Assembly (NCBI RefSeq): GCF_000732535.1
Contig: NZ_APNK01000010.1
Coordinates: forward strand, 1-64,000
DNA length: 64,000 nt
Source: Salinisphaera hydrothermalis C41B8
GTDB lineage: Bacteria > Pseudomonadota > Gammaproteobacteria > Nevskiales > Salinisphaeraceae
Direction: 5' to 3'
In this document: positions 1 to 64,000 of the stretch, one piece after another
Numbering within the stretch: the stretch's first letter is position 1
Layout: every line of letters begins with the position of its first letter
Notes under the pieces: generated by a model
Told to the model about the DNA's origin: nothing
The model's database searches: none
The model's input: only the letters and a program-made list of their open reading frames with translations
Position numbers and translations under genes: made by a program

Positions 1-1169
1 GGGATCGAGTCTAGCCGATTTCTACACCCTCGGCTGCCTGCAGAATCCGAAGATAGACCCCGGAATTGCGGAAGCGATATCCGAAAGCGGGTCTCGTGCT
101 CGGATCGTGTGGCCAAAGCCGCCAGCCAGGCCACGAGTGTGGCCAGCATATGGATCAGCAATAGCATCTCGAGCCGCGCCCCGACACGGGTTTGTGTATC
201 TTCGAACGCGCTGCCGTATTGATGGGACTTGAGGTCGCGAAACGCGGTCTCGATCTGTATGCGTAAGCCGTAGAGCCGTGCGATTTCGCTCGCCCTCTCA
301 TCGGCCAGTCCGCACGACGCCGCAAGAACCCAGGGTTCACGGTAGCGCCGGGCCATCTTTTCAGCTTTGCCACCGCCCGCTCTTTGTCGGTCGCGACGGG
401 TCTGGTGACGTCCCCGGGGCTGGCGCCGCGTACGCACCAAATAGCACGAGGTCGGGCGACTTCGTGTGATGTCGCAGATGCCCAGCGACTCGGGTTTGGC
501 TGGTGCATTGTCGTAATACGCGGATACCGGACGCCACGCCGCATACCATCGACCATCACGAATCATCACGCGACCGCGAAGACGTCCGATCCAATCCCAA
601 CCGAGGGCTTCGACCGATCGGAACCACGGCGTATGGAATCCGGCATCCGTGAGCACGATCGGGCGGCACGAGGCCGGTAATATCGCCTGCAAACGTTGGA
701 GAAATCGATCGTGTACCGCCCGGCTATTGAGATGGCGTTGCGGATGGACTTCGTCATACAGCGTCAAGGCCCGTCCTTGCCGCGGTATCGATGCCCGCAA
801 TAACTGCCATTGGCCATCCCGTGGCAACTCGCTCCAATCGACGATGACGACCGGGCGATCTTGAGAGACCAGGCACGCGGCACTGGCCCGATAGATCGGC
901 CGACGATGCGCTTGCATCGAACGATTGCTGAGCCATCGATCCAACCGCTTGAGCGGTGCCGCGATCTGGCGAGAATCCGGCGAGTGGCGCGCCAGGGTCA
1001 TCAGCGTCAGGCGTTGACCGTTCAGACAGGCGCAGACGGCTTCGGATGTGGTTTGGACATTACGCTGATCCAAACCGGAAAAGACAGACGCGAGCCACGT
1101 CTGCAATACTGCACTGGCGTGCATGGGGGCCTTCGCATTTTGGTCGATACGAAGGGCACTATCCGTCAT
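1..1169 (-). CDS. IS4-family (IS10-like) transposase, runs to window edge
   Basis: DDE transposase of an IS4-family insertion sequence, which moves the element by cut-and-paste. The frame is open from an ATG at 1169 to the left edge (about 389 codons). Candidate catalytic residues are the Asp in VVIVDWSEL, the Asp in IVLTDAGF and the Glu of the YREK signature (Y-2-R-3-E-6-K in YGLRIQIETAFRDLK), which fits exactly. The last roughly 30 codons read in this frame do not look like an IS10-type tail. The +1 frame instead gives RNSGVYLRIL and a TAG at 11-13, which does, so a frameshift near position 95 may have damaged the C-terminus. An IS10-like terminal sequence lies just upstream at 1231-1243. 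Confidence 0.85.
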   Translation of the reverse strand, partial: MTDSALRIDQNAKAPMHASAVLQTWLASVFSGLDQRNVQTTSEAVCACLNGQRLTLMTLARHSPDSRQIAAPLKRLDRWLSNRSMQAHRRPIYRASAACLVSQDRPVVIVDWSELPRDGQWQLLRASIPRQGRALTLYDEVHPQRHLNSRAVHDRFLQRLQAILPASCRPIVLTDAGFHTPWFRSVEALGWDWIGRLRGRVMIRDGRWYAAWRPVSAYYDNAPAKPESLGICDITRSRPTSCYLVRTRRQPRGRHQTRRDRQRAGGGKAEKMARRYREPWVLAASCGLADERASEIARLYGLRIQIETAFRDLKSHQYGSAFEDTQTRVGARLEMLLLIHMLATLVAWLAALATRSEHETRFRISLPQFRGLSSDSAGSRGCRNRLDSI

Positions 1170-1230
1170 GCACGCTCTTCTGACCAGCCTCAGAAAACCG
1201 CTAAGTTACTACTATAGAATAGATAATTGT

Positions 1231-1243
1231 GGGGAACCCTCAG
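1231..1243. repeat. Putative terminal inverted repeat of the IS10-like element
   Basis: Read on the minus strand this is CTGAGGGTTCCCC, close to the outer end of IS10 (CTGA-NNN-TCCCC pattern, from memory of that element). It lies 62 bp upstream of the transposase start, a normal spacing. The opposite end is outside the window, so the pairing cannot be checked. Confidence 0.5.
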
Positions 1244-1291
1244 GGTCTGTCCCTAAAAGTAGAGGCCCGTCAGGGCCGGAACGAACTGCAA

Positions 1292-1630
1292 CTACTGGTT
1301 AGATTTGTCAGGGTCTATAGCCGCCACCGAATCGGCTTTTTCCAGAACCTTTTCGAGTTCTTTTGCCGTCAGCCCCTCGGCATGGATGACCTTTTTATCC
1401 TTTGTTGTGATAATCACCTTACGTCCATGTTTCGCTTTAATAAACGTTATTAAAACACTGGCCATGGAGACCCACATGCTGGCATTGAGAACAACTTCAA
1501 TAATGCCGGGCGCACCCATGACCACGCACGAACGTTGCTCTCTCATTGACCAAGAAAGACCGTTTTCGTCCAAGAGTTTAATGACGGGACGGAAGCTGTC
1601 TTTGAAAACATGAATTTTAAGAGTGCTCAC
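1292..1630 (-). CDS. Small single-TM protein resembling effector-associated component EACC1
   Basis: 112 aa. The start is the GTG at 1630, behind a strong ribosome site (GGAAAGGAAG). The protein has an N-terminal half predicted as beta strands, one hydrophobic segment (about residues 43-64, around VVLNASMWVSMASVLI), then a basic KHGRK stretch, a beta-hairpin (VIITTKDKKVIHAEG) and an acidic C-terminal helix (TAKELEKVLEKAD). This order matches my recollection of EACC1, a small component found next to NTPase-based conflict systems; similarity is by eye only. It lies 94 bp downstream of the ATPase gene in the same orientation and shares its low GC, so the two are probably one operon. Function unknown; a membrane-bound partner or effector is the best guess. 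Confidence 0.6.
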   Translation of the reverse strand: MSTLKIHVFKDSFRPVIKLLDENGLSWSMREQRSCVVMGAPGIIEVVLNASMWVSMASVLITFIKAKHGRKVIITTKDKKVIHAEGLTAKELEKVLEKADSVAAIDPDKSNQ

Positions 1631-1724
1631 AACTTCCTTTCCTTGAATCTAACAACGTCTTGAATAAGCCGCCGTTTGGAGCGCTAGCGCAAAACGGTCG
1701 GCTTCATTCACTTGTTACCAATCA

Positions 1725-3161
1725 TCACCTCAGATTAAGGGCTTTTAGCAAGCCGTTGTGCACCACAGCGGTCTTCCGGGGCGAAAACACCGCTTTTTTT
1801 CGACGATGTTTCCAAGCATATCGTGGACTATCGAATTTCTTCCATACATTACCTATCCATGATGTATTAAATAGAGTATGAAGTATTTTTTCTGCATGTT
1901 CTTGGTCCAGGCCGTATTCATCTAGACTCTCTTTGAACGTTGCCGTATCGAATCGTGGCCCAATTTCTGACAGGATTCCTTCAATAGAATCTCGCACATC
2001 TTCTTCTACTAGCCCAACTAAAGCATCGCTCAGCTCCGATGCGAACCATTCAGAATATGAGTTGAGAGCAGAAAATATGTCCTGGCTATTAAAAGGGGGC
2101 TCTTTTCCTAGGGACTGCATCGCTCTAAAAAAGCTGATTAAATCTCTAGGCAAATAACGCGTGCTGTCTAGAACGAATAGTATACTTTCTTTTCCTGCCA
2201 CCTTTTCTGGGAACCACTCCTTCCATAGGTACTTTATATCTTTATTAAACCCTGCCAAATGCGCTCTATTTTCAATCACTTTGAGAAGAAAGCTTTCAAA
2301 TGGTTTTCCTTCTTTATCGTACCAATCTAAAGATATGCCGTTATCCGTGGACCTTTTAGTCAGATTAGGATCAGGGACTAGTTCTAAAACCTCATCACGA
2401 AATAGAATTATAATTTTACTTTCGTTGCTGAGCTGAGAAAAATAGTTATTTACCTGTCGAATGGCAGCGATTAGGTCTGCCAAATAACCTGCATAATTTC
2501 TTCCGTTTCGGAGCAGATAATCTAGACCGTCTATCACTAAGAAGTGCTTTGAATTTATCTTCGGCAACTCCTTAAGAGACAGCTCAATCGCTTCTACAAG
2601 TTCAGCAGGATCTTTTACCTTCGACTTAGATGTTTTATCAAGCCGACCTTGAAGGGAAGCAAGCGTGGATGAAAACTTCGAGTAAAGACCTTTTCTTGAG
2701 GTTTCTTGAACTATTTGAATCAGACTATTGGATGAAAGAAAGCCGTATTTTTTTAAGTCATCAAACAGAGCATTTGCAATGCTGCCAGAATCCGTCAAAA
2801 AGCTATTTTCTTGGTACAGCGATAATATCCTTATATAAAGAAGCAGCTTCCATACCGTAACGCTTCCTCCAATTTTTTCACCAGACACACCTGATGTTTT
2901 TTTCAAAAGGTTAAACTCGAATTCCTCTAAATCATCTATTTCGCAAAAAAAATCCCATCGAGTTTCTGACATGGATTTTAGCTTTGATGCCAAAGCAGAC
3001 TTTCCGGCTCCCTTTGGGCCATAAACTAGGTACTTGTTCGGCTTAAATATTTCTTCAGTAATTTTGTTTATATCTACGTAGGCCGAATTCACCAACTCAG
3101 GCGCATGGATCCGTTCTTCTTGGGCATCTGTATATTCGAAATTTATGCCTAGAAAACTCAT
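1725..3161 (-). CDS. P-loop ATPase, Sll1717/FunZ-like
   Basis: 478 aa from the ATG at 3161, which has GGAGA just upstream; an in-frame TTG at 3194 would add 11 residues. Walker A is GPKGAGKSA (about 48-56), Walker B is LVIDGLD (about 208-214) and an arginine in ILFRDEV (about 255) may be a sensor. The N-terminus (a short acidic lead, then KYLVYGPKGAGKS) is typical of proteins named 'P-loop ATPase, Sll1717 family' or FunZ, which are often found in defence islands. The C-terminal 200 residues are helical with no enzyme domain I recognise. Base composition is strikingly AT-rich against all flanking genes and codon use differs, so recent transfer is likely. It pairs with the small TM protein downstream; an IS10-like element abuts the pair. 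Confidence 0.75.
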   Translation of the reverse strand: MSFLGINFEYTDAQEERIHAPELVNSAYVDINKITEEIFKPNKYLVYGPKGAGKSALASKLKSMSETRWDFFCEIDDLEEFEFNLLKKTSGVSGEKIGGSVTVWKLLLYIRILSLYQENSFLTDSGSIANALFDDLKKYGFLSSNSLIQIVQETSRKGLYSKFSSTLASLQGRLDKTSKSKVKDPAELVEAIELSLKELPKINSKHFLVIDGLDYLLRNGRNYAGYLADLIAAIRQVNNYFSQLSNESKIIILFRDEVLELVPDPNLTKRSTDNGISLDWYDKEGKPFESFLLKVIENRAHLAGFNKDIKYLWKEWFPEKVAGKESILFVLDSTRYLPRDLISFFRAMQSLGKEPPFNSQDIFSALNSYSEWFASELSDALVGLVEEDVRDSIEGILSEIGPRFDTATFKESLDEYGLDQEHAEKILHTLFNTSWIGNVWKKFDSPRYAWKHRRKKAVFSPRKTAVVHNGLLKALNLR

Positions 3162-3341
3162 TATCTCCAAGATCCTTATTATTTGTAACGCCAATTCGAC
3201 GGCGTTTGTAGGTATAACACTCAGTTTGAAATCACAAATTGCCTATAGACGTGGCGCGTAAGGCGTTGTTTTGACGTTTCGGAACCCGTGAACATGTCGA
3301 CCTAACGCGCCGGCGAATCGCCGACGCGTAGTGAGGCAAGC

Positions 3342-4352
3342 TCAGTCCTTGAGCAATCCTTCGAAGAAATTCGTCGCGTTGATCTCCAGATGATCGACGT
3401 CGTACCCACCTTCTTGAATCACGCAGATCGGCTTGCCGGTTTGGGCCAGTAGCTTGCCCATCCTTTGAAAGCCTTCGGAGGTGACGGACACTTTGGCTTG
3501 CGGGTCTTCGTAGTAGGTATCGAAGCCCAGGGCCACGACGATGACGTCGGCCTCGAACAAGCGGATGGCGGTGAGGGCTTCGTCGAATTTTTCGAAGAAG
3601 AAGCTCTCGCTGGAGCCGTGCGGCATGGGCAGGTTGAGGTTGAAGCCGTAGCCGCGGCCGGCGCCGCGTTCGTCTTCATACCCGCTGACGACGGGGTAGA
3701 AGTTGGTGGGGTCGCCGTGAATGGAGACGTAGAGCACGTCGTCGCGTTCCCAGAAGATTTCCTGCACGCCTTGGCCGTGGTGCATGTCGGGATCAAGCAC
3801 GGCGACCTTGTCGTAGGTGTCGCGCAGGTAGTTGGCGGCGATGGCAGCGTTGTTGAGGAAGCAGAAGCCGCCGGCGGCGTCGGGGCGGGCGTGGTGGCCC
3901 GGCGGGCGGCAGACGGCGTAGGCGGCTCTCTGGCCGCCAGCGATATCGTCAGCGGCGGATAGGGCGGCCTGGGCGCTGGTGTAGGCGGCTTTCCAGGTGT
4001 TGGGTCCGATGGGCGAGCTGCCGTCGGCGATATAGAAGGCCGTTTCGGCGAGGATGCCCTTCATCGGGTTGCCTTCGCGGACGTAGATGTTGGACATCAC
4101 TTCCTCGCCCCAGTCTTCCGGCCAGCGGCGGTGGGCGGACTCGAGATAGCGGAGGTAGCCCATGTCGTGCACGGCCGAGATGGGGTTCATGCCGTGGTCG
4201 CGCGGCGTATCGAGCTCGACGCCCAGGCCTTTCAGCGCGGCCAGCAGGGGCGGAATACGCGCCGGCACTTCCTGCGGCGAGCGCATGGCGCCGCGGGTGA
4301 GGTAGCTCTTGGGGTGGTGCTGGTTCTGGGTTTCGTCGAAGTAGGCTTTCAC
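3342..4352 (-). CDS. Histone-deacetylase-superfamily acetylpolyamine amidohydrolase
   Basis: 336 aa from a GTG at 4352 (GGAAAAG upstream); an in-frame ATG at 4424 would add 24 low-complexity residues unlike the family. Members are Zn-dependent deacetylases; this sequence follows the Mycoplana acetylpolyamine amidohydrolase closely in length and order, suggesting removal of acetyl groups from acetylputrescine or acetylspermidine in the cytoplasm. Visible motifs: PPGHHA (tandem catalytic His, about 153-154), the metal ligands Asp and His in DPDMHHGQG (about 187-191), Asp in GFDTYYEDP (about 278) and EGGY near the end (Tyr about 317). Succinate-semialdehyde dehydrogenase nearby would suit polyamine/GABA catabolism, but the genes are separated by the repeat element. 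Confidence 0.88.
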   Translation of the reverse strand: MKAYFDETQNQHHPKSYLTRGAMRSPQEVPARIPPLLAALKGLGVELDTPRDHGMNPISAVHDMGYLRYLESAHRRWPEDWGEEVMSNIYVREGNPMKGILAETAFYIADGSSPIGPNTWKAAYTSAQAALSAADDIAGGQRAAYAVCRPPGHHARPDAAGGFCFLNNAAIAANYLRDTYDKVAVLDPDMHHGQGVQEIFWERDDVLYVSIHGDPTNFYPVVSGYEDERGAGRGYGFNLNLPMPHGSSESFFFEKFDEALTAIRLFEADVIVVALGFDTYYEDPQAKVSVTSEGFQRMGKLLAQTGKPICVIQEGGYDVDHLEINATNFFEGLLKD

Positions 4353-4644
4353 AGGGCTTTTCCGTTGCCGAGGTGGATTTGGCGGCCTTGCCTGGCCGCT
4401 GAATAAAACGCGTGTAGGCAACATACGCTTTGGGTGTTTGGGGCTGCAATGGGGGCGTTGGGGCCGAGGTTTGATTGCGTGGCTAAACGTTGGGGCGTGG
4501 TCGTTTTGGCGGTTGGGGTGTTGTCTTGACGGCGTTCTTGGGATTTGGGTTCGCGCTGTTGGTGTGCTGTGTTGCCGGCTCGGTTACGGGTGGGGCCGTA
4601 CGGTAGGGCGGTTTTTGGTTCGGGCCACGGGGTGGGGAGAGTTT
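4353..4644. other. Non-coding stretch with strong G+T skew
   Basis: No convincing gene. The plus strand from about 4430 to 4640 is conspicuously rich in G and T with few A or C, unlike the gene bodies around it. ORFs crossing it translate to low-complexity sequence on both strands. It probably carries the promoter of the amidohydrolase gene on its left side. Confidence 0.5.
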
Positions 4645-5162
4645 GGTTTCGCGCTGCTGCGCGAGTCACTTTCGTTTGCTTGTCCAAACGAAAGTAACCA
4701 AAGGAAAGGACACCCTACCTTGCGCCGATGCTACGCATCGGTGTCCTGCGCGGCTCCGGCCGCAAGAGGGACAGCCGCGAAACTCGCGCCGCTGCGCGGC
4801 ACTCAAATACACGGCTGTCTTTTTCCTCTTGCAGCCTCCACTGCTCGGCGCTGCGCTCAAGGGAACCCGAATACAGACACGGCCCGCGACACATCGGTGT
4901 ACTCGCAATGTCTGAGAGATGGGTTTGTATTACGCCCCGTCTGAGGCGACGGAGACGCACAGCGGCGACGGGTGTCCGGCGCACGGCGCCGGTGCGGCAA
5001 GATGTCTGAGGACGGCCAAAGCCGTCCGAGTTTTTGCCGCATCCCGTTGACGCGAGCATCGGAGTGGACCGGCAAAGCCGGCGCCGATGCGGGTGCCTTT
5101 TGTTTTGGCTACTTTTATTTGGGCAAGCAAATAAAAGTGGCTCGCACATCAGTGCGAAACCC
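4645..5162. repeat. Hairpin-ended repeat element, copy 1
   Basis: 518-bp intergenic element, a second copy of which lies at 16449-16852. The two ends are long imperfect inverted repeats of about 70 bp, starting GGTTTCGC and ending GCGAAACC. Each end carries two stem-loops: a GC-rich one (GCGC-TGCT-GCGC left, CGCAC-ATCA-GTGCG right) and an 11-bp stem (ACTTTCGTTTG with CAAACGAAAGT left; ACTTTTATTTG with CAAATAAAAGT right). Relative to copy 2 it contains about 100 extra bases between roughly 4953 and 5050. The interior (for example around 4720-4880) is nearly identical to copy 2. ORFs in it are by-products of the symmetry. No transposase inside, so it is a MITE-like or otherwise passively moved repeat. 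Confidence 0.85.
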
Positions 5163-5273
5163 CAAGCCAGATGCATTCGATTGAGTTCGTTTCCCCGCGA
5201 TGACTGGAAACGCCCGCCGGCCGGACGTCTCTCCAAGATTGTTTAAAACCAAACCACGGCAACCCCGAACAAC

Positions 5274-5298
5274 AAAAAAAGGCGGCCCGAAGGCCGCC
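5274..5298 (-). terminator. Rho-independent terminator after the SSADH gene
   Basis: Stem GGCGGCC / GGCCGCC with a CGAA loop, followed on the minus strand by seven Ts (the A-run at 5274-5280). It lies 37 bp past the stop codon of the dehydrogenase gene. Confidence 0.85.
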
Positions 5299-5335
5299 TC
5301 TCAATACGCTCGAACGCGTAAAGCGTCGAAGCCGA

Positions 5336-6790
5336 TCAGTCGGCGCTGGGCACCGTCTGCAGCTCGATGTACTCCATCAGACCATCGTGACCGCCTTCAC
5401 GACCAACGCCCGACTGCAGCATGCCGCCGAACGGCGCATGCGCCGCCGGGCCGGTGCCGGTGTTGAAGCCGCAGTGGCCGAAGTGCAGGTTGGCGATGAT
5501 CTTGTGGGCGCGCGCCTCGTCCTTGCCGAACACATACGACGCCAGGCCGAACTCGGTCTGGTTGCCGAGCTTGAGGGCTTCTTCGTCGGTGTCGAACTTG
5601 ATGAGCGGCACCAGCGGGCCGAAGGTTTCGTCGGTGCAGCACTTCATGTCGTGCGTGACGTCGGTGATCACCGTCGGCGAGTAGAACAGGCTCTTGTCGG
5701 AGTCCAGCTCGTCCGGGTGCTTGCCGACTTCGAGCTTGGCGCCCTTGGACAGGGCGTCCTGGACGTGGTCCTTGACCTTGTCGAAGCCGGCAGCGTTGAT
5801 CAGCGGGCCGACGTTCACGTCTTCGTCCATGCCGTCGCCGACCTTGAGCGCCTTGACGCGGTCGATGACTTTCTTGGAGAACTCGTCGTACACGGACGAC
5901 TGCACGTAGATGCGGTTGGCGCAGACACAGGTCTGGCCGCCGCCGCGGAACTTGTTGGCGATGAGGTGATCGGCCGCCGAGTCCAGATCGGCATCGTCGA
6001 GCACGATGAACGGGGCGTTGCCGCCGAGTTCGAGGCCCAGCTTCTTGACCCAGTCCTTGGACTGTTCGATCAGCAGCTGCCCGACGCCGGTGGAACCGGT
6101 GAAGGAGATCATCGGGACGTCCGGCGAGCTCATCAGTTCGCCGCCGATGTCCTTGGAGCTGCCCATGACGAGGTTGACCATGCCCTTGGGCAGGTCCAGA
6201 CGCTCGTGCATGAGCTGGAACATGGCGATCATGGTCAGCGGCGTTTCGGTGGCCGGCTTGGTCACGGTCGGGCAGCCGGCGGCGATCGCCGGGGCGATCT
6301 TCTTGGCGATCATGCCAATGGGGAAGTTCCAGGGCGTGATCAGGCCGGCCACGCCGATCGAGCGCTTGTGGACGGTCCAGGTGCAGTCCTTGGCTTTCTG
6401 CGGCAGAACTTCCGGCGCCAGGGCTTCTTCCATCATGCCGGCGTGGTAGTCGAAGAAGCTGGCGGCGTACTCGACTTCGCCCTGGGCTTCCTTCCACGGC
6501 TTGCCGTGCTCCAGGCACAGGATGCGGCCGATCTCTTCTTTTTCGTCCAGCAGGGCGTCGCGCATGTCCTCGAGCCATTCGCGGCGGGTGGCCACGTCCG
6601 GCACGTGCGGCAGGGCCGCCTTGGCCGCCGCGATCGCGCGCTTGGTTTCTGCGGCTTTCATGTAGGGGATGGCGGCCAGCTGTTTGCTGTTGGCCGGGTT
6701 GAAGACTTCGGCGGTCTCGCCCGAATCGGCTTCGACCCACTGGCCATCGATGTAACCCGCGAGATGCTTAAGCAGATACGATTCGATCAT
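5336..6790 (-). CDS. gabD: NAD(P)-dependent succinate-semialdehyde dehydrogenase
   Basis: 484 aa, aldehyde dehydrogenase superfamily, oxidising succinate semialdehyde to succinate in GABA/polyamine breakdown. Start chosen at 6790: AAGGA is 6-7 bp upstream and the sequence then opens like the family; the frame continues upstream but without family similarity. Motifs: PWNFP near the coenzyme site, FTGSTGVG, the catalytic base in LELGGNAP, and the catalytic Cys in GGQTCVCANR. The double Cys next to the nucleophile is typical of the SSADH clade. The gene sits 113 bp downstream of a 2-hydroxyacid dehydrogenase gene in the same direction, so the pair may be co-transcribed, possibly for a hydroxyacid/semialdehyde substrate. 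Exact substrate is inferred from family only. Confidence 0.88.
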   Translation of the reverse strand: MIESYLLKHLAGYIDGQWVEADSGETAEVFNPANSKQLAAIPYMKAAETKRAIAAAKAALPHVPDVATRREWLEDMRDALLDEKEEIGRILCLEHGKPWKEAQGEVEYAASFFDYHAGMMEEALAPEVLPQKAKDCTWTVHKRSIGVAGLITPWNFPIGMIAKKIAPAIAAGCPTVTKPATETPLTMIAMFQLMHERLDLPKGMVNLVMGSSKDIGGELMSSPDVPMISFTGSTGVGQLLIEQSKDWVKKLGLELGGNAPFIVLDDADLDSAADHLIANKFRGGGQTCVCANRIYVQSSVYDEFSKKVIDRVKALKVGDGMDEDVNVGPLINAAGFDKVKDHVQDALSKGAKLEVGKHPDELDSDKSLFYSPTVITDVTHDMKCCTDETFGPLVPLIKFDTDEEALKLGNQTEFGLASYVFGKDEARAHKIIANLHFGHCGFNTGTGPAAHAPFGGMLQSGVGREGGHDGLMEYIELQTVPSAD

Positions 6791-6903
6791 ATGCGGTCCT
6801 TTGTTTGATCCGGGGTCGACGATCAGGCCACCGGTGTGCATTCGTGCGTGGATGATCGGGGACGCACGGCCCGTTTTCAATCGCGATCGGCGAATCGCGT
6901 GTA

Positions 6904-7920
6904 TCAGCCGTTGCCGGGCGCGTAACCGTGGCGCTTGCTGACCTCATTAAATAGCGACTCGCCGGCCCGCCAGCGCGCCAGATTATCGAGGAACTGCTCC
7001 ATCAGGGCTTCGCGCCAACCGATGAAATCGCCGGCCATATGCGCCGAGATCAGCACGTTGTCGAAATCCCACAGCGGGTGGTCGGCGGGCAGCGGTTCGG
7101 TCTCGAACACGTCGAGCGCGGCGCCGGCGATTTCGTCGGCGGCCAGCGCGGCCACGAGGTCTTCGGTGACGACGATCGCGCCGCGGCCGATGTTGATAAA
7201 GCGCGCGTGTTTCGCCATGGCGGCAAAGCGCGGGGCATCGAACAGGCCTTCGGTGGATTCGGTCAGCGGCGCGGCGACGACCACGTAGTCGGCCTCGGGC
7301 AGCAGGCTGTCAAGGTCGTCCTGGGCATGAATGGCGTCGAACACGTCGTTGGGCGCCTTGGCCCGGCGTGCCACGCCCGACACCTGCATGCCCGCGGCCC
7401 GGCACAAGCGGCCGATGCTGTGGCCGATGGAGCCGGCCCCGACCACCAGCACACGCTTGTTCTCGATGGTTTCGGTATCGCGGTGTTGCCAACGGTGCTG
7501 TTGCTGGTAGCGCAGGTTGTTTGCGCTGTCCTTGGCGAACATCAGAATCTGCGCGAGCACGTATTCGGCGATGTTGCGGTCGAAAATGCCCTGGGCGTTG
7601 GTAACCGGAATATCGGACTCGATCAGGGCATCGAACATGAGCTGGTCGACGCCGGCGCTGGTGGCGTGAATCCACTCCAGGCTATCGGCGGCCTCCCAGG
7701 CCGCCTCCAGCGCGTCGGTGCGAAAATCGGTGACCACCAGAATGCGGCTGCCGGGCAGGGCGCGGCGCAGGCTGGCCTCGTCGTGGGCGAGAACCACCTC
7801 GGCGTGTTCGCGCAGGCGATCGATCCCGGGCGGGCCGTCGGGCGCATCGCTGAGTACCGTGATGCGCAGGGCGGCAGCATCGTGCACGCCGCGGCTCGAT
7901 TCGGCCCCGTTATCTGCCAT
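6904..7920 (-). CDS. D-2-hydroxyacid dehydrogenase family protein
   Basis: 338 aa, NAD(P)-dependent reduction of 2-oxoacids to D-2-hydroxyacids or the reverse. Rossmann motif VVGAGSIG (about 159-166), catalytic Arg in NIGRGAIV (about 246), Glu in VFETEPLP (about 275) and His in ISAHMAGD (about 294) are all present, so the enzyme should be active. N-terminal catalytic domain about 18-115, coenzyme domain about 120-300. Of the family the sequence looks more like the broad D-2-hydroxyacid/glyoxylate-reductase group than like SerA (no ACT domain). Divergent from the aminotransferase gene at 8108; an oxoacid-linked pair would be sensible. Confidence 0.85.
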   Translation of the reverse strand: MADNGAESSRGVHDAAALRITVLSDAPDGPPGIDRLREHAEVVLAHDEASLRRALPGSRILVVTDFRTDALEAAWEAADSLEWIHATSAGVDQLMFDALIESDIPVTNAQGIFDRNIAEYVLAQILMFAKDSANNLRYQQQHRWQHRDTETIENKRVLVVGAGSIGHSIGRLCRAAGMQVSGVARRAKAPNDVFDAIHAQDDLDSLLPEADYVVVAAPLTESTEGLFDAPRFAAMAKHARFINIGRGAIVVTEDLVAALAADEIAGAALDVFETEPLPADHPLWDFDNVLISAHMAGDFIGWREALMEQFLDNLARWRAGESLFNEVSKRHGYAPGNG

Positions 7921-8107
7921 GTTGTCATCGCCGCGAATGACGCGGATTCGGTGAATAGTCGAGCCACGTTACCCAGCCCCCAGACTAGGCGTCAACACGG
8001 TTTGCCGTGCGCGGCGAAAACACCGCTTGACCGGGGCTGTGGGGGTGCCTACGCTCGAATCGATATCCCCCGGGAATCTCCCTAGTCGTCGCCACCAAGA
8101 GGTTGTC

Positions 8108-9352
8108 ATGGCCGTGAATCTGGAATCCAGCGAGCAGGTCCTGCCGCCGGAACCCGACAAGCGTTATGTCCGCGATCGGATGGTCTGGAATCCAGCCATG
8201 CACGCGATCCCGGTTTCGGGCATTCGCCGCATGGTCAATCGGGCCGCCGAGCTGGACGACGTGGTGCATCTGTCGATCGGCCAGCCGGATTTTCCGACGC
8301 CGAAACACATTATCGATGCGCATATCCACGCGCTGCAGAACGGCCAGACCGGCTACACGATGGATGCGGGGCTGCCGGAGCTGCTCACGGCGTTGAAGGA
8401 GTATTACAACGCCAAGTACCGCAGCACGCTGGACGAGGACAACTTCCTCATCACCACCGGTGCGACGGAAGGCATCTACCTGATGATTACCGCCATGGCG
8501 GCGCCGGGGCGTGAGTTCATCATCGCCGACCCGACGTTCCTGCTGTACGCGCCGCTGATCCGCATGAACGGCGGCCAGGTGCGCACGGTGCCCACCAAGG
8601 CGAGCGAAGGCCATCAGATCGATCCCGAGCGGATCATCGACATGATCGGGCCGAACACGCACGCGATTATTCTCAATTCGCCGTCGAACCCGACGGGCAC
8701 GGTCTATCCGCGCGAAACCATCGAATGGCTGTGCCAGGAAGCGGCGTATCGCGGCGTCGAGATCCTGTCGGACGAGGTTTATGACAACCTGATCCTCGAC
8801 GATATCGACTACCCGAGCGTGCTGTCCTGCGCGACCGATCTCGACGGCGTGGCCGTGGTCTCGAGTTTCTCGAAGACCTATGCCATGCCGGGCCTGCGCG
8901 TGGGCTGGATCGTGGCCGACCAGAACACCATCCGCACGCTGCGCCGCTATCACATGTTCACCACCACGGTGGCGAGCACGCCGGCGCAGTGGGCGGGGGT
9001 CGCCGCGCTTTACGGCGATCAGTCGTGTATCACCGAGATGGTCACCGAATACGCGCGGCGTCGCGATCGCGTAGTCGATCTGGTGGGCGACACCCCGGGG
9101 CTGACCGGCTACTGGCCGCAGGGCGCATTCTATATTGCGCCGTCGCTGCCGGCCGGCGTGGATGCCGGCAAGCTGGCCATGCGCATGCTGGAAGAAACCG
9201 GCGTCTGCGTGATTCCGGGCGATGCCTTCGGCGAAGGGTCGTCGAACCTGCTGCGCATCTCTTACTCGACCTCGATGGACAAGATCGAGGAGGCGTTCGC
9301 TCGCATGCAGCCCTGGCTGGAACGCCAGCCGGAGTTCGCCCGCTACGGTTGA
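8108..9352 (+). CDS. Class I/II PLP-dependent aminotransferase (aspartate-aminotransferase-like)
   Basis: 414 aa, fold-type I aminotransferase of the AspC/PatA-like Iγ group. Start at 8108, with AAGAGG upstream; the open frame reaches further back to 8027 without similarity. Motifs: LSIGQPDFPTP substrate-binding start, NSPSNPTG (Asn contacts PLP), DEVYDNL (Asp contacts the pyridine N), and the Schiff-base Lys in SSFSKTYAMPGLRVGW (about residue 256). The carboxylate-binding Arg is in LLRISYS. Specific amino donor cannot be told from sequence. Transcribed alone, ending in a strong terminator; it shares a 187-bp divergent promoter region with the 2-hydroxyacid dehydrogenase. Confidence 0.87.
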   Translation: MAVNLESSEQVLPPEPDKRYVRDRMVWNPAMHAIPVSGIRRMVNRAAELDDVVHLSIGQPDFPTPKHIIDAHIHALQNGQTGYTMDAGLPELLTALKEYYNAKYRSTLDEDNFLITTGATEGIYLMITAMAAPGREFIIADPTFLLYAPLIRMNGGQVRTVPTKASEGHQIDPERIIDMIGPNTHAIILNSPSNPTGTVYPRETIEWLCQEAAYRGVEILSDEVYDNLILDDIDYPSVLSCATDLDGVAVVSSFSKTYAMPGLRVGWIVADQNTIRTLRRYHMFTTTVASTPAQWAGVAALYGDQSCITEMVTEYARRRDRVVDLVGDTPGLTGYWPQGAFYIAPSLPAGVDAGKLAMRMLEETGVCVIPGDAFGEGSSNLLRISYSTSMDKIEEAFARMQPWLERQPEFARYG

Positions 9353-9371
9353 TCCATCCCGATTCGGTCAG

Positions 9372-9404
9372 AAGCCGCCCGATCGACGTCGGGCGGCTTT
9401 TTTG
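9372..9404 (+). terminator. Rho-independent terminator after the aminotransferase gene
   Basis: An 11-bp stem (AAGCCGCCCGA / TCGGGCGGCTT) with a six-base loop runs into a T-tract at 9398-9404, 20 bp after the stop codon. Confidence 0.92.
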
Positions 9405-9422
9405 TGCCCGGCCGCTCGGGCA

Positions 9423-10250
9423 TCAGGACCGATCCGCCACCGAGCCGCACGCCGCGGCGGGCGCATCGTGTGCCTTGGCCACGGCCGGCATGTGGCTGTA
9501 GTAGCTCACCCGTACCGGGTACACCTTGCCCTGATCGTTATGCATGTTGCCGATGCCGCGGTATTCCAGCAGGCGTTCGGTCTTCGGATCGTAGGTGAGC
9601 TTGAGCGAGGGCACGAAGTGGCTGATTAGAAACATGTCCAGCTCGGCCTTGAAGTTCACTGCCGGCTTGCCCTCGAAAGTGGTATCGCCAGTCTTGTAGG
9701 CCTTGAGATCGATGACGGACTGGCGCCCGGCCGCCACGAACTTGAAGGCGATCGTCTGGCCGCCATTGAGCTCGTCGAAGTGTTGCTGTACCAGCGGGTT
9801 GAAGCCGGAATCGGCGGCCATCGGGTCATCGATGGTGAACGATTTGGTCTGAACCCTGGCGTTGGCCGACTCGCGTTTGAACATCGTCCATCGACCGTCG
9901 TCGTGCCGGATGCCTTCCTCATAGCCGGAGTTCGGCATGGTCATGCGGTAGACCGGCACGGTTGGATTGGCCGAGAAATCCATATGTTTTCTCGCCAGTA
10001 CCTGGCCGTGTGTGCCGATGTAGGTGACGTTCCAGGTGGTGATGTGGCCGTGGACGCGTTTGACCTCGTGGTGCTCGGTATAGCGATAGTCGCCGCCCTT
10101 GAGCGTGTAGCCATAGCCGTTGAAGCAGGTCAGCCCGTTGTCGTTGACTTGGGGCGTATCGGGTTGCGCAAACGCCGGGGCGGTGAGGAGCCAGGCCAGT
10201 GCGCCGACCAGGATGGCGGGTGAAATCTTAAGGCACTGCGGTCGGCGCAT
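9423..10250 (-). CDS. Secreted/periplasmic protein of unknown function
   Basis: 275 aa with a clear signal peptide (hydrophobic ILVGALAWLLTAP, likely cut after AFA near residue 28). The mature part is beta-rich (repeated YRYTEHHEV, VYRMTM, FKAELDMFLI, LKLTYDP) with no catalytic motif I recognise; only three Cys, one just inside the mature N-terminus. It is the last gene of a likely operon with the Cfa-like methyltransferase (36 bp upstream) and the DUF1295 membrane protein. By context it may act in the envelope on the lipid product or in its transport; that is inference. I do not assign a family. Confidence 0.8.
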   Translation of the reverse strand: MRRPQCLKISPAILVGALAWLLTAPAFAQPDTPQVNDNGLTCFNGYGYTLKGGDYRYTEHHEVKRVHGHITTWNVTYIGTHGQVLARKHMDFSANPTVPVYRMTMPNSGYEEGIRHDDGRWTMFKRESANARVQTKSFTIDDPMAADSGFNPLVQQHFDELNGGQTIAFKFVAAGRQSVIDLKAYKTGDTTFEGKPAVNFKAELDMFLISHFVPSLKLTYDPKTERLLEYRGIGNMHNDQGKVYPVRVSYYSHMPAVAKAHDAPAAACGSVADRS

Positions 10251-10286
10251 AGCGGTTTCCTCGTTTATTTATCGGGGCGTCATACC

Positions 10287-11348
10287 TCAGGTACGCACAT
10301 CGTCCAGCGCCCGACGCGGCGTGAACAGATAATGACCGACCCCCCATTCGTTGCCGCCGCCATAACCGAACAGCTCGGCGACCGCCATGAAGAACATGCG
10401 CCAGCGGTTGAACCAGCGCTCGGCGTCAGCTTCGCCGTAGGTTTCGCGCATCACGGCCATCACCGCATCGCGCTTGTCGTCCATGCGGGCGAGCCAGGCA
10501 TTGGCGGTGTCGCGGTAATGCGTGCCGGAAACCCACCAGCTGTCGCGTAGCAGCAGGTCGCGCTGGAAATGCGCGAACAGGCTCTGGCTGGGCATGACGC
10601 CGCCGGTGAAGAAATACCGCGCCATCCAGTCGTTGGCCGAATCGTTGGTGAAGCGATAGGCCAGATGTTTGTGCGCGAACACGTGCACGAACAGACGGCC
10701 GTGGTCGTCCAGCCAGCGGGCACAGCGCGAGAATAACTCGCGGTAGTTGCGCATGTGCTCGAACATCTCGATCGAGACGATGCGGTCGAACTGTTTCTCG
10801 CCCGGGTCGAAGCGATTGATGTCGCAGGTTTCCACGGTGAGGTTGTCGAGCTCGCGTTCGGCAGCGCGTGCTTCGATCCATTCGCGCTGCGTGGACGAGT
10901 TGGACACGGCACGAACCTGCGCATGCGGGAAACGCCGCGCGGCCCAGAGCGAGAACGAGCCCCAGCCGCAGCCGAGATCGAGAATCCGCTGGCCGTCGCG
11001 AATACGCGCCCGGTCTGCGGTGAGCGCCAGCATGGCGTGTTCGGCGGTATCCAGATCGTCGATGCCGGATTCGAACAGGCAGCCGCTGTATTTCAGATGC
11101 GCGCCGAGCACCTGCTCGAAGAACGCCGGCGGCAGCTCGTAGTGCTGGGCGTTGGCGTCGGCGGTGTGCTGCGCGATCGGGCCCGAGTTCGCGCGCTCGA
11201 GAAACGCCCGCATGGCCTCGTTGCGCTTGTCGGCGTTTTTGGCTTCCGGCGTGGCCAGGCGCTGGCCGATCAGCCGGCGCATGCCGGCGCGGGCGATGAA
11301 ATCCGGGACGAGCCCGCGTTCGCAGGCTTCGATGGGCAGACTATCCAA
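10287..11348 (-). CDS. Cyclopropane-fatty-acyl-phospholipid synthase family methyltransferase
   Basis: 353 aa, SAM-dependent methyltransferase that adds a methylene or methyl group to unsaturated acyl chains of membrane phospholipids. The SAM motif LDLGCGWGSF is at about 123-132, and the family's IVSIEMFEHM follows at about 188-197. The C-terminal half keeps the Cfa-type FTGGVMPS and YGGGNEWGVGHY segments. It is somewhat shorter than E. coli Cfa (382 aa) and lacks part of its N-terminal domain. It is 41 bp from the DUF1295 gene, a pairing seen where a methylated intermediate is then reduced (branched or furan fatty acids); which product is made here is not decided by sequence. Confidence 0.87.
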   Translation of the reverse strand: MDSLPIEACERGLVPDFIARAGMRRLIGQRLATPEAKNADKRNEAMRAFLERANSGPIAQHTADANAQHYELPPAFFEQVLGAHLKYSGCLFESGIDDLDTAEHAMLALTADRARIRDGQRILDLGCGWGSFSLWAARRFPHAQVRAVSNSSTQREWIEARAAERELDNLTVETCDINRFDPGEKQFDRIVSIEMFEHMRNYRELFSRCARWLDDHGRLFVHVFAHKHLAYRFTNDSANDWMARYFFTGGVMPSQSLFAHFQRDLLLRDSWWVSGTHYRDTANAWLARMDDKRDAVMAVMRETYGEADAERWFNRWRMFFMAVAELFGYGGGNEWGVGHYLFTPRRALDDVRT

Positions 11349-11389
11349 TCGCTCGGCTCCTTATCGCGATGCGTATGGGTGGACGATGG

Positions 11390-12172
11390 CTATTTCTTCG
11401 GCGGCCAGGGGATGAACGCGTTCGTGGTGCGTACGTATTCATCGTGGCCTTCGCGTTTTTTGGATGCATCCTTGCCCTCGACGGTCGGGATGCCGGAGAT
11501 CTTGAGCAATAGCGTCGCCATCAGGACGGGCCCGATCCACGTGGCAAACCACCACCAGCCGGCGCCGATCGCCAGCACGACATACGTCGCCCAATGCAGC
11601 GATTCGAAGAAATAATTGGGGTGGCGCGAGTAATACCACAGACCCTCGCGACAGACCTTGCCCTTGTTTTCGGGCTTGTCCTTGAACGCCTTGAGCTGCG
11701 CATCGGCCGTGCCTTCGCCAACCACCGAGATAAACCACACGATAACCGCCAGCGCGGCCGTCACGAACGACGGGGCGTTGTCCATATAGGCGATCACCAG
11801 CAGCGGGATCGACAGCACGGCGGCAATGACCGCCTGCAGGATGAAGAACCCGAACATGTACAGATCGGCCTTGTCGCCCCAGGCGTCGCGGGCCGCGGTA
11901 TAACGTGAGTCCTCGGGCTGGCCCTTCATGCGTACCGCGAGATAACTGGCCAGACGGAACGACCAGGCGATCGCCAGTACCGCCATCAGTAGGCGGCCTG
12001 CCACCGGCGCCGAGCCCGCGAGCGCATATTCCAGCGCGATGATCCCGATGGAGGCCGACCAGACCACATCCACGAGGCCTGCATTGCGGGTGAACAGCTG
12101 GATCGCCCAGACAATGGTGAGCAATACAACTGCGGTGAGCAGCGCGATGCCGAATACCGAAAGAGCCGCCAT
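11390..12172 (-). CDS. DUF1295 membrane protein, steroid 5-alpha-reductase-like
   Basis: 260 aa, six or seven predicted membrane segments. The C-terminal signature YSRHPNYFFE followed by hydrophobic helices is that of DUF1295 / isoprenylcysteine methyltransferase / 3-oxo-5-alpha-steroid 4-dehydrogenase-like proteins, and it ends with the usual FIPWPPKK. Members beside cfa-type genes are thought to reduce a methylene acyl intermediate. First gene of the three-gene minus-strand lipid operon (DUF1295, Cfa-like, secreted protein); the CocE-type hydrolase gene ends only 38 bp upstream and could be co-transcribed. Confidence 0.85.
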   Translation of the reverse strand: MAALSVFGIALLTAVVLLTIVWAIQLFTRNAGLVDVVWSASIGIIALEYALAGSAPVAGRLLMAVLAIAWSFRLASYLAVRMKGQPEDSRYTAARDAWGDKADLYMFGFFILQAVIAAVLSIPLLVIAYMDNAPSFVTAALAVIVWFISVVGEGTADAQLKAFKDKPENKGKVCREGLWYYSRHPNYFFESLHWATYVVLAIGAGWWWFATWIGPVLMATLLLKISGIPTVEGKDASKKREGHDEYVRTTNAFIPWPPKK

Positions 12173-12210
12173 GGCGCATGCCGTTGTCAGAACAAGAACA
12201 GGTGTTCAGC

Positions 12211-13962
12211 TTAACAGGCGCTCAGGTCCACCCACGGCAGGCCGAGCTGGCCGGCCACATCGATATGGCCCGGGATGGCAGAGAAACTGGCGAGATATTG
12301 CGGGTGATAACCGTAGACCAGCAGCCCGACCGTGTCGCCGTCGTAGACACGCGTGGCGATGCCGTTGAGTTCGATCGTGCGTTGGCCGGCGCCCCGAATC
12401 GGCCGCACCTGCTTGTTGACGAGCAGGGTGGTCGATACCCCAGGTCGCTGGATGCCGATGCCGACGAACGCCACCGGCGACGGGCCGCCGCCGGTGATGT
12501 CGATATCCACGGTCGGGATGCCGATCAGGGCGTGGTCGTCACCGGTGATGGTTTTGAGCGGCAGAAACACGCCGCCGCTGGCCAGTTCGTCGACGCGATC
12601 AGCCGGTAGGGCGTTGACGAGCCGGGCGAGCAGGGCCGTGTCGTGCTTGTCGCGGTCGTTGTCGCCGTCCAGCCAGCGCTTGACCAGATCGGTGGCTTTG
12701 CTCGTGGTTGCGGCGACCAGATGCCAGAGCCCGCCGAGCGTGTCCTCGCGGAGCACGCCCTTGAGCAGGTCGAGCCCGCCCGTCGCCGCCCGTCCTTCGA
12801 AGGCGAGCGTGCGCTCGCGGGCGACGGGCAGTTCTTCCATGGCGAGCTGGGTGTCGTCGTCGAGGATCACCCATGTGTGGGGGAAAGCGGTCGCCGGCGC
12901 TTCGCCCTTGAGCTTCCAGTCCAGCCAGGCCAGTTCGAAGGCCGCAGTCTCGACGCGCTGATCGCCCCAGGCCAGATGGGCATCGGTCTGGTAGGCGATG
13001 CGGTCGATGTCTTCAAGAAACGGCAGGCTGTGGCCGTGGCGCATTACAACGAGAGACACGTCGTTGCCGGCAGCTCGCAGGGCATTGGCGCTCGCCAGCC
13101 CTTCGTTGAGATTGAACAGCGTATCGCCCACGCCCTGCAGAATCAGGGCGTCGACCTGCGGCGGCTCGCGCTCGGGGCGTGGGTCAACGTGCTCGGCCTC
13201 ATGCGCGGCGTCAGCATCGAAAAATGAGGCAGGGCTGTGGTCGTAGAGCCGCTGGGCGACACGATTCGATACGCCGCGACCGGTCAAAGGCGAAGCCAGC
13301 CCCTGGAGCAGGGCGTGGTACATGATCGGATCGAGATCCATGCCCGATGTGGGCAGGCCGAGGGCGACCAGACCGCTGCCCCAGGCGGTCTTGACCACGT
13401 TATTCGGCGCCAGGCTGTAGCGCAGGTCGTGCCAGGTGGCGGTGGGCACGATGGCGACGAAGCGGCTGTCGACCGCCGCGCCGATCATCTGGAAGCCGCC
13501 GCCATAGGACAGCCCCAGCGCTCCGGCGACGAGTCGGCCGTCGCGCCGTGCCAGCCGCTCGCCGTGGGCCATCTCGTGTTCGGCCCAGTCGAGAATCGCC
13601 GAAATATCGCCGCCCTCGATATCCGGGTCCATGATGTGGACATGGCCGCCGGATTCGCCGAAACCACGCTGGTCGAAGCTGATCACGAAATAGCCGGCAT
13701 TCGCGGCGCGCCGCGCCGCTTCGCTCGACGGCAACGGACCACCGGACAACGATTCATAAACCGAAGGCTGCTCGCGATCCGTCAGGCGCGTACCGCCGAA
13801 ACCGTGCCCGTGGAGAATCAGCGGCGCGCTCTCGCCGGCGGCGAGCGCCGGCTGCATGACGGTGATCGCGATCTCGATGCCATCATCGGGATTGACGACC
13901 GTCGCGTGGTAATCGCGGGCGGGAAGAGGCGACTGTTTTGGGTTCTGACGGGATCGGGACAC
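12211..13962 (-). CDS. CocE/NonD-family alpha/beta hydrolase (peptidase S15-like)
   Basis: 583 aa. Residues about 25-350 form the alpha/beta-hydrolase core: oxyanion segment LILHGHGFGG (about 48-57), nucleophile elbow GLSYGGG (Ser about 152) and a late His in RHGHSLPF. A helical insertion follows, then a C-terminal beta-rich domain (about 480-583) of the X-Pro dipeptidyl-peptidase/CocE type. Substrates in the family range from esters to acyl peptides, so none is given. No signal peptide, hence cytoplasmic. The same strand as the lipid operon downstream. Confidence 0.82.
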   Translation of the reverse strand: MSRSRQNPKQSPLPARDYHATVVNPDDGIEIAITVMQPALAAGESAPLILHGHGFGGTRLTDREQPSVYESLSGGPLPSSEAARRAANAGYFVISFDQRGFGESGGHVHIMDPDIEGGDISAILDWAEHEMAHGERLARRDGRLVAGALGLSYGGGFQMIGAAVDSRFVAIVPTATWHDLRYSLAPNNVVKTAWGSGLVALGLPTSGMDLDPIMYHALLQGLASPLTGRGVSNRVAQRLYDHSPASFFDADAAHEAEHVDPRPEREPPQVDALILQGVGDTLFNLNEGLASANALRAAGNDVSLVVMRHGHSLPFLEDIDRIAYQTDAHLAWGDQRVETAAFELAWLDWKLKGEAPATAFPHTWVILDDDTQLAMEELPVARERTLAFEGRAATGGLDLLKGVLREDTLGGLWHLVAATTSKATDLVKRWLDGDNDRDKHDTALLARLVNALPADRVDELASGGVFLPLKTITGDDHALIGIPTVDIDITGGGPSPVAFVGIGIQRPGVSTTLLVNKQVRPIRGAGQRTIELNGIATRVYDGDTVGLLVYGYHPQYLASFSAIPGHIDVAGQLGLPWVDLSAC

Positions 13963-14067
13963 GATGCGGATTGTTCCGGGGCGAGCGATGAACCCACCTT
14001 AGAGGCTGTGGCGGTTTCGTACGAGGGCTTGGCCGAACCGGGCGCTGGGCCGCGCCGCGTCTATGGG

Positions 14068-15021
14068 TCAGCCAGGCTGGGCTGATGGTCGCCAGCGATC
14101 CCAGACGGGCGGATCGCCGACGGTTTGCAGCACGTGATCGACGAAGGCCTGAATTTTGGGCGGCCGTAGTCGCGCCGCGCTGTATAGCAGATGGATGGCG
14201 CGATCTTCCGGGGCGACTTCCCACTGCCAATCGGTGAGGATCGGGCGCAGTTCGCCGCTGGCCAGTTCGCGATCGATCAGCCAGGTCGGAAACAGCACGA
14301 TCCCCTGACCGAGCAGTGCGGCCGCCCGCAGGCTCGTGGCGTCGTCGCTGTAGAGCGAGCCGTCGATATCCAGCCGCTCGAAGTCGGTATCGGTGCGTTC
14401 GCGCCAGAACCAGCGCTGGCGGCCGTAATCGCCCTGGTAGCGCAGGCAGTCGTGGTCGAGCAGGTGCTCGGGGTGCGTCGGTTCACGGCGCCCGGCGAGA
14501 TAGGCCGGGGCCGCGGCGAGCACGTACTGCATCGGCCCGAGCCGGCGCGCGATCAGGCTGGAATCCTCCAGCCGACCCACACGAAAAGTGATGTCGCTGC
14601 CCGAGCGTACTGGGTCGACGAAGCGATCGGTCAGGCGCAGCTCGGTCTTGAGCTTCGGATATTGGCGGATAAAGCCGTGGACCAGTGGCACGACCTGTCG
14701 TTCGCCAAAGGCCACCGGCGCGTTGATGGTGAGCACGCCCGACGGTTCGTTGCCTTGCTCGAAGACGGTTTCGGTGGTCGTATCGAGCTGATCCAGCAGC
14801 GGGCGGATCGCCTCGAGATAGCGGGCTCCGGCTTCGGTCAACTCGACGGCGCGCGTGTGGCGATAGAACAGCGTCTGGCCGAGGCCGCGTTCAAGCGCCG
14901 CGATCTGGCGCGACACCGACGACACGGCGCGATGACTGCGATGGGCCGCGGCCGTGAAGCCGCCGCTGTCGACCACCAGCCGGAAGGTGCGCAGAGCATT
15001 GAGATCGAGATTGCGTTTCAT
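14068..15021 (-). CDS. LysR-family transcriptional regulator
   Basis: 317 aa. N-terminal winged helix-turn-helix at about 5-64 (DLNALRTFRLVVDSGGF, then HRAVSSVSRQIAALE) and a periplasmic-binding-like effector domain from about 90. The start at 15021 (MKRNLDLNAL) is where the family begins; the frame upstream of it overlaps the promoter region and is not conserved-looking. Divergent from the PRISE-like reductase gene at 15125 across 103 bp, the classic LysR arrangement, so it probably controls that gene. Confidence 0.88.
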   Translation of the reverse strand: MKRNLDLNALRTFRLVVDSGGFTAAAHRSHRAVSSVSRQIAALERGLGQTLFYRHTRAVELTEAGARYLEAIRPLLDQLDTTTETVFEQGNEPSGVLTINAPVAFGERQVVPLVHGFIRQYPKLKTELRLTDRFVDPVRSGSDITFRVGRLEDSSLIARRLGPMQYVLAAAPAYLAGRREPTHPEHLLDHDCLRYQGDYGRQRWFWRERTDTDFERLDIDGSLYSDDATSLRAAALLGQGIVLFPTWLIDRELASGELRPILTDWQWEVAPEDRAIHLLYSAARLRPPKIQAFVDHVLQTVGDPPVWDRWRPSAQPG

Positions 15022-15124
15022 GCAATAAATATTTGCGATGTGCGCGCTTGTTGCAAGCGTTGGTAGCCCGACAATGGGGCCTGTCATTTCCACCATGGCG
15101 GCATGGCCGCCGGAAACAGGAACT

Positions 15125-16192
15125 ATGCGCAAGGGAAACGCACTCGTCGTCGGCGCCACGGGCATTACCGGCGGCAACCTCGCCCAGTATCTGGTGGCCA
15201 GCGGTTGGACCGTCTACGGTTTGTCGCGTCGGCCCTCGAAGACGCCGGGCGTGGTGCCGGTATCGGCCGATCTGCTCGATGAGCAAGCCAGCGCCGAAGC
15301 GCTGAAGGGCCTGCCGATCACACACGTTTTCTACTGCACGTGGACGCAGCGCGATTCGGAAGACGAGAACGTGAAGGCCAACGGCGCGATGATGAACAAT
15401 CTGTTCGCGGCGTTGGATCCGGAACGTCTGACGCACGTCTCGCTGGTCACGGGGACCAAGCAGTATCTGGGCTCGTTCGAGGCCTATGGCAGCGGCAAGG
15501 TGGAAACACCGTTTCGCGAGTCGGCCGAACGCGTACCGGGGCCGAATTTCTATTACACGCTCGAAGACATCATGCGCGATGTCGCCGAGCGCTATGACAT
15601 CGCCTGGAACGTGCACCGCCCGCATACGGTGGTCGGCTATGCGCCGGGCAACATCATGAACATGGGCACGACGCTGGCGGTCTACGCCACGATCTGCCGC
15701 GAAACCGGGCGCGCCTTTACGTTCCCGGGGTCCACCGAGCAGTGGAACTATCTCACCGACATGACCGACGCGCTGCTGCTGGCACGCCAGATGGAATGGG
15801 CCGCGCTCGCGCCCGGTGCGGCCAACCAGGCGTTCAATACCGTCAACGGCGATACCTTCCGCTGGCGCCGGATGTGGACCGAGATCGGCGAATACTTCGG
15901 GCTTGAAGTCGCGGACTGCCCGGAAACCCCGCAGCCGCTCGAACAGCAAATGGCCGGTATCGAGGACACTTGGCGTGAGATCGCGGAGCGCCACGACTTG
16001 ATCGAGCCGGACGTCACGAAGCTGGCGTCGTGGTGGCATACCGACGGCGATCTCGGCCGAACGCAGGAATGCGTCAACGACGTGAACAAGTGCCGGGACT
16101 TCGGGTTCTACGAACACCGCGAGACGCGGGCGTCGTTCCTGGACCTGTTCGATCGGCTCGCGGCCGAGCGGATTATTCCGCCGATTCGTTGA
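15125..16192 (+). CDS. SDR-family oxidoreductase, PRISE-like (atypical extended SDR)
   Basis: 355 aa, NADPH-dependent. The Rossmann motif GATGITGGN is at about 10-18. Later landmarks (TWTQRDSEDENVKANGAM, TGTKQYLGSF, NFYYTLED, RPHTVVGYAPGN) match progesterone 5-beta-reductase/iridoid-synthase-like enzymes, which reduce activated C=C bonds of enones. The Lys of TGTK and Tyr of NFYY are the expected catalytic pair. Start at 15125 with AGGA upstream. Bacterial members act on various enones and the physiological substrate is unknown. Monocistronic, ending in a terminator at 16219-16252. Confidence 0.85.
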   Translation: MRKGNALVVGATGITGGNLAQYLVASGWTVYGLSRRPSKTPGVVPVSADLLDEQASAEALKGLPITHVFYCTWTQRDSEDENVKANGAMMNNLFAALDPERLTHVSLVTGTKQYLGSFEAYGSGKVETPFRESAERVPGPNFYYTLEDIMRDVAERYDIAWNVHRPHTVVGYAPGNIMNMGTTLAVYATICRETGRAFTFPGSTEQWNYLTDMTDALLLARQMEWAALAPGAANQAFNTVNGDTFRWRRMWTEIGEYFGLEVADCPETPQPLEQQMAGIEDTWREIAERHDLIEPDVTKLASWWHTDGDLGRTQECVNDVNKCRDFGFYEHRETRASFLDLFDRLAAERIIPPIR

Positions 16193-16218
16193 AGCGTTAT
16201 TCGGTGTTTTGAGCGAGG

Positions 16219-16252
16219 AGCCGGGTGGTGTGAACCTGCCCGGCTTTTTTTA
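16219..16252 (+). terminator. Rho-independent terminator after the PRISE-like gene
   Basis: Stem AGCCGGG / CCCGGCT with a 13-base loop, followed by a T-run at 16245-16251, 27 bp past the stop codon. Confidence 0.85.
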
Positions 16253-16448
16253 TATTCGCCGAATGTCGGCCGCGGCGCGAAATAGCGTGTCTATGGCATT
16301 GGGGGCGGTGGCTGGACTGGTTTGCTCGTATTGGCCGCTTGGGACTAGATTATCCGGCGCTACGACAGGTTCGTGATGGCCATTGGCTTTGGGGCGGGGC
16401 TGTCCGCGGGAGCGTGTGTGGGGTCGAGCCACGAGGCGTACGGAGTTT

Positions 16449-16852
16449 GGTTTCGCGCTGATGCGCGACTCCCTTTCGTTTGCTTGTCCAAACGAAAGGA
16501 AGCAAAGGAAACGACACCCTACCTTGCGCCGATGCTACGCATCGGTGCCCTGCGCGGCTCCGGCCGCAAGAGGGACAGCCGCGAAACTCGCGCTGCTGCG
16601 CAGCCCTCAGACACACGGCTGTCTTTTTCCTCTTGCGGCCTCCACTGCTCGGCGCTGCGCTCAAGGGGACCCGAATACAGACACGGTGCGCGAAGGTTGG
16701 GCGTTCGCGTCTGTATTCGAGCCCGTCTGAGGCGACGGAGACGCGAGCATCGGAGTGCACCGGCGCAGCCGGCGCCGATGCGGGTGCCTTTTGTTTTGGC
16801 TACTTTTATTTGGGCAAGCAAATAAAAGTGGCTCGCACATCAGTGCGAAACC
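16449..16852. repeat. Hairpin-ended repeat element, copy 2
   Basis: 404-bp copy of the element at 4645-5162, same orientation, about 85-90% alike by eye over the shared interior. Ends again GGTTTCGC...GCGAAACC. In its left hairpin the outermost pair differs from copy 1 in a compensatory way: CCTTTCGTTTG pairs with CAAACGAAAGG, where copy 1 has ACTTTCGTTTG with CAAACGAAAGT. The right 11-bp stem is unchanged. It lacks the extra 100 bases found in copy 1. It lies in an 814-bp intergenic stretch, which otherwise holds only the terminator at its left and a short hexamer tract at its right. Confidence 0.85.
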
Positions 16853-16890
16853 AACCTTGATACCGCCCGGTGGTTTGAATCAATACTCCT

Positions 16891-16914
16891 TTTCCGTTTC
16901 CGTTTCCGTTTCCG
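16891..16914. repeat. Hexamer tandem repeat (TTTCCG)4
   Basis: Four perfect TTTCCG units, preceded by a partial unit and followed by the variant TTCTCG. It lies between repeat copy 2 and the end of the thioesterase gene. Such tracts can change length by slippage, but it is not within a gene or an obvious promoter. Confidence 0.9.
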
Positions 16915-17006
16915 TTCTCGACAACTCGCCACTGCGATTGGCTTGTCCCGTCTTATGAGACGGCGTTTGCTCGTCTCGTTTGCGCCCTGGTGCTCTACTG
17001 CGCGCG

Positions 17007-17444
17007 TCAGCAACAGAGCTTGCCCAGGGCTCGCGCCAGCTTGTCGGGCACGGCGGTCGAGCGCCCGCTCGCTCGGTCGACGAATACATGCACGAATTCA
17101 CCGTCGGCGCTGGCCGTCTCAGCCCCGGCCACGAAGATGGCCAGCCCGTAGGTCACCGAGCGGTTGCCGAGCCGGTCGACGCGCAGCCCGACCTCGAGCG
17201 GGTCGGGAAACGCGATCGGTTCGTGGTAGCGACAGTTGGACGATACGACGAAACCGACGACCGGGTCGGTGTGAATATCCAGGCCGCCGGCTTCGATCAG
17301 ATAGCGATTGGCGGCGGTGTCGAAATACGAGTAGTAGGTCACGTTGTTCACGTGGCCGTAGACGTCGTTGTCCATCCAGCGCGTGGGCATGTCGCAGAAC
17401 CAGGCATAGGCGTCGCGCGTGGGGCGGTTCGATTGTTCGGGCAT
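17007..17444 (-). CDS. Acyl-CoA thioesterase, 4HBT/YbgC hotdog family
   Basis: 145 aa from the ATG at 17444 (an upstream in-frame ATG at 17471 lies inside the terminator hairpin and is unlikely). The hotdog signature [22 protein letters not shown] (about 21-42) holds the catalytic Asp of the 4-hydroxybenzoyl-CoA thioesterase type. [17 protein letters not shown] continues the fold. Hydrolyses short or medium acyl-CoAs; substrate unknown. It starts 28 bp after the terminator of the lipoprotein gene, leaving little room for its own promoter, so it may rely on read-through. Confidence 0.85.
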
Positions 17445-17471
17445 GGCGGAATCTCGGCAGGCCGCGGGCAT

Positions 17472-17496
17472 AAAAAAGCCGGGCGCGTGGCCCGGC
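17472..17496 (-). terminator. Rho-independent terminator after the glycine-zipper lipoprotein gene
   Basis: Stem GCCGGGC / GCCCGGC, loop GCGTG, with six Ts on the minus strand (A-run 17472-17477). Placed 31 bp past the lipoprotein stop codon and 28 bp before the thioesterase start, so it may work as an attenuator between the two. Confidence 0.8.
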
Positions 17497-17526
17497 CTTC
17501 GGATCATCTGTCGATGAAACTCGCGA

Positions 17527-17988
17527 TTACGAGTTCACGACCTTCCAGGTGCCGTTCGGCTGACGGCAGGCCGTACCGGTGACCTTCTTGGGCTGGCCAT
17601 CGACGGTCGCGTTCATGGTGAAGTCGCGGCACGGCTGGTTGCCCTGCTTGTAGGTACGGGTCGGGGTTACCGAGTAGCTTTCGTTGCTGTTCGGGTCGCT
17701 CCAGCTCGAAGTCTTGCCGGTCTGGTTGGATTCCAGTGCGGTGCCGAAGTGCTGGCGATCTTTCTGATCGAAGTGCTGACCGACCTTGTTACCCAGCGCC
17801 GCACCCGCCAGCGTGCCGACAACCGTGGCAATGGTCGTACCGGTGCCGCTGCCGATCTGCGAACCGAGTGCACCGCCGGCTGCGCCGCCGAGCAGGGTAC
17901 CGGTATCGGAGTTGCTCCAGTTGGCACAGCCGCCGATCATCGACACGGCCAGAACGAGGGCGCTGAACAGGCTCAGAGTCTTGTACAT
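17527..17988 (-). CDS. Glycine-zipper outer-membrane lipoprotein (17-kDa antigen/SlyB type)
   Basis: 153 aa. A lipoprotein signal peptide ends in the lipobox MIGGC (Cys about 21), followed by Asn-Trp, which predicts outer-membrane sorting. Residues about 33-72 form a glycine-zipper 2TM domain (GGAAGGALGSQIGSG, then AGAALGNKVG). The C-terminal part (RTYKQGNQPCRDFTM and the CRQPNGTW end) is the small domain of the RT0821/Lpp0805 surface family, with two Cys that may pair. Ribosome site GGGAG upstream. Probably an envelope integrity or stress lipoprotein. Confidence 0.9.
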   Translation of the reverse strand: MYKTLSLFSALVLAVSMIGGCANWSNSDTGTLLGGAAGGALGSQIGSGTGTTIATVVGTLAGAALGNKVGQHFDQKDRQHFGTALESNQTGKTSSWSDPNSNESYSVTPTRTYKQGNQPCRDFTMNATVDGQPKKVTGTACRQPNGTWKVVNS

Positions 17989-18364
17989 CGAAATCTCCCT
18001 GGGCGGGCTTCTTCTGTAAAAATGTCGACTGGCAGTTTAACGCAATCGTTTACGAGTAGAAGAGTGTCGCCCGTCCCGCGCGTTCAGCCGCGGTTAGGCT
18101 TGGTCTTAAAGGCGTTGCAGCCGTTGTATTGCGAGCGGCTGGTCTGGCGACAGGCCGCTCGACAAGCCAGGTTCGTCGCCGCGATCTGGATCAGTGGCGG
18201 GGGCGATGCGCGGCTCACGGGCGGTGGGCATGTTGTTCGATGCCGGCAAGCATGGCCCGCGTGGCGTGCAATGTGTATCGTGCTGTTCCCAGGCCGGCCG
18301 GCACGCCGACGCATGTTAGGCGGTGCCCCGGGCCGAACACCGATTCCTTCGAGGCAATATCGCT
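17989..18364. other. Intergenic region, divergent promoters only
   Basis: 376 bp between the divergent lipoprotein and quinone oxidoreductase genes. Open frames crossing it have no ribosome sites or recognisable protein. I see no terminator, repeat or RNA gene; it should hold both promoters. Confidence 0.5.
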
Positions 18365-19366
18365 ATGCGCGCATGGTTCATCGACGATAAGGATGATTCA
18401 GGGACGCTGGTGCTGCACGACATCAAGGCGCCCAAACCGGGGCCGGACGAGGTGCTCGTCGATGTTCGGGCCATCGGCATCAATCGGGCCGATATTCTGC
18501 AGCGCCACGGTGCGTATCCGCCGCCCGCGGGCTTCGATCCCCAGCGACCGGGGCTCGAGTACGCCGGCGAGATCGCAGCGGTCGGCAAGCGCGTCACCGG
18601 GCGCAAGGTCGGCGATGCCGTCATGGGCCTGATCGGCGGCGGCGCCTATGCCGAGCAGATCGTGGTGCACGAACGCGAAACCATGTCGTTGCCCGCACAT
18701 TACGACTACGCCTACGCGGCCGCGGTGCCGGAGGCGTTTCTGACCGCCTATCGCGGCTTGTTTCTCGAAGGCGGCCTGGCGCCGGGACAGTGGGCGCTGG
18801 TTCGCGGCGCGACGTCGGGCGTCGGCGTGGCCGCGCTGCAGCTGATTGCGGCGCTGGGCAGCCGTTCGATTGCCACCAGCCGTGCCCAGGAACGACTCGA
18901 CGAGCTGGCGGCGCGCTTCAAGTCGCTCGGTCTCGGTCCGGCATTCGATCTGGGCGCTGTCGACGGCGACAACGGCGTGTCCGAACGGGTTCGCCAGCAG
19001 ACCGGCGGGGCGCATGTGGTACTCGATTTCGTCGGCGCGTCCGCGCTCGAGGACAATCTCGCCGCGCTGCGCGACGAGGGGCGACAAGTCCAGATCGGGA
19101 TCATGGGCGGCGCCAAGACGGAGCTGAATATGGGCACGCTGCTCATGCGGCGGCTGTCGCTCGTGGCGATGACCATGCGCAGCCTCCCGCTGGAGCGGCG
19201 CATCGGGATGGCGCGGTTGTTCGACGATCGTCTGCGCCCACTGTTTGAAGCCGGACGACTACGGCCGATGGTGGATCGCAGCATGGATTTCGCACAGGCC
19301 AACGAAGCCCATGCCGCGATGGAGTCGGGCAGCCATCTCGGCAAGATCGTGCTCGTACGTCAGTAG
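18365..19366 (+). CDS. NAD(P)H:quinone oxidoreductase, zinc-free MDR (PIG3/TP53I3-like)
   Basis: 333 aa, medium-chain dehydrogenase/reductase without zinc ligands. GroES-like N-terminal domain (INRADILQRHGAYPPP at about 39-54 is the PIG3 signature) and Rossmann domain with the atypical nucleotide motif RGATSGVG (about 147-154). Predicted to reduce quinones with NADPH in the cytosol. Start at 18365; longer frame upstream lacks family similarity. Convergent with the GH15 gene. Confidence 0.88.
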   Translation: MRAWFIDDKDDSGTLVLHDIKAPKPGPDEVLVDVRAIGINRADILQRHGAYPPPAGFDPQRPGLEYAGEIAAVGKRVTGRKVGDAVMGLIGGGAYAEQIVVHERETMSLPAHYDYAYAAAVPEAFLTAYRGLFLEGGLAPGQWALVRGATSGVGVAALQLIAALGSRSIATSRAQERLDELAARFKSLGLGPAFDLGAVDGDNGVSERVRQQTGGAHVVLDFVGASALEDNLAALRDEGRQVQIGIMGGAKTELNMGTLLMRRLSLVAMTMRSLPLERRIGMARLFDDRLRPLFEAGRLRPMVDRSMDFAQANEAHAAMESGSHLGKIVLVRQ

Positions 19367-19376
19367 TGCGGCCGCG

Positions 19377-19400
19377 ACGGCCGGGCTTGTGCCCGGCCGT
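19377..19400. terminator. Stem-loop between convergent genes
   Basis: Perfect 10-bp stem ACGGCCGGGC / GCCCGGCCGT with a TTGT loop, lying 10 bp after the quinone oxidoreductase stop and 13 bp before the end of the GH15 gene. No good T-run on either strand, so termination is likely but not certain. Confidence 0.6.
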
Positions 19401-19413
19401 TGTAAACCTGCGC

Positions 19414-21228
19414 TTAAAGCACTTCTTCCCAGCGCCGCGACAGATGCAATGCGGCATTGATGATGCCGACCATGCTGTAGGTTTGCGGGTAGTTGCCCCA
19501 GAGCTCGCCGGTCTTCGGGTCGATATCTTCGGACAGCATGCCGAGATCGCTGCGATGCGCGAGCATGTTGTCGAACAGGCGCTGGGCCTCGTCCGTACGC
19601 CCGATCGACGATAACGCCTCGATGTACCAGAAGGTGCAGATATTGAACGCGTTTTCCGGCGCCCCGAAGTCGTCGGCCGCGGCATAGCGGAACAGATAGT
19701 CGCCGCGCTTGAGTGTTTCGCCCACGGCTTCGACCGTGCCGATAAAGCGCGGGTCGTCCGCCGGCAGGAACGACAATTCGTTCATCAGCAACAGCGCGGC
19801 ATCGATATCTTCGCCGCCGAACGACTCGACGAAGCTGTTGCGCGCCTCGTTCCAGGCGTTGTCGCAGATATCGGCATGGATTTCGTTGGCGCCGCGCTGC
19901 CAGCGCTGAGCGTCCTGATCGAGCTCCAGATGTCGCGCGATCCGGGCGAGCCGGTCGCAGGCGACCCAGCACAGCAGCGCCGAGTGGGTATGGATACGTT
20001 CGCGACCGCGATATTCCCAGATGCCGGCGTCGGGCGTGCGGTAGTTGGCCAGCGCTTTTTCGCCCAATGGCTCGAGATGCCGGAACAGGGCCTCGTCCTT
20101 GAGATGCGACAGGCGCTCGTCGAAAAAGATCTGGGTGATGGCAAGAATCACGCTGCCGTACACATCGTGCTGGATCTGGCGGTAGGCATCGTTGCCGACC
20201 CGGACCGGGCCCATGCCGCGATAGCCCGCCAGATGCTCGGCCTCGGTTTCGGTGAGCTCGGCCTCGCCGTTGATGCCATAGACCGGTTGCAGTGTATTGT
20301 CCTCGGCGTTGGCGACCAGGTTGATGATGTAATGGAGATAGTTCTCCATGATCGAGGTCGCGCCGAGCCGGTTGAGCGCGCGGATCACGAAATACGAATC
20401 GCGCAGCCAGCAGTGGCGATAGTCCCAGTTGCGCTGAGTGCCGGCCGCCTCCGGAATCGAGGTGGTCATGGCCGCGACCACGGCGCCGGTTTCGGTATAG
20501 GTCGACAGCTTGAGCGTGATCGCCGAGCGGATCACCGCCGGCTGCCAGTCGTACGGGATCGACAGCGTACGTACCCAGTTGCGCCAGTGGTCGCGGGTCT
20601 GCTCGAAAAAGCGCCGGCCGATTTCCGCCGGTGATTCGGGCAGAGTTTCATCCGATGCCGCCACCAGCGTATGCGTGCCGTTGGGCACGAACGCGCGTTC
20701 GTCGAGGATGTAGCTGATCGGCACATCGGTGGTCAGCCGTAGCACGCGTGCATCCGAGACATAGCGCAGGTGGTTCGAGCCGCGGGTGATGCGCAGGTCG
20801 TCGGCGCCATAATTACAGACCGGCCGCATGCGCACCCGCACGCGCGGCGTGCCGGCCAGATGCGTGATCTGGCGCACGATCATCAGGGGCCGGAATTCAC
20901 GCCCGTACTGCCAGAAATGCGGGACGAAGTCGGTCACCCGGACCGCGCCGCCGCGGGCATCGCGCATCGTGGTCTGGAGAATCGCGGTGTTGCGGACGTA
21001 TTCGCGTTCGATCGAGACACAATCGTCGATGCCGATCTCGTAATAGCCGCGGTCCTGGTCGTCGACCAGCTGGCTGAACAGCGGGTCGCCCTGAAAATCG
21101 GGAAAGCAGCCCCAGATGATGCGGGCCTGTGCATCCACCAGGGCCGCGATCTGACCGTTGCCGATCAGACCCAGATTCAGGTCGGCGGCGTCTCGGGATT
21201 GAGTGTGGTGGCGATCTGCTCCAGCCAT
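19414..21228 (-). CDS. Glycoside hydrolase family 15 enzyme (glucoamylase/trehalase type)
   Basis: 604 aa. Start placed at 21228 (ATG with GAGG 7 bp upstream), overlapping the end of otsB by 52 bp; the frame further upstream is otsB read out of frame. An N-terminal beta-sandwich (LNLGLIGNGQIAALVD at about 17-32) precedes the (alpha/alpha)6 barrel. GH15 motifs: NWDYRHCWLRDSYF, the general acid Glu in DAGIWEYRG, and the general base Glu in TGELWGNYPQTY. GH15 enzymes release glucose from alpha-glucans, and a sub-group are trehalases. Linkage to otsB/otsA favours a role in trehalose or trehalose-6-phosphate turnover. Cytoplasmic (no signal peptide). Confidence 0.88.
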   Translation of the reverse strand: MAGADRHHTQSRDAADLNLGLIGNGQIAALVDAQARIIWGCFPDFQGDPLFSQLVDDQDRGYYEIGIDDCVSIEREYVRNTAILQTTMRDARGGAVRVTDFVPHFWQYGREFRPLMIVRQITHLAGTPRVRVRMRPVCNYGADDLRITRGSNHLRYVSDARVLRLTTDVPISYILDERAFVPNGTHTLVAASDETLPESPAEIGRRFFEQTRDHWRNWVRTLSIPYDWQPAVIRSAITLKLSTYTETGAVVAAMTTSIPEAAGTQRNWDYRHCWLRDSYFVIRALNRLGATSIMENYLHYIINLVANAEDNTLQPVYGINGEAELTETEAEHLAGYRGMGPVRVGNDAYRQIQHDVYGSVILAITQIFFDERLSHLKDEALFRHLEPLGEKALANYRTPDAGIWEYRGRERIHTHSALLCWVACDRLARIARHLELDQDAQRWQRGANEIHADICDNAWNEARNSFVESFGGEDIDAALLLMNELSFLPADDPRFIGTVEAVGETLKRGDYLFRYAAADDFGAPENAFNICTFWYIEALSSIGRTDEAQRLFDNMLAHRSDLGMLSEDIDPKTGELWGNYPQTYSMVGIINAALHLSRRWEEVL

Positions 21229-21938
21229 GCCAATACCTCGTCTACGGTGTTCAGCCGATACCGTGCCGCACTCACGGCGGGTTCGCCCACCCGTATCGAT
21301 ACCCCCCCGAGCGAATTGACCGCGACGAAAGCCGCTTCGTCGGTGACGTCGTCGCCGACGTACACCGGGCAACGACCGGCAAAAGGCGGATCGCTCATCA
21401 GACGTTGTAGGGCGCGGCCCTTGTTGCCGCGCGCCGGCTTGAGCTCCAGAACGGACTTGCCGGCGAGCACGGACAAGGCGCCTCCGGCGTCGTTCTTGAT
21501 GGCATCGATCGTATCTTCGGCCGCGCGCCGTGCCGTGTCGTCGGCCTGGCGAAAGTGCAGTGCGAGCGTGGCTTGTTTATCTTCAAGATAGAGTCCGGCG
21601 TGCTCGTCGGTCAGCGCTTGCAGGCGCTCGCGAGCCGTATGCATGCCGGGCGTGTCGTGATCCGGGGCCTCATAGCCGCCAGCCGGTGTACGCAGCTCGA
21701 GTCCGTGCAGGCCGGAAGCGGCTGGCGCGACCCGCTCGGTGAGCCGATCGATTTCGGCGATCGGCCGGCCGGACACCAGGGCCAGGGCGCCGTCGAAGGC
21801 GTCGGCGGCGGCGTTGAGGATTTCCCCTAGGCGAGGCGAGGGTTGAACGGAGTCCGGATGCTCGGCGATATGGATTAAGGTACCGTCGACATCCAGAAAA
21901 AGGGCCCAGTGTTCTTCTGGGTCGGGCAGATTCGTCAT
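21177..21938 (-). CDS. otsB: Trehalose-6-phosphate phosphatase
   Basis: 253 aa, HAD superfamily, dephosphorylating trehalose-6-phosphate to trehalose. Nucleophile Asp in LFLDVDGTL (about 11-19), Ser in LVSGRP, Lys/Glu cap region, and the metal site YVGDDVTDE near the C-terminus, all as in E. coli OtsB. Start codon at 21938-21936 sits on the divergent otsA start (21937-21939): the two ATGs share two base pairs (CATG). The translation-initiation region of each gene would thus lie inside the other's coding region. Makes the osmoprotectant trehalose with OtsA; co-transcribed with GH15. Confidence 0.92.
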   Translation of the reverse strand: MTNLPDPEEHWALFLDVDGTLIHIAEHPDSVQPSPRLGEILNAAADAFDGALALVSGRPIAEIDRLTERVAPAASGLHGLELRTPAGGYEAPDHDTPGMHTARERLQALTDEHAGLYLEDKQATLALHFRQADDTARRAAEDTIDAIKNDAGGALSVLAGKSVLELKPARGNKGRALQRLMSDPPFAGRCPVYVGDDVTDEAAFVAVNSLGGVSIRVGEPAVSAARYRLNTVDEVLAWLEQIATTLNPETPPT

Positions 21939-23427
21939 GGCGAGCCAGGATAGCAAGTCGAAAGAGGGCGGCCAGGTCGATGGCCGGCGTCTGGTGATGG
22001 TATCCAATCGACTGCCGATGTCGTTGGAACGCACCGAGGATAACGATTGGCAGACGCACCCTGCAGCCGGGGGTCTGGTGTCGGCCCTGGATCCGGTGAT
22101 GCGGCGGCGCGGCGGGGTCTGGGTCGGCTGGCCGGGCATCGCCGACGAGGCGACCGATACGCTGCGCGATGTGCTCGACGCCCGGTACAACGCCGACAGC
22201 GCCTATCGTCTGGAGCCGGTCGCGCTCACCCGCGATGATATTGCCGACTTCTACGAAGGCTTTTCCAACGAAGTCATCTGGCCGTTGTTCCATAACCGCT
22301 TCACGGTATGCCGGTTCGAGCCGGATTACTGGCAGGCCTATCAGCGCGTGAATCGCGAGTTCGCGCATCGCATCAGCGAAGTCGCGCGCGCCGGCGATTT
22401 CGTCTGGGTGCACGATTATCACCTCGTGAATGTGGCCGACGAATTGCGCGCGCTCGGCGTCCACAATCGGGCCAGCTTCTTCCAGCATATTCCGTTTCCG
22501 ACGGCCGATATCTTCTGCAATCTGCCGTGGTGGCGCGAGATCGTGTATGCGCTGCTGAGTTACGACTTCATCGGCGTCCAGACCGTCACCGACCGGATCA
22601 ATTTTCTCGATGTGCTCACGACGCTGTTCGATCATGTCGAGACCCAGGCGGGCGAGTACGGCATCGATATCAACATCGGCGATGACGGCCTCACGCGTGA
22701 CAAGCAGCAGCTGCGCATCGGTACGTTGCCGATCAGCATCGACTACGACCATATCGAACGTATGGCTGCCAGCGAGGATTCGCTGACCAAGGTACAGCGT
22801 TTTCGTGGGAACTGGCGCGATCGAACGGTGGTGATCGGCGTCGACCGGCTCGATTACACCAAAGGGCTGCCCGAGAAATTCGAGGCATTCCGCGAGGCGC
22901 TGCGGCGCTATCCGGAACTGCGCACCCGCGTGACGCTGCAACAACACGTGGTGCCGTCGCGCCAGCGGGTACCGCAGTACGTCGAGCAGAAGGAAGAGAT
23001 CGAGCGGCTGGTCGGCGAGATCAACGGCGAGTTCACCGAACCGGGTTGGGTGCCGATTCACTACAGCTTCCACAGCATGGATCAGGCCGAACTGATGGCG
23101 CATTACCAGGTCGCCGATATCGCGCTGGTGACCCCGCTCAAGGACGGCATGAATCTCGTGGCCAAGGAATTCTGCGCGGCCCAGCGGGATAGCGATGGCG
23201 TGCTGATTCTGAGCGAATTCGCCGGCGCGGCGGCCGAACTGGGCGACCATGCACTGCTGGTGAACCCGCACGACGTTGTCTCCACCGCCGAGCGTATCCA
23301 CGAGGCCTGCTACATGGCACGTGAAGAGCGCTGCCGGCGCATGGACGCCATGCGCGAAATCATCCGCAGCCACAACGCGTTCGACTGGGTCGAAGAATTT
23401 CTGCGCGCTGCCGGGGCGAACCAATAG
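21937..23427 (+). CDS. otsA: Alpha,alpha-trehalose-phosphate synthase (UDP-forming), GT20
   Basis: 496 aa, joins UDP-glucose and glucose-6-phosphate. GT20 landmarks: VMVSNRLP N-terminal strand, [33 protein letters not shown], and [13 protein letters not shown] with the phosphate-binding Arg/Lys; LVNPHD near the end. The first 20 residues precede the usual family start; a GTG at 21994 is an alternative, which would separate the start from that of otsB. Convergent with the AlkA-type gene, 4 bp between stop codons. Together with otsB it indicates salt/osmotic or desiccation stress protection. Confidence 0.93.
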
Positions 23428-23431
23428 ACGA

Positions 23432-24100
23432 CTATTGGGGCTGGGGTGCGGCGCCCTCGGCCTCCAGCGCCCTCCACATATACCAGCTGGCCACCGAACG
23501 ATAAGGCCGCCAGACCTCGGCCGCGGCTTCCAGCGCCTTGGGCTTGGGCAGGGCATCGAGACCGTAGGTCGCGGCATAGCCCTTGCGCACGCCCAGGTCG
23601 TGGATGGGCATGACGTCCGGCCGGCCGAGGTGGAACATCAGCAGCATTTCCACGGTCCAGCGGCCGATACCACGGATAGCCGAATAGCGTTCTATCAGTT
23701 CGCTGTCGTCGTAATCGTCGATGCGGGATTCATCGGGCAGTTCGCCGGCGAGCTGGGCAGCGGCTAGCGCTCGCAGCCCGGCCAGCTTGTTGGCCGACAG
23801 CCCGGCGCCGCGCAGCGTGGCATCGTCGGCGGCCTGGATGGCGGCCGCGCCCGGTGCGTCACCCGCGTTTAGCGCCGCAAGTACGCGTGCATGAATGGTG
23901 CCGGCCGCCTTGCCCGACAATTGCTGATAGACGATCGCGCGCATCAACGAATGAAATACGTCCGGGGCGGCGTTGGTGCTCGGCCGATACGGCCCGGCGC
24001 GCTGCATGAGCGCGCCGAGCACCGGATCGACCGCCGTCAGGTGTTCGACGGCGGCCTCCGCATCGAAAGCGAGCCGCGTGGGGCGGGCCGCGCTAGACAC
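23432..24100 (-). CDS. DNA-3-methyladenine glycosylase II (AlkA-type, HhH-GPD)
   Basis: 222 aa; base-excision repair of alkylated purines. Helix-hairpin-helix IRGIGRWTVEMLLMF (about 143-157) followed by the catalytic Asp in MPIHDLGVRKG (about 167) defines the HhH-GPD superfamily. Shorter than E. coli AlkA because the N-terminal TBP-like domain is absent, as in yeast MAG1-like enzymes. GTG start at 24100 overlaps the upstream SDR gene by 8 bp, so translation is probably coupled. Confidence 0.88.
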   Translation of the reverse strand: MSSAARPTRLAFDAEAAVEHLTAVDPVLGALMQRAGPYRPSTNAAPDVFHSLMRAIVYQQLSGKAAGTIHARVLAALNAGDAPGAAAIQAADDATLRGAGLSANKLAGLRALAAAQLAGELPDESRIDDYDDSELIERYSAIRGIGRWTVEMLLMFHLGRPDVMPIHDLGVRKGYAATYGLDALPKPKALEAAAEVWRPYRSVASWYMWRALEAEGAAPQPQ

Positions 24101-24731
24101 CGAGCAGGGCTTTCTCGATGGGCGTGTCGCCGGACAGCACCTCGAAGTGCTTGCAGATCGTGTTGGGCGAGTCCAGCGTCATCAGCAGCACGCGGGCGAC
24201 GTCATCACGCGGGATCTCGCCGTAGCGGCCCAGATCCTTGGCGATATCCACCTGCCCGGTGCCGTCGTCTTCGGTGAGTTTGCCCGGCCGCACGATGGTG
24301 TATTCCAGGTCGGTCGAACGCAGGTGATTATCCGCCGCGCCCTTCGCCCGGAAATAATGCTGCATTTTCTCCGAGCCGTTTTCCGGTGTGTCGGCGTTCA
24401 TCGATGACACCATCACGAAGCGACGCACGCCCGCGGAAACGGCTTGATCGATGATCGAAATCGCGCCGTTGCGATCCACGTCCTCGGTTTTCTCCGGCGG
24501 GGTATGGCCGCCGGAGCCGGCGGTGAAGACGACCGCATCGCAGCCGGAGAGGGCTTCGCTGCAATCGCCTTCGAGATCGGCGACAACGACGTCGGTCGCA
24601 CCAATGGCTTTCATTTCGTCGATCTGGCCACTGTCACGGACCATGGCGCGGGCCGTGTGTTCGCTGCCGTCGATCGCGTGGATGAAACGGCGGCCGATCT
24701 TGCCGTGAGCGCCTACGACCAGTACATGCAT
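24093..24731 (-). CDS. NAD(P)-binding SDR-like protein (YwnB/HSCARG-type)
   Basis: 212 aa, atypical short-chain dehydrogenase. Rossmann motif VVGAHGKIG (about 5-13); VADLEGD, VVFTAGSGG and VSSMNAD follow the NAD(P)-binding-10 pattern; a conventional YxxxK is replaced by HYFRAKGAAD. Start at 24731 with GGAGC upstream. Such proteins often act as redox-sensing or flavin/quinone reductases; no substrate assigned. Operon with the AlkA-type gene; divergent from the GST gene. Confidence 0.82.
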   Translation of the reverse strand: MHVLVVGAHGKIGRRFIHAIDGSEHTARAMVRDSGQIDEMKAIGATDVVVADLEGDCSEALSGCDAVVFTAGSGGHTPPEKTEDVDRNGAISIIDQAVSAGVRRFVMVSSMNADTPENGSEKMQHYFRAKGAADNHLRSTDLEYTIVRPGKLTEDDGTGQVDIAKDLGRYGEIPRDDVARVLLMTLDSPNTICKHFEVLSGDTPIEKALLGV

Positions 24732-24865
24732 GGTTGCTCCTTCAAGCGGATTGCGGACAAGCCGACGAACGCGCCGGCTTGAATCTGTGTTTACCCTCAC
24801 AACCTTTGGCATGTGTTGGTTTTTTACAAGAGGGGACTTCTACGGTCCCCCGAGGACGACAATCC

Positions 24866-25561
24866 ATGATCGATCTGTATACCTGGACCACGCCGAACGG
24901 GCACAAGGTGCACATCATGCTCGAGGAGATCGGCGCCGAGTACACCGCGCATCCGATCAACATCGGCAAGGGTGACCAGTTCGGCGCCGAATTTCTCAAG
25001 ATCAGCCCGAACAACAAGATCCCGGCGATCGTCGACCAGGACGGGCCCAACGGCAAGCCGTACGCGCTGTTCGAGTCGGGCGCGATCCTGATGTATCTCG
25101 CCGACAAGGCCGATCGGCTGTTGCCGAAGGATCCGGTCAAGCGCTACGACGCGATCCAGTGGTTGATGTTCCAGATGGGCAGCATCGGGCCGATGCTCGG
25201 CCAGGCGCATCACTTCAACAAGTACGCGCCGGAGAAGATCGAATACGCGGTCAAGCGTTACGAGAACGAGGCCAATCGACTGTACGGCGTGATGGATCGT
25301 CGGCTGGCCGACACCAAATTCCTGGCCGGTAACGATTACTCGATCGCCGACATCGCGACCTGGCCGTGGCTGCGCTCGGCCGAGACCCAGGGCGTCAACA
25401 TCGACGACTATCCGAACGTGCGCCGCTGGTTCGAAATGATCGGCGACCGCGAGAACGTGAAAAAAGGCCTGCAGGTACTGGCTGACCACCACACCGATCT
25501 CAGCCAGGACAGCGAGGCCATGGAGAACATGTTCGGCAGCGCGCAGTACCAGAAACGCTGA
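24866..25561 (+). CDS. Glutathione S-transferase, YfcG/Nu-class disulfide reductase type
   Basis: 231 aa. N-terminal thioredoxin fold opens MIDLYTWTTPNGHKVHIMLEE, in which the TPN motif replaces a catalytic Cys as in E. coli YfcG; SPNNKIPAIVD carries the cis-Pro and LFESGAILMYLA the gamma-glutamyl-binding Glu-Ser. The all-helical C-terminal domain starts about residue 95. These enzymes reduce disulfides using bound GSSG/GSH. Start at 24866; the upstream extension of the frame crosses the promoter. Confidence 0.9.
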   Translation: MIDLYTWTTPNGHKVHIMLEEIGAEYTAHPINIGKGDQFGAEFLKISPNNKIPAIVDQDGPNGKPYALFESGAILMYLADKADRLLPKDPVKRYDAIQWLMFQMGSIGPMLGQAHHFNKYAPEKIEYAVKRYENEANRLYGVMDRRLADTKFLAGNDYSIADIATWPWLRSAETQGVNIDDYPNVRRWFEMIGDRENVKKGLQVLADHHTDLSQDSEAMENMFGSAQYQKR

Positions 25562-25597
25562 TATCGAAACGGCAACAGGCCCAGTCGTTGGGCTATT

Positions 25598-25701
25598 CAC
25601 AGATTGCGCAGATCGATGCCGAGTGATTGCACGGCAAGCCGAAGCAAGCGCTGAGTCGCTATTCGCCCGTCGTTCATCGGTGCAATCTGCGTAATCTGCG
25701 G
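25598..25701. repeat. Short inverted-repeat-ended intergenic unit
   Basis: The left arm CACAGATTGCGCAGAT (25598-25613) is repeated inverted at 25685-25701 (ATCTGCGTAATCTGCGG), with two mismatches. The 104-bp unit has no coding capacity and lies between the GST gene and the ilvB terminator. It resembles the CAGATTACGCAGATT-type intergenic repeats of proteobacteria; only this copy was seen in the window. Confidence 0.55.
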
Positions 25702-25703
25702 AT

Positions 25704-25732
25704 AAAAAAAAGACCGGCCCGCGGGCCGGTCT
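25704..25732 (-). terminator. Rho-independent terminator after ilvB
   Basis: Near-perfect palindrome AGACCGGCCC / GGGCCGGTCT at 25711-25732 followed on the minus strand by eight Ts (A-run 25704-25711), 27 bp past the ilvB stop codon. Confidence 0.9.
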
Positions 25733-25759
25733 GTTCAGATCGCAAGCCGCCGAGCGGCT

Positions 25760-27604
25760 TTAGAACATCTCCGACGGCCCGACTTCCGTGTCGCCGGCAT
25801 CGTCGCTGTAGCGATTGTTGATGAAGTCGCCGGTGATCATCTGCTTGTAGGTCTTGCCCGGGCCCACCATCGGGTACACGCCGGCGTCCGGGTCGACCAT
25901 CACTTCCAGGAAGGCCGGGCCCTTGAACTCGAGGAAGGCCTCGACGGTGGCCGACAGGTCCGCCGGGTCGGTGACGCGACGAGCGAATTCGAAGCCGTCG
26001 GCTTCGGCGGCCTTGATGAAGTCCTTCTTGTGCAGCGACTTGTCGGATGCCGACAGACGCCCCTTGAAGAACAGCTTCTGCCACTGCTTCACCATGCCGT
26101 CGCCGATATTGTTGAGCACCACCACCTTGACCGGCAGGTCGTAGGTGGTCGCGGTCTCCAGCTCGCCGATGTTCATGCGGATCGAGCTGTCGCCGTCGAT
26201 ATCGATGACGAGCTTGTCGCGTCGCGCGCAGGCCGCGCCGATCGCGGCCGGCAGGCCGAAGCCCATGGTGCCCATCGAGCCCGAGGTCAGCCACAGGCGC
26301 GGCTCGCGGAAATCGAAGTACTGCGCGGCCCACATCTGGTGCTGGCCGACGCCGGTGGCGATCACCGCGCGGCCGTCGGTGTGCTTGTTGATCTCCTCGA
26401 TTACGGCATAGGGCTGGATCAGCGAGCTGTCGCGGTCGTAATTCATCGCATAGTCGCGCTTGAGCGCGGCGATGTGCTGATGCCAGTCGGACAACTCGTT
26501 GGAAAAGCCGTGCTCGCGGCCGTAGGCCAGCACACGCGCCAGACTCGGGGCGAACAGGCCGACGTGGTGCCAGTCGACCTGCTTGACCTTGTTGATCTCG
26601 GAGGCATCGGCATCGAAGTGTGCGATCGCCTTGGCTTCGGGGGCGAAATCATCCGGCCGCCCGGCCACGCGATCGTCGAAGCGCGCGCCGACCGCGATCA
26701 GGAAATCACAGTCCTCGACCGCATAGTTGGCGAACGCCGTGCCGTGCATGCCCAGCATGTGCAGCGACAGCGCGTCCGTGGTGTCGAACGCGCCAATGCC
26801 CATCAACGTCGTGACCACCGGGATACCGTAGGCCTGCGCCAGGGCCCGCAGCTCATTGGCCGAGTCCGAGTTGATCACGCCGCCGCCGGCATAGATCAGC
26901 GGGCGCTTGGATTCGCCCAGCAGGCGGAAGAACTCGGCGCATTTTTCGTCCGAGAGCTTGTTCGAGCGCAAATCGCGCATGCGCTGACGATAACCCGGTA
27001 CCGGCAGCACGCCAGACCCGGTGAACGTGCATTCGGCGTTCTGTACGTCCTTGGGCACGTCGATCACGACCGGGCCGGGGCGGCCGGAACGCGCGATCTC
27101 GAAGGCGGTGCGCACGGTCGCTTCCAGCTTGTCCGGATCGGTGACCATGAATACGTGCTTGGCGGCCGAACTCATGATGTTGGTCACCGGCGCTTCCTGG
27201 AACGCATCGGTGCCGATGGCCGCACGGGCGACCTGGCCGCAGATCAGCACCATGGGCACGGAATCGGCCATGGAATCGCGCACCGGGGTGACCGCGTTGG
27301 TCGCGCCCGGGCCGGAGGTGACCATGGCCACGCCGACCTTGCCGGAGGCGCGCGCATAACCGGCGGCCATGAAGCCCGCGCCCTGTTCGTTGGCGGGCAC
27401 GATCAGCGGCATGAGGTCGTGATGCTCTTCGTTGAAGCGGAAGATGGCATCGTAGGTCGGCAGAATGGCACCGCCGGAATAGCCGAATACCGTGTCCACG
27501 CCTTCGTCGGCCAGTACCTGAACCAGCACTTCGGCACCGGTCATGACGCGGCCGGCCAGCGGATGATGCGGACGGGTTTCGGGGGCAGTGTGCAGTTCAG
27601 TCAT
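25760..27604 (-). CDS. ilvB: Acetolactate synthase large (catalytic) subunit
   Basis: 614 aa, ThDP- and FAD-dependent; condenses pyruvate to acetolactate or with 2-oxobutyrate to acetohydroxybutyrate, the first common step to valine, leucine and isoleucine. N-terminal ThDP-Pyr domain with catalytic Glu in VPANEQGAGFMAAGYA, central FAD-binding domain, and the ThDP-binding motif from GDSSIRMNIGELETATTY to VVVLNNI. N-terminal 20 residues are extra but start with a normal ATG. It is on the opposite strand from its regulatory subunit ilvN, separated by a 146-bp divergent region, whereas ilvB and ilvN usually sit in tandem. Confidence 0.95.
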   Translation of the reverse strand: MTELHTAPETRPHHPLAGRVMTGAEVLVQVLADEGVDTVFGYSGGAILPTYDAIFRFNEEHHDLMPLIVPANEQGAGFMAAGYARASGKVGVAMVTSGPGATNAVTPVRDSMADSVPMVLICGQVARAAIGTDAFQEAPVTNIMSSAAKHVFMVTDPDKLEATVRTAFEIARSGRPGPVVIDVPKDVQNAECTFTGSGVLPVPGYRQRMRDLRSNKLSDEKCAEFFRLLGESKRPLIYAGGGVINSDSANELRALAQAYGIPVVTTLMGIGAFDTTDALSLHMLGMHGTAFANYAVEDCDFLIAVGARFDDRVAGRPDDFAPEAKAIAHFDADASEINKVKQVDWHHVGLFAPSLARVLAYGREHGFSNELSDWHQHIAALKRDYAMNYDRDSSLIQPYAVIEEINKHTDGRAVIATGVGQHQMWAAQYFDFREPRLWLTSGSMGTMGFGLPAAIGAACARRDKLVIDIDGDSSIRMNIGELETATTYDLPVKVVVLNNIGDGMVKQWQKLFFKGRLSASDKSLHKKDFIKAAEADGFEFARRVTDPADLSATVEAFLEFKGPAFLEVMVDPDAGVYPMVGPGKTYKQMITGDFINNRYSDDAGDTEVGPSEMF

Positions 27605-27750
27605 GGCAGTTTTCCCGAACGACGTGGAAAATCCCGAATTGTAACCGAAAACACGGCTTTCCCGCGGCGGCTGTGGAAATTGATTTGCTTCACCTCGGGT
27701 ATGGGCGTATTTTGCGCGCTTTGTCAGCCAGCGCGTTCGAGGTGATCACG

Positions 27751-28269
27751 ATGCGACATGTGATATCCATCCTCATGGCCAACGAGGCCGGGGCGCTCGT
27801 GCGCGTGGCCGGTCTGTTCTCGCAGCGCGGGTTCAATATCGAGACGCTCAACGTCGGGCCGACCGAGGATCCGACCATGTCGCGGTTGACGCTCGTGACC
27901 TGGGGCACCGAGAACGTCATCGAGCAGATCAATCGACAGCTGCTCAAGCTGGTCGATGTGATCGACGTGCTGGACATGACCGGCGACGAGCATATGGAAT
28001 ACGAACTGGCGTTGATCAAGGTCCAGCGCGAGGCATCGGCCTCGCCGGTCGAGACCATGGCCGCCGGCTTCGACGTGCGCGTGATCAGCGAGGAAGACGG
28101 CCTGACGCTGCTGCGTTTTCTCGGCAGTGGCGACGAGCTCAACCGTTTTGTCGCCGTGCTGGAAGACGCCGGCATGCTGGTCGAGCTGGCCCGCAGCGGC
28201 GCGGTCACCATGACGCCGGGGACCGGTGGTCTGCGCTACCACGCCGAAGACGAACAAGCCGAAGCGTGA
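27751..28269 (+). CDS. ilvN: Acetolactate synthase small (regulatory) subunit
   Basis: 172 aa. N-terminal ACT domain (MRHVISILMANEAGALVRVAGLFSQRGFNIE, about 1-75) binds valine for feedback inhibition; the C-terminal ACT-like domain contacts the catalytic subunit. Start at 27751 behind GAGGTGAT; the longer frame from 27673 runs through the promoter. First gene of ilvN-ilvC (95 bp gap) and probably the downstream phospholipid genes. Confidence 0.95.
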   Translation: MRHVISILMANEAGALVRVAGLFSQRGFNIETLNVGPTEDPTMSRLTLVTWGTENVIEQINRQLLKLVDVIDVLDMTGDEHMEYELALIKVQREASASPVETMAAGFDVRVISEEDGLTLLRFLGSGDELNRFVAVLEDAGMLVELARSGAVTMTPGTGGLRYHAEDEQAEA

Positions 28270-28313
28270 CCCCGCGCTGACGCATAGAACGCGATACCGC
28301 GAATCAGTAATGA

Positions 28314-29387
<1,074 letters not shown>

Positions 29388-29431
29388 TACGCGTCTTCTT
29401 TCCGAACGCGAGTTCAAGGCGAGCGATCGGT

Positions 29432-30109
29432 ATGCAGCGGAAAACGCTGTTCCATATTGTCCCCGAAGGCTGGGGTGTGCTGTTCGCGTTGGCGATCGTC
29501 TTTCTGATCGTCAATGCGGGCATCGGCGTCTGGGCGGCACTTCCGGTGCTGGTCCTCATGGCCGTGTCGGTCCTGTTTTTCCGGGACTCGCCGCGCAACG
29601 TACCGGCCGAACCGCTGTCGGTGATTGCGCCGGTGGATGGCACCGTCATCCATCGGCGTGAATGCTACGACCCGTACCTCGACCGCGAAGCGGTCAAGGT
29701 CGCGATCCGCGTGAACCCCTTCGGCGCTTATCTGCTGCGCTCCCCGGTCGAGGGCACGGTCCTGGAGTTGGCCGGCGAGACCGTCGAACGTCTCGGCGGT
29801 GTGGCGTCCATGATTCGTACCGACGAAGGCGACGAGCTGGTCATGGCGATCCGCTATGGCACGCTGCTCGGCGCACGCCCATGTCGCAACGGCTACGGCG
29901 AGCGTGTGGGGCAGGGGCGCTGTTGCGGTAATCGCCGGATGGCGCGTCGCGTCGAATTGTTCCTGCCGGTGAACTCGCGCATGGAAGTCGAGTTGGGCGA
30001 CCACGTGCGGGCCGGGGCCTGCGTACTGGCTAAACTGGTACACAAGAAAAATGGCAGCTGTCGGGCCAAGGTCGACCCCGATCGTACCCGTCTGGACGGT
30101 GCGGCCTGA
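29432..30109 (+). CDS. Phosphatidylserine-decarboxylase-like protein lacking catalytic residues
   Basis: 225 aa, two N-terminal membrane segments then the PSD fold, with the family's order kept: FFRDSPR, APVDGTV (Asp about 69 conserved), VNPFGAYLLRSPVEG, VELFLPVNSRMEVELGDHVRAG. But the catalytic His of the FDCHVNRAPV block is Tyr100, and the Gly-Ser self-cleavage site (FGSR just before the VDVYLP strand) is replaced by RMAR (about 169-172). No other Gly-Ser is placed to substitute, so a pyruvoyl group cannot be made by the usual reaction. Either a non-catalytic homologue or a changed chemistry. Its position between ilvC and pssA is that of a normal psd in many proteobacteria. Confidence 0.8.
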   Translation: MQRKTLFHIVPEGWGVLFALAIVFLIVNAGIGVWAALPVLVLMAVSVLFFRDSPRNVPAEPLSVIAPVDGTVIHRRECYDPYLDREAVKVAIRVNPFGAYLLRSPVEGTVLELAGETVERLGGVASMIRTDEGDELVMAIRYGTLLGARPCRNGYGERVGQGRCCGNRRMARRVELFLPVNSRMEVELGDHVRAGACVLAKLVHKKNGSCRAKVDPDRTRLDGAA

Positions 30110-30165
30110 GTCGTCGCTGCGGCCGGCCGGGCAAAGCCGGCGGTTGATGCTATAGAGTAGCGCCT

Positions 30166-30942
30166 ATGTCTGAATCCCCTCCGGAACCCGGCACTCGCCG
30201 CAAGCGCGGTATTTTCCTGTTGCCGAACCTGTTTACCACCGGCACGCTCTTCGCCGGTTTCTATTCCATCATTGCGGCGACGCAGGATCGGTTCGCGGTG
30301 GCCGGCATTGCGATTTTCGTCGCCATGCTCACGGATATGTTGGACGGGCGCGTCGCGCGGCTGACCAACGCCGAGTCCGATTTCGGCATCCAGTACGACA
30401 GCCTGGCGGATCTGGTCGCGTTCGGGCTGGCGTCTGGCCTGCTGGCCTACATGTACAGCCTGCATACGCTGGCGGCCTACAGTAATGTGGCCGGCAAGCT
30501 TGGTTGGTTGGCGGCGTTTTTCTATACCGCTGCCGCGGCGCTGCGACTCGCGCGCTTCAATATCACCCGCGGCGGTCCGGTCGAGAAGAAAGTGTTTCTC
30601 GGTCTACCGAGTCCGGCGGCCGCCGGACTACTGGTTGGCTTCGTCTGGGTCGGCGCGGATTTCGGCATCCCCGGCGGTGATCTCGTGATCCCCGTGTTCC
30701 TGCTTACGGTGGGCGCTGGCGTGCTGATGGTGTCGAACGTGCGCTACAACAGCTTCAAGGATTTCAATATCCGCGATCGCGTGCCGTTCCGCTATATCCT
30801 GTTCATGGTGATCGCCTTCGTGCTGATCATGCTGGACCCGCCGCGCGTGCTGTTCCTGGGCTTTCTGGCGTATGCCCTGTCCGGGCCGGTCATGGCGCTT
30901 CGCCGGCGGCGGCGTCTGCGCTCCGATCGCGGCAACCCGTAG
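30166..30942 (+). CDS. pssA: CDP-diacylglycerol--serine O-phosphatidyltransferase
   Basis: 258 aa, integral membrane enzyme making phosphatidylserine. The CDP-alcohol phosphatidyltransferase motif D-x2-DG-x2-AR-x8-G-x3-D-x3-D is complete (from DMLDGRVAR to YDSLAD, about 57-82). About seven membrane helices follow, ending in an Arg-rich tail. 57 bp after the PSD-like gene, likely the same transcript. It is the Bacillus/Helicobacter-like type, not the E. coli peripheral type. Confidence 0.94.
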   Translation: MSESPPEPGTRRKRGIFLLPNLFTTGTLFAGFYSIIAATQDRFAVAGIAIFVAMLTDMLDGRVARLTNAESDFGIQYDSLADLVAFGLASGLLAYMYSLHTLAAYSNVAGKLGWLAAFFYTAAAALRLARFNITRGGPVEKKVFLGLPSPAAAGLLVGFVWVGADFGIPGGDLVIPVFLLTVGAGVLMVSNVRYNSFKDFNIRDRVPFRYILFMVIAFVLIMLDPPRVLFLGFLAYALSGPVMALRRRRRLRSDRGNP

Positions 30943-31122
30943 CGGTTCAAACGGCACCTGGCGCGGACTCGCGCGACACATCGGCCGCGCGGACGCTGAA
31001 ACTTCCCCCGTCAGGCATGATCCAATCCGGATGTCGATCGACTCAACGCGGCCTATGGCGATGACACGTATTGCTCGACGATCGGGGCGCGCGATGCACA
31101 ACGCGGTAGGGCCGCGAGCCCG

Positions 31123-32748
31123 ATGACTGCGGTGGCTCCGGAATCCGCGGTGCCGTCGCACAGCCGAGCCTCGGCGATCGTCGCCTGCGTGCTCGCCGGC
31201 ACGGCAGCGGCCCTGATCGTGGCACTCGCGATACCGATGGGCGTCGCGGAAGCCTGGGGCCTGGACTGGCTCCATGGTATTGGCGCGCCTGGTGTGGGCT
31301 GGGGCGATCCGTTCCGGCATGCGATCGCGGGTGCCGCGGCGGCAAACCGGGCGATGGCGGCATTGGCCACAGCCGCGGTCCTGTTCAAGCTGGTACCCGC
31401 CATCGGTGCGTTGTTGGCGCTCCGCCTGCCGGACATACTGGCCGCCGGCGCCGTCACCGGGCTTTTGGCCGCGCTGGCCGGATCGCGCGCGGCGGGTGTG
31501 TTCGCCGCGTTACTGTTCGTCCTCTCGCCCGCGCTGTGGGCGGCTGTCACCGGTTCGCCGGGGCTGATCGTCGATGGCGCCATGCTGCTGGCGCTCTATG
31601 CGGCAGTGCGGGTTTCCGACGCGCATCTCGCTGCCGGCAGGCTGGCGGTCGTCGTGCTCGCTCTGGCCGTGCTCATCGCTGACGGTGCCGGCGTTTATGC
31701 CATCGCGGTCGGTGTCGGCGCCTGGTTGCATACGGGTTTGACGCGTGGGTATTGGCGACTGTTCGCCAATCTGCGTTTAACCGTCTTTGCCGGGCTCGTT
31801 ATCGCCGGGCTTACACTGATCGACGTCATTGCGTTGCCGTCCTGGGCGCGCTGGGCGGCGCTTTTCCGGCAAATCGAGTTGGCGATCGAACGCAGCGGCC
31901 TGTCGTTGCCCGACGGGCTCATGGTGCTGGCATTGATATTGCCGAGCGTGCCCGCGCTGATTGAAACCGTACGACGGCCACGAGAGGCACCCGGCCGGCT
32001 CGCGCTCGTGCTGCTGGTCGGGGCGGTCGTATTGTCCACCGCGGCCACGACGTCCCCGCTGGCGGCAGCCTCTCTCGCGCCCGTGGGTGTGCTGTGGTGG
32101 GCGGCCCCGCTGGCGGGATCGCAACCACGCGGCCGCGCGTTCCTGTGGGCCGGGCTGTATGCGCTGCTTGGGCTAACGATCAGCGTTAGCCTGTTGCTGA
32201 CGGGGCGCGCCGAGCCGGTTGCGCATGGATCGCTGCTTTGGGCGAGTCGGGTGGCCGCGATCGTCTTCCTGCTGCTGCCAGTGGCCGTGCTGACGCTGGC
32301 TTGGCGCCGTGCCCGGTTCGCGCCGGCGGTCGGGGCGGCGCTCGCGCTCGCGAGCGTGATGGCCGCTGGGGCGCTTTGGTTGGCCGGTCCGCAGCAATTG
32401 CTCAGTCAGCGAAGCTACGATCACGAGCTGGTTGGTGAGTTGGTGCCGTTCCGGTCGCGACCCATCGCCGTGTTGGCGCCGGTCGAAGCGCCGCTATGGC
32501 GCGCCGAGCTCGGGCGTCCGGTCTTTGTGGCGCATGATCTGCCGACGCTCTGCCAATGGGCAGCCCGGCAAACCGGCAAGTCGGCGCCGCTCGCGCTCGT
32601 GCGCCCGAGCGCCACCGATCCGGTACTGGGTCTTTTTTCCGGCGCGCGGCTACTTCTGCAATCGGCCGGTACGCCGCGTACCTCGGTGATGGTGGTCGAG
32701 CTCGGACGCGGGGGCAGGCACGATTGTCGGGTCGGTCATGCGAACTGA
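31123..32748 (+). CDS. Multi-pass membrane protein of unknown function
   Basis: 541 aa with about 10-12 predicted membrane helices (about 17-430) and a soluble C-terminal portion of about 110 residues. The topology, and a helix pattern rich in Ala/Leu/Val with short loops, recalls GT-C type (ArnT/PMT-like) glycosyltransferases, but no acidic catalytic loop motif is evident to me in the first loop. Gene start at 31123 lacks a strong ribosome site. It lies 180 bp after pssA and 38 bp before the UDG-like gene, all on the plus strand. Unknown; perhaps a lipid- or polysaccharide-related transferase. Confidence 0.75.
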   Translation: MTAVAPESAVPSHSRASAIVACVLAGTAAALIVALAIPMGVAEAWGLDWLHGIGAPGVGWGDPFRHAIAGAAAANRAMAALATAAVLFKLVPAIGALLALRLPDILAAGAVTGLLAALAGSRAAGVFAALLFVLSPALWAAVTGSPGLIVDGAMLLALYAAVRVSDAHLAAGRLAVVVLALAVLIADGAGVYAIAVGVGAWLHTGLTRGYWRLFANLRLTVFAGLVIAGLTLIDVIALPSWARWAALFRQIELAIERSGLSLPDGLMVLALILPSVPALIETVRRPREAPGRLALVLLVGAVVLSTAATTSPLAAASLAPVGVLWWAAPLAGSQPRGRAFLWAGLYALLGLTISVSLLLTGRAEPVAHGSLLWASRVAAIVFLLLPVAVLTLAWRRARFAPAVGAALALASVMAAGALWLAGPQQLLSQRSYDHELVGELVPFRSRPIAVLAPVEAPLWRAELGRPVFVAHDLPTLCQWAARQTGKSAPLALVRPSATDPVLGLFSGARLLLQSAGTPRTSVMVVELGRGGRHDCRVGHAN

Positions 32749-32786
32749 GACTGGCAAAAGCCGATAAACCGTTTACGCTTTCAGCC

Positions 32787-33632
32787 ATGACATTCGATAC
32801 ACGCCGCGACGACTACCTGAGCGCACTCGGCCTGACCGACTGGCAGTATCGTGCCGACGGGCCGCTGGCCGGCCCGACGGCGTCTGCGCCCGAGCCCGAG
32901 CCCGAGCCGGAAGCGCCGCAGGCTCCGGCCGATCGGGCGCATGAGGCGCCACGAGAAGCGCCGATCATCGAAGCGGCCTCCCCGTCGGTCACCGAAATGC
33001 CCGAGCCGGCAGTCCAGGACGACGCGCCCTCAACGCCCCAGTCTGTGTCGGTCGCCGATGGGGACGACAGCCCGGCCGGTTTGGATTGGGATGAACTCGA
33101 GGCTTATCTCGCGCGCCAGGACCATCGCGGCGCGACCCGTCCGGTGTTCGGTATCGGCGCGCGTGATGCCGACGTGCTGATCGTGGGCGAGGCGCCCGGC
33201 GCGAACGAGGATGCCCAGGGCGTGCCGTTCGTCGGCCGTGCCGGCAAGCTGCTCGACCGGATGCTGGCGGCGATCGACTGTTCGCGTGCGACCAATGTGT
33301 ACATCACCAACATCTGTAAATTCCGTCCGCCGGACAATCGCGATCCGACGCCGGATGAAGTGGCAGCCGACTGGCCGATCCTGGAACGTCAGATCGATCT
33401 GATGGCGCCGCGGCTGGTGGTGGCCGTGGGGCGCGTGGCCGCCCAGACGTTGCTCGACTGTCAGACGCCGCTGGGCAAGCTGCGCGGCCAGCTGCATCGC
33501 TACCCACGCCGCGATCTCGATGTGCTGGTGACCTATCATCCGGCGTTTCTGCTGCGCAGCCCGCAACAGAAGAGCAAGGCCTGGGCCGATCTGAAGATGA
33601 TCGCCCGGCATATTCGCGCGTTCGATCAATGA
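32787..33632 (+). CDS. Uracil-DNA glycosylase family 4-like protein without Fe-S cysteines
   Basis: 281 aa. Residues 1-97 are a linker rich in Pro, Glu and Ala (PEPEPEPEAPQAPAD). The glycosylase core starts at about 103: motif A GEAPGANEDAQGVPFVGRAG (about 134-153), CKFRPPDNRDPTPDEV (177-192) and the motif-B-type YHPAFLLRSP (250-259). Family 4 enzymes hold a 4Fe-4S cluster with four Cys. Here the N-terminal pair is absent (ARQDHRGATRPVFG), the KC position is Lys178-Phe179 and the EVAAC position is Asp195. Removal of uracil from DNA is probable but the cluster is gone. Followed by rimI with a 4-bp ATGA overlap. Confidence 0.85.
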   Translation: MTFDTRRDDYLSALGLTDWQYRADGPLAGPTASAPEPEPEPEAPQAPADRAHEAPREAPIIEAASPSVTEMPEPAVQDDAPSTPQSVSVADGDDSPAGLDWDELEAYLARQDHRGATRPVFGIGARDADVLIVGEAPGANEDAQGVPFVGRAGKLLDRMLAAIDCSRATNVYITNICKFRPPDNRDPTPDEVAADWPILERQIDLMAPRLVVAVGRVAAQTLLDCQTPLGKLRGQLHRYPRRDLDVLVTYHPAFLLRSPQQKSKAWADLKMIARHIRAFDQ

Positions 33633-34099
33633 GCGCGGCGGCGGACGATCTCTGGCAGGTTCGGCGCATGCGGCCGCGCGACGTCGAGGCGGTCGTGGCG
33701 ATCGAGCGCGAGTCTTACAGCCACCCCTGGAGCGAGCGTATTTTCCGCGACTGCCTGCGGGTCGGGTATTGGGCGTGGGTGATCGATCGGACCGGTCGAA
33801 GCGTCGCCGGCTATGCGTTGGCCTCGATCGCGGTCGGCGAAGCGCATCTGCTCAATCTCTGCGTGGCGGAGCATGCCCGCGGCAGCGGTGCAGCCGCGCG
33901 GCTGCTGGAAACGGTGATCGCCCAGGCCTCGGCCGAGCGGGCCGGTGAACTGTTGCTCGAGGTCCGGCCGTCGAATCATGCCGCGCGCCGGCTCTATGCC
34001 CGCTACGGCTTCGAAACCCGCGGCCGTCGGCCGAATTATTATCCGGACAGACACGGCCGCGAGGACGCGCTGCTGTTGTCGAAGGTCATCCTGATTTGA
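33629..34099 (+). CDS. rimI: Ribosomal protein bS18 alanine N-acetyltransferase
   Basis: 156 aa GNAT acetyltransferase that acetylates the N-terminal Ala of ribosomal protein S18. Acetyl-CoA loop is VAEHARGSGAAARLLE (motif A RGxGxA form, about 81-90); EVRPSNHAARRLYARYGFE (with the Asn and Tyr of the RimI type) follows. Overlaps the UDG-like gene by ATGA and the transporter gene by 4 bp, so the three are translationally coupled. Confidence 0.88.
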   Translation: MSAAADDLWQVRRMRPRDVEAVVAIERESYSHPWSERIFRDCLRVGYWAWVIDRTGRSVAGYALASIAVGEAHLLNLCVAEHARGSGAAARLLETVIAQASAERAGELLLEVRPSNHAARRLYARYGFETRGRRPNYYPDRHGREDALLLSKVILI

Positions 34100-35370
34100 G
34101 CGATACGCGCTTTACGCGCCGCGGCCGTTTCGGCTGGGCGTTCTACGACTGGGCCAATTCGGCGTTTGCGACCACCGTCGTTGCCGGCTTTTTCCCGGTG
34201 TTCTTCAAGACCTTCTGGAGCGCGGATTATCCCGCGGAAACCAGTACGCTGCAGCTCGGTGTGGGCAGCGCACTGGCCAGTTTTCTGGTGCTGTTCCTGG
34301 CGCCGGTGGGCGGCGCGATCGCCGATCGAGGCCATCGCAAGAAGGCAGGGCTCGCGCTGTCGACCGGGCTGTCCGTGGCTGCTACCGCCGGGCTGTTCTG
34401 GGTCGGCCATGGGCAATGGCTGACCGCGATGACGCTGTTCGTGCTGGCGTCCATCGGCTTCTTCATGGCGATGGTGTTCTACGACAGCCTGATCGTGGAT
34501 GTCGCGCTGCCCGACGACTACGACCGGACTTCGGCGCTCGGCTACGGGCTTGGCTATCTGGGTGGCGGGCTGTTGCTTGCGCTCAACGTCGCCATGACGA
34601 TCTGGCCGCATGCCTTCGGCCTGGCCGATCGTGCGGATGCTGTGCGCTGGTCGTTTCTTAGCGTCGCGATCTGGTGGGCGCTGTTCTCGCTGCCGTTATT
34701 TCTGTTCGCCCGTGAGGATACCGGGCGCGGCCGCGCGCCCGTCGGCCGCGCCATGCGAGAAGGGCTGTCCGAACTGCGGGGCACTATCGGCGAGATCATG
34801 AAACAGCGCGAGATCTGGCTGTTTCTGCTGGCCTATTGGCTGTACATCGACGGCGTGAACACCATCGTGCGCATGGCTGTGGACTTCGGCCTGAGCCTGG
34901 GCTTCGGCCAGGAAAGTTTGATCATGGCGCTGCTGCTGGTCCAGTTCATCGGCTTTCCGGCCGCGATCGCGTTCGGCTGGCTGGCTTCGATCTGGGATAC
35001 CAAGAAAGCGATCTATCTCGGGCTGTGCGTTTATGCGGCGATTTCGGGTTGGGCCTATTTCCTGCACGACGTCTGGCAGTTCTATGCGATGGCTGTGGCT
35101 ATCGGGTTGGTGCAAGGCGGCGTGCAATCGTTGTCGCGTTCTTACTACGCGCGCCTGATCCCCGACGGTAAGGCCGGCGAATACTTCGGCATCTACAACA
35201 TGCTGGGCAAGTTCGCGGCCGTAATTGGTCCACTGCTGGTGGGCGTGGTCGCCGCCCTGAGCGGCAGCGCGCGGCTGTCGATCCTGTCAGTGGTGGTCCT
35301 TTTCATCGCCGGCGGGTGGCTGTTGACACGTGTAGACGCCGGCAAGGTCAGGCATTCCGTCAACGCGTGA
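34096..35370 (+). CDS. MFS transporter, UMF1 (Atg22-like) family
   Basis: 424 aa, 12 membrane helices. The N-terminal block FGWAFYDWANSAFATTV is the UMF1 signature, and the intra-loop GAIADRGHRKK the MFS motif A. Bacterial members are uncharacterised; fungal Atg22 exports amino acids from the vacuole. TTG start at 34096 overlaps the rimI stop. Last gene of the plus-strand run; no clear terminator in the next 236 bp. Confidence 0.88.
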   Translation: MSDTRFTRRGRFGWAFYDWANSAFATTVVAGFFPVFFKTFWSADYPAETSTLQLGVGSALASFLVLFLAPVGGAIADRGHRKKAGLALSTGLSVAATAGLFWVGHGQWLTAMTLFVLASIGFFMAMVFYDSLIVDVALPDDYDRTSALGYGLGYLGGGLLLALNVAMTIWPHAFGLADRADAVRWSFLSVAIWWALFSLPLFLFAREDTGRGRAPVGRAMREGLSELRGTIGEIMKQREIWLFLLAYWLYIDGVNTIVRMAVDFGLSLGFGQESLIMALLLVQFIGFPAAIAFGWLASIWDTKKAIYLGLCVYAAISGWAYFLHDVWQFYAMAVAIGLVQGGVQSLSRSYYARLIPDGKAGEYFGIYNMLGKFAAVIGPLLVGVVAALSGSARLSILSVVVLFIAGGWLLTRVDAGKVRHSVNA

Positions 35371-35606
35371 AGCCAACGTGTTGGCCTATTCGCTGAATGA
35401 CGAGCTGTCGCGCAAGCCTGCCGAGTGCTTTCTTCAGTCGTTCCCGGAGATTGTTTCTGCCCCGAGTCGTTTGGGTTGGCGCCGATCTTCGCCGACATCG
35501 GTCACGCCTATATCAGCTCGTGCGGACGACATACGGGCGGGCGTGGCGCGATTGTATGGACAGCCGGCAGCGTCCGGCCGGCGATCGTACTGTGCCGGAA
35601 AAGAAG

Positions 35607-36809
35607 TCAGTAAACTTCAAACAGCCCGGCCGCGCCAATGCCACCGCCGACGCACATCGTAACCACCACGTGTCTGACGCCACGTCGTCGGCCCTCGATA
35701 AGAGCATGGCCAACCATACGGGCGCCGGACATGCCATAGGGGTGGCCAATCGATATGGAGCCGCCGTTGACGTTGTAGATTTCAGGATCGATGCCGAGAT
35801 AATCGCGACAATACAGGCACTGACTTGCGAACGCTTCGTTGAGTTCCCACAAACCGATGTCATTGACGGTCAGGCCGAAGCGATCCAGTAGTTTCGGCAC
35901 CGCATGGACCGGGCCGATGCCCATCTCGTCGGGCGAGCAGCCTGCGACGGCCATCCCGATATAGGCGCCCAGCGGCTGCAGGTCGCGTCGCTCGGCTTCA
36001 CCGGCCTCCATGAGCACGCTGGCCGATGCACCGTCAGAGAGCTGAGACGCATTGCCCGCCGTGATGTATTGTCCCCGCGCAATCTGCTGGCCGTTTTCGA
36101 AGACGGGTTTGAGCTGGGCCAGGCCGGCCAGGGTGGTGCCGGGTCGATTGCCTTCGTCCTGACTTAACGTGACCGCTTCGGACCCGACCGCGCCGGTCTC
36201 TTTATCGACCGTGGTCTTGATCGTGCTCATGGCGACGATCTCCTCGTCGAGCCGGCCCGCCTGTTGAGCTGCGGCCGTACGCATCTGCGACTGATAGGCA
36301 TATTCGTCCTGTGCTTCACGCGATATGCCGTAACGCTCGGCCACGATCTCAGCAGTCTCGATCATGCTCATGTAGATGTCCGGCTGATGCTCGTTGAGCC
36401 AAGGATCCCGGACACGGTACTGATTGCTGTGCTCGTTCTGCACCAGCGAGATCGACTCCAGACCGCCGCCGACGACCACATTCATGCGATCGTGAACGAT
36501 CTGCTTGGCTGCCGTCGCAATACCCATGAGACCGGAGGCGCATTGGCGGTCGATCGTCATCCCGGGCACGCTGGTCGGCAGCCCAGCGCGCAGAGCACAC
36601 TGGCGCGCGACATTGCCGCCAGTTGAACCCTGTTGGCGCGCAACGCCGAGTATCACATCGTCAACGACGGCGGGCTCGAGAGCGGCGCGTTTGATGGCGT
36701 GCTCGATCGCGTGGCCGCCCAGCGCCTGACCCTGGGTATCGTTGAAGGCGCCCCGGTAGGCCTTGCCGATGGGCGTGCGAGCCGTGGAAACGATGACAGC
36801 TTGGCGCAT
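35607..36809 (-). CDS. Acetyl-CoA acetyltransferase / thiolase
   Basis: 400 aa, thiolase II fold. Active Cys in DRQCASGLM (about 90), His in [13 protein letters not shown], and second Cys in [12 protein letters not shown] close to the C-terminus; NEAFA also present. Breaks 3-oxoacyl-CoA to acetyl-CoA plus shortened acyl-CoA, or the reverse. Start at 36809 with AGGAGT upstream. Faces a nitronate-monooxygenase-like gene across a 171-bp region with a perfect operator dyad at 36888-36902. Could serve as the thiolase for the acyl-CoA operon at 50.9-57.1 kb, which has none. Confidence 0.9.
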
Positions 36810-36887
36810 TACACTCCTCATCTGAGTCTTTATTAGGCGGCGGGCGGAAACCGCCGGCATTGCCATGGAATGGCGGGATGTATAAAT

Positions 36888-36902
36888 TGAAACAGTGTTT
36901 CA
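36888..36902. promoter_or_regulatory. Operator dyad 1 (PsrA-like), divergent thiolase/NMO promoter
   Basis: TGAAACAGTGTTTCA; extended by one base each side it is a perfect dyad (TTGAAACA-G-TGTTTCAA, 36887-36903). Lies 79 bp upstream of the thiolase start and about 80 bp upstream of the NMO-like start, so one site could control both. Matches GAAAC-N3-GTTTC, the kind of motif described for PsrA. Confidence 0.7.
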
Positions 36903-36980
36903 AAAAAAGCATGAATTTGGAGTATGTGGAGCACGGGTAATGGCGTCAAGCCGGTACAGGCTTCGATGGGAGAGTGGGGC

Positions 36981-37931
36981 ATGTCGCTGAGTGAACGACT
37001 GCGCGCGCAGATGCGGCTGCCGGTCATCGGCTCGCCGATGTTCATCGTCTCCAACCCGCAGCTGGTGATCGCCCAGTGCCGAAACGGGATCATCGGGTCA
37101 TTCCCGGCGCTGAATGCCCGGGCGGCGGATCAGCTGCCGGTCTGGCTAGAGCGGATCACGAACGCGCTGCGGGCTGAACGCGAGGCCCGGCCCGAGGCTC
37201 GGATCGCGCCGTTTGCGGTGAACCAGATCGTGCATGCGTCCAACGATCGCCTGGAACAGGATCTGCGCGCCTGTGCGGATTTTCGAGTGCCGCTGCTGAT
37301 CACCAGTCTCCGCGCGCCGCATGCGGCGGTGGAAGCCGCCCACGACTACGGCGGGCATGTCTTCCATGACGTGATCAATGTCCGCCACGCGGAGAAGGCG
37401 ATCGAGGCTGGCGTCGACGGGCTCATCGTAGTCTGTGCCGGAGCAGGCGGGCATGCCGGTACGCTCAGCCCGTTCGCGCTGGTGTCCGAGATTCGACGAT
37501 TCTGGGACGGGCCGCTGGTTCTGTCCGGCGCGATTACCCGGGGCGAGCACATTCTCGCGGCGCAGGCTCTGGGCGCGGATTTCGCCTATATGGGCACGCG
37601 TTTCATCGCCACCGAAGAAGCCAACGCCGTGGCCGACTACAAGACCATGATCACGGCCTCGAGTGCCGCGGATATCGTCTACAGCAATCTATTCACAGGC
37701 GTTCACGGCAATTATCTGCGGGGCTCCATCGAGAACGCGGGCCTCGACCCGGATGCGCTTTCGGAGTCGGACAAGCAGGCCATGAGCTTCGGCAGCGATC
37801 GCAAGAAGACCTGGAAGGATATCTGGGGCGCAGGCCAGGGCGTGGGGAATATCGATACCGTCGAACCGGCCGCCGCGATCATCGATCGCCTGGCCGAGGA
37901 ATACGAGGCCGCGCGCCAGCGGCTGGCATGA
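36981..37931 (+). CDS. Nitronate monooxygenase / 2-nitropropane-dioxygenase-like flavoprotein
   Basis: 316 aa TIM barrel with FMN. N-terminal PVIGSPMFIVSNPQLV and the FMN-phosphate loops VVCAGAGGHAG (about 150-160) and LSGAITRGEHILAAQALGADFAYMGTRF are clear. Start at 36981 after GGAGAG. In fatty-acid clusters members may handle unsaturated acyl-CoA or nitronates; also resembles FabK-like enzymes, though the operonic context is catabolic. Divergent from the thiolase, convergent with the MaoC gene. Confidence 0.87.
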   Translation: MSLSERLRAQMRLPVIGSPMFIVSNPQLVIAQCRNGIIGSFPALNARAADQLPVWLERITNALRAEREARPEARIAPFAVNQIVHASNDRLEQDLRACADFRVPLLITSLRAPHAAVEAAHDYGGHVFHDVINVRHAEKAIEAGVDGLIVVCAGAGGHAGTLSPFALVSEIRRFWDGPLVLSGAITRGEHILAAQALGADFAYMGTRFIATEEANAVADYKTMITASSAADIVYSNLFTGVHGNYLRGSIENAGLDPDALSESDKQAMSFGSDRKKTWKDIWGAGQGVGNIDTVEPAAAIIDRLAEEYEAARQRLA

Positions 37932-37994
37932 CGATGTCCGCCGGGCACGGCGCGAACCGCAGCCCGGCTGGGCAGTCCGGCGCAGCACCCGCCG

Positions 37995-38489
37995 TCATAT
38001 GATGTAAAGCGTCAGCGTCTCGGCGATGCAGGCTGGCTTGTCATGGTCCTCGATCTCGAGGGTGACGTGGCAGGTCACGCGATAACGGCCCTCGCCCCGG
38101 GCGGCGACGTCGTCCAGCCAGGTCCGGGCGCGTATCCGGGCGCCCGCCGGAACCGGGCTGACGAAGCGGACGGCGTTCAGCCCATAGTTCACGCGCGCCG
38201 TCGTCCCGCGGACGGTGAAGACGTCACCGGCCAGGCGTGGGATCAGAGATAACGTCAGGAAACCATGCGCGACCGGGCCGCCGAACGGCGATTCACGGGT
38301 CGCGCGTGCTACATCGACATGGATCCACTGCCGGTCGTCGGTCGCCTCGGCGAATTGATCGATGCGCGACTGGTCGATTCGCAGCCAGTCGCTCGTGCCG
38401 AGTTCGCTCCCAACACGAGCCTGCAAGGCTGCGATATCTCGAGGATCAGCACGGCGGGCCCAGCGCATGAAACGCGGCCAACGCTGCAC
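37995..38489 (-). CDS. MaoC-family (R)-enoyl-CoA hydratase
   Basis: 164 aa, hotdog fold. The hydratase-2 motif is intact: FAEATDDRQWIHVD with catalytic Asp and His (about 46-59), then SPFGGPVAHGFLTLSLI. It hydrates 2-enoyl-CoA to (R)-3-hydroxyacyl-CoA, linking beta-oxidation to other uses. GTG at 38489 or ATG at 38468 could be the start, with no decisive ribosome site. 20 bp after etfA, last gene of the SDR-ETF operon. Confidence 0.85.
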   Translation of the reverse strand: MQRWPRFMRWARRADPRDIAALQARVGSELGTSDWLRIDQSRIDQFAEATDDRQWIHVDVARATRESPFGGPVAHGFLTLSLIPRLAGDVFTVRGTTARVNYGLNAVRFVSPVPAGARIRARTWLDDVAARGEGRYRVTCHVTLEIEDHDKPACIAETLTLYII

Positions 38490-38509
38490 CGATCCGAGAC
38501 CGCAAGGCG

Positions 38510-39463
38510 CTATCCAACGGCCCGTTCCAGCTCGGGGATGATGTCGAACAGATCCCCGACCAGGCCGATGTCGGCGATTTCGAAGATTGGGGCGTCCTCG
38601 TCCTTGTTGATGGCGACGATCGTGCCGGCATCCTTGATACCGGCCAGATGCTGGATCGCGCCCGAGATGCCGAAGCAGATATAGAGTGTCGGGGAAATAA
38701 TCTTGCCGGTTTGACCGACCTGCATGTCGTTCGGAACATACCCCGCATCCACCGCCGCTCTCGAGGCGCCGACCGCCGCGCCTATCTTGTCGGCGAAGTT
38801 GTAGATGATGCGGAAATTCTCCTCGCTGCCGACACCGCGGCCGCCGGACACCACCTTGGGCGCGGTCTGCAGGTCAGGACGGTCCGATGTCTGCTGTTCC
38901 AGCCCGACGAAGCGGGTATGGCTCGGCACTTCGACGTCGAGTTCGAGTGGTTCGATCGCGGCTTCGTTGCCGCCGGCTGCGGCAGGATAGGACGCACAGC
39001 GCACCGAGGCGACCAGCACCCGATCGGCCGGGGCGGCGACAGTGTTCACCGCGTTCCCGGCATAGATGGGCCGATCGAACTCGTGGGGGGTGTGGACAGC
39101 CATGATGTCGGTCACCATGGGGGCGCCGAGCAGGGCGGCGACCCGGGGCATCAGATCCTTGCCGAACGTCGTGTTCGGGCCGAGTACGTGGCTATAGCCG
39201 CCGCGCTCGACGGCAGCCGCGATCCGGGGCGCGAGTACGGCTGCAGTGGGATGGGCATGGGCCGCGTCATCGGCGTGATACACCGTGGCGACGCCGTCGA
39301 TGCGGGCGGCTTCGGCGGCGATGGCCGCCGCCCCGTCGTCGGCCAACACCAGGACATCAATCGCGTCCGGGGCGATCTGCTGCGCGCATGCGATCGTGCG
39401 GGCGGTCGATTCGTTGAGCGCACCCTGCAGATGATCAGCGATGATCAGGATCTTGTAGCTCAT
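38510..39463 (-). CDS. etfA: Electron transfer flavoprotein alpha subunit
   Basis: 317 aa, carries FAD and passes electrons from acyl-CoA dehydrogenases to ETF-QO. C-terminal FAD domain with SGGRGVGSEENF, GQTGKIISPTLYI, FGISGAIQHLAG and INKDEDAPIFEIADIGLVGD is fully conserved. Overlaps etfB by 4 bp. Serves the several acyl-CoA dehydrogenases encoded in this window. Confidence 0.95.
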   Translation of the reverse strand: MSYKILIIADHLQGALNESTARTIACAQQIAPDAIDVLVLADDGAAAIAAEAARIDGVATVYHADDAAHAHPTAAVLAPRIAAAVERGGYSHVLGPNTTFGKDLMPRVAALLGAPMVTDIMAVHTPHEFDRPIYAGNAVNTVAAPADRVLVASVRCASYPAAAGGNEAAIEPLELDVEVPSHTRFVGLEQQTSDRPDLQTAPKVVSGGRGVGSEENFRIIYNFADKIGAAVGASRAAVDAGYVPNDMQVGQTGKIISPTLYICFGISGAIQHLAGIKDAGTIVAINKDEDAPIFEIADIGLVGDLFDIIPELERAVG

Positions 39464-40206
39464 AGCAGGCTTTTCTCCTTGAGTTTGGCGACCAGTTCGT
39501 CGACGGATTCGACACGCACGCCGGATTCGCGCTGTGGCGGCGGAGCGGTTTTGAGCGATTCCAGCGCCGCGGCCGGTGCCACGCCGAGCTCGTCCAGGCT
39601 GCTGCTCTCGATCGGCTTCTTCTTGGCCTTCATGATGTTGGGCAGCTTGAGATAGCGCGGCTCATTCAGGCGCAGGTCGGTCGTGATCACGGCCGGCAGG
39701 TCGACATCCAGGGTTTCGAGGCCGGCATCGACTTCCCGGGTGACGCGGGCACTGTCATCGGCCAGCTCGATCGACGAGGCGAAGGTGGCCTGTGGCCAGC
39801 CGAGCAGGGCGGCCGTCATGGGTCCGGTCTGGCTGGCGTCGTCATCGATGGCCTGTTTGCCCATCAGAAAGACCTGCGGCTGCTCGTTCTCGGCGATCGC
39901 CTTGAACACGCCGGCGGCGGTCAGTGGCTGTACCGGTTCCTCGGTCTTGACGTGGATGGCGCGGTCGCAGCCGAAGGCCAGAGCGCTGCGCAGCTGCTCG
40001 CCGGCTGCATCGGGGCCGATCGTCACCGCCACGACCTCGTCGCAGAGGCCGGCTTCCTTCCAGCGAATGGCCTGCTCGACGGCGATCTCGTCGAAGGGAT
40101 TCATGCTGTGCTTGACGCCGTCGGTGACCACGCCCGAACCGTCGGACTTGATCTGGATACGGACGTTGTAGTCGATCGCGCGCTTAACGCTGACGAGTAC
40201 TTTCAT
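39460..40206 (-). CDS. etfB: Electron transfer flavoprotein beta subunit
   Basis: 248 aa, binds AMP structurally and forms the ETF heterodimer. Signature segments VSVKRAIDYNVRI at the N-terminus, MNPFDEIAVEQAIR, LMGKQAIDDDASQTGPMTA, and the C-terminal recognition-loop region TDLRLNEPRYLKLPNIMKAKKKPIE, which docks with the dehydrogenases. 16 bp after the ETF-QO gene. Confidence 0.95.
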   Translation of the reverse strand: MKVLVSVKRAIDYNVRIQIKSDGSGVVTDGVKHSMNPFDEIAVEQAIRWKEAGLCDEVVAVTIGPDAAGEQLRSALAFGCDRAIHVKTEEPVQPLTAAGVFKAIAENEQPQVFLMGKQAIDDDASQTGPMTAALLGWPQATFASSIELADDSARVTREVDAGLETLDVDLPAVITTDLRLNEPRYLKLPNIMKAKKKPIESSSLDELGVAPAAALESLKTAPPPQRESGVRVESVDELVAKLKEKSLL

Positions 40207-40222
40207 GACGCTCCTTGAGGGG

Positions 40223-41845
40223 TCAGAGGTTGTAGTAATTCGGCCCCGAGCCGCCCTCGGGCACGACCCAGTTGATGATCTGGTAGGGATCCTTGATATC
40301 GCAGGTCTTGCAGTGCACGCAGTTGGCGGCGTTGATCTTCAATTCGGCCTGGCCGGTCTCGTTCTCGACCATCTCGTAGACATTGGCCGGGCAGAAACGG
40401 GTACAGGGGTTGCCGTACTCGTGGGTACAGCGTTCGATGCAGATGCTGGTATCGAGCACCTGCAGGTGCACCGGCTGATCCTCGTCGTGCTCGGTCTGGG
40501 CGAAGTAGACCGACGCCAGCCGGTCGCGGGGCGGCAGATCGCGGTCGACGTAGCCCTGGGCGTCTTCCGGCGTCGGGCTGTCGAGGTCGTCCAGGCGCCG
40601 GGTCGCCTGCCAGTCGGCATGATTGGACAGCGTCCAGGGCGAAGCGCCTTTCGTGATCGTCTCCCAGCCGGCGTTGAGCAGGCCGACCCACTTGCCCTTG
40701 TTGAAACCGGGGCGGATGTTGCGCACCTTCTTCAGCTCCGCGCCAACCGTCGAGGCGCGCAGGGCGGCATCGAAGCCGTCGGCCGTGCCGTGGGCGTGGA
40801 GATGATCGGCGGCGATCATCCCCGAACGCATCGCGGTATGGATGCCCTTGATCTTGGGCACGTTCAGCGTGCCGGCGGCGTCCCCCAGGATGACCGCGCC
40901 GGGCATCTCTGTTTTCGGCAGCGACTGCCAGCCACCCTCGACCAGCGCACGGGCCCCGGCGGAGATGATCTCGCCGCCTTCCAACATCGGCTTGATCCGC
41001 GGATGGTGCTTGAACTGCTGGAAGGCCTCGAACGGGCGCAGGCGTGGGTCGGCATAGTCCAGACCGACGACGAAGCCGATCGCGATCCGGTTGTCGTCGA
41101 GGTGGTAGACGAATCCGCCGCCGTAGGTGTCGTCGTCCAGAGGCCAGCCGATCGTGTGCTGGATCAGGCCCGGCCGACACTGGCTTTCCGGGACCTTCCA
41201 GAGCTCCTTGAGGCCGATGCCGTAGGTCTGGGGATCACTGTGCCGGTCCAGCTCGAAGTGCTGGATCAGCTGCTTGCTGCAGTTGCCGCGACAGCCTTCG
41301 GCGAACAGCGTGACCGGGGCATGGATCTCGATGCCCGGCGTGAAGCCGTTCTTGGGCTGTCCGGCGCGGTCCAGACCCATGTCCGGCGTGCGCACGCCCC
41401 TGACTGCGCCGGCCTCGTCGAACAGCGCCTCGGCGGCCGAAAAGCCGGGATAGATCTCCACGCCCAGGGCCTCGGCCTTCGGCGCCAGCCAACTCATCAG
41501 ATTGCCGACCGAGACGATCACGTTGCCGTGGTTGTTCTGCTGCGGCGGGGTGGGCAGGCGTCGACTGCCGTCCTGGTGCAGCATCCAGAATTCATCGTCG
41601 GCGGCATCCACGCAGATCGCGGGTGGATCGTCGCGCCAGTCGGGCACGAGCTCGTCGAGCGGGCCGGTCTCGACCACCGCGCCGGCCAGATTGTGGGCGC
41701 CGACCTCCGAGGCTTTTTCGAGCACGCAGACCTCGGTGTCCGGGGCGTTCTGTTTGATGCGCATGGCCGCGGCCAGCCCGGCCGGCCCGGCGCCCACGAC
41801 CAGTACGTCGTAGGCCATGACGTCGCGCTCGATTGGTTCGCTCAT
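40223..41845 (-). CDS. Electron transfer flavoprotein-ubiquinone oxidoreductase
   Basis: 540 aa membrane-associated flavoprotein handing electrons from ETF to ubiquinone. N-terminal FAD site DVLVVGAGPAGLAAAMRI, ETF-QO GEGCRGN-like segment (here AEGCRGNCSKQ), quinone-binding region, and the C-terminal 4Fe-4S domain with the Cys of CIERCTHEYGNPCTRFCP and CVHCKTCDIKDP. Placing ETF-QO with etfBA and an SDR in one operon under operator 2 couples electron flow to acyl-CoA catabolism. Confidence 0.94.
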   Translation of the reverse strand: MSEPIERDVMAYDVLVVGAGPAGLAAAMRIKQNAPDTEVCVLEKASEVGAHNLAGAVVETGPLDELVPDWRDDPPAICVDAADDEFWMLHQDGSRRLPTPPQQNNHGNVIVSVGNLMSWLAPKAEALGVEIYPGFSAAEALFDEAGAVRGVRTPDMGLDRAGQPKNGFTPGIEIHAPVTLFAEGCRGNCSKQLIQHFELDRHSDPQTYGIGLKELWKVPESQCRPGLIQHTIGWPLDDDTYGGGFVYHLDDNRIAIGFVVGLDYADPRLRPFEAFQQFKHHPRIKPMLEGGEIISAGARALVEGGWQSLPKTEMPGAVILGDAAGTLNVPKIKGIHTAMRSGMIAADHLHAHGTADGFDAALRASTVGAELKKVRNIRPGFNKGKWVGLLNAGWETITKGASPWTLSNHADWQATRRLDDLDSPTPEDAQGYVDRDLPPRDRLASVYFAQTEHDEDQPVHLQVLDTSICIERCTHEYGNPCTRFCPANVYEMVENETGQAELKINAANCVHCKTCDIKDPYQIINWVVPEGGSGPNYYNL

Positions 41846-41948
41846 AAAGGACTCATGGATGACAGGAAAGAGCGGCGCCGCCCGTCGCCATGGACCGTAC
41901 CCGCATTGGAACGTGGCGCTGGCGGGGTAGGACGGTTCGATTTCATGA

Positions 41949-42737
41949 TCAGATCTTCATGCCGGGCATGTTCAAGGAGGCCGTGTTGCCGCCGTCGACC
42001 GCGAGTGCCTGACCGGTCATGAAGCTGGCATCCTCGCTGGCGAGAAAGGCGATGACGGCGGCGATTTCCTCGGGGTGGCCGTAGCGCCGCAGTTCGCAGC
42101 GCGCTCCGAGCTTGTGACTTTTGCCATGAGCTGCGGCGTATTCGAACACCGGGCGTGTCATGCCGGTTTCGATCAGGCCCGGGCAGACCGCGTTGACACG
42201 GATGCCGTATTCGCCGAGATCGCAGGCGGCCGTTTGCGTCAGGCTGATTACGCCGGCCTTGGTGGCGCTGTAGGCGTTGCCGCCGGCCCCGGAGCGGATG
42301 CCGGCCACAGAGGCCGTGTTGACGATCGCACCGCGGCCCGCGATGCGCATGGCGCCGGCCACTGCCTGCAACATCCAGGCGCTGCCCAGCAGGTTCACGT
42401 CGACCACGTGACGCCAGTTGTCCGGATCATTGTCATGGATCGGCGAATGGTCCGTGCCCGCGGTGCCAGCGTTGTTGCACAGCACGTCGATGCGCCCGTA
42501 ACGGGCCAGAACTTCCGAAACCTGCGACGCGACCGCCTCGCGATCACGTATATCCAGCGTTCGTATCCAGTGACCGTCTTCGGCCGGTAGCTCGGCGGGT
42601 AGATTGGCCAGGGCGGCTTCGTCGCGATCCAGGGCGACCACGGTCGCGCCTTCGGCCGCCAGGCGCTTTGCGCAGGCTCGCCCGATGCCGCTCGCGGCGC
42701 CGGTGATCATCGTAATCTGTTGATCGAAGCGGTTCAT
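41949..42737 (-). CDS. SDR-family NAD(P)-dependent oxidoreductase
   Basis: 262 aa classical SDR: cofactor motif TGAASGIG (about 12-19), CNNAG, catalytic Ser in NTASVAG, and YSATK (Tyr/Lys); PGLIETGM in the substrate loop. Probably a 3-hydroxyacyl-CoA or secondary alcohol dehydrogenase. ATG at 42737 chosen; another at 42758 is possible and neither has a good ribosome site. First gene of the operon SDR, ETF-QO, etfB, etfA, MaoC, with operator 2 about 64 bp upstream. Confidence 0.88.
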   Translation of the reverse strand: MNRFDQQITMITGAASGIGRACAKRLAAEGATVVALDRDEAALANLPAELPAEDGHWIRTLDIRDREAVASQVSEVLARYGRIDVLCNNAGTAGTDHSPIHDNDPDNWRHVVDVNLLGSAWMLQAVAGAMRIAGRGAIVNTASVAGIRSGAGGNAYSATKAGVISLTQTAACDLGEYGIRVNAVCPGLIETGMTRPVFEYAAAHGKSHKLGARCELRRYGHPEEIAAVIAFLASEDASFMTGQALAVDGGNTASLNMPGMKI

Positions 42738-42800
42738 GGCGCAACGGTTGGTGGGCATGTCTATTGATTTTACTGTCGATTGAGCCGGCGTCAATAAAAA

Positions 42801-42815
42801 TGAAACACCATTTCG
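42801..42815. promoter_or_regulatory. Operator dyad 2 (PsrA-like), SDR-ETF operon
   Basis: TGAAACACCATTTCG, about 64 bp upstream of the SDR start codon. Same 15-bp pattern as the other six sites (YGRAAYNNYRTTTYR). Confidence 0.65.
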
Positions 42816-42889
42816 AAATACGTGAAAGGAGTGGCGGCGACTGCCGGTCTGCGTGCTTTTCGAGGCGCAGCTGTCGCCGGTATAACGGG

Positions 42890-43516
42890 CTATGGTGATG
42901 GCCTGAAAAGGCCGGCTTGCGTGAGTTCGCGAGCGATCACATTGGCGAATTGAGCCGCCCCGATTCTCAGACCCTTGGGATTATGCGTTACCGAAGTCGC
43001 GGACCAGACGATGGCCTGTTGTTTGATGTCCCAGAAATTGATTCGGGCCACGTAAGTTGTCTCATTGATCGAGAAATCGGGCCCCAACGGCTGGGCGCGC
43101 ATGCTCAGGCTGGCCGCGGGCGGTACGGGTGCCGAAGGGCCCGAGCTGACGTTGACGTTCTCGATCTTTTTATGCACGAGATGAATGCCGATAGCGCTGT
43201 CGAATCCCTGTTGGCGCAGACGCTTTGCGAGGTAGGCTCGTGATTTGCCCCGGATACCCTTATTGCCGTAAATCGGCATTGCGGCGCGTGCATTCACGCC
43301 ACGCCGTCGCAGGGCATCGACCACTGCATTTTCCAATGTAGCTCGGCTCGGCGAATCGATCAGAACGCCGACTACCGGAGCGCGATACGGCGGCTGGGCG
43401 GCTTTTTCCATGTTCGGTCGCACATCCACGACGCGCGTATTGCGATAGGGTGAATTGGTGCAGGCGGCCAGTAGGACCAGTCCACCCAGCGCTAAAGCTA
43501 TTTTGATCTTGTTCAT
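42890..43516 (-). CDS. Putative lipoprotein of unknown function
   Basis: 208 aa. Signal peptide with lipobox LAAC (Cys about 19) followed by Thr-Asn, which suits outer-membrane sorting. The rest has the look of an envelope-assembly lipoprotein with alternating strands and helices (VVGVLIDSPSRATLENAVVDALRRRGV, then DSAIGIHLV and INFWDIKQQAIVWSATS), but I do not recognise a named family. 33 bp downstream of the DUF1302 gene on the same strand, so co-transcribed and possibly assisting that outer-membrane protein. Confidence 0.8.
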   Translation of the reverse strand: MNKIKIALALGGLVLLAACTNSPYRNTRVVDVRPNMEKAAQPPYRAPVVGVLIDSPSRATLENAVVDALRRRGVNARAAMPIYGNKGIRGKSRAYLAKRLRQQGFDSAIGIHLVHKKIENVNVSSGPSAPVPPAASLSMRAQPLGPDFSINETTYVARINFWDIKQQAIVWSATSVTHNPKGLRIGAAQFANVIARELTQAGLFRPSP

Positions 43517-43549
43517 CGAGACCTGTCCTCGGTTGGTTCGCTTGCGGGA

Positions 43550-45307
43550 CTAGAACGAATAACTGGCGCTGAAGGCGAAATAATCGCGGTCCTGGACCGT
43601 GCTATATTTCGTGGTGTTGTAGTTGGTATAGGACAGGTCGCCGCCAAGATGGTGATACTGGAGGCCAAGCCCGGCGGTGATCGTGCGTTGATGCGCTTCG
43701 AATGAATTATCGCTGGAATACCCGTCGACGCCCTGGCGCAGGGTCAAGCTCGGCTTGAGCGTCACTGGGCCGATGGCGTTTTTGTAGGTCGACTCGACCG
43801 AAATTTGGTAACCCCAGCTGAAGTCGGTTACGTAGCCGCCCGCATCGGGAGCCCCAACCCCGAAATTCGTGTGTCGGCCGAAGCGAATATCGTTGTGGTT
43901 TGGCAGGTTGGGAATCGTTTCGAACGCCGTTTCGGCCGATGCCACCGTTTTGTCGGCGCCGAGCAGATCGGGAATGATGGTTGTGAAGGTCAGTTCTGCG
44001 CGCTCTACGCCGTAGCGTTTATAGCCTTGGACATCTTGGCCGAGACCGCGTGAATCGACGTAGGCTTGGGTGCCGGCCGGGATATTGGGGTTCGCCGGTT
44101 CGCCCGTGGCCGAGGTGGCCGATTGTGTGGTCAGATCCGGGGTGTTGATCTGCAGCGGCATGTTGTCGATGTAGCTCAGATTGAGCGCCAGATTGCCGAT
44201 GTTCTGGAATGTCTTGTCAGCGGTCAGGCCAAACACACGAATATCGTTTGGATAGTCGTAGTGGAAGGTGATGGAATTAAACACTGACGGCGCGGAAGCG
44301 GTCGGTCGCGGATCCGCATTCTTGTGCAGCGAGTAATACGGCAGACGCGCGTTGTAGTTGAAAAAATAGGCGCCGACATGCGCATTCTGCTGCGCGAATG
44401 AGTAATCGAGCTTGAAGCCGTACTGTCCGCCGTTGCTGGCCTTGTTATCCGGACCGCGTCGGAAATAAAGGCCCTGCTCGAGCGCGACGCGATTGGGCAC
44501 CACCACCTGGTTTGAAAACGTGGCATAACAGCCGGGCGCGACGTTGTCGTAAGTGGCGTAGAACGTGCCGCAGCCGTCGGTGACCGAATGTTGCCAGTCG
44601 AACTGGTAGAACGCTTTCATGTCCAGATGCTTCGTCAAACCCACGTCCGCGCTGAGGCTGCCGGACGGGATGAGGTACTGCTCGTATTCGGAGCCGGGCC
44701 GATGAAACGCCGGCAGGTCGATGGCATTCAGCGAGCCGAATGAGCCTCGGGTAAACAGGCTGCGGCCCCACAGCAGCAATTGCTTGCCGAGCTTGAAGCT
44801 GACGTCATGTCCTCGGACATCGAATTTCCCGAACGCGTAAGCCTGTTGAAACGTGGCGCCGTTGAACTTGGCGCGTCTGTTGAAACCGTTGTCGCTCAGT
44901 GGTGTATTCGGTGCATAGCCGTTCGGCACGTTGCCGTGCGCCACCGACTTGTTGTCTTCTAGATAGTCTTCCCAGGCCTGGCCGCTGACGAATATCCCAT
45001 AGTTGCCACGGCTCAGTTTCACGCTGCCGTAGAGCTGGGCGCTGCCCTTCACGAAATCGCCTTTGTTGTAATTGAGATCGCCGTCGTCCGAGACTGCATC
45101 ATTCGACCGCCCGCCGGCCTTGTTGCCCGCGAACAGGATGTCGTTGCTCGGCGATTGGGTTCGGATGGCGCTGCCCGCGATCGCCTTGAGGTTCCAGTCG
45201 GCGGAAACGCCATGCCCGATATCGACACTTCCGCCGGCGAAGGCAGGACCGGCGACTGACAACAACCCGACTGCATACAGCCCTCTTTTGCGAAAACCGC
45301 TGCGCAT
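43550..45307 (-). CDS. DUF1302 outer-membrane protein
   Basis: 585 aa. Signal peptide cut after AFA (about residue 24), then a long beta-rich barrel ending FAFSASYSF, with terminal Phe as in outer-membrane barrels. The DUF1302 pattern (mature N-terminal LKAIAGSAIRTQSPSND; later KLGKQLLLWGRSLF, DLPAFHRPGSEYEQY) is clear. DUF1302 proteins are commonly linked to hydrophobic substrate use (fatty acids, alkanes, steroids, phthalate esters) and to DUF1329 lipoproteins; here the partner lipoprotein is of another kind. Start at 45307 behind GGAGAG. Likely a channel for hydrophobic substrates of the catabolic operons. Confidence 0.87.
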   Translation of the reverse strand: MRSGFRKRGLYAVGLLSVAGPAFAGGSVDIGHGVSADWNLKAIAGSAIRTQSPSNDILFAGNKAGGRSNDAVSDDGDLNYNKGDFVKGSAQLYGSVKLSRGNYGIFVSGQAWEDYLEDNKSVAHGNVPNGYAPNTPLSDNGFNRRAKFNGATFQQAYAFGKFDVRGHDVSFKLGKQLLLWGRSLFTRGSFGSLNAIDLPAFHRPGSEYEQYLIPSGSLSADVGLTKHLDMKAFYQFDWQHSVTDGCGTFYATYDNVAPGCYATFSNQVVVPNRVALEQGLYFRRGPDNKASNGGQYGFKLDYSFAQQNAHVGAYFFNYNARLPYYSLHKNADPRPTASAPSVFNSITFHYDYPNDIRVFGLTADKTFQNIGNLALNLSYIDNMPLQINTPDLTTQSATSATGEPANPNIPAGTQAYVDSRGLGQDVQGYKRYGVERAELTFTTIIPDLLGADKTVASAETAFETIPNLPNHNDIRFGRHTNFGVGAPDAGGYVTDFSWGYQISVESTYKNAIGPVTLKPSLTLRQGVDGYSSDNSFEAHQRTITAGLGLQYHHLGGDLSYTNYNTTKYSTVQDRDYFAFSASYSF

Positions 45308-45466
45308 GGTGGTGCTCTCCTCTTTTTGTTTTATGCCGGCATGCGCCGAAGACATGCCGATTCTTTTAAAATGCTGCTTCAGCGATTTCGTGGTCGGATG
45401 AGCGAGGCCCATTCACGAGGTTGACTGACGCCGGGCGCCTGGCGAAATCACGAGTGCGTTTTTTTT

Positions 45467-45481
45467 TGGAATTGCGTTTTG
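45467..45481. promoter_or_regulatory. Operator dyad 3 (PsrA-like), upstream of DUF1302
   Basis: TGGAATTGCGTTTTG, 160 bp upstream of the DUF1302 start, within the 495-bp DUF1302-IclR divergent region. Differs from site 5 (58008) at only three positions. The rest of that region holds no gene I can support. Confidence 0.5.
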
Positions 45482-45802
45482 TAATCTGATTTGGGTCTAA
45501 ACTGTGTCGTCGATATCGTCAAGCAGCGCCGAGCGCCTCGACCGGCCAATTCAGCGTGACTTAGGCACTCCTCGGAGGGATCACCCACAACCGCTGGAGT
45601 GGTCGGAACCCTTGCGGTGAATTGGCTTACGTTGGCGGCGCGCTGGCGATGGACGTATCGTCAGGCCTGTCTCGGTGACCGCTCGCGGGCTGATGGCCTG
45701 CGACGGATGTCGAATCCCGGCCGGATGCGCCCCAGGTGTCGGTGATCGAATCTGCGCTCGCGTTATAGAGGCCGTAATGAGCGGACCGAGGGGGTTAAGA
45801 AC

Positions 45803-46642
45803 ATGACAACAACCAGGGCAGCACCCATGCACCGAACTAGAACAGGGACGGATTCAGTGGACGGGAAGAAGGATCCCAATTTCGTGACGGCGCTTGCCCG
45901 TGGGCTGGAACTGATGCGTTGTTACGGCGACGCTGCGGAATATCTGGGCAACGCTGAGCTGGCCAAGCGCACCGGTATACCGCGGCCTACAGTCTCGCGG
46001 CTCACGGCCACGCTGACCCAGCTGGGTTATCTGATTTACGTGCCGCATCTGGAGCGATATCGGCTGGGCCCGCGAGTGCTCGATCTCGGTTATCGCTATT
46101 TGGCAAGCGAGGGCGTCAGCAACATCGCGCGGCCGTTCATGCAGGAATTGGCGGATGCCACCGATTGCTTCATTGCGCTGGGCGTGGCCGAAGGCACGCA
46201 GATGACCTACACGCAGACCTGCCAGGGCCCCGGCCCCTTGATCATGCGCATGGGGACCGGTTCGCGCGTGCCCATGGCGCATACGGCGATCGGCCGGGCC
46301 TTTCTCGCGGCATTGCCGGCGGATCAGCGACGGCCTTATTGCGATCTTATCCAGCGCGACGATCCGAGCGCGTGGCCGCATATCGAGCGTGCCCTGGATC
46401 GTGCCGATCGCGAGTACGCGCAATTCGGATTCTGCGTGGCGGAAAGCGAATGGACCCGTGATGTCAGTGGGGTTGGCGTGCCCCTGGTGCTTGAAAACGG
46501 GCGCCGCGTGGTGGCATTCAACTGCAGCGGCTCGTCGTTGCGTCTGAGTTACCAGATTCTGACCGAAAACCTCGGGCCCCGCCTGCGTGACATGGTGACG
46601 CAAGTGCGCGAGTTGATCGAAGGTCGCGACGACCGCGGGTGA
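45803..46642 (+). CDS. IclR-family transcriptional regulator
   Basis: 279 aa. N-terminal winged helix-turn-helix (NAELAKRTGIPRPTVSRLTATLTQLGYL, about 50-77) and the C-terminal IclR effector domain (ALGVAEGTQMTYTQTCQG, then TAIGRAFLAALP). Family members sense aromatic or short acid metabolites. Flanked by the DUF1302 gene (divergent) and the acyl-CoA dehydrogenase operon (same direction), so it probably governs one or both. The start is the most upstream ATG (45803); one at 45830 is possible. Confidence 0.88.
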   Translation: MTTTRAAPMHRTRTGTDSVDGKKDPNFVTALARGLELMRCYGDAAEYLGNAELAKRTGIPRPTVSRLTATLTQLGYLIYVPHLERYRLGPRVLDLGYRYLASEGVSNIARPFMQELADATDCFIALGVAEGTQMTYTQTCQGPGPLIMRMGTGSRVPMAHTAIGRAFLAALPADQRRPYCDLIQRDDPSAWPHIERALDRADREYAQFGFCVAESEWTRDVSGVGVPLVLENGRRVVAFNCSGSSLRLSYQILTENLGPRLRDMVTQVRELIEGRDDRG

Positions 46643-46676
46643 TGCCAGCCGTGTCGAGCATGCATGCTGCCAAAAA

Positions 46677-46691
46677 TGGAATGATATTTTG
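46677..46691. promoter_or_regulatory. Operator dyad 4 (PsrA-like, weak), acyl-CoA dehydrogenase operon
   Basis: TGGAATGATATTTTG, 103 bp upstream of the start of the ACAD gene at 46794. Half-sites fit YGRAAY loosely; it is the weakest of the set. Confidence 0.4.
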
Positions 46692-46793
46692 ATTTGTTGA
46701 CGGCCTCTCCGACGCTGTGCGACTTTGCAAATCGGCACAAGATGCCTGACGGCCGCATCGGCACGTTGGGCGCATTCGACGAAGGAGAGGTCG

Positions 46794-48008
46794 ATGGGAG
46801 CGCTTTCCGATCGCGCCGAGGCGTTGCGATCCCGGCTGCAGTCGTTCATGGCGGAGTACGTCTACCCTAACGAAGCCGTTTACGAAACTCAGCATGCCGG
46901 GGCCGAGGATCGTTGGGCCGAGCCGCCGATTCATCATCAGCTCAAGGCGCGAGCACGCGAGCAGGGTCTGTGGAATCTGTTCCTGCCCGGTAGCGAACAT
47001 GGCGCGGGACTGTCCAACCACGACTATGCGCATCTGTGCGAAATCATGGGTCGCAGCCCGATTGCGCCGAGCCTTTTCAACTGTAGTGCGCCCGACACCG
47101 GGAACATGGAGGTGCTGGCCCGCTATGGCACCCCCGAGCAACAGGGACGCTGGCTGGCACCTCTACTCGAAGGCAAGATCCGATCGTGTTTTTCCATGAC
47201 CGAACCGAGCGTGGCTTCCTCGGATGCGACCAATATCGGCACGTCGATTGTTCGGGACGGAGACGAGTATGTGATCAACGGTCGCAAGTGGTGGTCGTCG
47301 GGCGCGATGTCGCGGGATTGTGCGGTCGCGATCGTCATGGGCAAGACTGACCCGAACGCCGAGCGCCATAAGCAGCAGTCGATGATTCTTGTGCCGCTCG
47401 ATACGCCCGGCGTGCATATTGAACGCGCATTGCATGTGTTCGGTTACGACGACGCGCCTGAAGGCCACGCCGATATCCATTACGACAACGTGCGGGTACC
47501 CGCCGAGAACATGATTCTCGGCGAAGGACGCGGGTTCGAGATCGCACAGGGCCGCCTCGGGCCGGGGCGCATCCATCATTGCATGCGCACAATTGGAGTC
47601 GCGGAACGGGCGCTGGAGGCGATGTGTGTTCGGGTCGCCGAGCGCGAGGCCTTCGGCCGCAAGCTGGTCGATTTCGACTCGATTCGAAAACAGATCGCCC
47701 GCTCCCGAGTTGAAATCGATCAGGCTCGGCTGCTGACGCTGCACGCCGCCGAGCGCATGGATGCCGTCGGTAACAAGTCGGCGCGTCAGGAGATCGCAAT
47801 GATCAAGGTGGTGGCGCCCGAGATGGCGCTGCGGGTGCTCGACCGGGCGATTCAGGCCCACGGCGCGCTTGGCGTTTCCCAGGACAGCTTTCTGGCACGC
47901 GCTTGGGCGCATATCCGCACGCTGCGGCTGGCCGACGGGCCGGATGAAGTACATCTGGACGCCATCGCCAAACTCGAACTACGGCGGCAGGGCGCCCAAG
48001 CCGGTTGA
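46794..48008 (+). CDS. Acyl-CoA dehydrogenase, ACAD10/11-like (LvaC-like)
   Basis: 404 aa, FAD enzyme. Typical ACAD blocks: [14 protein letters not shown] (FAD/substrate), [11 protein letters not shown], and C-terminal [32 protein letters not shown], where Asp-Gly-Pro replaces the usual EGT catalytic Glu, a feature of the ACAD10/11 group. Start at 46794 with AGGAGAGG upstream. Next to an SDR and an APH-type kinase, it forms the set used in 4-hydroxyacyl-CoA catabolism: phosphorylation of the 4-OH by the kinase and elimination by the dehydrogenase-type enzyme. Confidence 0.88.
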
Positions 48009-48038
48009 GCCGGTGGTCCAATCTTTCAGGAGCGTGAT

Positions 48039-48806
48039 ATGGGACAACTTTTCGATCTGACCGGGCAAGTGGCGGTCATCACTGGCTCCAGCCGCGGTAT
48101 CGGCAAGGCAATCGCCTGGCAGATGGCCGCGCACGGGGCGAAGGTGGTGATCTCCAGCCGCAAGGTCGAGGCTTGCGAAACGGTGGCCGAAGAACTGCGA
48201 AACGCCGGTTTTGAAGCAACAGCTGTAGCCTGCCATGTCGGGGACAAGAGCCAATTGCAGAATCTCGTTGACAACACGACCGCAAAGTACGGCGGTATCG
48301 ATGTGCTGGTGTGCAACGCTGCGACCAACCCGGTTTACGGGCCGACCCGCGATATGACCGACGAGGCCTGGGACAAGATCATGAATACCAACGTTCGGTC
48401 CACGTTCTGGCTGTGCAACATGGTGCTGCCGGGTATGGCCGAACGCGGACGTGGTCGAGTGATCGTGCTGTCGTCGATCGCCGCACTGCGCGGCAACGAC
48501 GTCATCGGCACCTACGGGGTCTCGAAAGCGGCCGAAGCCGCTCTGGTGCGTAATCTCGCGGTTGAATGGGGACCGAAAAACATTCGCGTCAACGCGATCG
48601 CGCCGGGGCTGGTCCGCACCGATTTCGCCAAAGCGCTGATCGACGATCCCAAGCGACTGGCCCAGGCCGAACAGCGCACGCCGGTGCGTCGAATCGGCGA
48701 GCCGGACGATATTGCGGGCGTCGCCGTATTTCTGGCGAGCGCAGCCGGTGATTACGTGACCGGGCAGACCTTGATTGCCGACGGCGGCGAAACGATCGCA
48801 GGCTGA
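48039..48806 (+). CDS. SDR-family oxidoreductase (LvaD-like position)
   Basis: 255 aa classical SDR: TGSSRGIG (about 16-23), CNAATN in place of NNAG, catalytic Ser in LSSIAAL and YGVSK with Tyr/Lys, and TDFAKALIDD in the lid. 30 bp after the ACAD gene and 17 bp before the kinase gene. In the levulinate set an SDR sits at this place; the substrate is not shown by sequence. Confidence 0.87.
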   Translation: MGQLFDLTGQVAVITGSSRGIGKAIAWQMAAHGAKVVISSRKVEACETVAEELRNAGFEATAVACHVGDKSQLQNLVDNTTAKYGGIDVLVCNAATNPVYGPTRDMTDEAWDKIMNTNVRSTFWLCNMVLPGMAERGRGRVIVLSSIAALRGNDVIGTYGVSKAAEAALVRNLAVEWGPKNIRVNAIAPGLVRTDFAKALIDDPKRLAQAEQRTPVRRIGEPDDIAGVAVFLASAAGDYVTGQTLIADGGETIAG

Positions 48807-48823
48807 ATCGACGGGAGCGCTAT

Positions 48824-49903
48824 ATGAGCGAGCAAGCGGCAGGCGAGGCAGCGCTGGTTGAAGTCCGAAGCGCGCATCGGTTCGATACCGACCCACTCGA
48901 ACGCTATCTCGAGCGCCAGGGACTGCTCCAGGGCAGACTATCCATAAAACAGTTTCAGGGCGGCCAATCCAACCCGACATTCCTGGTGCAGACCGGCGAA
49001 GGTGAGTACAGCGCCTTCTATGTCCTGCGCAAGCAGCCGCCGGGAAAGATTCTGCCATCGGCGCATCGTGTGGATCGGGAATACCGCGTAATGAACGCGT
49101 TGTCGAACGTGCCCGACGTACCCGTCCCGGCCATGCGGGCCTACTGCGACGATGCGTCGGTGATAGGCACACCGTTCTACGTGATGGACTACGTCGAAGG
49201 ACGGGTGTTCAACCAGCCCACGCTCGATGATATCGCTCGCGATCAGCGAGCCGGGGTATATCACCGCATGGTCGATACGCTGGCGGCTCTGCATTCAGTC
49301 GACGTCGAGGCGGTCGGACTCTCCGATTTCGGCAAGCCCGAGGGCTACGTGGAACGCCAGGTGGCGCTCTGGCGCAAGCAGTACGACAAGTCCACCGACG
49401 ATCCCGACCCCGCCATGATCGCGCTCGGAGACTGGCTTGCCGAGCATCTCCCGCCGGACAGTCCGCCGACGATTGCCCATGGCGATTTCCGAATCGGCAA
49501 TCTACTGCTCGCGCCGGATCTTTCGAGCGTGCGTGCAGTGCTTGACTGGGAGCTTTCCACGCTCGGTCACCCGCTGGCCGATCTGGCTTATGCGTGTCTG
49601 CCGTACTACTTGCCGCCGGGCCAGGCTGGGCTGCCCGGCTTGGTTGGCCTCGACCTGGCCGAACACGGTATACCCAACGAATCCGAGCTGCTCGCCCGCT
49701 ATCGCGAGCGGCGCAATCTTTCGCGCATCGAAGATTGGCCTGTCTTCATTGCCTTTTCGCTGTTTCGGATCGCCGCCATTCTGCAGGGCGTCTATGCGCG
49801 GGCGGTGCAAGGGAATGCGAGTAACGCTAATGCGTTGGAGGTAGGTCGTCAGGCCGGCCGGCTGGCGGAGCGCGGCTGGGAAATTGCGCGGAGCCACGAC
49901 TGA
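48824..49903 (+). CDS. APH-family phosphotransferase (ACAD10/11 N-domain / LvaA-like)
   Basis: 359 aa kinase-like fold. N-lobe GGQSNPTFLV (phosphate loop) and VLRKQPPG (Lys), hinge YVMDYVEGRVF, catalytic loop IAHGDFRIGNLLL with Asp and Asn, and metal-binding VLDWELSTLGHPLADLAY. Orthologous in plan to the kinase domain of ACAD10/11 and to LvaA, which phosphorylate the 4-hydroxyl of 4-hydroxyacyl-CoA. Not expected to be an antibiotic resistance enzyme given its operon. Confidence 0.88.
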   Translation: MSEQAAGEAALVEVRSAHRFDTDPLERYLERQGLLQGRLSIKQFQGGQSNPTFLVQTGEGEYSAFYVLRKQPPGKILPSAHRVDREYRVMNALSNVPDVPVPAMRAYCDDASVIGTPFYVMDYVEGRVFNQPTLDDIARDQRAGVYHRMVDTLAALHSVDVEAVGLSDFGKPEGYVERQVALWRKQYDKSTDDPDPAMIALGDWLAEHLPPDSPPTIAHGDFRIGNLLLAPDLSSVRAVLDWELSTLGHPLADLAYACLPYYLPPGQAGLPGLVGLDLAEHGIPNESELLARYRERRNLSRIEDWPVFIAFSLFRIAAILQGVYARAVQGNASNANALEVGRQAGRLAERGWEIARSHD

Positions 49904-49948
49904 GCGGCGTTTGGTTTGCGCGGTCAGCGTGTCGAGGTGAGATCCGAC

Positions 49949-50737
49949 ATGAAGCGATTTCAGCGCATCCTGGTTACCAATGACGACGGCGTGGAAGCGC
50001 CGGGTCTGGCAGTGGCCGAGCGCATGGCGGTCGCGTTGGGCGAAGAAGTCTGGGTGGTCGCGCCGCAGACCGATCAATCGGGTGTGGGCCAGGGCATTTC
50101 CGTGCATCGGCCACTCCAGGCGCTACGCCGGGGCGAGCGTCGCTACGCGGTTTCGGGTACGCCCGCCGACTGCGTGATGTATGCGTTGGCTTCGCTGTGT
50201 GCGGATCGCGCACCCGATCTGGTGCTATCCGGCGTTAACTGGGGCGCCAATCTGTCCGATTCGGTGATGTATTCCGGTACGGTCGGCGCCGCCCTGGCCG
50301 CAGACCATCTCGGATTGGACGCTATCGCTCTGAGTCAGGCCTATCACGCCGGATACGAGCCGGACTTCAGTGTCGCGACGGCGTTCGCCCAACGGGTCAT
50401 CGAACAGTTGCTCGCGCGTCGTGCCCGGGACGGCAATTGCTGCTGGAGCGTCAACTTTCCGATGCAGCCGCTGGATTCCATACGCGGGCTGCGTTTCACC
50501 CGCCAGGCACGGGGTGCGATTCGGACGCCGACGCTGACGCCGGTCATTGAAAGCGATCCGCATAGCGGCCAGTGGCTGGGCTTCGAGGGCAACGCGCGTT
50601 CTCTCGCCGATCCGCGCTGCGATGTCGTGGCCTTGCGTGAGCATTATGTCTCCGCAACCCCACTGCACGGCACGCGGTGCAATGAGTCGTTGCTCGAGCG
50701 TGCCGCCGACGATCTCGAGATCGATATTCGCTCTTAA
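49949..50737 (+). CDS. surE: 5'/3'-nucleotidase SurE
   Basis: 262 aa, metal-dependent nucleotidase releasing phosphate from nucleoside monophosphates. Hallmarks: LVTNDDGVEAPG at the N-terminus (metal Asp pair about 12-13), SGVNWGANLSDSVMYSGTVGAA (Ser, Asn ligands and Gly-rich loop), and PQTDQSG. Start at 49949 behind GAGGTGAG; the frame upstream is not conserved. It is an isolated surE, away from the usual pcm/nlpD neighbours, here within a catabolic operon, so a second copy elsewhere would not be surprising. Confidence 0.88.
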   Translation: MKRFQRILVTNDDGVEAPGLAVAERMAVALGEEVWVVAPQTDQSGVGQGISVHRPLQALRRGERRYAVSGTPADCVMYALASLCADRAPDLVLSGVNWGANLSDSVMYSGTVGAALAADHLGLDAIALSQAYHAGYEPDFSVATAFAQRVIEQLLARRARDGNCCWSVNFPMQPLDSIRGLRFTRQARGAIRTPTLTPVIESDPHSGQWLGFEGNARSLADPRCDVVALREHYVSATPLHGTRCNESLLERAADDLEIDIRS

Positions 50738-50813
50738 GCAGTCAATCCCGGTCCGCGCTGCGCTCCTGGTGTCGACAGCCCGTAAAGCCGGCATACGACA
50801 TTAGGATTAAAAA

Positions 50814-50828
50814 TGAAATGCCGTTTCA
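50814..50828. promoter_or_regulatory. Operator dyad 5 (PsrA-like), acyl-CoA ligase operon
   Basis: TGAAATGCCGTTTCA, 111 bp upstream of the ligase start, just after surE. Matches site 1 at the outer positions. Confidence 0.65.
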
Positions 50829-50938
50829 AAATACATTGACGCGTTCGGTAGCCGGTGACAGAGTCTGAGTCATCCCGATAAAACACGCGCTTGAGAACGT
50901 GTGGCCGGGCTCCGCTGAATGATGAGGAGAACGACGCG

Positions 50939-52594
50939 ATGTTCGATCGGCACTACGCCGTATGGCCCGACTACTTGCCATACCAATTGGCGCTGCCCCA
51001 GACCAGTCTCTACGCCAATCTTGCGATTTCCGCACAACGTTATCCCGATCGGGATGCGATCCTTTATTACGACACGCCGATGACCTATGCCGAGCTCGAG
51101 CGTGAGGCGCTGGCGCTGGCCGGCTATCTGAATTCGCGTGGCGTAGCGCGTGGCGACCGTGTCCTGCTTTACATGCAGAATGCCCCGCAGTACGTCGTTG
51201 CTTTCTATGCGATTCTGCGCGCCAATGCCGTAGTGGTTCCGGTGAATCCGATGAACCGTACCGGCGAGATCGAACACTACGCCCGTGATACCGACGCCCG
51301 TCTGTGCATCTGTGGCCAGGAGCGTCTTGCCGAAGCAACGCCGTTGCTCGATTCCGGGCTGCTCCATGAGATCGTGGCGACGGCTTACAGCGAATACGCC
51401 ACCCGCGAGAGCGATCTCGAGCTGCCAGCCGAGGTCATGGCACCCTTCGACGTGCCACAGGCGGCCGGCGTCATTGCCTGGCGTGATGCGCTGAACACGG
51501 ATCACGCGCCGCCGGCGCCTGAAGCCGGCCCTGACGATCTTGCGGTATTACCCTACAGTTCCGGGACCACGGGCCAGCCCAAAGGCTGCATGCATACGCA
51601 TGCTTCGGTGATGGCCACGGCCGTACACAGCGTGGTGTGGAGCTACGGCACCTCCGAGGGCGTGAATCTCGCGACGCTCCCGTTCTTCCACGTCACCGGC
51701 ATGCAGAACAGCATGAACGCCACTATCTATGCCGGTGCGACCCTGGTCATCATGACACGCTGGGACCGGCGTACCGCGGCTCGGCTTATCGAACGTTACC
51801 GCGTCAACCGGTGGACCAACATCGTGACCATGGCGGTGGACCTCCTCGCTGATCCCGAGATCGAATCCTTCGATCTATCGAGCCTGGAGTACATCGGCGG
51901 CGGTGGGGCGGCCATGCCGGCCGCGGTGGCGGAAAAACTGCGTGCTTTGACCGGCCTAGATTACATCGAAGGCTATGGGCTCAGCGAGACCATGGCGGCA
52001 ACGCATATCAACCCGCTCGGGGCGCCAAAAGCCCAGTGTCTCGGCATTCCGGTGTTCGGCGTCGATGCGCGGATTATCGATCTGGAAACGCAGACCGAGG
52101 TGCCGATCGGCGAAACCGGGGAAATCGTGTCGAACGGGCCGCAGGTGTGCATCGGCTACTGGAATCGGCCGGAGGCAACGGGCGAGGCCTTCATCGAAAT
52201 CGACGGCAAGCGTTTTCTCCGAACCGGTGATATCGGCCGCTGTGACGAGAACGGCTACTTCTTCATGGTCGATCGCGCCAAGCGCATGATCAACGCGTCT
52301 GGCTACAAGGTCTGGCCGGCCGAGGTCGAGGCTTTGATGTTCGGCCACCCGGAAATTCGTGAAGCCTGCGTGATCGCCACGCCGGACATCCGGCGCGGCG
52401 AATCGGTCAAGGCCTGCGTTGTGTTGGTCGACGGCGCAACCGCGAGTGAGGCGGACATTCTGGCCTGGTGCCGCGACAACATGGCGGCGTACAAGGTGCC
52501 CCGTGCGGTCGAGATCTGTCTCGAGCTGCCCCGCTCTCAGACCGGCAAGGTCATGTGGCGCCGCCTTCAAGAAGACGAATGGGAACAAGCCTAG
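50939..52594 (+). CDS. Acyl-CoA synthetase (AMP-forming), PimA-like
   Basis: 551 aa ANL-superfamily ligase activating a carboxylic acid with ATP and CoA. AMP motif LPYSSGTTGQPKGCMHTH (about 198-215), A5 GYGLSETMA, A7 FLRTGDIGRCDENGYF, A8 DRAKRMINASGYKVWPAEVE, and the A10 Lys in PRSQTGKVMW. Substrate specificity not readable; linkage to FadB and PimC/D-like genes suggests a medium-chain or dicarboxylic acid. GAGGAG lies about 9 bp upstream of the start. First gene of ligase-fadB-acdA-acdB. Confidence 0.9.
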   Translation: MFDRHYAVWPDYLPYQLALPQTSLYANLAISAQRYPDRDAILYYDTPMTYAELEREALALAGYLNSRGVARGDRVLLYMQNAPQYVVAFYAILRANAVVVPVNPMNRTGEIEHYARDTDARLCICGQERLAEATPLLDSGLLHEIVATAYSEYATRESDLELPAEVMAPFDVPQAAGVIAWRDALNTDHAPPAPEAGPDDLAVLPYSSGTTGQPKGCMHTHASVMATAVHSVVWSYGTSEGVNLATLPFFHVTGMQNSMNATIYAGATLVIMTRWDRRTAARLIERYRVNRWTNIVTMAVDLLADPEIESFDLSSLEYIGGGGAAMPAAVAEKLRALTGLDYIEGYGLSETMAATHINPLGAPKAQCLGIPVFGVDARIIDLETQTEVPIGETGEIVSNGPQVCIGYWNRPEATGEAFIEIDGKRFLRTGDIGRCDENGYFFMVDRAKRMINASGYKVWPAEVEALMFGHPEIREACVIATPDIRRGESVKACVVLVDGATASEADILAWCRDNMAAYKVPRAVEICLELPRSQTGKVMWRRLQEDEWEQA

Positions 52595-52646
52595 GTCCAT
52601 ATGGGCCTGATCGTCCGGATCGAGGTATCCAGAGCAAGGAGTATTC

Positions 52647-54734
52647 ATGAGCAATGTCGTTTCCTATCGATGCCAGGAGGGCGTTGGCCTGATCGTCATC
52701 GACAATCCGCCGGTCAACGCCCTGGGCCACGCGGTTCGACAGGGCTTGCTCGCGGCACTGAACGAGGGCCTGGCCGATGCCTCGGCCAAGGCGCTGGCGA
52801 TCATGGGCGCTGGCCGCACCTTCCCGGCCGGCGCGGATATTCGCGAGTTCGGCAAGGCACCGAGACCACCGTCGCTGCCCGACGTCATCGACGCGATCGA
52901 GGTCAGCAGCAAGCCGGTCATCGCCGCCGTGCATGGCACCGCCCTTGGCGGCGGCATGGAAATCACCCTCGGCTGTGATTATCGGCTGGCTCTGGAGTCG
53001 GCAAAGATGGGCTTGCCGGAGGTCAATCTGGGCCTGCTGCCCGGCGCCGGCGGCACCCAGCGCCTGCCGCGATTGATCGGCGCCAAGGCGGCACTGGAAA
53101 CGATCGTCGAAGGCAAGCCGATCAAGGCTTCGCGACTCGCCGAAGTGGGGATCGTTGATGAAGTCGTCAGCGGCGATCTTGAGCGCAAAGCCATCGCCTA
53201 TGCTCACCAGCTGATTTCAGAAGACGCGCCGCGGCGCCCGGTGAGCGCGCTCCCGGCCGCGCCAGAAGACGCCGACGTTTTTGCCGAGTTCGAAGCGGCC
53301 ATCGCGCGCAAAAAACGCGGTTATCTCGCGCCATTTCATTGCATCGAGGCGGTGAAGGCGGCCACCGAGATGGACTTTGCCGCCGGCATGGCGCGCGAAC
53401 GCGAACTGTTCGTCGAGCTGCTGAATTCTCCGCAGTCGGCAGCGCAGCGACATGTGTTCTTCGCCGAGCGCGAAGTCGCCAAGGTGCCGGGGCTCGCCAA
53501 GGACACGCCGCAGCGCGAGATCAACCGGGTTGCGGTTATCGGCGCGGGCACGATGGGCGGCGGTATCGCCATGAATTTCCTGTCGGCGGGGATCCCGGTG
53601 ACGATGCTGGAGATGCACCAGGACGCGCTCGATCGCGGCGTTTCGGTCATGCGTCGCAACTACGAAGCCAGCGCGCGAAAAGGCCGCCTGGCGGCCGGAC
53701 AGGTCGAAGCCAACATGGGGCGGCTGTCGACCACGCTGGACTATTCAGATCTAGCCGAAGCCGATCTGATCATCGAAGCCGTGTTCGAGAATATGGACGT
53801 CAAAAAGACCGTGTTCGGCGAGCTCGATCGGGTGGCGAAATCCGGCGCGATCATGGCAACGAACACATCGACGCTCGACGTGAACGAGATCGCAGGCGCA
53901 ACGTCACGGCCCGCCGATGTGCTCGGCATGCATTTCTTTTCGCCGGCCAACGTGATGAAGCTGCTGGAGATCGTGCGTGGGGAGCAGACCGCGGACGACG
54001 CGCTGGCCACGGTCATGGCGCTGGCGCGACGTATCGGGAAGGTTGGAGTCGCGGTCGGCGTATGCTACGGCTTCGTCGGCAACCGCATGTTGCACAAGCG
54101 CCAGTCTCAGGCTCTGGAACTCGTCAATGCCGGCGCAACGCCGGTCCAGGTCGACCGTGTTCTCTACGATTTCGGGCTGCCCATGGGGCCGTTCGCAATG
54201 GCGGATCTGGCCGGGTTGGACGTGGGCTGGCGTATTCGCGAAGGCTTGCGGGAGAGCGATCCCGCTAACGCGCCGGCGCCTAACTGGATGGATGCGCTCG
54301 CCGAAGCCGGACGATTCGGCCAGAAGACCGGAGTCGGGGTGTTCGAGTATCCCGACGGCGGCCGTGCGCCCGAGCCCTCTGAAACCACAGCGGCCGAGAT
54401 CGACAAATATCGCACCGAGCAGGGCATTACATCGCGCGAGGTCAGCGACGAAGAAATTCGCGAACGCTGTCTTTACGTGATGATCAACGAAGGCGCGAAG
54501 ATCCTCGAAGAAGGCATCGCCGCGCGGCCGCTGGATATCGACGTTGTCTGGATCTATGGCTACGGCTTCCCGCCCTATCGCGGCGGCCCGATGTACTGGG
54601 CCGATCAGCTCGGGCTCAACTACGTCTGTGAACGCGTCAAGGCGTTCCGCGAGGAGACCGGCGATCCGGACTGGCACATATCCCCACTGCTCGAACAACT
54701 TGCTGGCGAAGGTAAGAGCTTCGCCGATCTTTAA
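52647..54734 (+). CDS. Bifunctional enoyl-CoA hydratase / 3-hydroxyacyl-CoA dehydrogenase
   Basis: 695 aa FadB/FadJ/PimF-like enzyme for two steps of beta-oxidation. Crotonase part (about 1-190): GTALGGGMEITLGCDYRLA and PEVNLGLLPGAGG with the two catalytic Glu. Dehydrogenase part (about 290-690): VIGAGTMGGGIAMNFL for NAD, HFFSPANVMKLLEIV with the catalytic His, and GFVGNRM. Good ribosome site AAGGAG. 52 bp after the ligase. The thiolase partner is not in this operon. Confidence 0.93.
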   Translation: MSNVVSYRCQEGVGLIVIDNPPVNALGHAVRQGLLAALNEGLADASAKALAIMGAGRTFPAGADIREFGKAPRPPSLPDVIDAIEVSSKPVIAAVHGTALGGGMEITLGCDYRLALESAKMGLPEVNLGLLPGAGGTQRLPRLIGAKAALETIVEGKPIKASRLAEVGIVDEVVSGDLERKAIAYAHQLISEDAPRRPVSALPAAPEDADVFAEFEAAIARKKRGYLAPFHCIEAVKAATEMDFAAGMARERELFVELLNSPQSAAQRHVFFAEREVAKVPGLAKDTPQREINRVAVIGAGTMGGGIAMNFLSAGIPVTMLEMHQDALDRGVSVMRRNYEASARKGRLAAGQVEANMGRLSTTLDYSDLAEADLIIEAVFENMDVKKTVFGELDRVAKSGAIMATNTSTLDVNEIAGATSRPADVLGMHFFSPANVMKLLEIVRGEQTADDALATVMALARRIGKVGVAVGVCYGFVGNRMLHKRQSQALELVNAGATPVQVDRVLYDFGLPMGPFAMADLAGLDVGWRIREGLRESDPANAPAPNWMDALAEAGRFGQKTGVGVFEYPDGGRAPEPSETTAAEIDKYRTEQGITSREVSDEEIRERCLYVMINEGAKILEEGIAARPLDIDVVWIYGYGFPPYRGGPMYWADQLGLNYVCERVKAFREETGDPDWHISPLLEQLAGEGKSFADL

Positions 54735-54756
54735 GCTCTTTCGGTAACGACACATC

Positions 54757-55938
54757 ATGGATATCGAATACAACGAGCCCGAACGCGCCTTCCGCGACGA
54801 GGTGCGAGGCTTTCTGGCGGAAAACCTGCCAGCGGCTATCGCCGAAAAGGTAAAGAACTACCGACGATTGACCCGCGACGAGACGGTGCATTGGCATCGC
54901 GTCCTGGGCGAGAAAGGCTGGCTGGCGATGCACTGGCCGACCGAATACGGCGGCCCCGGCTGGTCGCCGGTCCAGAAGCATATTTTCGAGGAAGAATGCG
55001 CCGCGGCGGGAGCGCCGCGCCTGCTGCCGTTCGGTATTAACATGGTCGCCCCGGTGATCATCAAGTTCGGCAGCCAGGCGCAGAAGGATTACTACCTGCC
55101 GCGCATGCTCACAATGGACGACTGGTGGGCCCAGGGGTATTCGGAGCCCGGGGCCGGTTCCGACCTGGCCAGCCTGAAGATGCGTGCCGAGCGCCAGGGC
55201 GATCGCTACATCGTCAACGGCCAGAAGACCTGGACCACGCTTGGTCAGCACGCAAACATGATTTTCTGTCTCGTGCGTACGGATCCGCAGGCCGCGAAAA
55301 AGCAGGAAGGCATTTCCTTCCTGCTGATCGACATGAGCAGCCCAGGGGTGACCGTGCGTCCGCTGATCACGCTCGATGGTGAGCATGAGGTCAACGAAGT
55401 CTTTTTCGATAACGTCGAAGTGCCGGTGGAAAACCGGGTTGGCGACGAGAACAAGGGCTGGACTTATGCCAAGTACCTGCTCACTTTCGAGCGTACTGGT
55501 ATCGCTGGCGTCGGCATCTCCAAAGCCGCCCTCACGCATTTGAAGACCATCGCCCATGAGCGCGAGATTCGTGGGCGACGCTTGATCGAGCAATCGGATT
55601 TCGCTGATCGGCTAGCCGAGATCGAGGTCGAATTGATGGCGGTCGAGATGACCAACCTGCGCGTGGTGGCCGCGGCCGACGCCGGCGGCGTACCTGGAGC
55701 AGAAAGCTCTTTTCTCAAGATCATGGGCACCGAAGTGCGCCAGAAAATATCGGATCTGTATCGCGAAGCTGCCGGGCCTTACGCGCTGCCGTTCATCGAT
55801 GAAGACGACGCGCCCGTGGGTCCCGAATTCGCCGGCGTGGCGGCACCGAACTATTTTAATCTGCGCAAACTTTCCATCTTCGGCGGGTCGAACGAGATCC
55901 AGAAGAACATTATTTCCAAGGCCATTCTCGGTCTCTAG
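54757..55938 (+). CDS. Acyl-CoA dehydrogenase, PimC-like large subunit
   Basis: 393 aa. FAD/substrate motifs QGYSEPGAGSDLASLKMR and NGQKTWTTLGQHA are full. The C-terminal FGGSNEIQKNIISKAILG lacks the EGT motif but has Glu in SNEIQK as base equivalent in this clade. Together with the next gene it forms a pair of unlike ACAD proteins, as in PimC/PimD or actinobacterial steroid FadE heterocomplexes. 22 bp after the FadB-like gene. Confidence 0.9.
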   Translation: MDIEYNEPERAFRDEVRGFLAENLPAAIAEKVKNYRRLTRDETVHWHRVLGEKGWLAMHWPTEYGGPGWSPVQKHIFEEECAAAGAPRLLPFGINMVAPVIIKFGSQAQKDYYLPRMLTMDDWWAQGYSEPGAGSDLASLKMRAERQGDRYIVNGQKTWTTLGQHANMIFCLVRTDPQAAKKQEGISFLLIDMSSPGVTVRPLITLDGEHEVNEVFFDNVEVPVENRVGDENKGWTYAKYLLTFERTGIAGVGISKAALTHLKTIAHEREIRGRRLIEQSDFADRLAEIEVELMAVEMTNLRVVAAADAGGVPGAESSFLKIMGTEVRQKISDLYREAAGPYALPFIDEDDAPVGPEFAGVAAPNYFNLRKLSIFGGSNEIQKNIISKAILGL

Positions 55939-55958
55939 ACACGCGAGGCAGACCCGTC

Positions 55959-57122
55959 ATGGATTTTTCCTACAGCGATGAGCAGCGCATGCTCAAGGAC
56001 ATGGTCGACCGTCTGGTCGCCGACCAATACGATTTCGAAACGCGTGAAGCCGCGCGTGCCTCAAGCGTTGGTTATTCGGCCGACATGTGGCGGCAGTTCG
56101 CCGAACTCGGGCTGCTTGGCGTGCCGTTGTCCGAGGACGCCGGAGGGTTCGACGGCGGCGGCGCCGAATTGATGGTGGTCGCGGAGGGCTTCGGTCGTGG
56201 CCTCGTGGTGGAGCCGTATCTTGCTTCGGTGGTTCTCTGCGGTCACTTGATCGATAAGCTTGCCGACCAGACGCGCAAGGCAGAAATCGCCGGACCTTTG
56301 ATCAGCGGCGAGACCCGTTACGCGCTGGCCTGCCATGAGCCCGACGGCGGCTGTGACCCGTACTGGATCGCCACCACGGCCCGCGCGGATGGCGGCGGTT
56401 ATGTGCTGGACGGCACCAAGGCCGTCGTGGCCCATGGCGACAGCGCCGATCATCTGATCGTGATTGCCCGCAGCAGCGGCGAACCCGGTGATCGCGACGG
56501 ACTGAGTGCGTTTCTGGTCGACGCGACCGCGAACGGTGTAACACGTCGTGGCTATCCCACGATCGACGGCCACCGGGCCGCCGATATCACGCTGGAAAAC
56601 GCCCGTGTCGATGCCGATGCATTGTTAGGTGAGCTCGGGCTGGCGTCCTCGGCTCTTGATGGGGCGCTCGAACGCGGCGTGATTTATCTCTGCGCCGAGG
56701 CGACGGGCGCAATGGCCCGAGCCTGCGAGCTGACGCTGGAATATCTCAAGGAGCGCAAGCAGTTCGGTGCGCCGATCGGCAGCTTCCAGGCCCTCCAGCA
56801 CCGCATGGTCGATATGCGGATCGCGTTGGAAAAGGTACGATCCCTGACGTTCTGGGCTGCCTGTTCGCTCGACTCTGCGCCCGACGAACGCGGGCAACGA
56901 ATCGCGGCCGCGAAGGTGATGGTCGGACGGGCCGGTCGCCACGTGGCCGAAGAGGCCATACAACTGTTCGGTGGCATGGGCATGATGGAGGAATCGGCCA
57001 TTGCGCACTACGCCAAGCGCATCATCATGATCGATCACTGGCTGGGCGACCATCGCTGGCACATGGCCGCGTTCCGTCGAGCCGTTGCCGACGGCGAGAA
57101 TGCGTGGGCGAACGCCGCCTGA
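55959..57122 (+). CDS. Acyl-CoA dehydrogenase, PimD-like small subunit
   Basis: 387 aa, second partner of the ACAD pair. It has the KERKQFGAPIGSFQALQHRMVDMRI and QLFGGMGMMEESAIAHYAKRI helices, but the FAD-contact and substrate motif TEPxxGSD is degraded (HEPDGGCDPYW), which is the usual state of the beta chain in heteromeric ACADs. 20 bp after its partner. No terminator with T-run; a stem-loop follows at 57321. Confidence 0.9.
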   Translation: MDFSYSDEQRMLKDMVDRLVADQYDFETREAARASSVGYSADMWRQFAELGLLGVPLSEDAGGFDGGGAELMVVAEGFGRGLVVEPYLASVVLCGHLIDKLADQTRKAEIAGPLISGETRYALACHEPDGGCDPYWIATTARADGGGYVLDGTKAVVAHGDSADHLIVIARSSGEPGDRDGLSAFLVDATANGVTRRGYPTIDGHRAADITLENARVDADALLGELGLASSALDGALERGVIYLCAEATGAMARACELTLEYLKERKQFGAPIGSFQALQHRMVDMRIALEKVRSLTFWAACSLDSAPDERGQRIAAAKVMVGRAGRHVAEEAIQLFGGMGMMEESAIAHYAKRIIMIDHWLGDHRWHMAAFRRAVADGENAWANAA

Positions 57123-57320
57123 TCATCGGTCCGGGCTCGTAACGGCCCCGCCGCCGCGCGCGGACGCTGGCGGGCGTTGCTTTTGGTCGTTGCTGGGGCG
57201 TCAGAGCTTTTAGGGCATCCAAGCTTCCGAACTTGTTCAGTCGCAAGTCGCAGCCCGCCTCCGAGCATCGTCTCGTCGCCGAAGAAAGGTATCCCCATGA
57301 TGTCGCCGACGACGTCGCTT

Positions 57321-57348
57321 CCGGGCGACTCGCTCACGAGTCGCCCGG
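57321..57348. terminator. Stem-loop between convergent ACAD and acetate permease genes
   Basis: Perfect 12-bp stem CCGGGCGACTCG / CGAGTCGCCCGG with a CTCA loop, ending 10 bp from the permease stop codon. No T-tract on either strand. The 236-bp interval shows nothing else. Confidence 0.6.
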
Positions 57349-57358
57349 TGGATAGGCG

Positions 57359-57928
57359 TTATTGCGGCGCCCCAACCGGTAGCACGATTCGTTCATGCGA
57401 TTCGTTCACGATGGCGGCAAAGGCGAGATAGATGGAGACCGCGGCAAGCATCAACGTGGCATAGCCGCCCAGCACGATGCAGACCGTCGAGTTGAACCAG
57501 TGCCCGAATGCAGCGAGCACAAAGCTGACTGTGATATTCAGAAAAAAGAATTGCAGGGCGCGCGATTCATTGAGTGCGCCCAGCCACAGAGCAAGGGAAA
57601 CGGTACCGAACAACAGGAAATACCAGCCCGCGAACGCCGGTGCGACGCCTTTATGAAAAAACAGCAGATAAAGCGCGAGTGACCACCAGAACGCACCGAA
57701 AGCGGTGAAACCCGTGAAACCAAGTGTATTGCCGCCAAAGAATTCGAGACAGCCCGCGATGACCTGGGCACCGCCCCCAAATGCAAAAACTACGGCGATC
57801 AGCAATCCGATGTTGTCCGCTGGATACCAGCCGGCGTTGATCATGCCCAATAGCCAGGCGGGCAGGGCAGTAGCGAATAATCCGAGTGGCGCTGGATCGG
57901 CGGTTTGACGAGTTGGTTCAGTGCTCAT
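57359..57928 (-). CDS. Acetate uptake transporter, SatP/YaaH (AceTr) family
   Basis: 189 aa, six membrane helices. The family's N-terminal motif NPAPLGL appears as ADPAPLGLFATAL, and EFFGGNTLGFTGFTAFGAFWW follows in the third helix; channel Asn/Phe residues are kept. Takes up acetate (and succinate in E. coli) with protons. Under operator 6, fitting a role in feeding or recovering short acids of the catabolic island. Confidence 0.9.
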   Translation of the reverse strand: MSTEPTRQTADPAPLGLFATALPAWLLGMINAGWYPADNIGLLIAVVFAFGGGAQVIAGCLEFFGGNTLGFTGFTAFGAFWWSLALYLLFFHKGVAPAFAGWYFLLFGTVSLALWLGALNESRALQFFFLNITVSFVLAAFGHWFNSTVCIVLGGYATLMLAAVSIYLAFAAIVNESHERIVLPVGAPQ

Positions 57929-58007
57929 GGGACACCGTATTGTTGTGTATCGTGCCTTTCGATACTCACGTCCCGGATTCGCTGTCCGCTATCATCATTT
58001 TGTATTA

Positions 58008-58022
58008 CGGAATTGTGTTTCG
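58008..58022. promoter_or_regulatory. Operator dyad 6 (PsrA-like), acetate permease promoter
   Basis: CGGAATTGTGTTTCG, 80 bp upstream of the permease start, in a 302-bp stretch (57929-58230) that otherwise shows no gene, repeat or RNA. Confidence 0.55.
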
Positions 58023-58230
58023 TTATTCGGGTAATCGCCTAAAACGGTGTCGTGGGTGAAAGCAGACAGCGATCGCTAATCTCGGCTCGGACAATCGAGC
58101 GGTCCGGACCGAGAGTCAATGCCTGATCACGCGTCAGCGCTCGCTCGGGACAGCCGGGCCAGACACCGACAGCCCGGGCGCGTTCGCTCTTTTTCAGTAT
58201 CAAGTCGCTTGGCGCTCGTTGTAGCAGCGC

Positions 58231-58575
58231 TTAATAGGGTGCCGACATGTAAGGCGACTGATACTTCAGTACGGTCTTGCTGTTCGAGCGTTGGCTGTCG
58301 GTGAGCTTGGTGCCGTCTCTCGACGTGGCAGTAGCAGGGAGGGTCGGCGCGATAAAACTGCCGGAATGGCTACTCATGGCCGATGGACTTCGGAGAGCCA
58401 GCGCGCTACGGGTGTCGAAAGTTGGGCTGACGGACGCAGCTCGATTTTGCAGCGCCGAGGTGACATGGCTAGTGGCCGAAGCTCCGGTCGCCTCAGCCGA
58501 AATAGCGCTTGTAACCAGCCCCAGACCGACGAGGGCTGCCGCGGTGATACGAATTTTATGGGCCGTTATATCCAT
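58231..58575 (-). CDS. Small secreted protein of unknown function
   Basis: 114 aa. Signal peptide (ITAAALVGLGLVTSAISAEA, cut near residue 29) followed by a Ser/Thr/Ala-rich disordered mature chain ending KYQSPYMSAPY. No Cys in the mature part and no family recognised. No clear ribosome site, so the call rests on the signal peptide and an intact frame. Divergent from the LysR gene. Confidence 0.5.
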   Translation of the reverse strand: MDITAHKIRITAAALVGLGLVTSAISAEATGASATSHVTSALQNRAASVSPTFDTRSALALRSPSAMSSHSGSFIAPTLPATATSRDGTKLTDSQRSNSKTVLKYQSPYMSAPY

Positions 58576-58708
58576 GCAGGATGATCTCTACAAAGGGGCG
58601 ATAGGGGGCTGCGATCGCTGAATACTTTCTATAGGGCTGCACTCTATTGGCTTATCGTGAGTGAATAAACGATCATTTATTTTCTTCTTTATGCAGTTTG
58701 ATTGTTGA

Positions 58709-59611
58709 ATGAATTTGCTCAACGCCATGACGACGTTCGTCCGCATTGTCGACGAGGGCAGCCTTGTCGCGGCGGCGACCAGCAGCGGGCTTTCGCCGGC
58801 GATGGTCGGCAACCACCTCAGATCGCTCGAAGAACGGACCGGCATGACGTTGTTGAACCGAACAACGCGACGTCAGAGCCTGACCGAGTTCGGCCGCGTT
58901 TACTACAGGCGCTGCGTCGATATTCTCGAATTGATCGAAGACACGGATCGGCTGGCCCAGCAGTCCCAGGCGACCCCGCGCGGCAAGCTGCGGATCACGG
59001 CGCCCCATGCTTTCGGTGCCGACTGGCTCATGCCTGCGTTGACGGATTACACCGCACAGTACCCGCAGGTAAATATCGATCTGGTTGTAGACGATCGGCT
59101 TTTCGACCTCGTCGACGACCAGTTCGAAGCCGCCATTCGGATCGGCGAGCTCGCCAATGAAGATCTGGTCGCCCGAGCATTATCGCCGTTCCGATCCGTG
59201 CTCTGTGCGGCGCCGGGATACGTCGCCGCGCATGGTCAACCGACCGAGCCTGCTGAACTGGTCAACTACGATTGCCTGCTCTATACGTATGCGCGCCAGA
59301 TACACGCGGATCTGTCTTCTTATGTTCTGAATCTGGTGGGGCCCGCCGGCCCTGTGGATATTACGGTTTCCGGGCGTGTCTACGTGAACAGCGCGGCCGC
59401 ATTGCGTCGAGCGGCTTTGTCCGGTCTGGGCATAACTTTTCTGCCAGAGCGTGCTGTCGCCGAGGACATCGAGCGCGGCGAACTGCTCCACATACTGCCG
59501 AAATATCGTTCGCCCGAACGACCGTTGCATCTGGTGTACCGACGTGACCGGCGCATTTCGCCAAAACTGCGAAGCTTTATCGACTTCGTCGTGGCGCGCT
59601 TCGGCCGCTAG
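58709..59611 (+). CDS. LysR-family transcriptional regulator
   Basis: 300 aa. Winged helix-turn-helix at about 3-62 (MTTFVRIVDEGSLVAAATSSGLSPAMVGNHLRSLEERTG) and the LysR effector domain of the DsdC/CrgA-like subgroup. It precedes the glutaryl-CoA dehydrogenase gene in the same direction after 316 bp, and may control it. No strong ribosome site; start set where the family begins. Confidence 0.87.
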   Translation: MNLLNAMTTFVRIVDEGSLVAAATSSGLSPAMVGNHLRSLEERTGMTLLNRTTRRQSLTEFGRVYYRRCVDILELIEDTDRLAQQSQATPRGKLRITAPHAFGADWLMPALTDYTAQYPQVNIDLVVDDRLFDLVDDQFEAAIRIGELANEDLVARALSPFRSVLCAAPGYVAAHGQPTEPAELVNYDCLLYTYARQIHADLSSYVLNLVGPAGPVDITVSGRVYVNSAAALRRAALSGLGITFLPERAVAEDIERGELLHILPKYRSPERPLHLVYRRDRRISPKLRSFIDFVVARFGR

Positions 59612-59793
59612 ATCGCGTCTGCTAGGAGCCGTCACCCTCTTCGCGCAGGGGGGCTTATTTGTGGGGCTTCCAGTCCGCGCCTGTAGCGCGTTGCTTACAT
59701 GAAGCTTCAGCGGCCGCCTGAGAAGTCCGCGCGACTGAAAAAGTACGGCCGCCTTTTCCGTGAGTACACACTCATACATAAGCCGCATTAAAT

Positions 59794-59808
59794 CGAAACG
59801 ATGTTTCG
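59794..59808. promoter_or_regulatory. Operator dyad 7 (PsrA-like), glutaryl-CoA dehydrogenase promoter
   Basis: CGAAACGATGTTTCG: perfect 6-bp arms CGAAAC / GTTTCG around a GAT centre, 120 bp upstream of the gcdH start. The rest of the 316-bp interval (59612-59927) shows nothing else. Confidence 0.68.
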
Positions 59809-59927
59809 TTTTAAGATCGGGGGTGGCGTTTTTGTTCTAGGCCCGCTCAGCCTGGCTGGCGTTCGAGCAATACCAGTTCCGGGTCCGTCGTGTGAACGCG
59901 CGCTTACTCGATCAAAGAAGGAACTCA

Positions 59928-61097
59928 ATGATGCAGGACTTCGTCTGGTCTGACCCCTTGCTGCTGGACGCGCAGTTGACCGAGGACGAGCGCATGATCC
60001 GTGATGCGGTTCATGATTATTGCCAGAACAGCCTTATGACGCGTGTTCTGGAGGCAAATCGGCACGAAATATTCCACCGCGAGATCATGAATGAAATGGG
60101 GGCGCTCGGTATGCTCGGCGCGACCATTCCCGAGGCATACGGGGGCGCCGGCTTGAGTCATGTCTGTTACGGCCTGCTGGCACGAGAGGTGGAACGGGTC
60201 GACTCTGGCTATCGGTCGGCCATGAGTGTGCAATCGTCGTTAGTCATGAACCCCATCCACGCATTCGGCAGCGATGCGCTTCGCGCGCGTTATCTGCCGA
60301 AACTGGCGAGCGGCGAGTGGGTGGGTTGCTTCGGGCTGACCGAGCCCGATCACGGTTCGGACCCGGGCTCGATGAGCACACGCGCCTCCCGAGTTGACGG
60401 CGGCTATCTGTTGAACGGCGCAAAGACGTGGATTACCAATTCGCCCATCGCCGACGTGGCCGTTATCTGGGCAAGCCTCGACGGACGGATTAACGGCTTC
60501 GTCGTCGAGCGCGATTTCGGCGGTATGGTCACGCCGCACATTGATGGCAAATTCTCGCTGCGGGCCTCCGCCACGGGCCAGATTATGCTCGATGACTGTT
60601 TTGTGCCCGAGGAGAACCGGTTGGACGTCACCGGGTTGAAAGGGCCCTTCTCCTGCTTGAACAAGGCACGGTACGGGATTGCCTGGGGCTCGATGGGCGC
60701 AGCGGAATTCTGCTGGCATGCCGCGCGTGATTACACGCTGGGGCGAGAACAGTTCGGGCGGCCACTGGCAGCCACCCAGCTGATCCAGAAAAAGCTGGCG
60801 GATATGAGTACCGAGATCACCCTTGGTCTGCACGCGGCACTCCGGCTTGGCCGGCTGATGGACGAGGGGCACTGGGCACCGGAGATGGTCTCGATGATGA
60901 AACGCAACAATTGCGGCAAGGCGCTGGAGATCGCACGCCAAGCCCGCGACATGCACGGGGGCAATGGCATTGCTGACGAATACCACGTTATCCGCCACGT
61001 CATGAATCTCGAAGCGGTGAACACCTACGAAGGCACGCACGATATTCATGCCTTGATTCTGGGCAAAGCCCAGACCGGGTTGCCGGCTTTCCACTAA
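59928..61097 (+). CDS. gcdH: Glutaryl-CoA dehydrogenase
   Basis: 389 aa, oxidises and decarboxylates glutaryl-CoA to crotonyl-CoA in lysine, tryptophan and C5-dicarboxylate breakdown. [14 protein letters not shown] (substrate and FAD), [33 protein letters not shown], and the catalytic Glu in [13 protein letters not shown]. The Arg of the decarboxylating clade is expected in the early [14 protein letters not shown]-type region typical of GcdH. Start at 59928 with AAGGA; an adjacent ATG at 59931 is equivalent. Confidence 0.93.
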
Positions 61098-61163
61098 CGG
61101 AGAGCCGGCCAAGAGGCCTGCCCGGTAGCGCCGGGCCGCTGCAAACAGATCCTGAGGAGTTTT

Positions 61164-62147
61164 ATGAAGGCATTGCGCTGCAAACAGTTCGGGCCGCCCG
61201 AGACATTGGTGTACGAAGAGGTCGACACGCCGGCGGTCGGAGTAGACCAAGTGCTCATTGACATGCGGGCTGCTGCGGTCAATTTCCCGGACAGTCTGAT
61301 CATCGAGGACAAGTATCAGCTGAAGCCCGAGTTGCCATTCTCGCCTGGTGGGGAACTGGCCGGCACCGTGGCAGCCGTCGGCGAAAACGTGACGCATGTG
61401 AAGCCCGGGGATGATGTGATCGCGTTCACGGGGTATGGCGCGTTTGCGGCGCAGGTGGTGGCCCGTGCCGATCAGGTCATGCCCAAGCCCACGGGGCTGG
61501 ATTATGTGACGGCGTCAGCCTGCGTGATGACCTATGGCACGAGCTACCATGCCTTGGTCGACCGGGCCGGGCTCTTGTCGGGCGAAACCCTTCTCGTCCT
61601 CGGCGCGTCGGGCGGTGTCGGGCTGGCTGCCATCGAGATTGGCAAGGCTCTGGGCGCGCATGTCATCGCCGCTGCCTCGAGCGAAGCCAAGCTCGCTATA
61701 TGCCGCGAGCACGGCGCCGACGAAACCATTGACTACACGCAGACCGATTTGAAGAACTCGCTCAAAGAACTGACCGGCGGCGCTGGTGTGGATGTGGTCT
61801 ATGACCCGGTGGGCGGTGCCGCGACGGAAGCCGCGCTGCGCGGTACCGCATGGCGCGGGCGGCTGCTCGTCATCGGTTTCGCCAGCGGCGACATTCCCAA
61901 ACCGCCGTTAAACCTGGCCCTGCTCAAGGGCGCATCGATTATCGGCGTGTTCTGGGGCAGTTTCGTCCAGCGTGAGCCAGAGGCCAACGAGCGGCAGCTG
62001 CAAACCGTGTTCAAGTGGATCCGCGACGGTCGCTTGCGGCCGCATATCGGCGGCGTGTATCCGCTGGCCCGCGGCGGCGAAGCAATCGCAGCGCTCGCCA
62101 ATCGCCAGGTTTCCGGCAAGCTGGTGATCACGAACGGAGCCGACTGA
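61164..62147 (+). CDS. NADPH:quinone oxidoreductase family protein (zinc-free MDR)
   Basis: 327 aa. Opens MKALRCKQFGPPETLVYEE, with VNFPDSLIIEDKYQLKPELPF in the catalytic domain and LGASGGVGLAAIEIGKALG for NADPH (about 147-165). Similar proteins sit in acyl-CoA clusters, where some reduce enoyl-type substrates; the substrate is open. 66 bp after gcdH, same strand, so probably co-transcribed. Confidence 0.88.
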   Translation: MKALRCKQFGPPETLVYEEVDTPAVGVDQVLIDMRAAAVNFPDSLIIEDKYQLKPELPFSPGGELAGTVAAVGENVTHVKPGDDVIAFTGYGAFAAQVVARADQVMPKPTGLDYVTASACVMTYGTSYHALVDRAGLLSGETLLVLGASGGVGLAAIEIGKALGAHVIAAASSEAKLAICREHGADETIDYTQTDLKNSLKELTGGAGVDVVYDPVGGAATEAALRGTAWRGRLLVIGFASGDIPKPPLNLALLKGASIIGVFWGSFVQREPEANERQLQTVFKWIRDGRLRPHIGGVYPLARGGEAIAALANRQVSGKLVITNGAD

Positions 62148-62219
62148 CGCCCGGGCATATACATCCGGCCGTGCGATCAGTACACGCCCGGGCTTGGACC
62201 GCATTCCTGATTATGGACG

Positions 62220-62774
62220 TCAGTCCATATCCGGCGGCGCCTTGAGCCAGGCTTCCACCTGCGGCGGCAGTTCGCGTGGCTGCGGGTCGTAGCCCTGGGC
62301 ACGCAGCCAGTCGCGTACGGCCAGGCCGGTGCCGCCGGGCCAGTATTCGGCTTCGTCCTTGGCGACATGGAACCATTCCGCCAGTTCGTCGTTGAGCGCG
62401 ATCTCGCCGTGGCCGACCAGATGATAGGCCAGCAATAGCTGATTCTTGCGGGCAAACCCATAGGCCCCGATGAATTCGGTGATCTCAGCCTCGATGCCGA
62501 GCTCCTCCGCCACTTCGCGCACCACGCCTTCGGCCGGTTCCTCGCGCGGTTCGAGAAAACCGGTGACCAGTCCGTACATGCCGTGCGGCCATTTCACGTT
62601 GCGCGCGAACACGAGATGGCCCTCATGCTCGACGACGGCAGCCACCACCGGGATCGGGTTGTCCCAGAAGACATAACCACAGTCCTCGGCCGGGCAGGTG
62701 AGACGTTCCATATCGGCGATTTCTCGTGCGACCAGCGGTGTTGCGCAGACGGGGCAATAGCGACGTGGATCCAT
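62220..62774 (-). CDS. Nudix hydrolase with N-terminal zinc ribbon
   Basis: 184 aa. Residues 7-32 carry CPVC and CPAEDC, a small zinc ribbon as in NudC-like proteins; the Nudix box GFLEPREEPAEGVVREVAEELGI fits G-x5-E-x7-REU-x-EE-x-GU. Hydrolyses nucleoside-diphosphate derivatives; the NudC-specific SQPWPFPxS motif after the box is absent, so NAD pyrophosphatase activity is not implied. Terminates at 62220, convergent with the oxidoreductase gene. Confidence 0.88.
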   Translation of the reverse strand: MDPRRYCPVCATPLVAREIADMERLTCPAEDCGYVFWDNPIPVVAAVVEHEGHLVFARNVKWPHGMYGLVTGFLEPREEPAEGVVREVAEELGIEAEITEFIGAYGFARKNQLLLAYHLVGHGEIALNDELAEWFHVAKDEAEYWPGGTGLAVRDWLRAQGYDPQPRELPPQVEAWLKAPPDMD

Positions 62775-62841
62775 AATTTCTCCGGCGTCGAGGCGGCAGC
62801 CGGGCCGCCTCGGTCGTAGATAATTTTAGCGCAAGCAGATG

Positions 62842-64000
62842 TTAGCCCGCCCGGGTTTCGCCAGTGCGTCGCGGATGAAAGCGCCGCGCGCGGCGTATGA
62901 ATTCCCGGCGTTCGGCGGACTCGATGTTTGCGGCATATCGTAACCGAGCATAACGTGCGGCCAGATCGGTGATCTGCCGTGTCAAAGCCGGGCGTGTTGC
63001 GGCAACGCGCCGCGCATAGCCCACCGGCGTTTCGCCCGTGTGCCGGGCCAGACCGATACGAGCGAGCCGTCGCTCGATGCGGCGCCAGGCGCGTACCACG
63101 GGGTCGGCCTCGCGCTCGGCGCGCATGTGCCAGGCGAGCCAGAGCGACACGAGCGCGAGCGTGCCTACCACCAGTCCCGTCAGCACTGCGATGGCGGTTC
63201 CGAATCCGGCGATGCCGAGCGCGGCGAAAAGCCGTTGTTGCAGTGCGGGGCCATAGGCCAGGAACCAGCGGTTCCAGCCGGCGTCCACGGCGTCCCAGAG
63301 CATGCGGGCGTGATACCAGGCGTCGCGATCATGGCCGCCCGCCATGTAGGGCAGATCGCCGCTGTCGGTGACGGCCGCGGTGATGCCGTCGGCGATCCGC
63401 TTGGGCGCAGCGGCCGCGGTCGGGTCCACTCGCACCCAACCGGCGCCGGCGAGCCAGACTTCGCTCCAGGCATGGGCGTCCGAGTCGCGCACGATCCAGT
63501 AATCGCCGATGCTGGCGCGCTGGGCGCCCTGATAGCCGGTCACAACGCGCGCGGGCACGCCGGCGGCGCGCATCAGGAATGTGAACGCGCCGGCGAAGTG
63601 TTCACAGAACCCGGCACGGGTCGTGAACAGGAAATCGTCCACGCTGTTGTCACGTGATGTGCGTGGCGGGTTGAGGGTGTAGCGAAATCTGCCCTGGCGG
63701 AAAAAATCGAGCGCGCTGTGCACGATGGCACGAGCGTCATGATCGTGATTGGCCCAGCGATGGGCCAGCGCCCGGGCTCGTGGATTGCCCGTGGCGGGGA
63801 GCGCGAGAGCAAGTCGGCGTGCGGCCGGAGCCAGTTCGGCGTCCACCGTGTAGTGCAAGGCCGAGCGCGCGATATAGCGGACGCGCTGGTCGATGGGATG
63901 GGGCGCGACCCAGTTGCCGCCGGCCGTGCGGCGATGCGCGGTAGCGGTTGTCAGCGGCATGTCGAGCGCGATCAGCCAGGGCTTGTGGCTCGGTGCGAGC
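62842..64000 (-). CDS. Transglutaminase-like membrane protein, TgpA type (5' end outside window)
   Basis: At least 386 codons; the frame is open to the right edge, where it reads APSHKPWLIALDMPL as in TgpA proteins, so the ATG at 63960 is internal. Transglutaminase core with catalytic Cys in AGFCEHFAGAFTFLMRAAG, then VVTGYQG, His in DAHAWSEVW and Asp in WVRVDPTAA. One membrane helix follows (ALGIAGFGTAIAVLTGLVVGTLA region) and a cytoplasmic DUF4129-like tail with the RRIERRLARIGL helix. TgpA of Pseudomonas is an essential periplasmic protein; its neighbours are MoxR ATPase and DUF58 genes, to be expected beyond 64000. Confidence 0.9.
   Translation of the reverse strand, partial: LAPSHKPWLIALDMPLTTATAHRRTAGGNWVAPHPIDQRVRYIARSALHYTVDAELAPAARRLALALPATGNPRARALAHRWANHDHDARAIVHSALDFFRQGRFRYTLNPPRTSRDNSVDDFLFTTRAGFCEHFAGAFTFLMRAAGVPARVVTGYQGAQRASIGDYWIVRDSDAHAWSEVWLAGAGWVRVDPTAAAAPKRIADGITAAVTDSGDLPYMAGGHDRDAWYHARMLWDAVDAGWNRWFLAYGPALQQRLFAALGIAGFGTAIAVLTGLVVGTLALVSLWLAWHMRAEREADPVVRAWRRIERRLARIGLARHTGETPVGYARRVAATRPALTRQITDLAARYARLRYAANIESAERREFIRRARRFHPRRTGETRAG

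Follow-up and report, generated by a model that had tools for sequence, protein, structure and literature searches.

Background

Most gammaproteobacteria have PE as a main phospholipid. How the CDP-alcohol-type phosphatidylserine synthase, PssA, is controlled is little understood. A dead enzyme kept beside its own pathway is, as a review is said to describe, a known kind of protein, with the AdoMetDC prozyme as an example; we know of no such regulator acting on the step that commits bacteria to PE synthesis. Among the titles and abstract openings listed in searches of open-access literature, none describes the family treated here. Two types of phosphatidylserine decarboxylase (PSD) are of interest here, namely the short type encoded in the ilvC-psd-pssA locus and the E. 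coli type, Psd-I. AdoMetDC, which also serves for comparison below, is pyruvoyl-dependent.

The catalytic histidine of E. coli PSD is numbered His144 in the available parts of two papers (PMC9385802, PMC7952604). According to the available part of the second, His144 mutants wholly lost decarboxylation and could still be cut slowly, and the S254A protein remained uncut (PMC7952604). The available part of the first reports that Ser166 and Val167 of the enzyme contact the lipid phosphate (PMC9385802).

The altered gene and its surroundings

The window analysed is a stretch of 64,000 nucleotides from Salinisphaera hydrothermalis C41B8. A preliminary description had placed an altered PSD homologue, here called psd', between ilvC and pssA, and the open reading frames bear this out. 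The features of the locus are as follows.

28365-29387, plus strand: ilvC, upstream neighbour of psd'
29432-30109, plus strand: psd', altered phosphatidylserine-decarboxylase homologue of 225 aa, uninterrupted open reading frame
29444-29590, plus strand: N-terminal hydrophobic helical hairpin, residues 5-53 (hydropathy, predicted helices)
29729-29731, plus strand: Tyr100, at the catalytic-His site (E. coli His144; alignment)
29765-29809, plus strand: shortened stretch, residues 112-126, at the position of the canonical G.F.NA loop (alignment)
29822-29836, plus strand: residues 131-135 (DEGDE), motif of the altered branch (near-invariance in altered proteins)
29897-29929, plus strand: residues 156-166 (GERVGQGRCCG), motif of the altered branch (near-invariance in altered proteins)
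29939-29947, plus strand: Met170-Ala171-Arg172, replacing the Phe-Gly-Ser self-cleavage site (alignment, fold comparison)
30166-30942, plus strand: pssA, CDP-alcohol-type phosphatidylserine synthase (TIGR00473, DG..AR(8)G...D...D motif)

Translation of 29432-30109 on the plus strand gives no internal stop. The neighbouring PssA scores 107.7 bits against the TIGR00473 cut-off of 107, with the motif DG..AR(8)G...D...D intact. The psd' protein reaches 27.4 bits with PF02666 (gathering cut-off 22) and stays below the decarboxylase equivalogs: 110.3 bits with NF003680, the best NCBIfam model (cut-off 262), 88 bits with NF003678 (cut-off 225) and 69 bits with TIGR00164 (cut-off 230). It is a distant member of PF02666. 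Hydropathy exceeds 1.6 in 19-residue windows across residues 5-53, and the predicted structure has helices at residues 11-30 and 37-49; this hairpin is likely to be membrane-associated.

An Rfam scan of the window gave no match. The ilvB gene lies on the minus strand (25760-27604), divergent from ilvH-ilvC; of 17 loci tested, ilvB was located at 15, and all 15 show this arrangement. Past pssA, the window has glycosylase- and rimI-like genes (32556-34099). Genes resembling those for uracil-DNA glycosylase, rimI and prfC immediately follow psd' at L102 and L109, two loci at which psd' has neither ilvC nor pssA nearby.

Catalytic parts lost and constraint gained

A profile of 25 rows from the order of Salinisphaera was searched against 369 genomes drawn from the gammaproteobacterial class and found matches in 125. 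Loci were read in 121 of these (all save G182, G244, G385 and G422), together with 70 named loci. A match was present at 223 of 225 loci, which gave 179 distinct proteins: 25 canonical, 153 altered and one set aside (L105), all counts being raw, with kin included. Both the His and the Gly-Ser are found in 25 proteins, Gly-Ser without the His in 18, the His without Gly-Ser in five and neither in 131.

The preliminary description had pointed to a Tyr in place of the catalytic His and to the absence of the Gly-Ser cleavage site, and the alignment agrees on both counts: psd' has Tyr100 where all 25 canonical proteins have His, it has Met170-Ala171-Arg172 at the cleavage site, and there is no Ser anywhere within residues 160-181. 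Across the altered proteins, Ser stands in the cleavage column in 20 of 153. Two further motifs, G.F.NA and QVAG..AR[RK], each occur in 24/25 canonical and in 0/153 altered proteins. The stretch corresponding to residues 112-126 comprises 26 residues in every canonical protein, 15 in the window psd' and 15-22 in 111 of the 153 altered proteins (full range 7-40). By motif, the lost G.F.NA loop probably corresponds to the PG.LF.VN loop of Psd-I, which makes the lipid-phosphate contacts. With these parts gone, psd' would have neither decarboxylase activity nor self-cleavage.

Besides these losses, the altered branch appears to have gained constraint. Near-invariant in it are E107 (150/153 altered vs. 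9/25 canonical), D131 (151/153 vs. 15/25), E132 (152/153 vs. 12/25), D134 (142/153 vs. 10/25), R158 (153/153 vs. 13/25) and G160 (151/153 vs. 4/25), along with G156 (153/153 altered) and G162 (151/153 altered). C165 is present in 117/153 altered proteins and in none of the 25 canonical ones, and Asp69 is retained in 135/153. Because new constraint was gained, the gene seems not to be merely decaying.

Predicted structure

PSD, EIIA proteins and M23 peptidases have a common barrel-sandwich type of fold. The AlphaFold2 model of psd', built from an 89-row alignment, has a mean pLDDT of 91.8 and a pTM of 0.85 and consists of an uncut beta body preceded by the helical hairpin at the N terminus. With VIA-align, the best PDB fold matches of this body are EIIA-Glc proteins (Z 10.9-13.3), and this likeness shows fold, not function. 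E. coli PSD comes among the M23 peptidases with Z of 6.5-7.6, values that are possibly low because the PSD chains in the PDB are already cut. Among the best 50 Foldseek matches listed there was no PSD, and a PDB sequence search with the single psd' protein returned one chance match and no PSD.

The fold alignment ends with model residue 170 on E. coli residue 252 in each of the five PSD entries listed (7cnx, 7cnz, 7cnw, 7cny and 6l06); the tool reports end points only, and the PSD chains, being cut, end nearby. On the model, Ala171 would correspond to E. coli Gly253 and Arg172 to Ser254, a placement in agreement with the sequence alignment. An alternative Ser at the cleavage position was considered and rejected, given this end point and the lack of Ser at 160-181.

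Conservation in the order and history of the change

The related set comprised 61 genomes of the genus Salinisphaera and its order, the window's own included. psd' occurs in 27 of them. Besides the window's genome, 12 of 13 Salinisphaera genomes carry it, and so do members of four families within the order. Conservation of the altered form among relatives, proposed earlier as a check, was found at all 27 orthologous loci: Tyr occupies the His column in 27/27, Gly-Ser is present in 0/27, and every frame is open. In the order alignment (25 of the 27 rows, with near-copies L009 and L011 omitted), no row departs from Tyr100, Arg168 or Arg169, and the position once occupied by Ser is Arg in 22, Leu in two and Gln in one. 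An assembly frameshift at 29850-29990 was rejected, since other assemblies have the identical open frame and altered site, down to 37% identity.

The dN/dS of psd' to its nearest relative is 0.09. The median is 0.23 (55 pairs), compared with 0.18 for pssA and 0.17 for ilvC, as obtained from stop-to-stop frames of 11 genomes, which add noise. The earlier judgement that psd' is no obvious pseudogene gains support from the dN/dS of 0.09, the order-wide conservation and the near-invariant residues of its own. Catalytic residues are lost, and the frame and other residues are conserved, as in a pseudoenzyme under selection. Considering the conservation, the near-invariant residues and the Psd-I-type match elsewhere (below), psd' is best read as a pseudoenzyme of long standing that selection maintains, and not as a gene in decay; that it is a conserved pseudoenzyme we consider close to certain.

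A quick tree was made from 140 rows (<72% identity). The canonical proteins fall in one clade (SH-aLRT 99), joined there by L105 with its Tyr. Of the remaining 121 rows, 120 share one branch (SH-aLRT 85), and L149 lies outside both groups. The tree requires four state changes for the His and 13 for the Ser, suggesting that the His was lost early, and far more widely than in the genus Salinisphaera, and the Ser repeatedly and separately; in the order of Salinisphaera, Gly-Ser apparently became Ala-Arg or similar.

Several single records deserve mention. L105, of the canonical clade, has Tyr for the His, retains Gly-Ser and comes from a genome with a Psd-I-type match (1.8e-56); judged by its place in the tree, it looks like a separate His loss, a second and younger start of the same change. 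L125, L127 and L128 retain the His, have Ser-Gly or Ala-Gly for Gly-Ser, and come with a Psd-I-type match elsewhere. The records labelled 'Endozoicomonas sp. G2_2' (L066), 'Klebsiella pneumoniae' MAG (L127) and 'Nitrospira' MAG (L093) each carry a gammaproteobacterial ilvC-psd-pssA stretch, and their labels seem wrong; L066 may belong to the same genus as the window.

Psd-I elsewhere in the genome

It had been suggested that the true Psd lies elsewhere, and the proposed search for a second psd found one. The window's own genome encodes three further PF02666 proteins, of which one is of Psd-I type, with YHRVH and LGSS (C2:90004-90666). Another (L003, C8:57819-58292), short and Psd-like, carries FWDMHV and LGST and has a galE-like gene as its neighbour; matches of similar score occur in G001, G002, G004, G007, G011 and G012 of the same genus, the motif having been read in L003, L032 and L033. 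The third (L002, C1:352236-352838) is longer, ends in a C-terminal FGGSD and adjoins an amidase-like frame, with similar-scoring matches in G004 and G013.

In the class, all 19 genomes with the canonical gene have a single PF02666 match, and 96 of the 102 with the altered gene have a strong Psd-I-type match; the call is score-based, at <1e-48, beyond the best canonical locus gene (4.1e-47). Of 44 Psd-I proteins read, 43 have [LM]GS[ST]; the frame was picked by the His motif, so the His is no independent test. Among the 27 related genomes with psd', the PF02666 match is at 2e-52 or better in 26 and at 1.1e-39 in one. Four further canonical genomes were considered: three have a single match, and that of L089 has a second match of the longer kind, a mild exception. 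In general, the presence of Psd-I is likely to have been the trigger of the change from enzyme to pseudoenzyme.

Six altered genomes have no match below 1e-48. In G236 a Psd-I-like match lies in two pieces; in the fragmented drafts G146, G249, G275, G299 and G373 no Psd-I was found, also with a Psd-I query, and psd' and pssA are present in all five (L216, L148, L174, L163 and L172, respectively). A real absence of Psd-I in these drafts is possible, because G275 and G373 share one genus and G269, of the genus of G146, lacks any PF02666 match.

What psd' may do beside PssA

Our preferred reading, to which we give an even chance as a whole, is that a conserved pseudoenzyme works as an accessory of PssA; the accessory or regulatory part, taken by itself, falls a little short of that. 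psd' would have originated from the short-type Psd of the ilvC-psd-pssA locus by loss of the catalytic parts, a separate Psd-I-type enzyme making PE in such genomes. Retaining the membrane hairpin and the uncut barrel-sandwich body, the protein would be located at the membrane beside PssA, where it may bind PS, CDP-DAG or PssA itself, and either tune PS synthesis or hand PS to the distant Psd-I. Rather more doubtful is the broader proposal that the dead Psd family, throughout the gammaproteobacteria, forms an EIIA-like regulatory membrane subunit of PssA wherever Psd-I took over decarboxylation.

At the altered loci, pssA adjoins psd' in 98/102 and ilvC in 96/102. This linkage goes back to the canonical arrangement and is alone no proof of a functional link. 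Evolutionary distances say somewhat more. Over 96 loci, the partial correlation of psd' with pssA, ilvC being fixed, is 0.50 (bootstrap 0.40-0.60), and that with ilvC is 0.08; the corresponding psd-pssA value for 15 canonical loci is 0.80. When Psd-I is included as well (44 genomes), the partial correlation of psd' with pssA, ilvC and Psd-I being fixed, is 0.32 (Mantel p 0.001), that with Psd-I is 0.14 (p 0.058) and that with ilvC is -0.02; the correlation with pssA exceeds that with Psd-I in only 90% of bootstraps. The distances would thus lend the psd'-PssA tie modest support; it is modest because pssA distances also track Psd-I (0.37) and ilvC (0.29), and pssA may simply be the best tracker of the species tree.

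TIGR00473 scores above its cut-off in 329/369 class genomes and the psd'/psd profile matches in 125; the many genomes that have a CDP-alcohol-type PssA and no psd' count against the PssA reading. So do nine loci with psd' and neither ilvC nor pssA nearby (in one, G226, pssA is on a different contig). The confinement of psd' to genomes with such a PssA is uninformative, as 329/369 have one. An apparent psd'-pssA fusion at L157, L172 and L174 was rejected, the long frames being a GC-rich open frame that runs upstream.

The nine detached loci fit a different idea, namely that psd' acts in lipid binding, in transport or as a new enzyme, independently of PssA and Psd-I and via E107, D131, E132, D134, R158 and C165. 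The new near-invariant polar residues also speak for it, as do the EIIA-Glc proteins, which the uncut body resembles most in fold (Z 12.5-13.3); nevertheless, similarity of fold is no indication of function and pssA stands alongside in 98/102 altered loci, so that we regard it as unlikely.

Slightly less probable still is a prozyme-like partnership, by analogy with trypanosomes, in which the dead short Psd would bind Psd-I and control its maturation or activity. Both are PF02666 proteins, most altered genomes (96/102) have the Psd-I-type match, and a dead paralogue activates AdoMetDC in trypanosomes, according to the available part of the source (PMC5201418). However, psd' tracks Psd-I weakly (0.14, p 0.058) as against 0.32 for pssA, Psd-I without psd' is common (PF02666 in 342/369 genomes, the psd'/psd profile in 125), and in five genomes psd' occurs where no Psd-I was found.

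That psd' retains decarboxylase activity through other catalytic residues is highly improbable. Asp69 persists in 135/153 altered proteins, Ser in 20/153, and E. coli His144 mutants are slowly cut; yet the same mutants are inactive (both in the available part of PMC7952604), four separate losses occur together, the genus Salinisphaera has Arg at the cofactor Ser, and Psd-I is present in these genomes. A decaying pseudogene, suggested by the missing catalytic residues and a median dN/dS (0.23) somewhat above that of pssA (0.18) and ilvC (0.17), can be practically dismissed in view of the open frame at 27 related loci, purifying selection and new invariant residues.

On the accessory reading, a metabolic enzyme would have come to assist or regulate the synthesis of membrane lipids, and a conserved pseudoenzyme adjoining pssA is a concrete candidate for the control of PssA. 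The family also illustrates with unusual clarity how an enzyme becomes a pseudoenzyme in nature, with a Psd-I-type match in 96/102 altered and 0/19 canonical genomes. Homology-based annotation is expected to label psd' proteins decarboxylases, putting the wrong enzyme into metabolic reconstructions.

Comparison with known systems

The AdoMetDC prozyme resembles psd' as a dead decarboxylase paralogue beside an active one, as far as the available part of the source goes (PMC5201418); it belongs to another protein family, and its partner and activation have been demonstrated, whereas any partner of psd' is putative. EIIA-Glc resembles the psd' body (residues 61-204) in fold, with Z of 12.7 and rmsd of 3.1 over 127 residues for 1f3g, and Z of 13.3 and rmsd of 2.9 for 3our_B, at about 20% identity in each case. 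Unlike EIIA-Glc, psd' has a membrane hairpin, and it scores 13.2 bits with PF00358, below the cut-off of 27.2. Psd-I of the E. coli type (6l06, 7cnx) shares the superfamily, the psd' model aligning with it over 115 residues at an rmsd of 2.7 and Z of 7.6 (Z <8 alone is weak). It differs in having YHR.H and a cleavage site of the LGST type, and its gene lies elsewhere in these genomes.

Closest to psd' is the short-type Psd (NF003680 PRK05305.1-5, NF003678, TIGR00164), which has the same ilvC and pssA flanks and N-terminal hairpin, can be aligned throughout and shares the landmarks FRDP.R, P.DG and R..P..G. Two canonical locus members tested with NF003680 score 317 and 325 bits (cut-off 262), in contrast to 110 for psd'. 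Unlike these enzymes, psd' is without the His, the Gly-Ser, the G.F.NA loop and QVAG..AR[RK], and has motifs of its own, T-D-E-x-D and G-E-R-x-G-Q-G.
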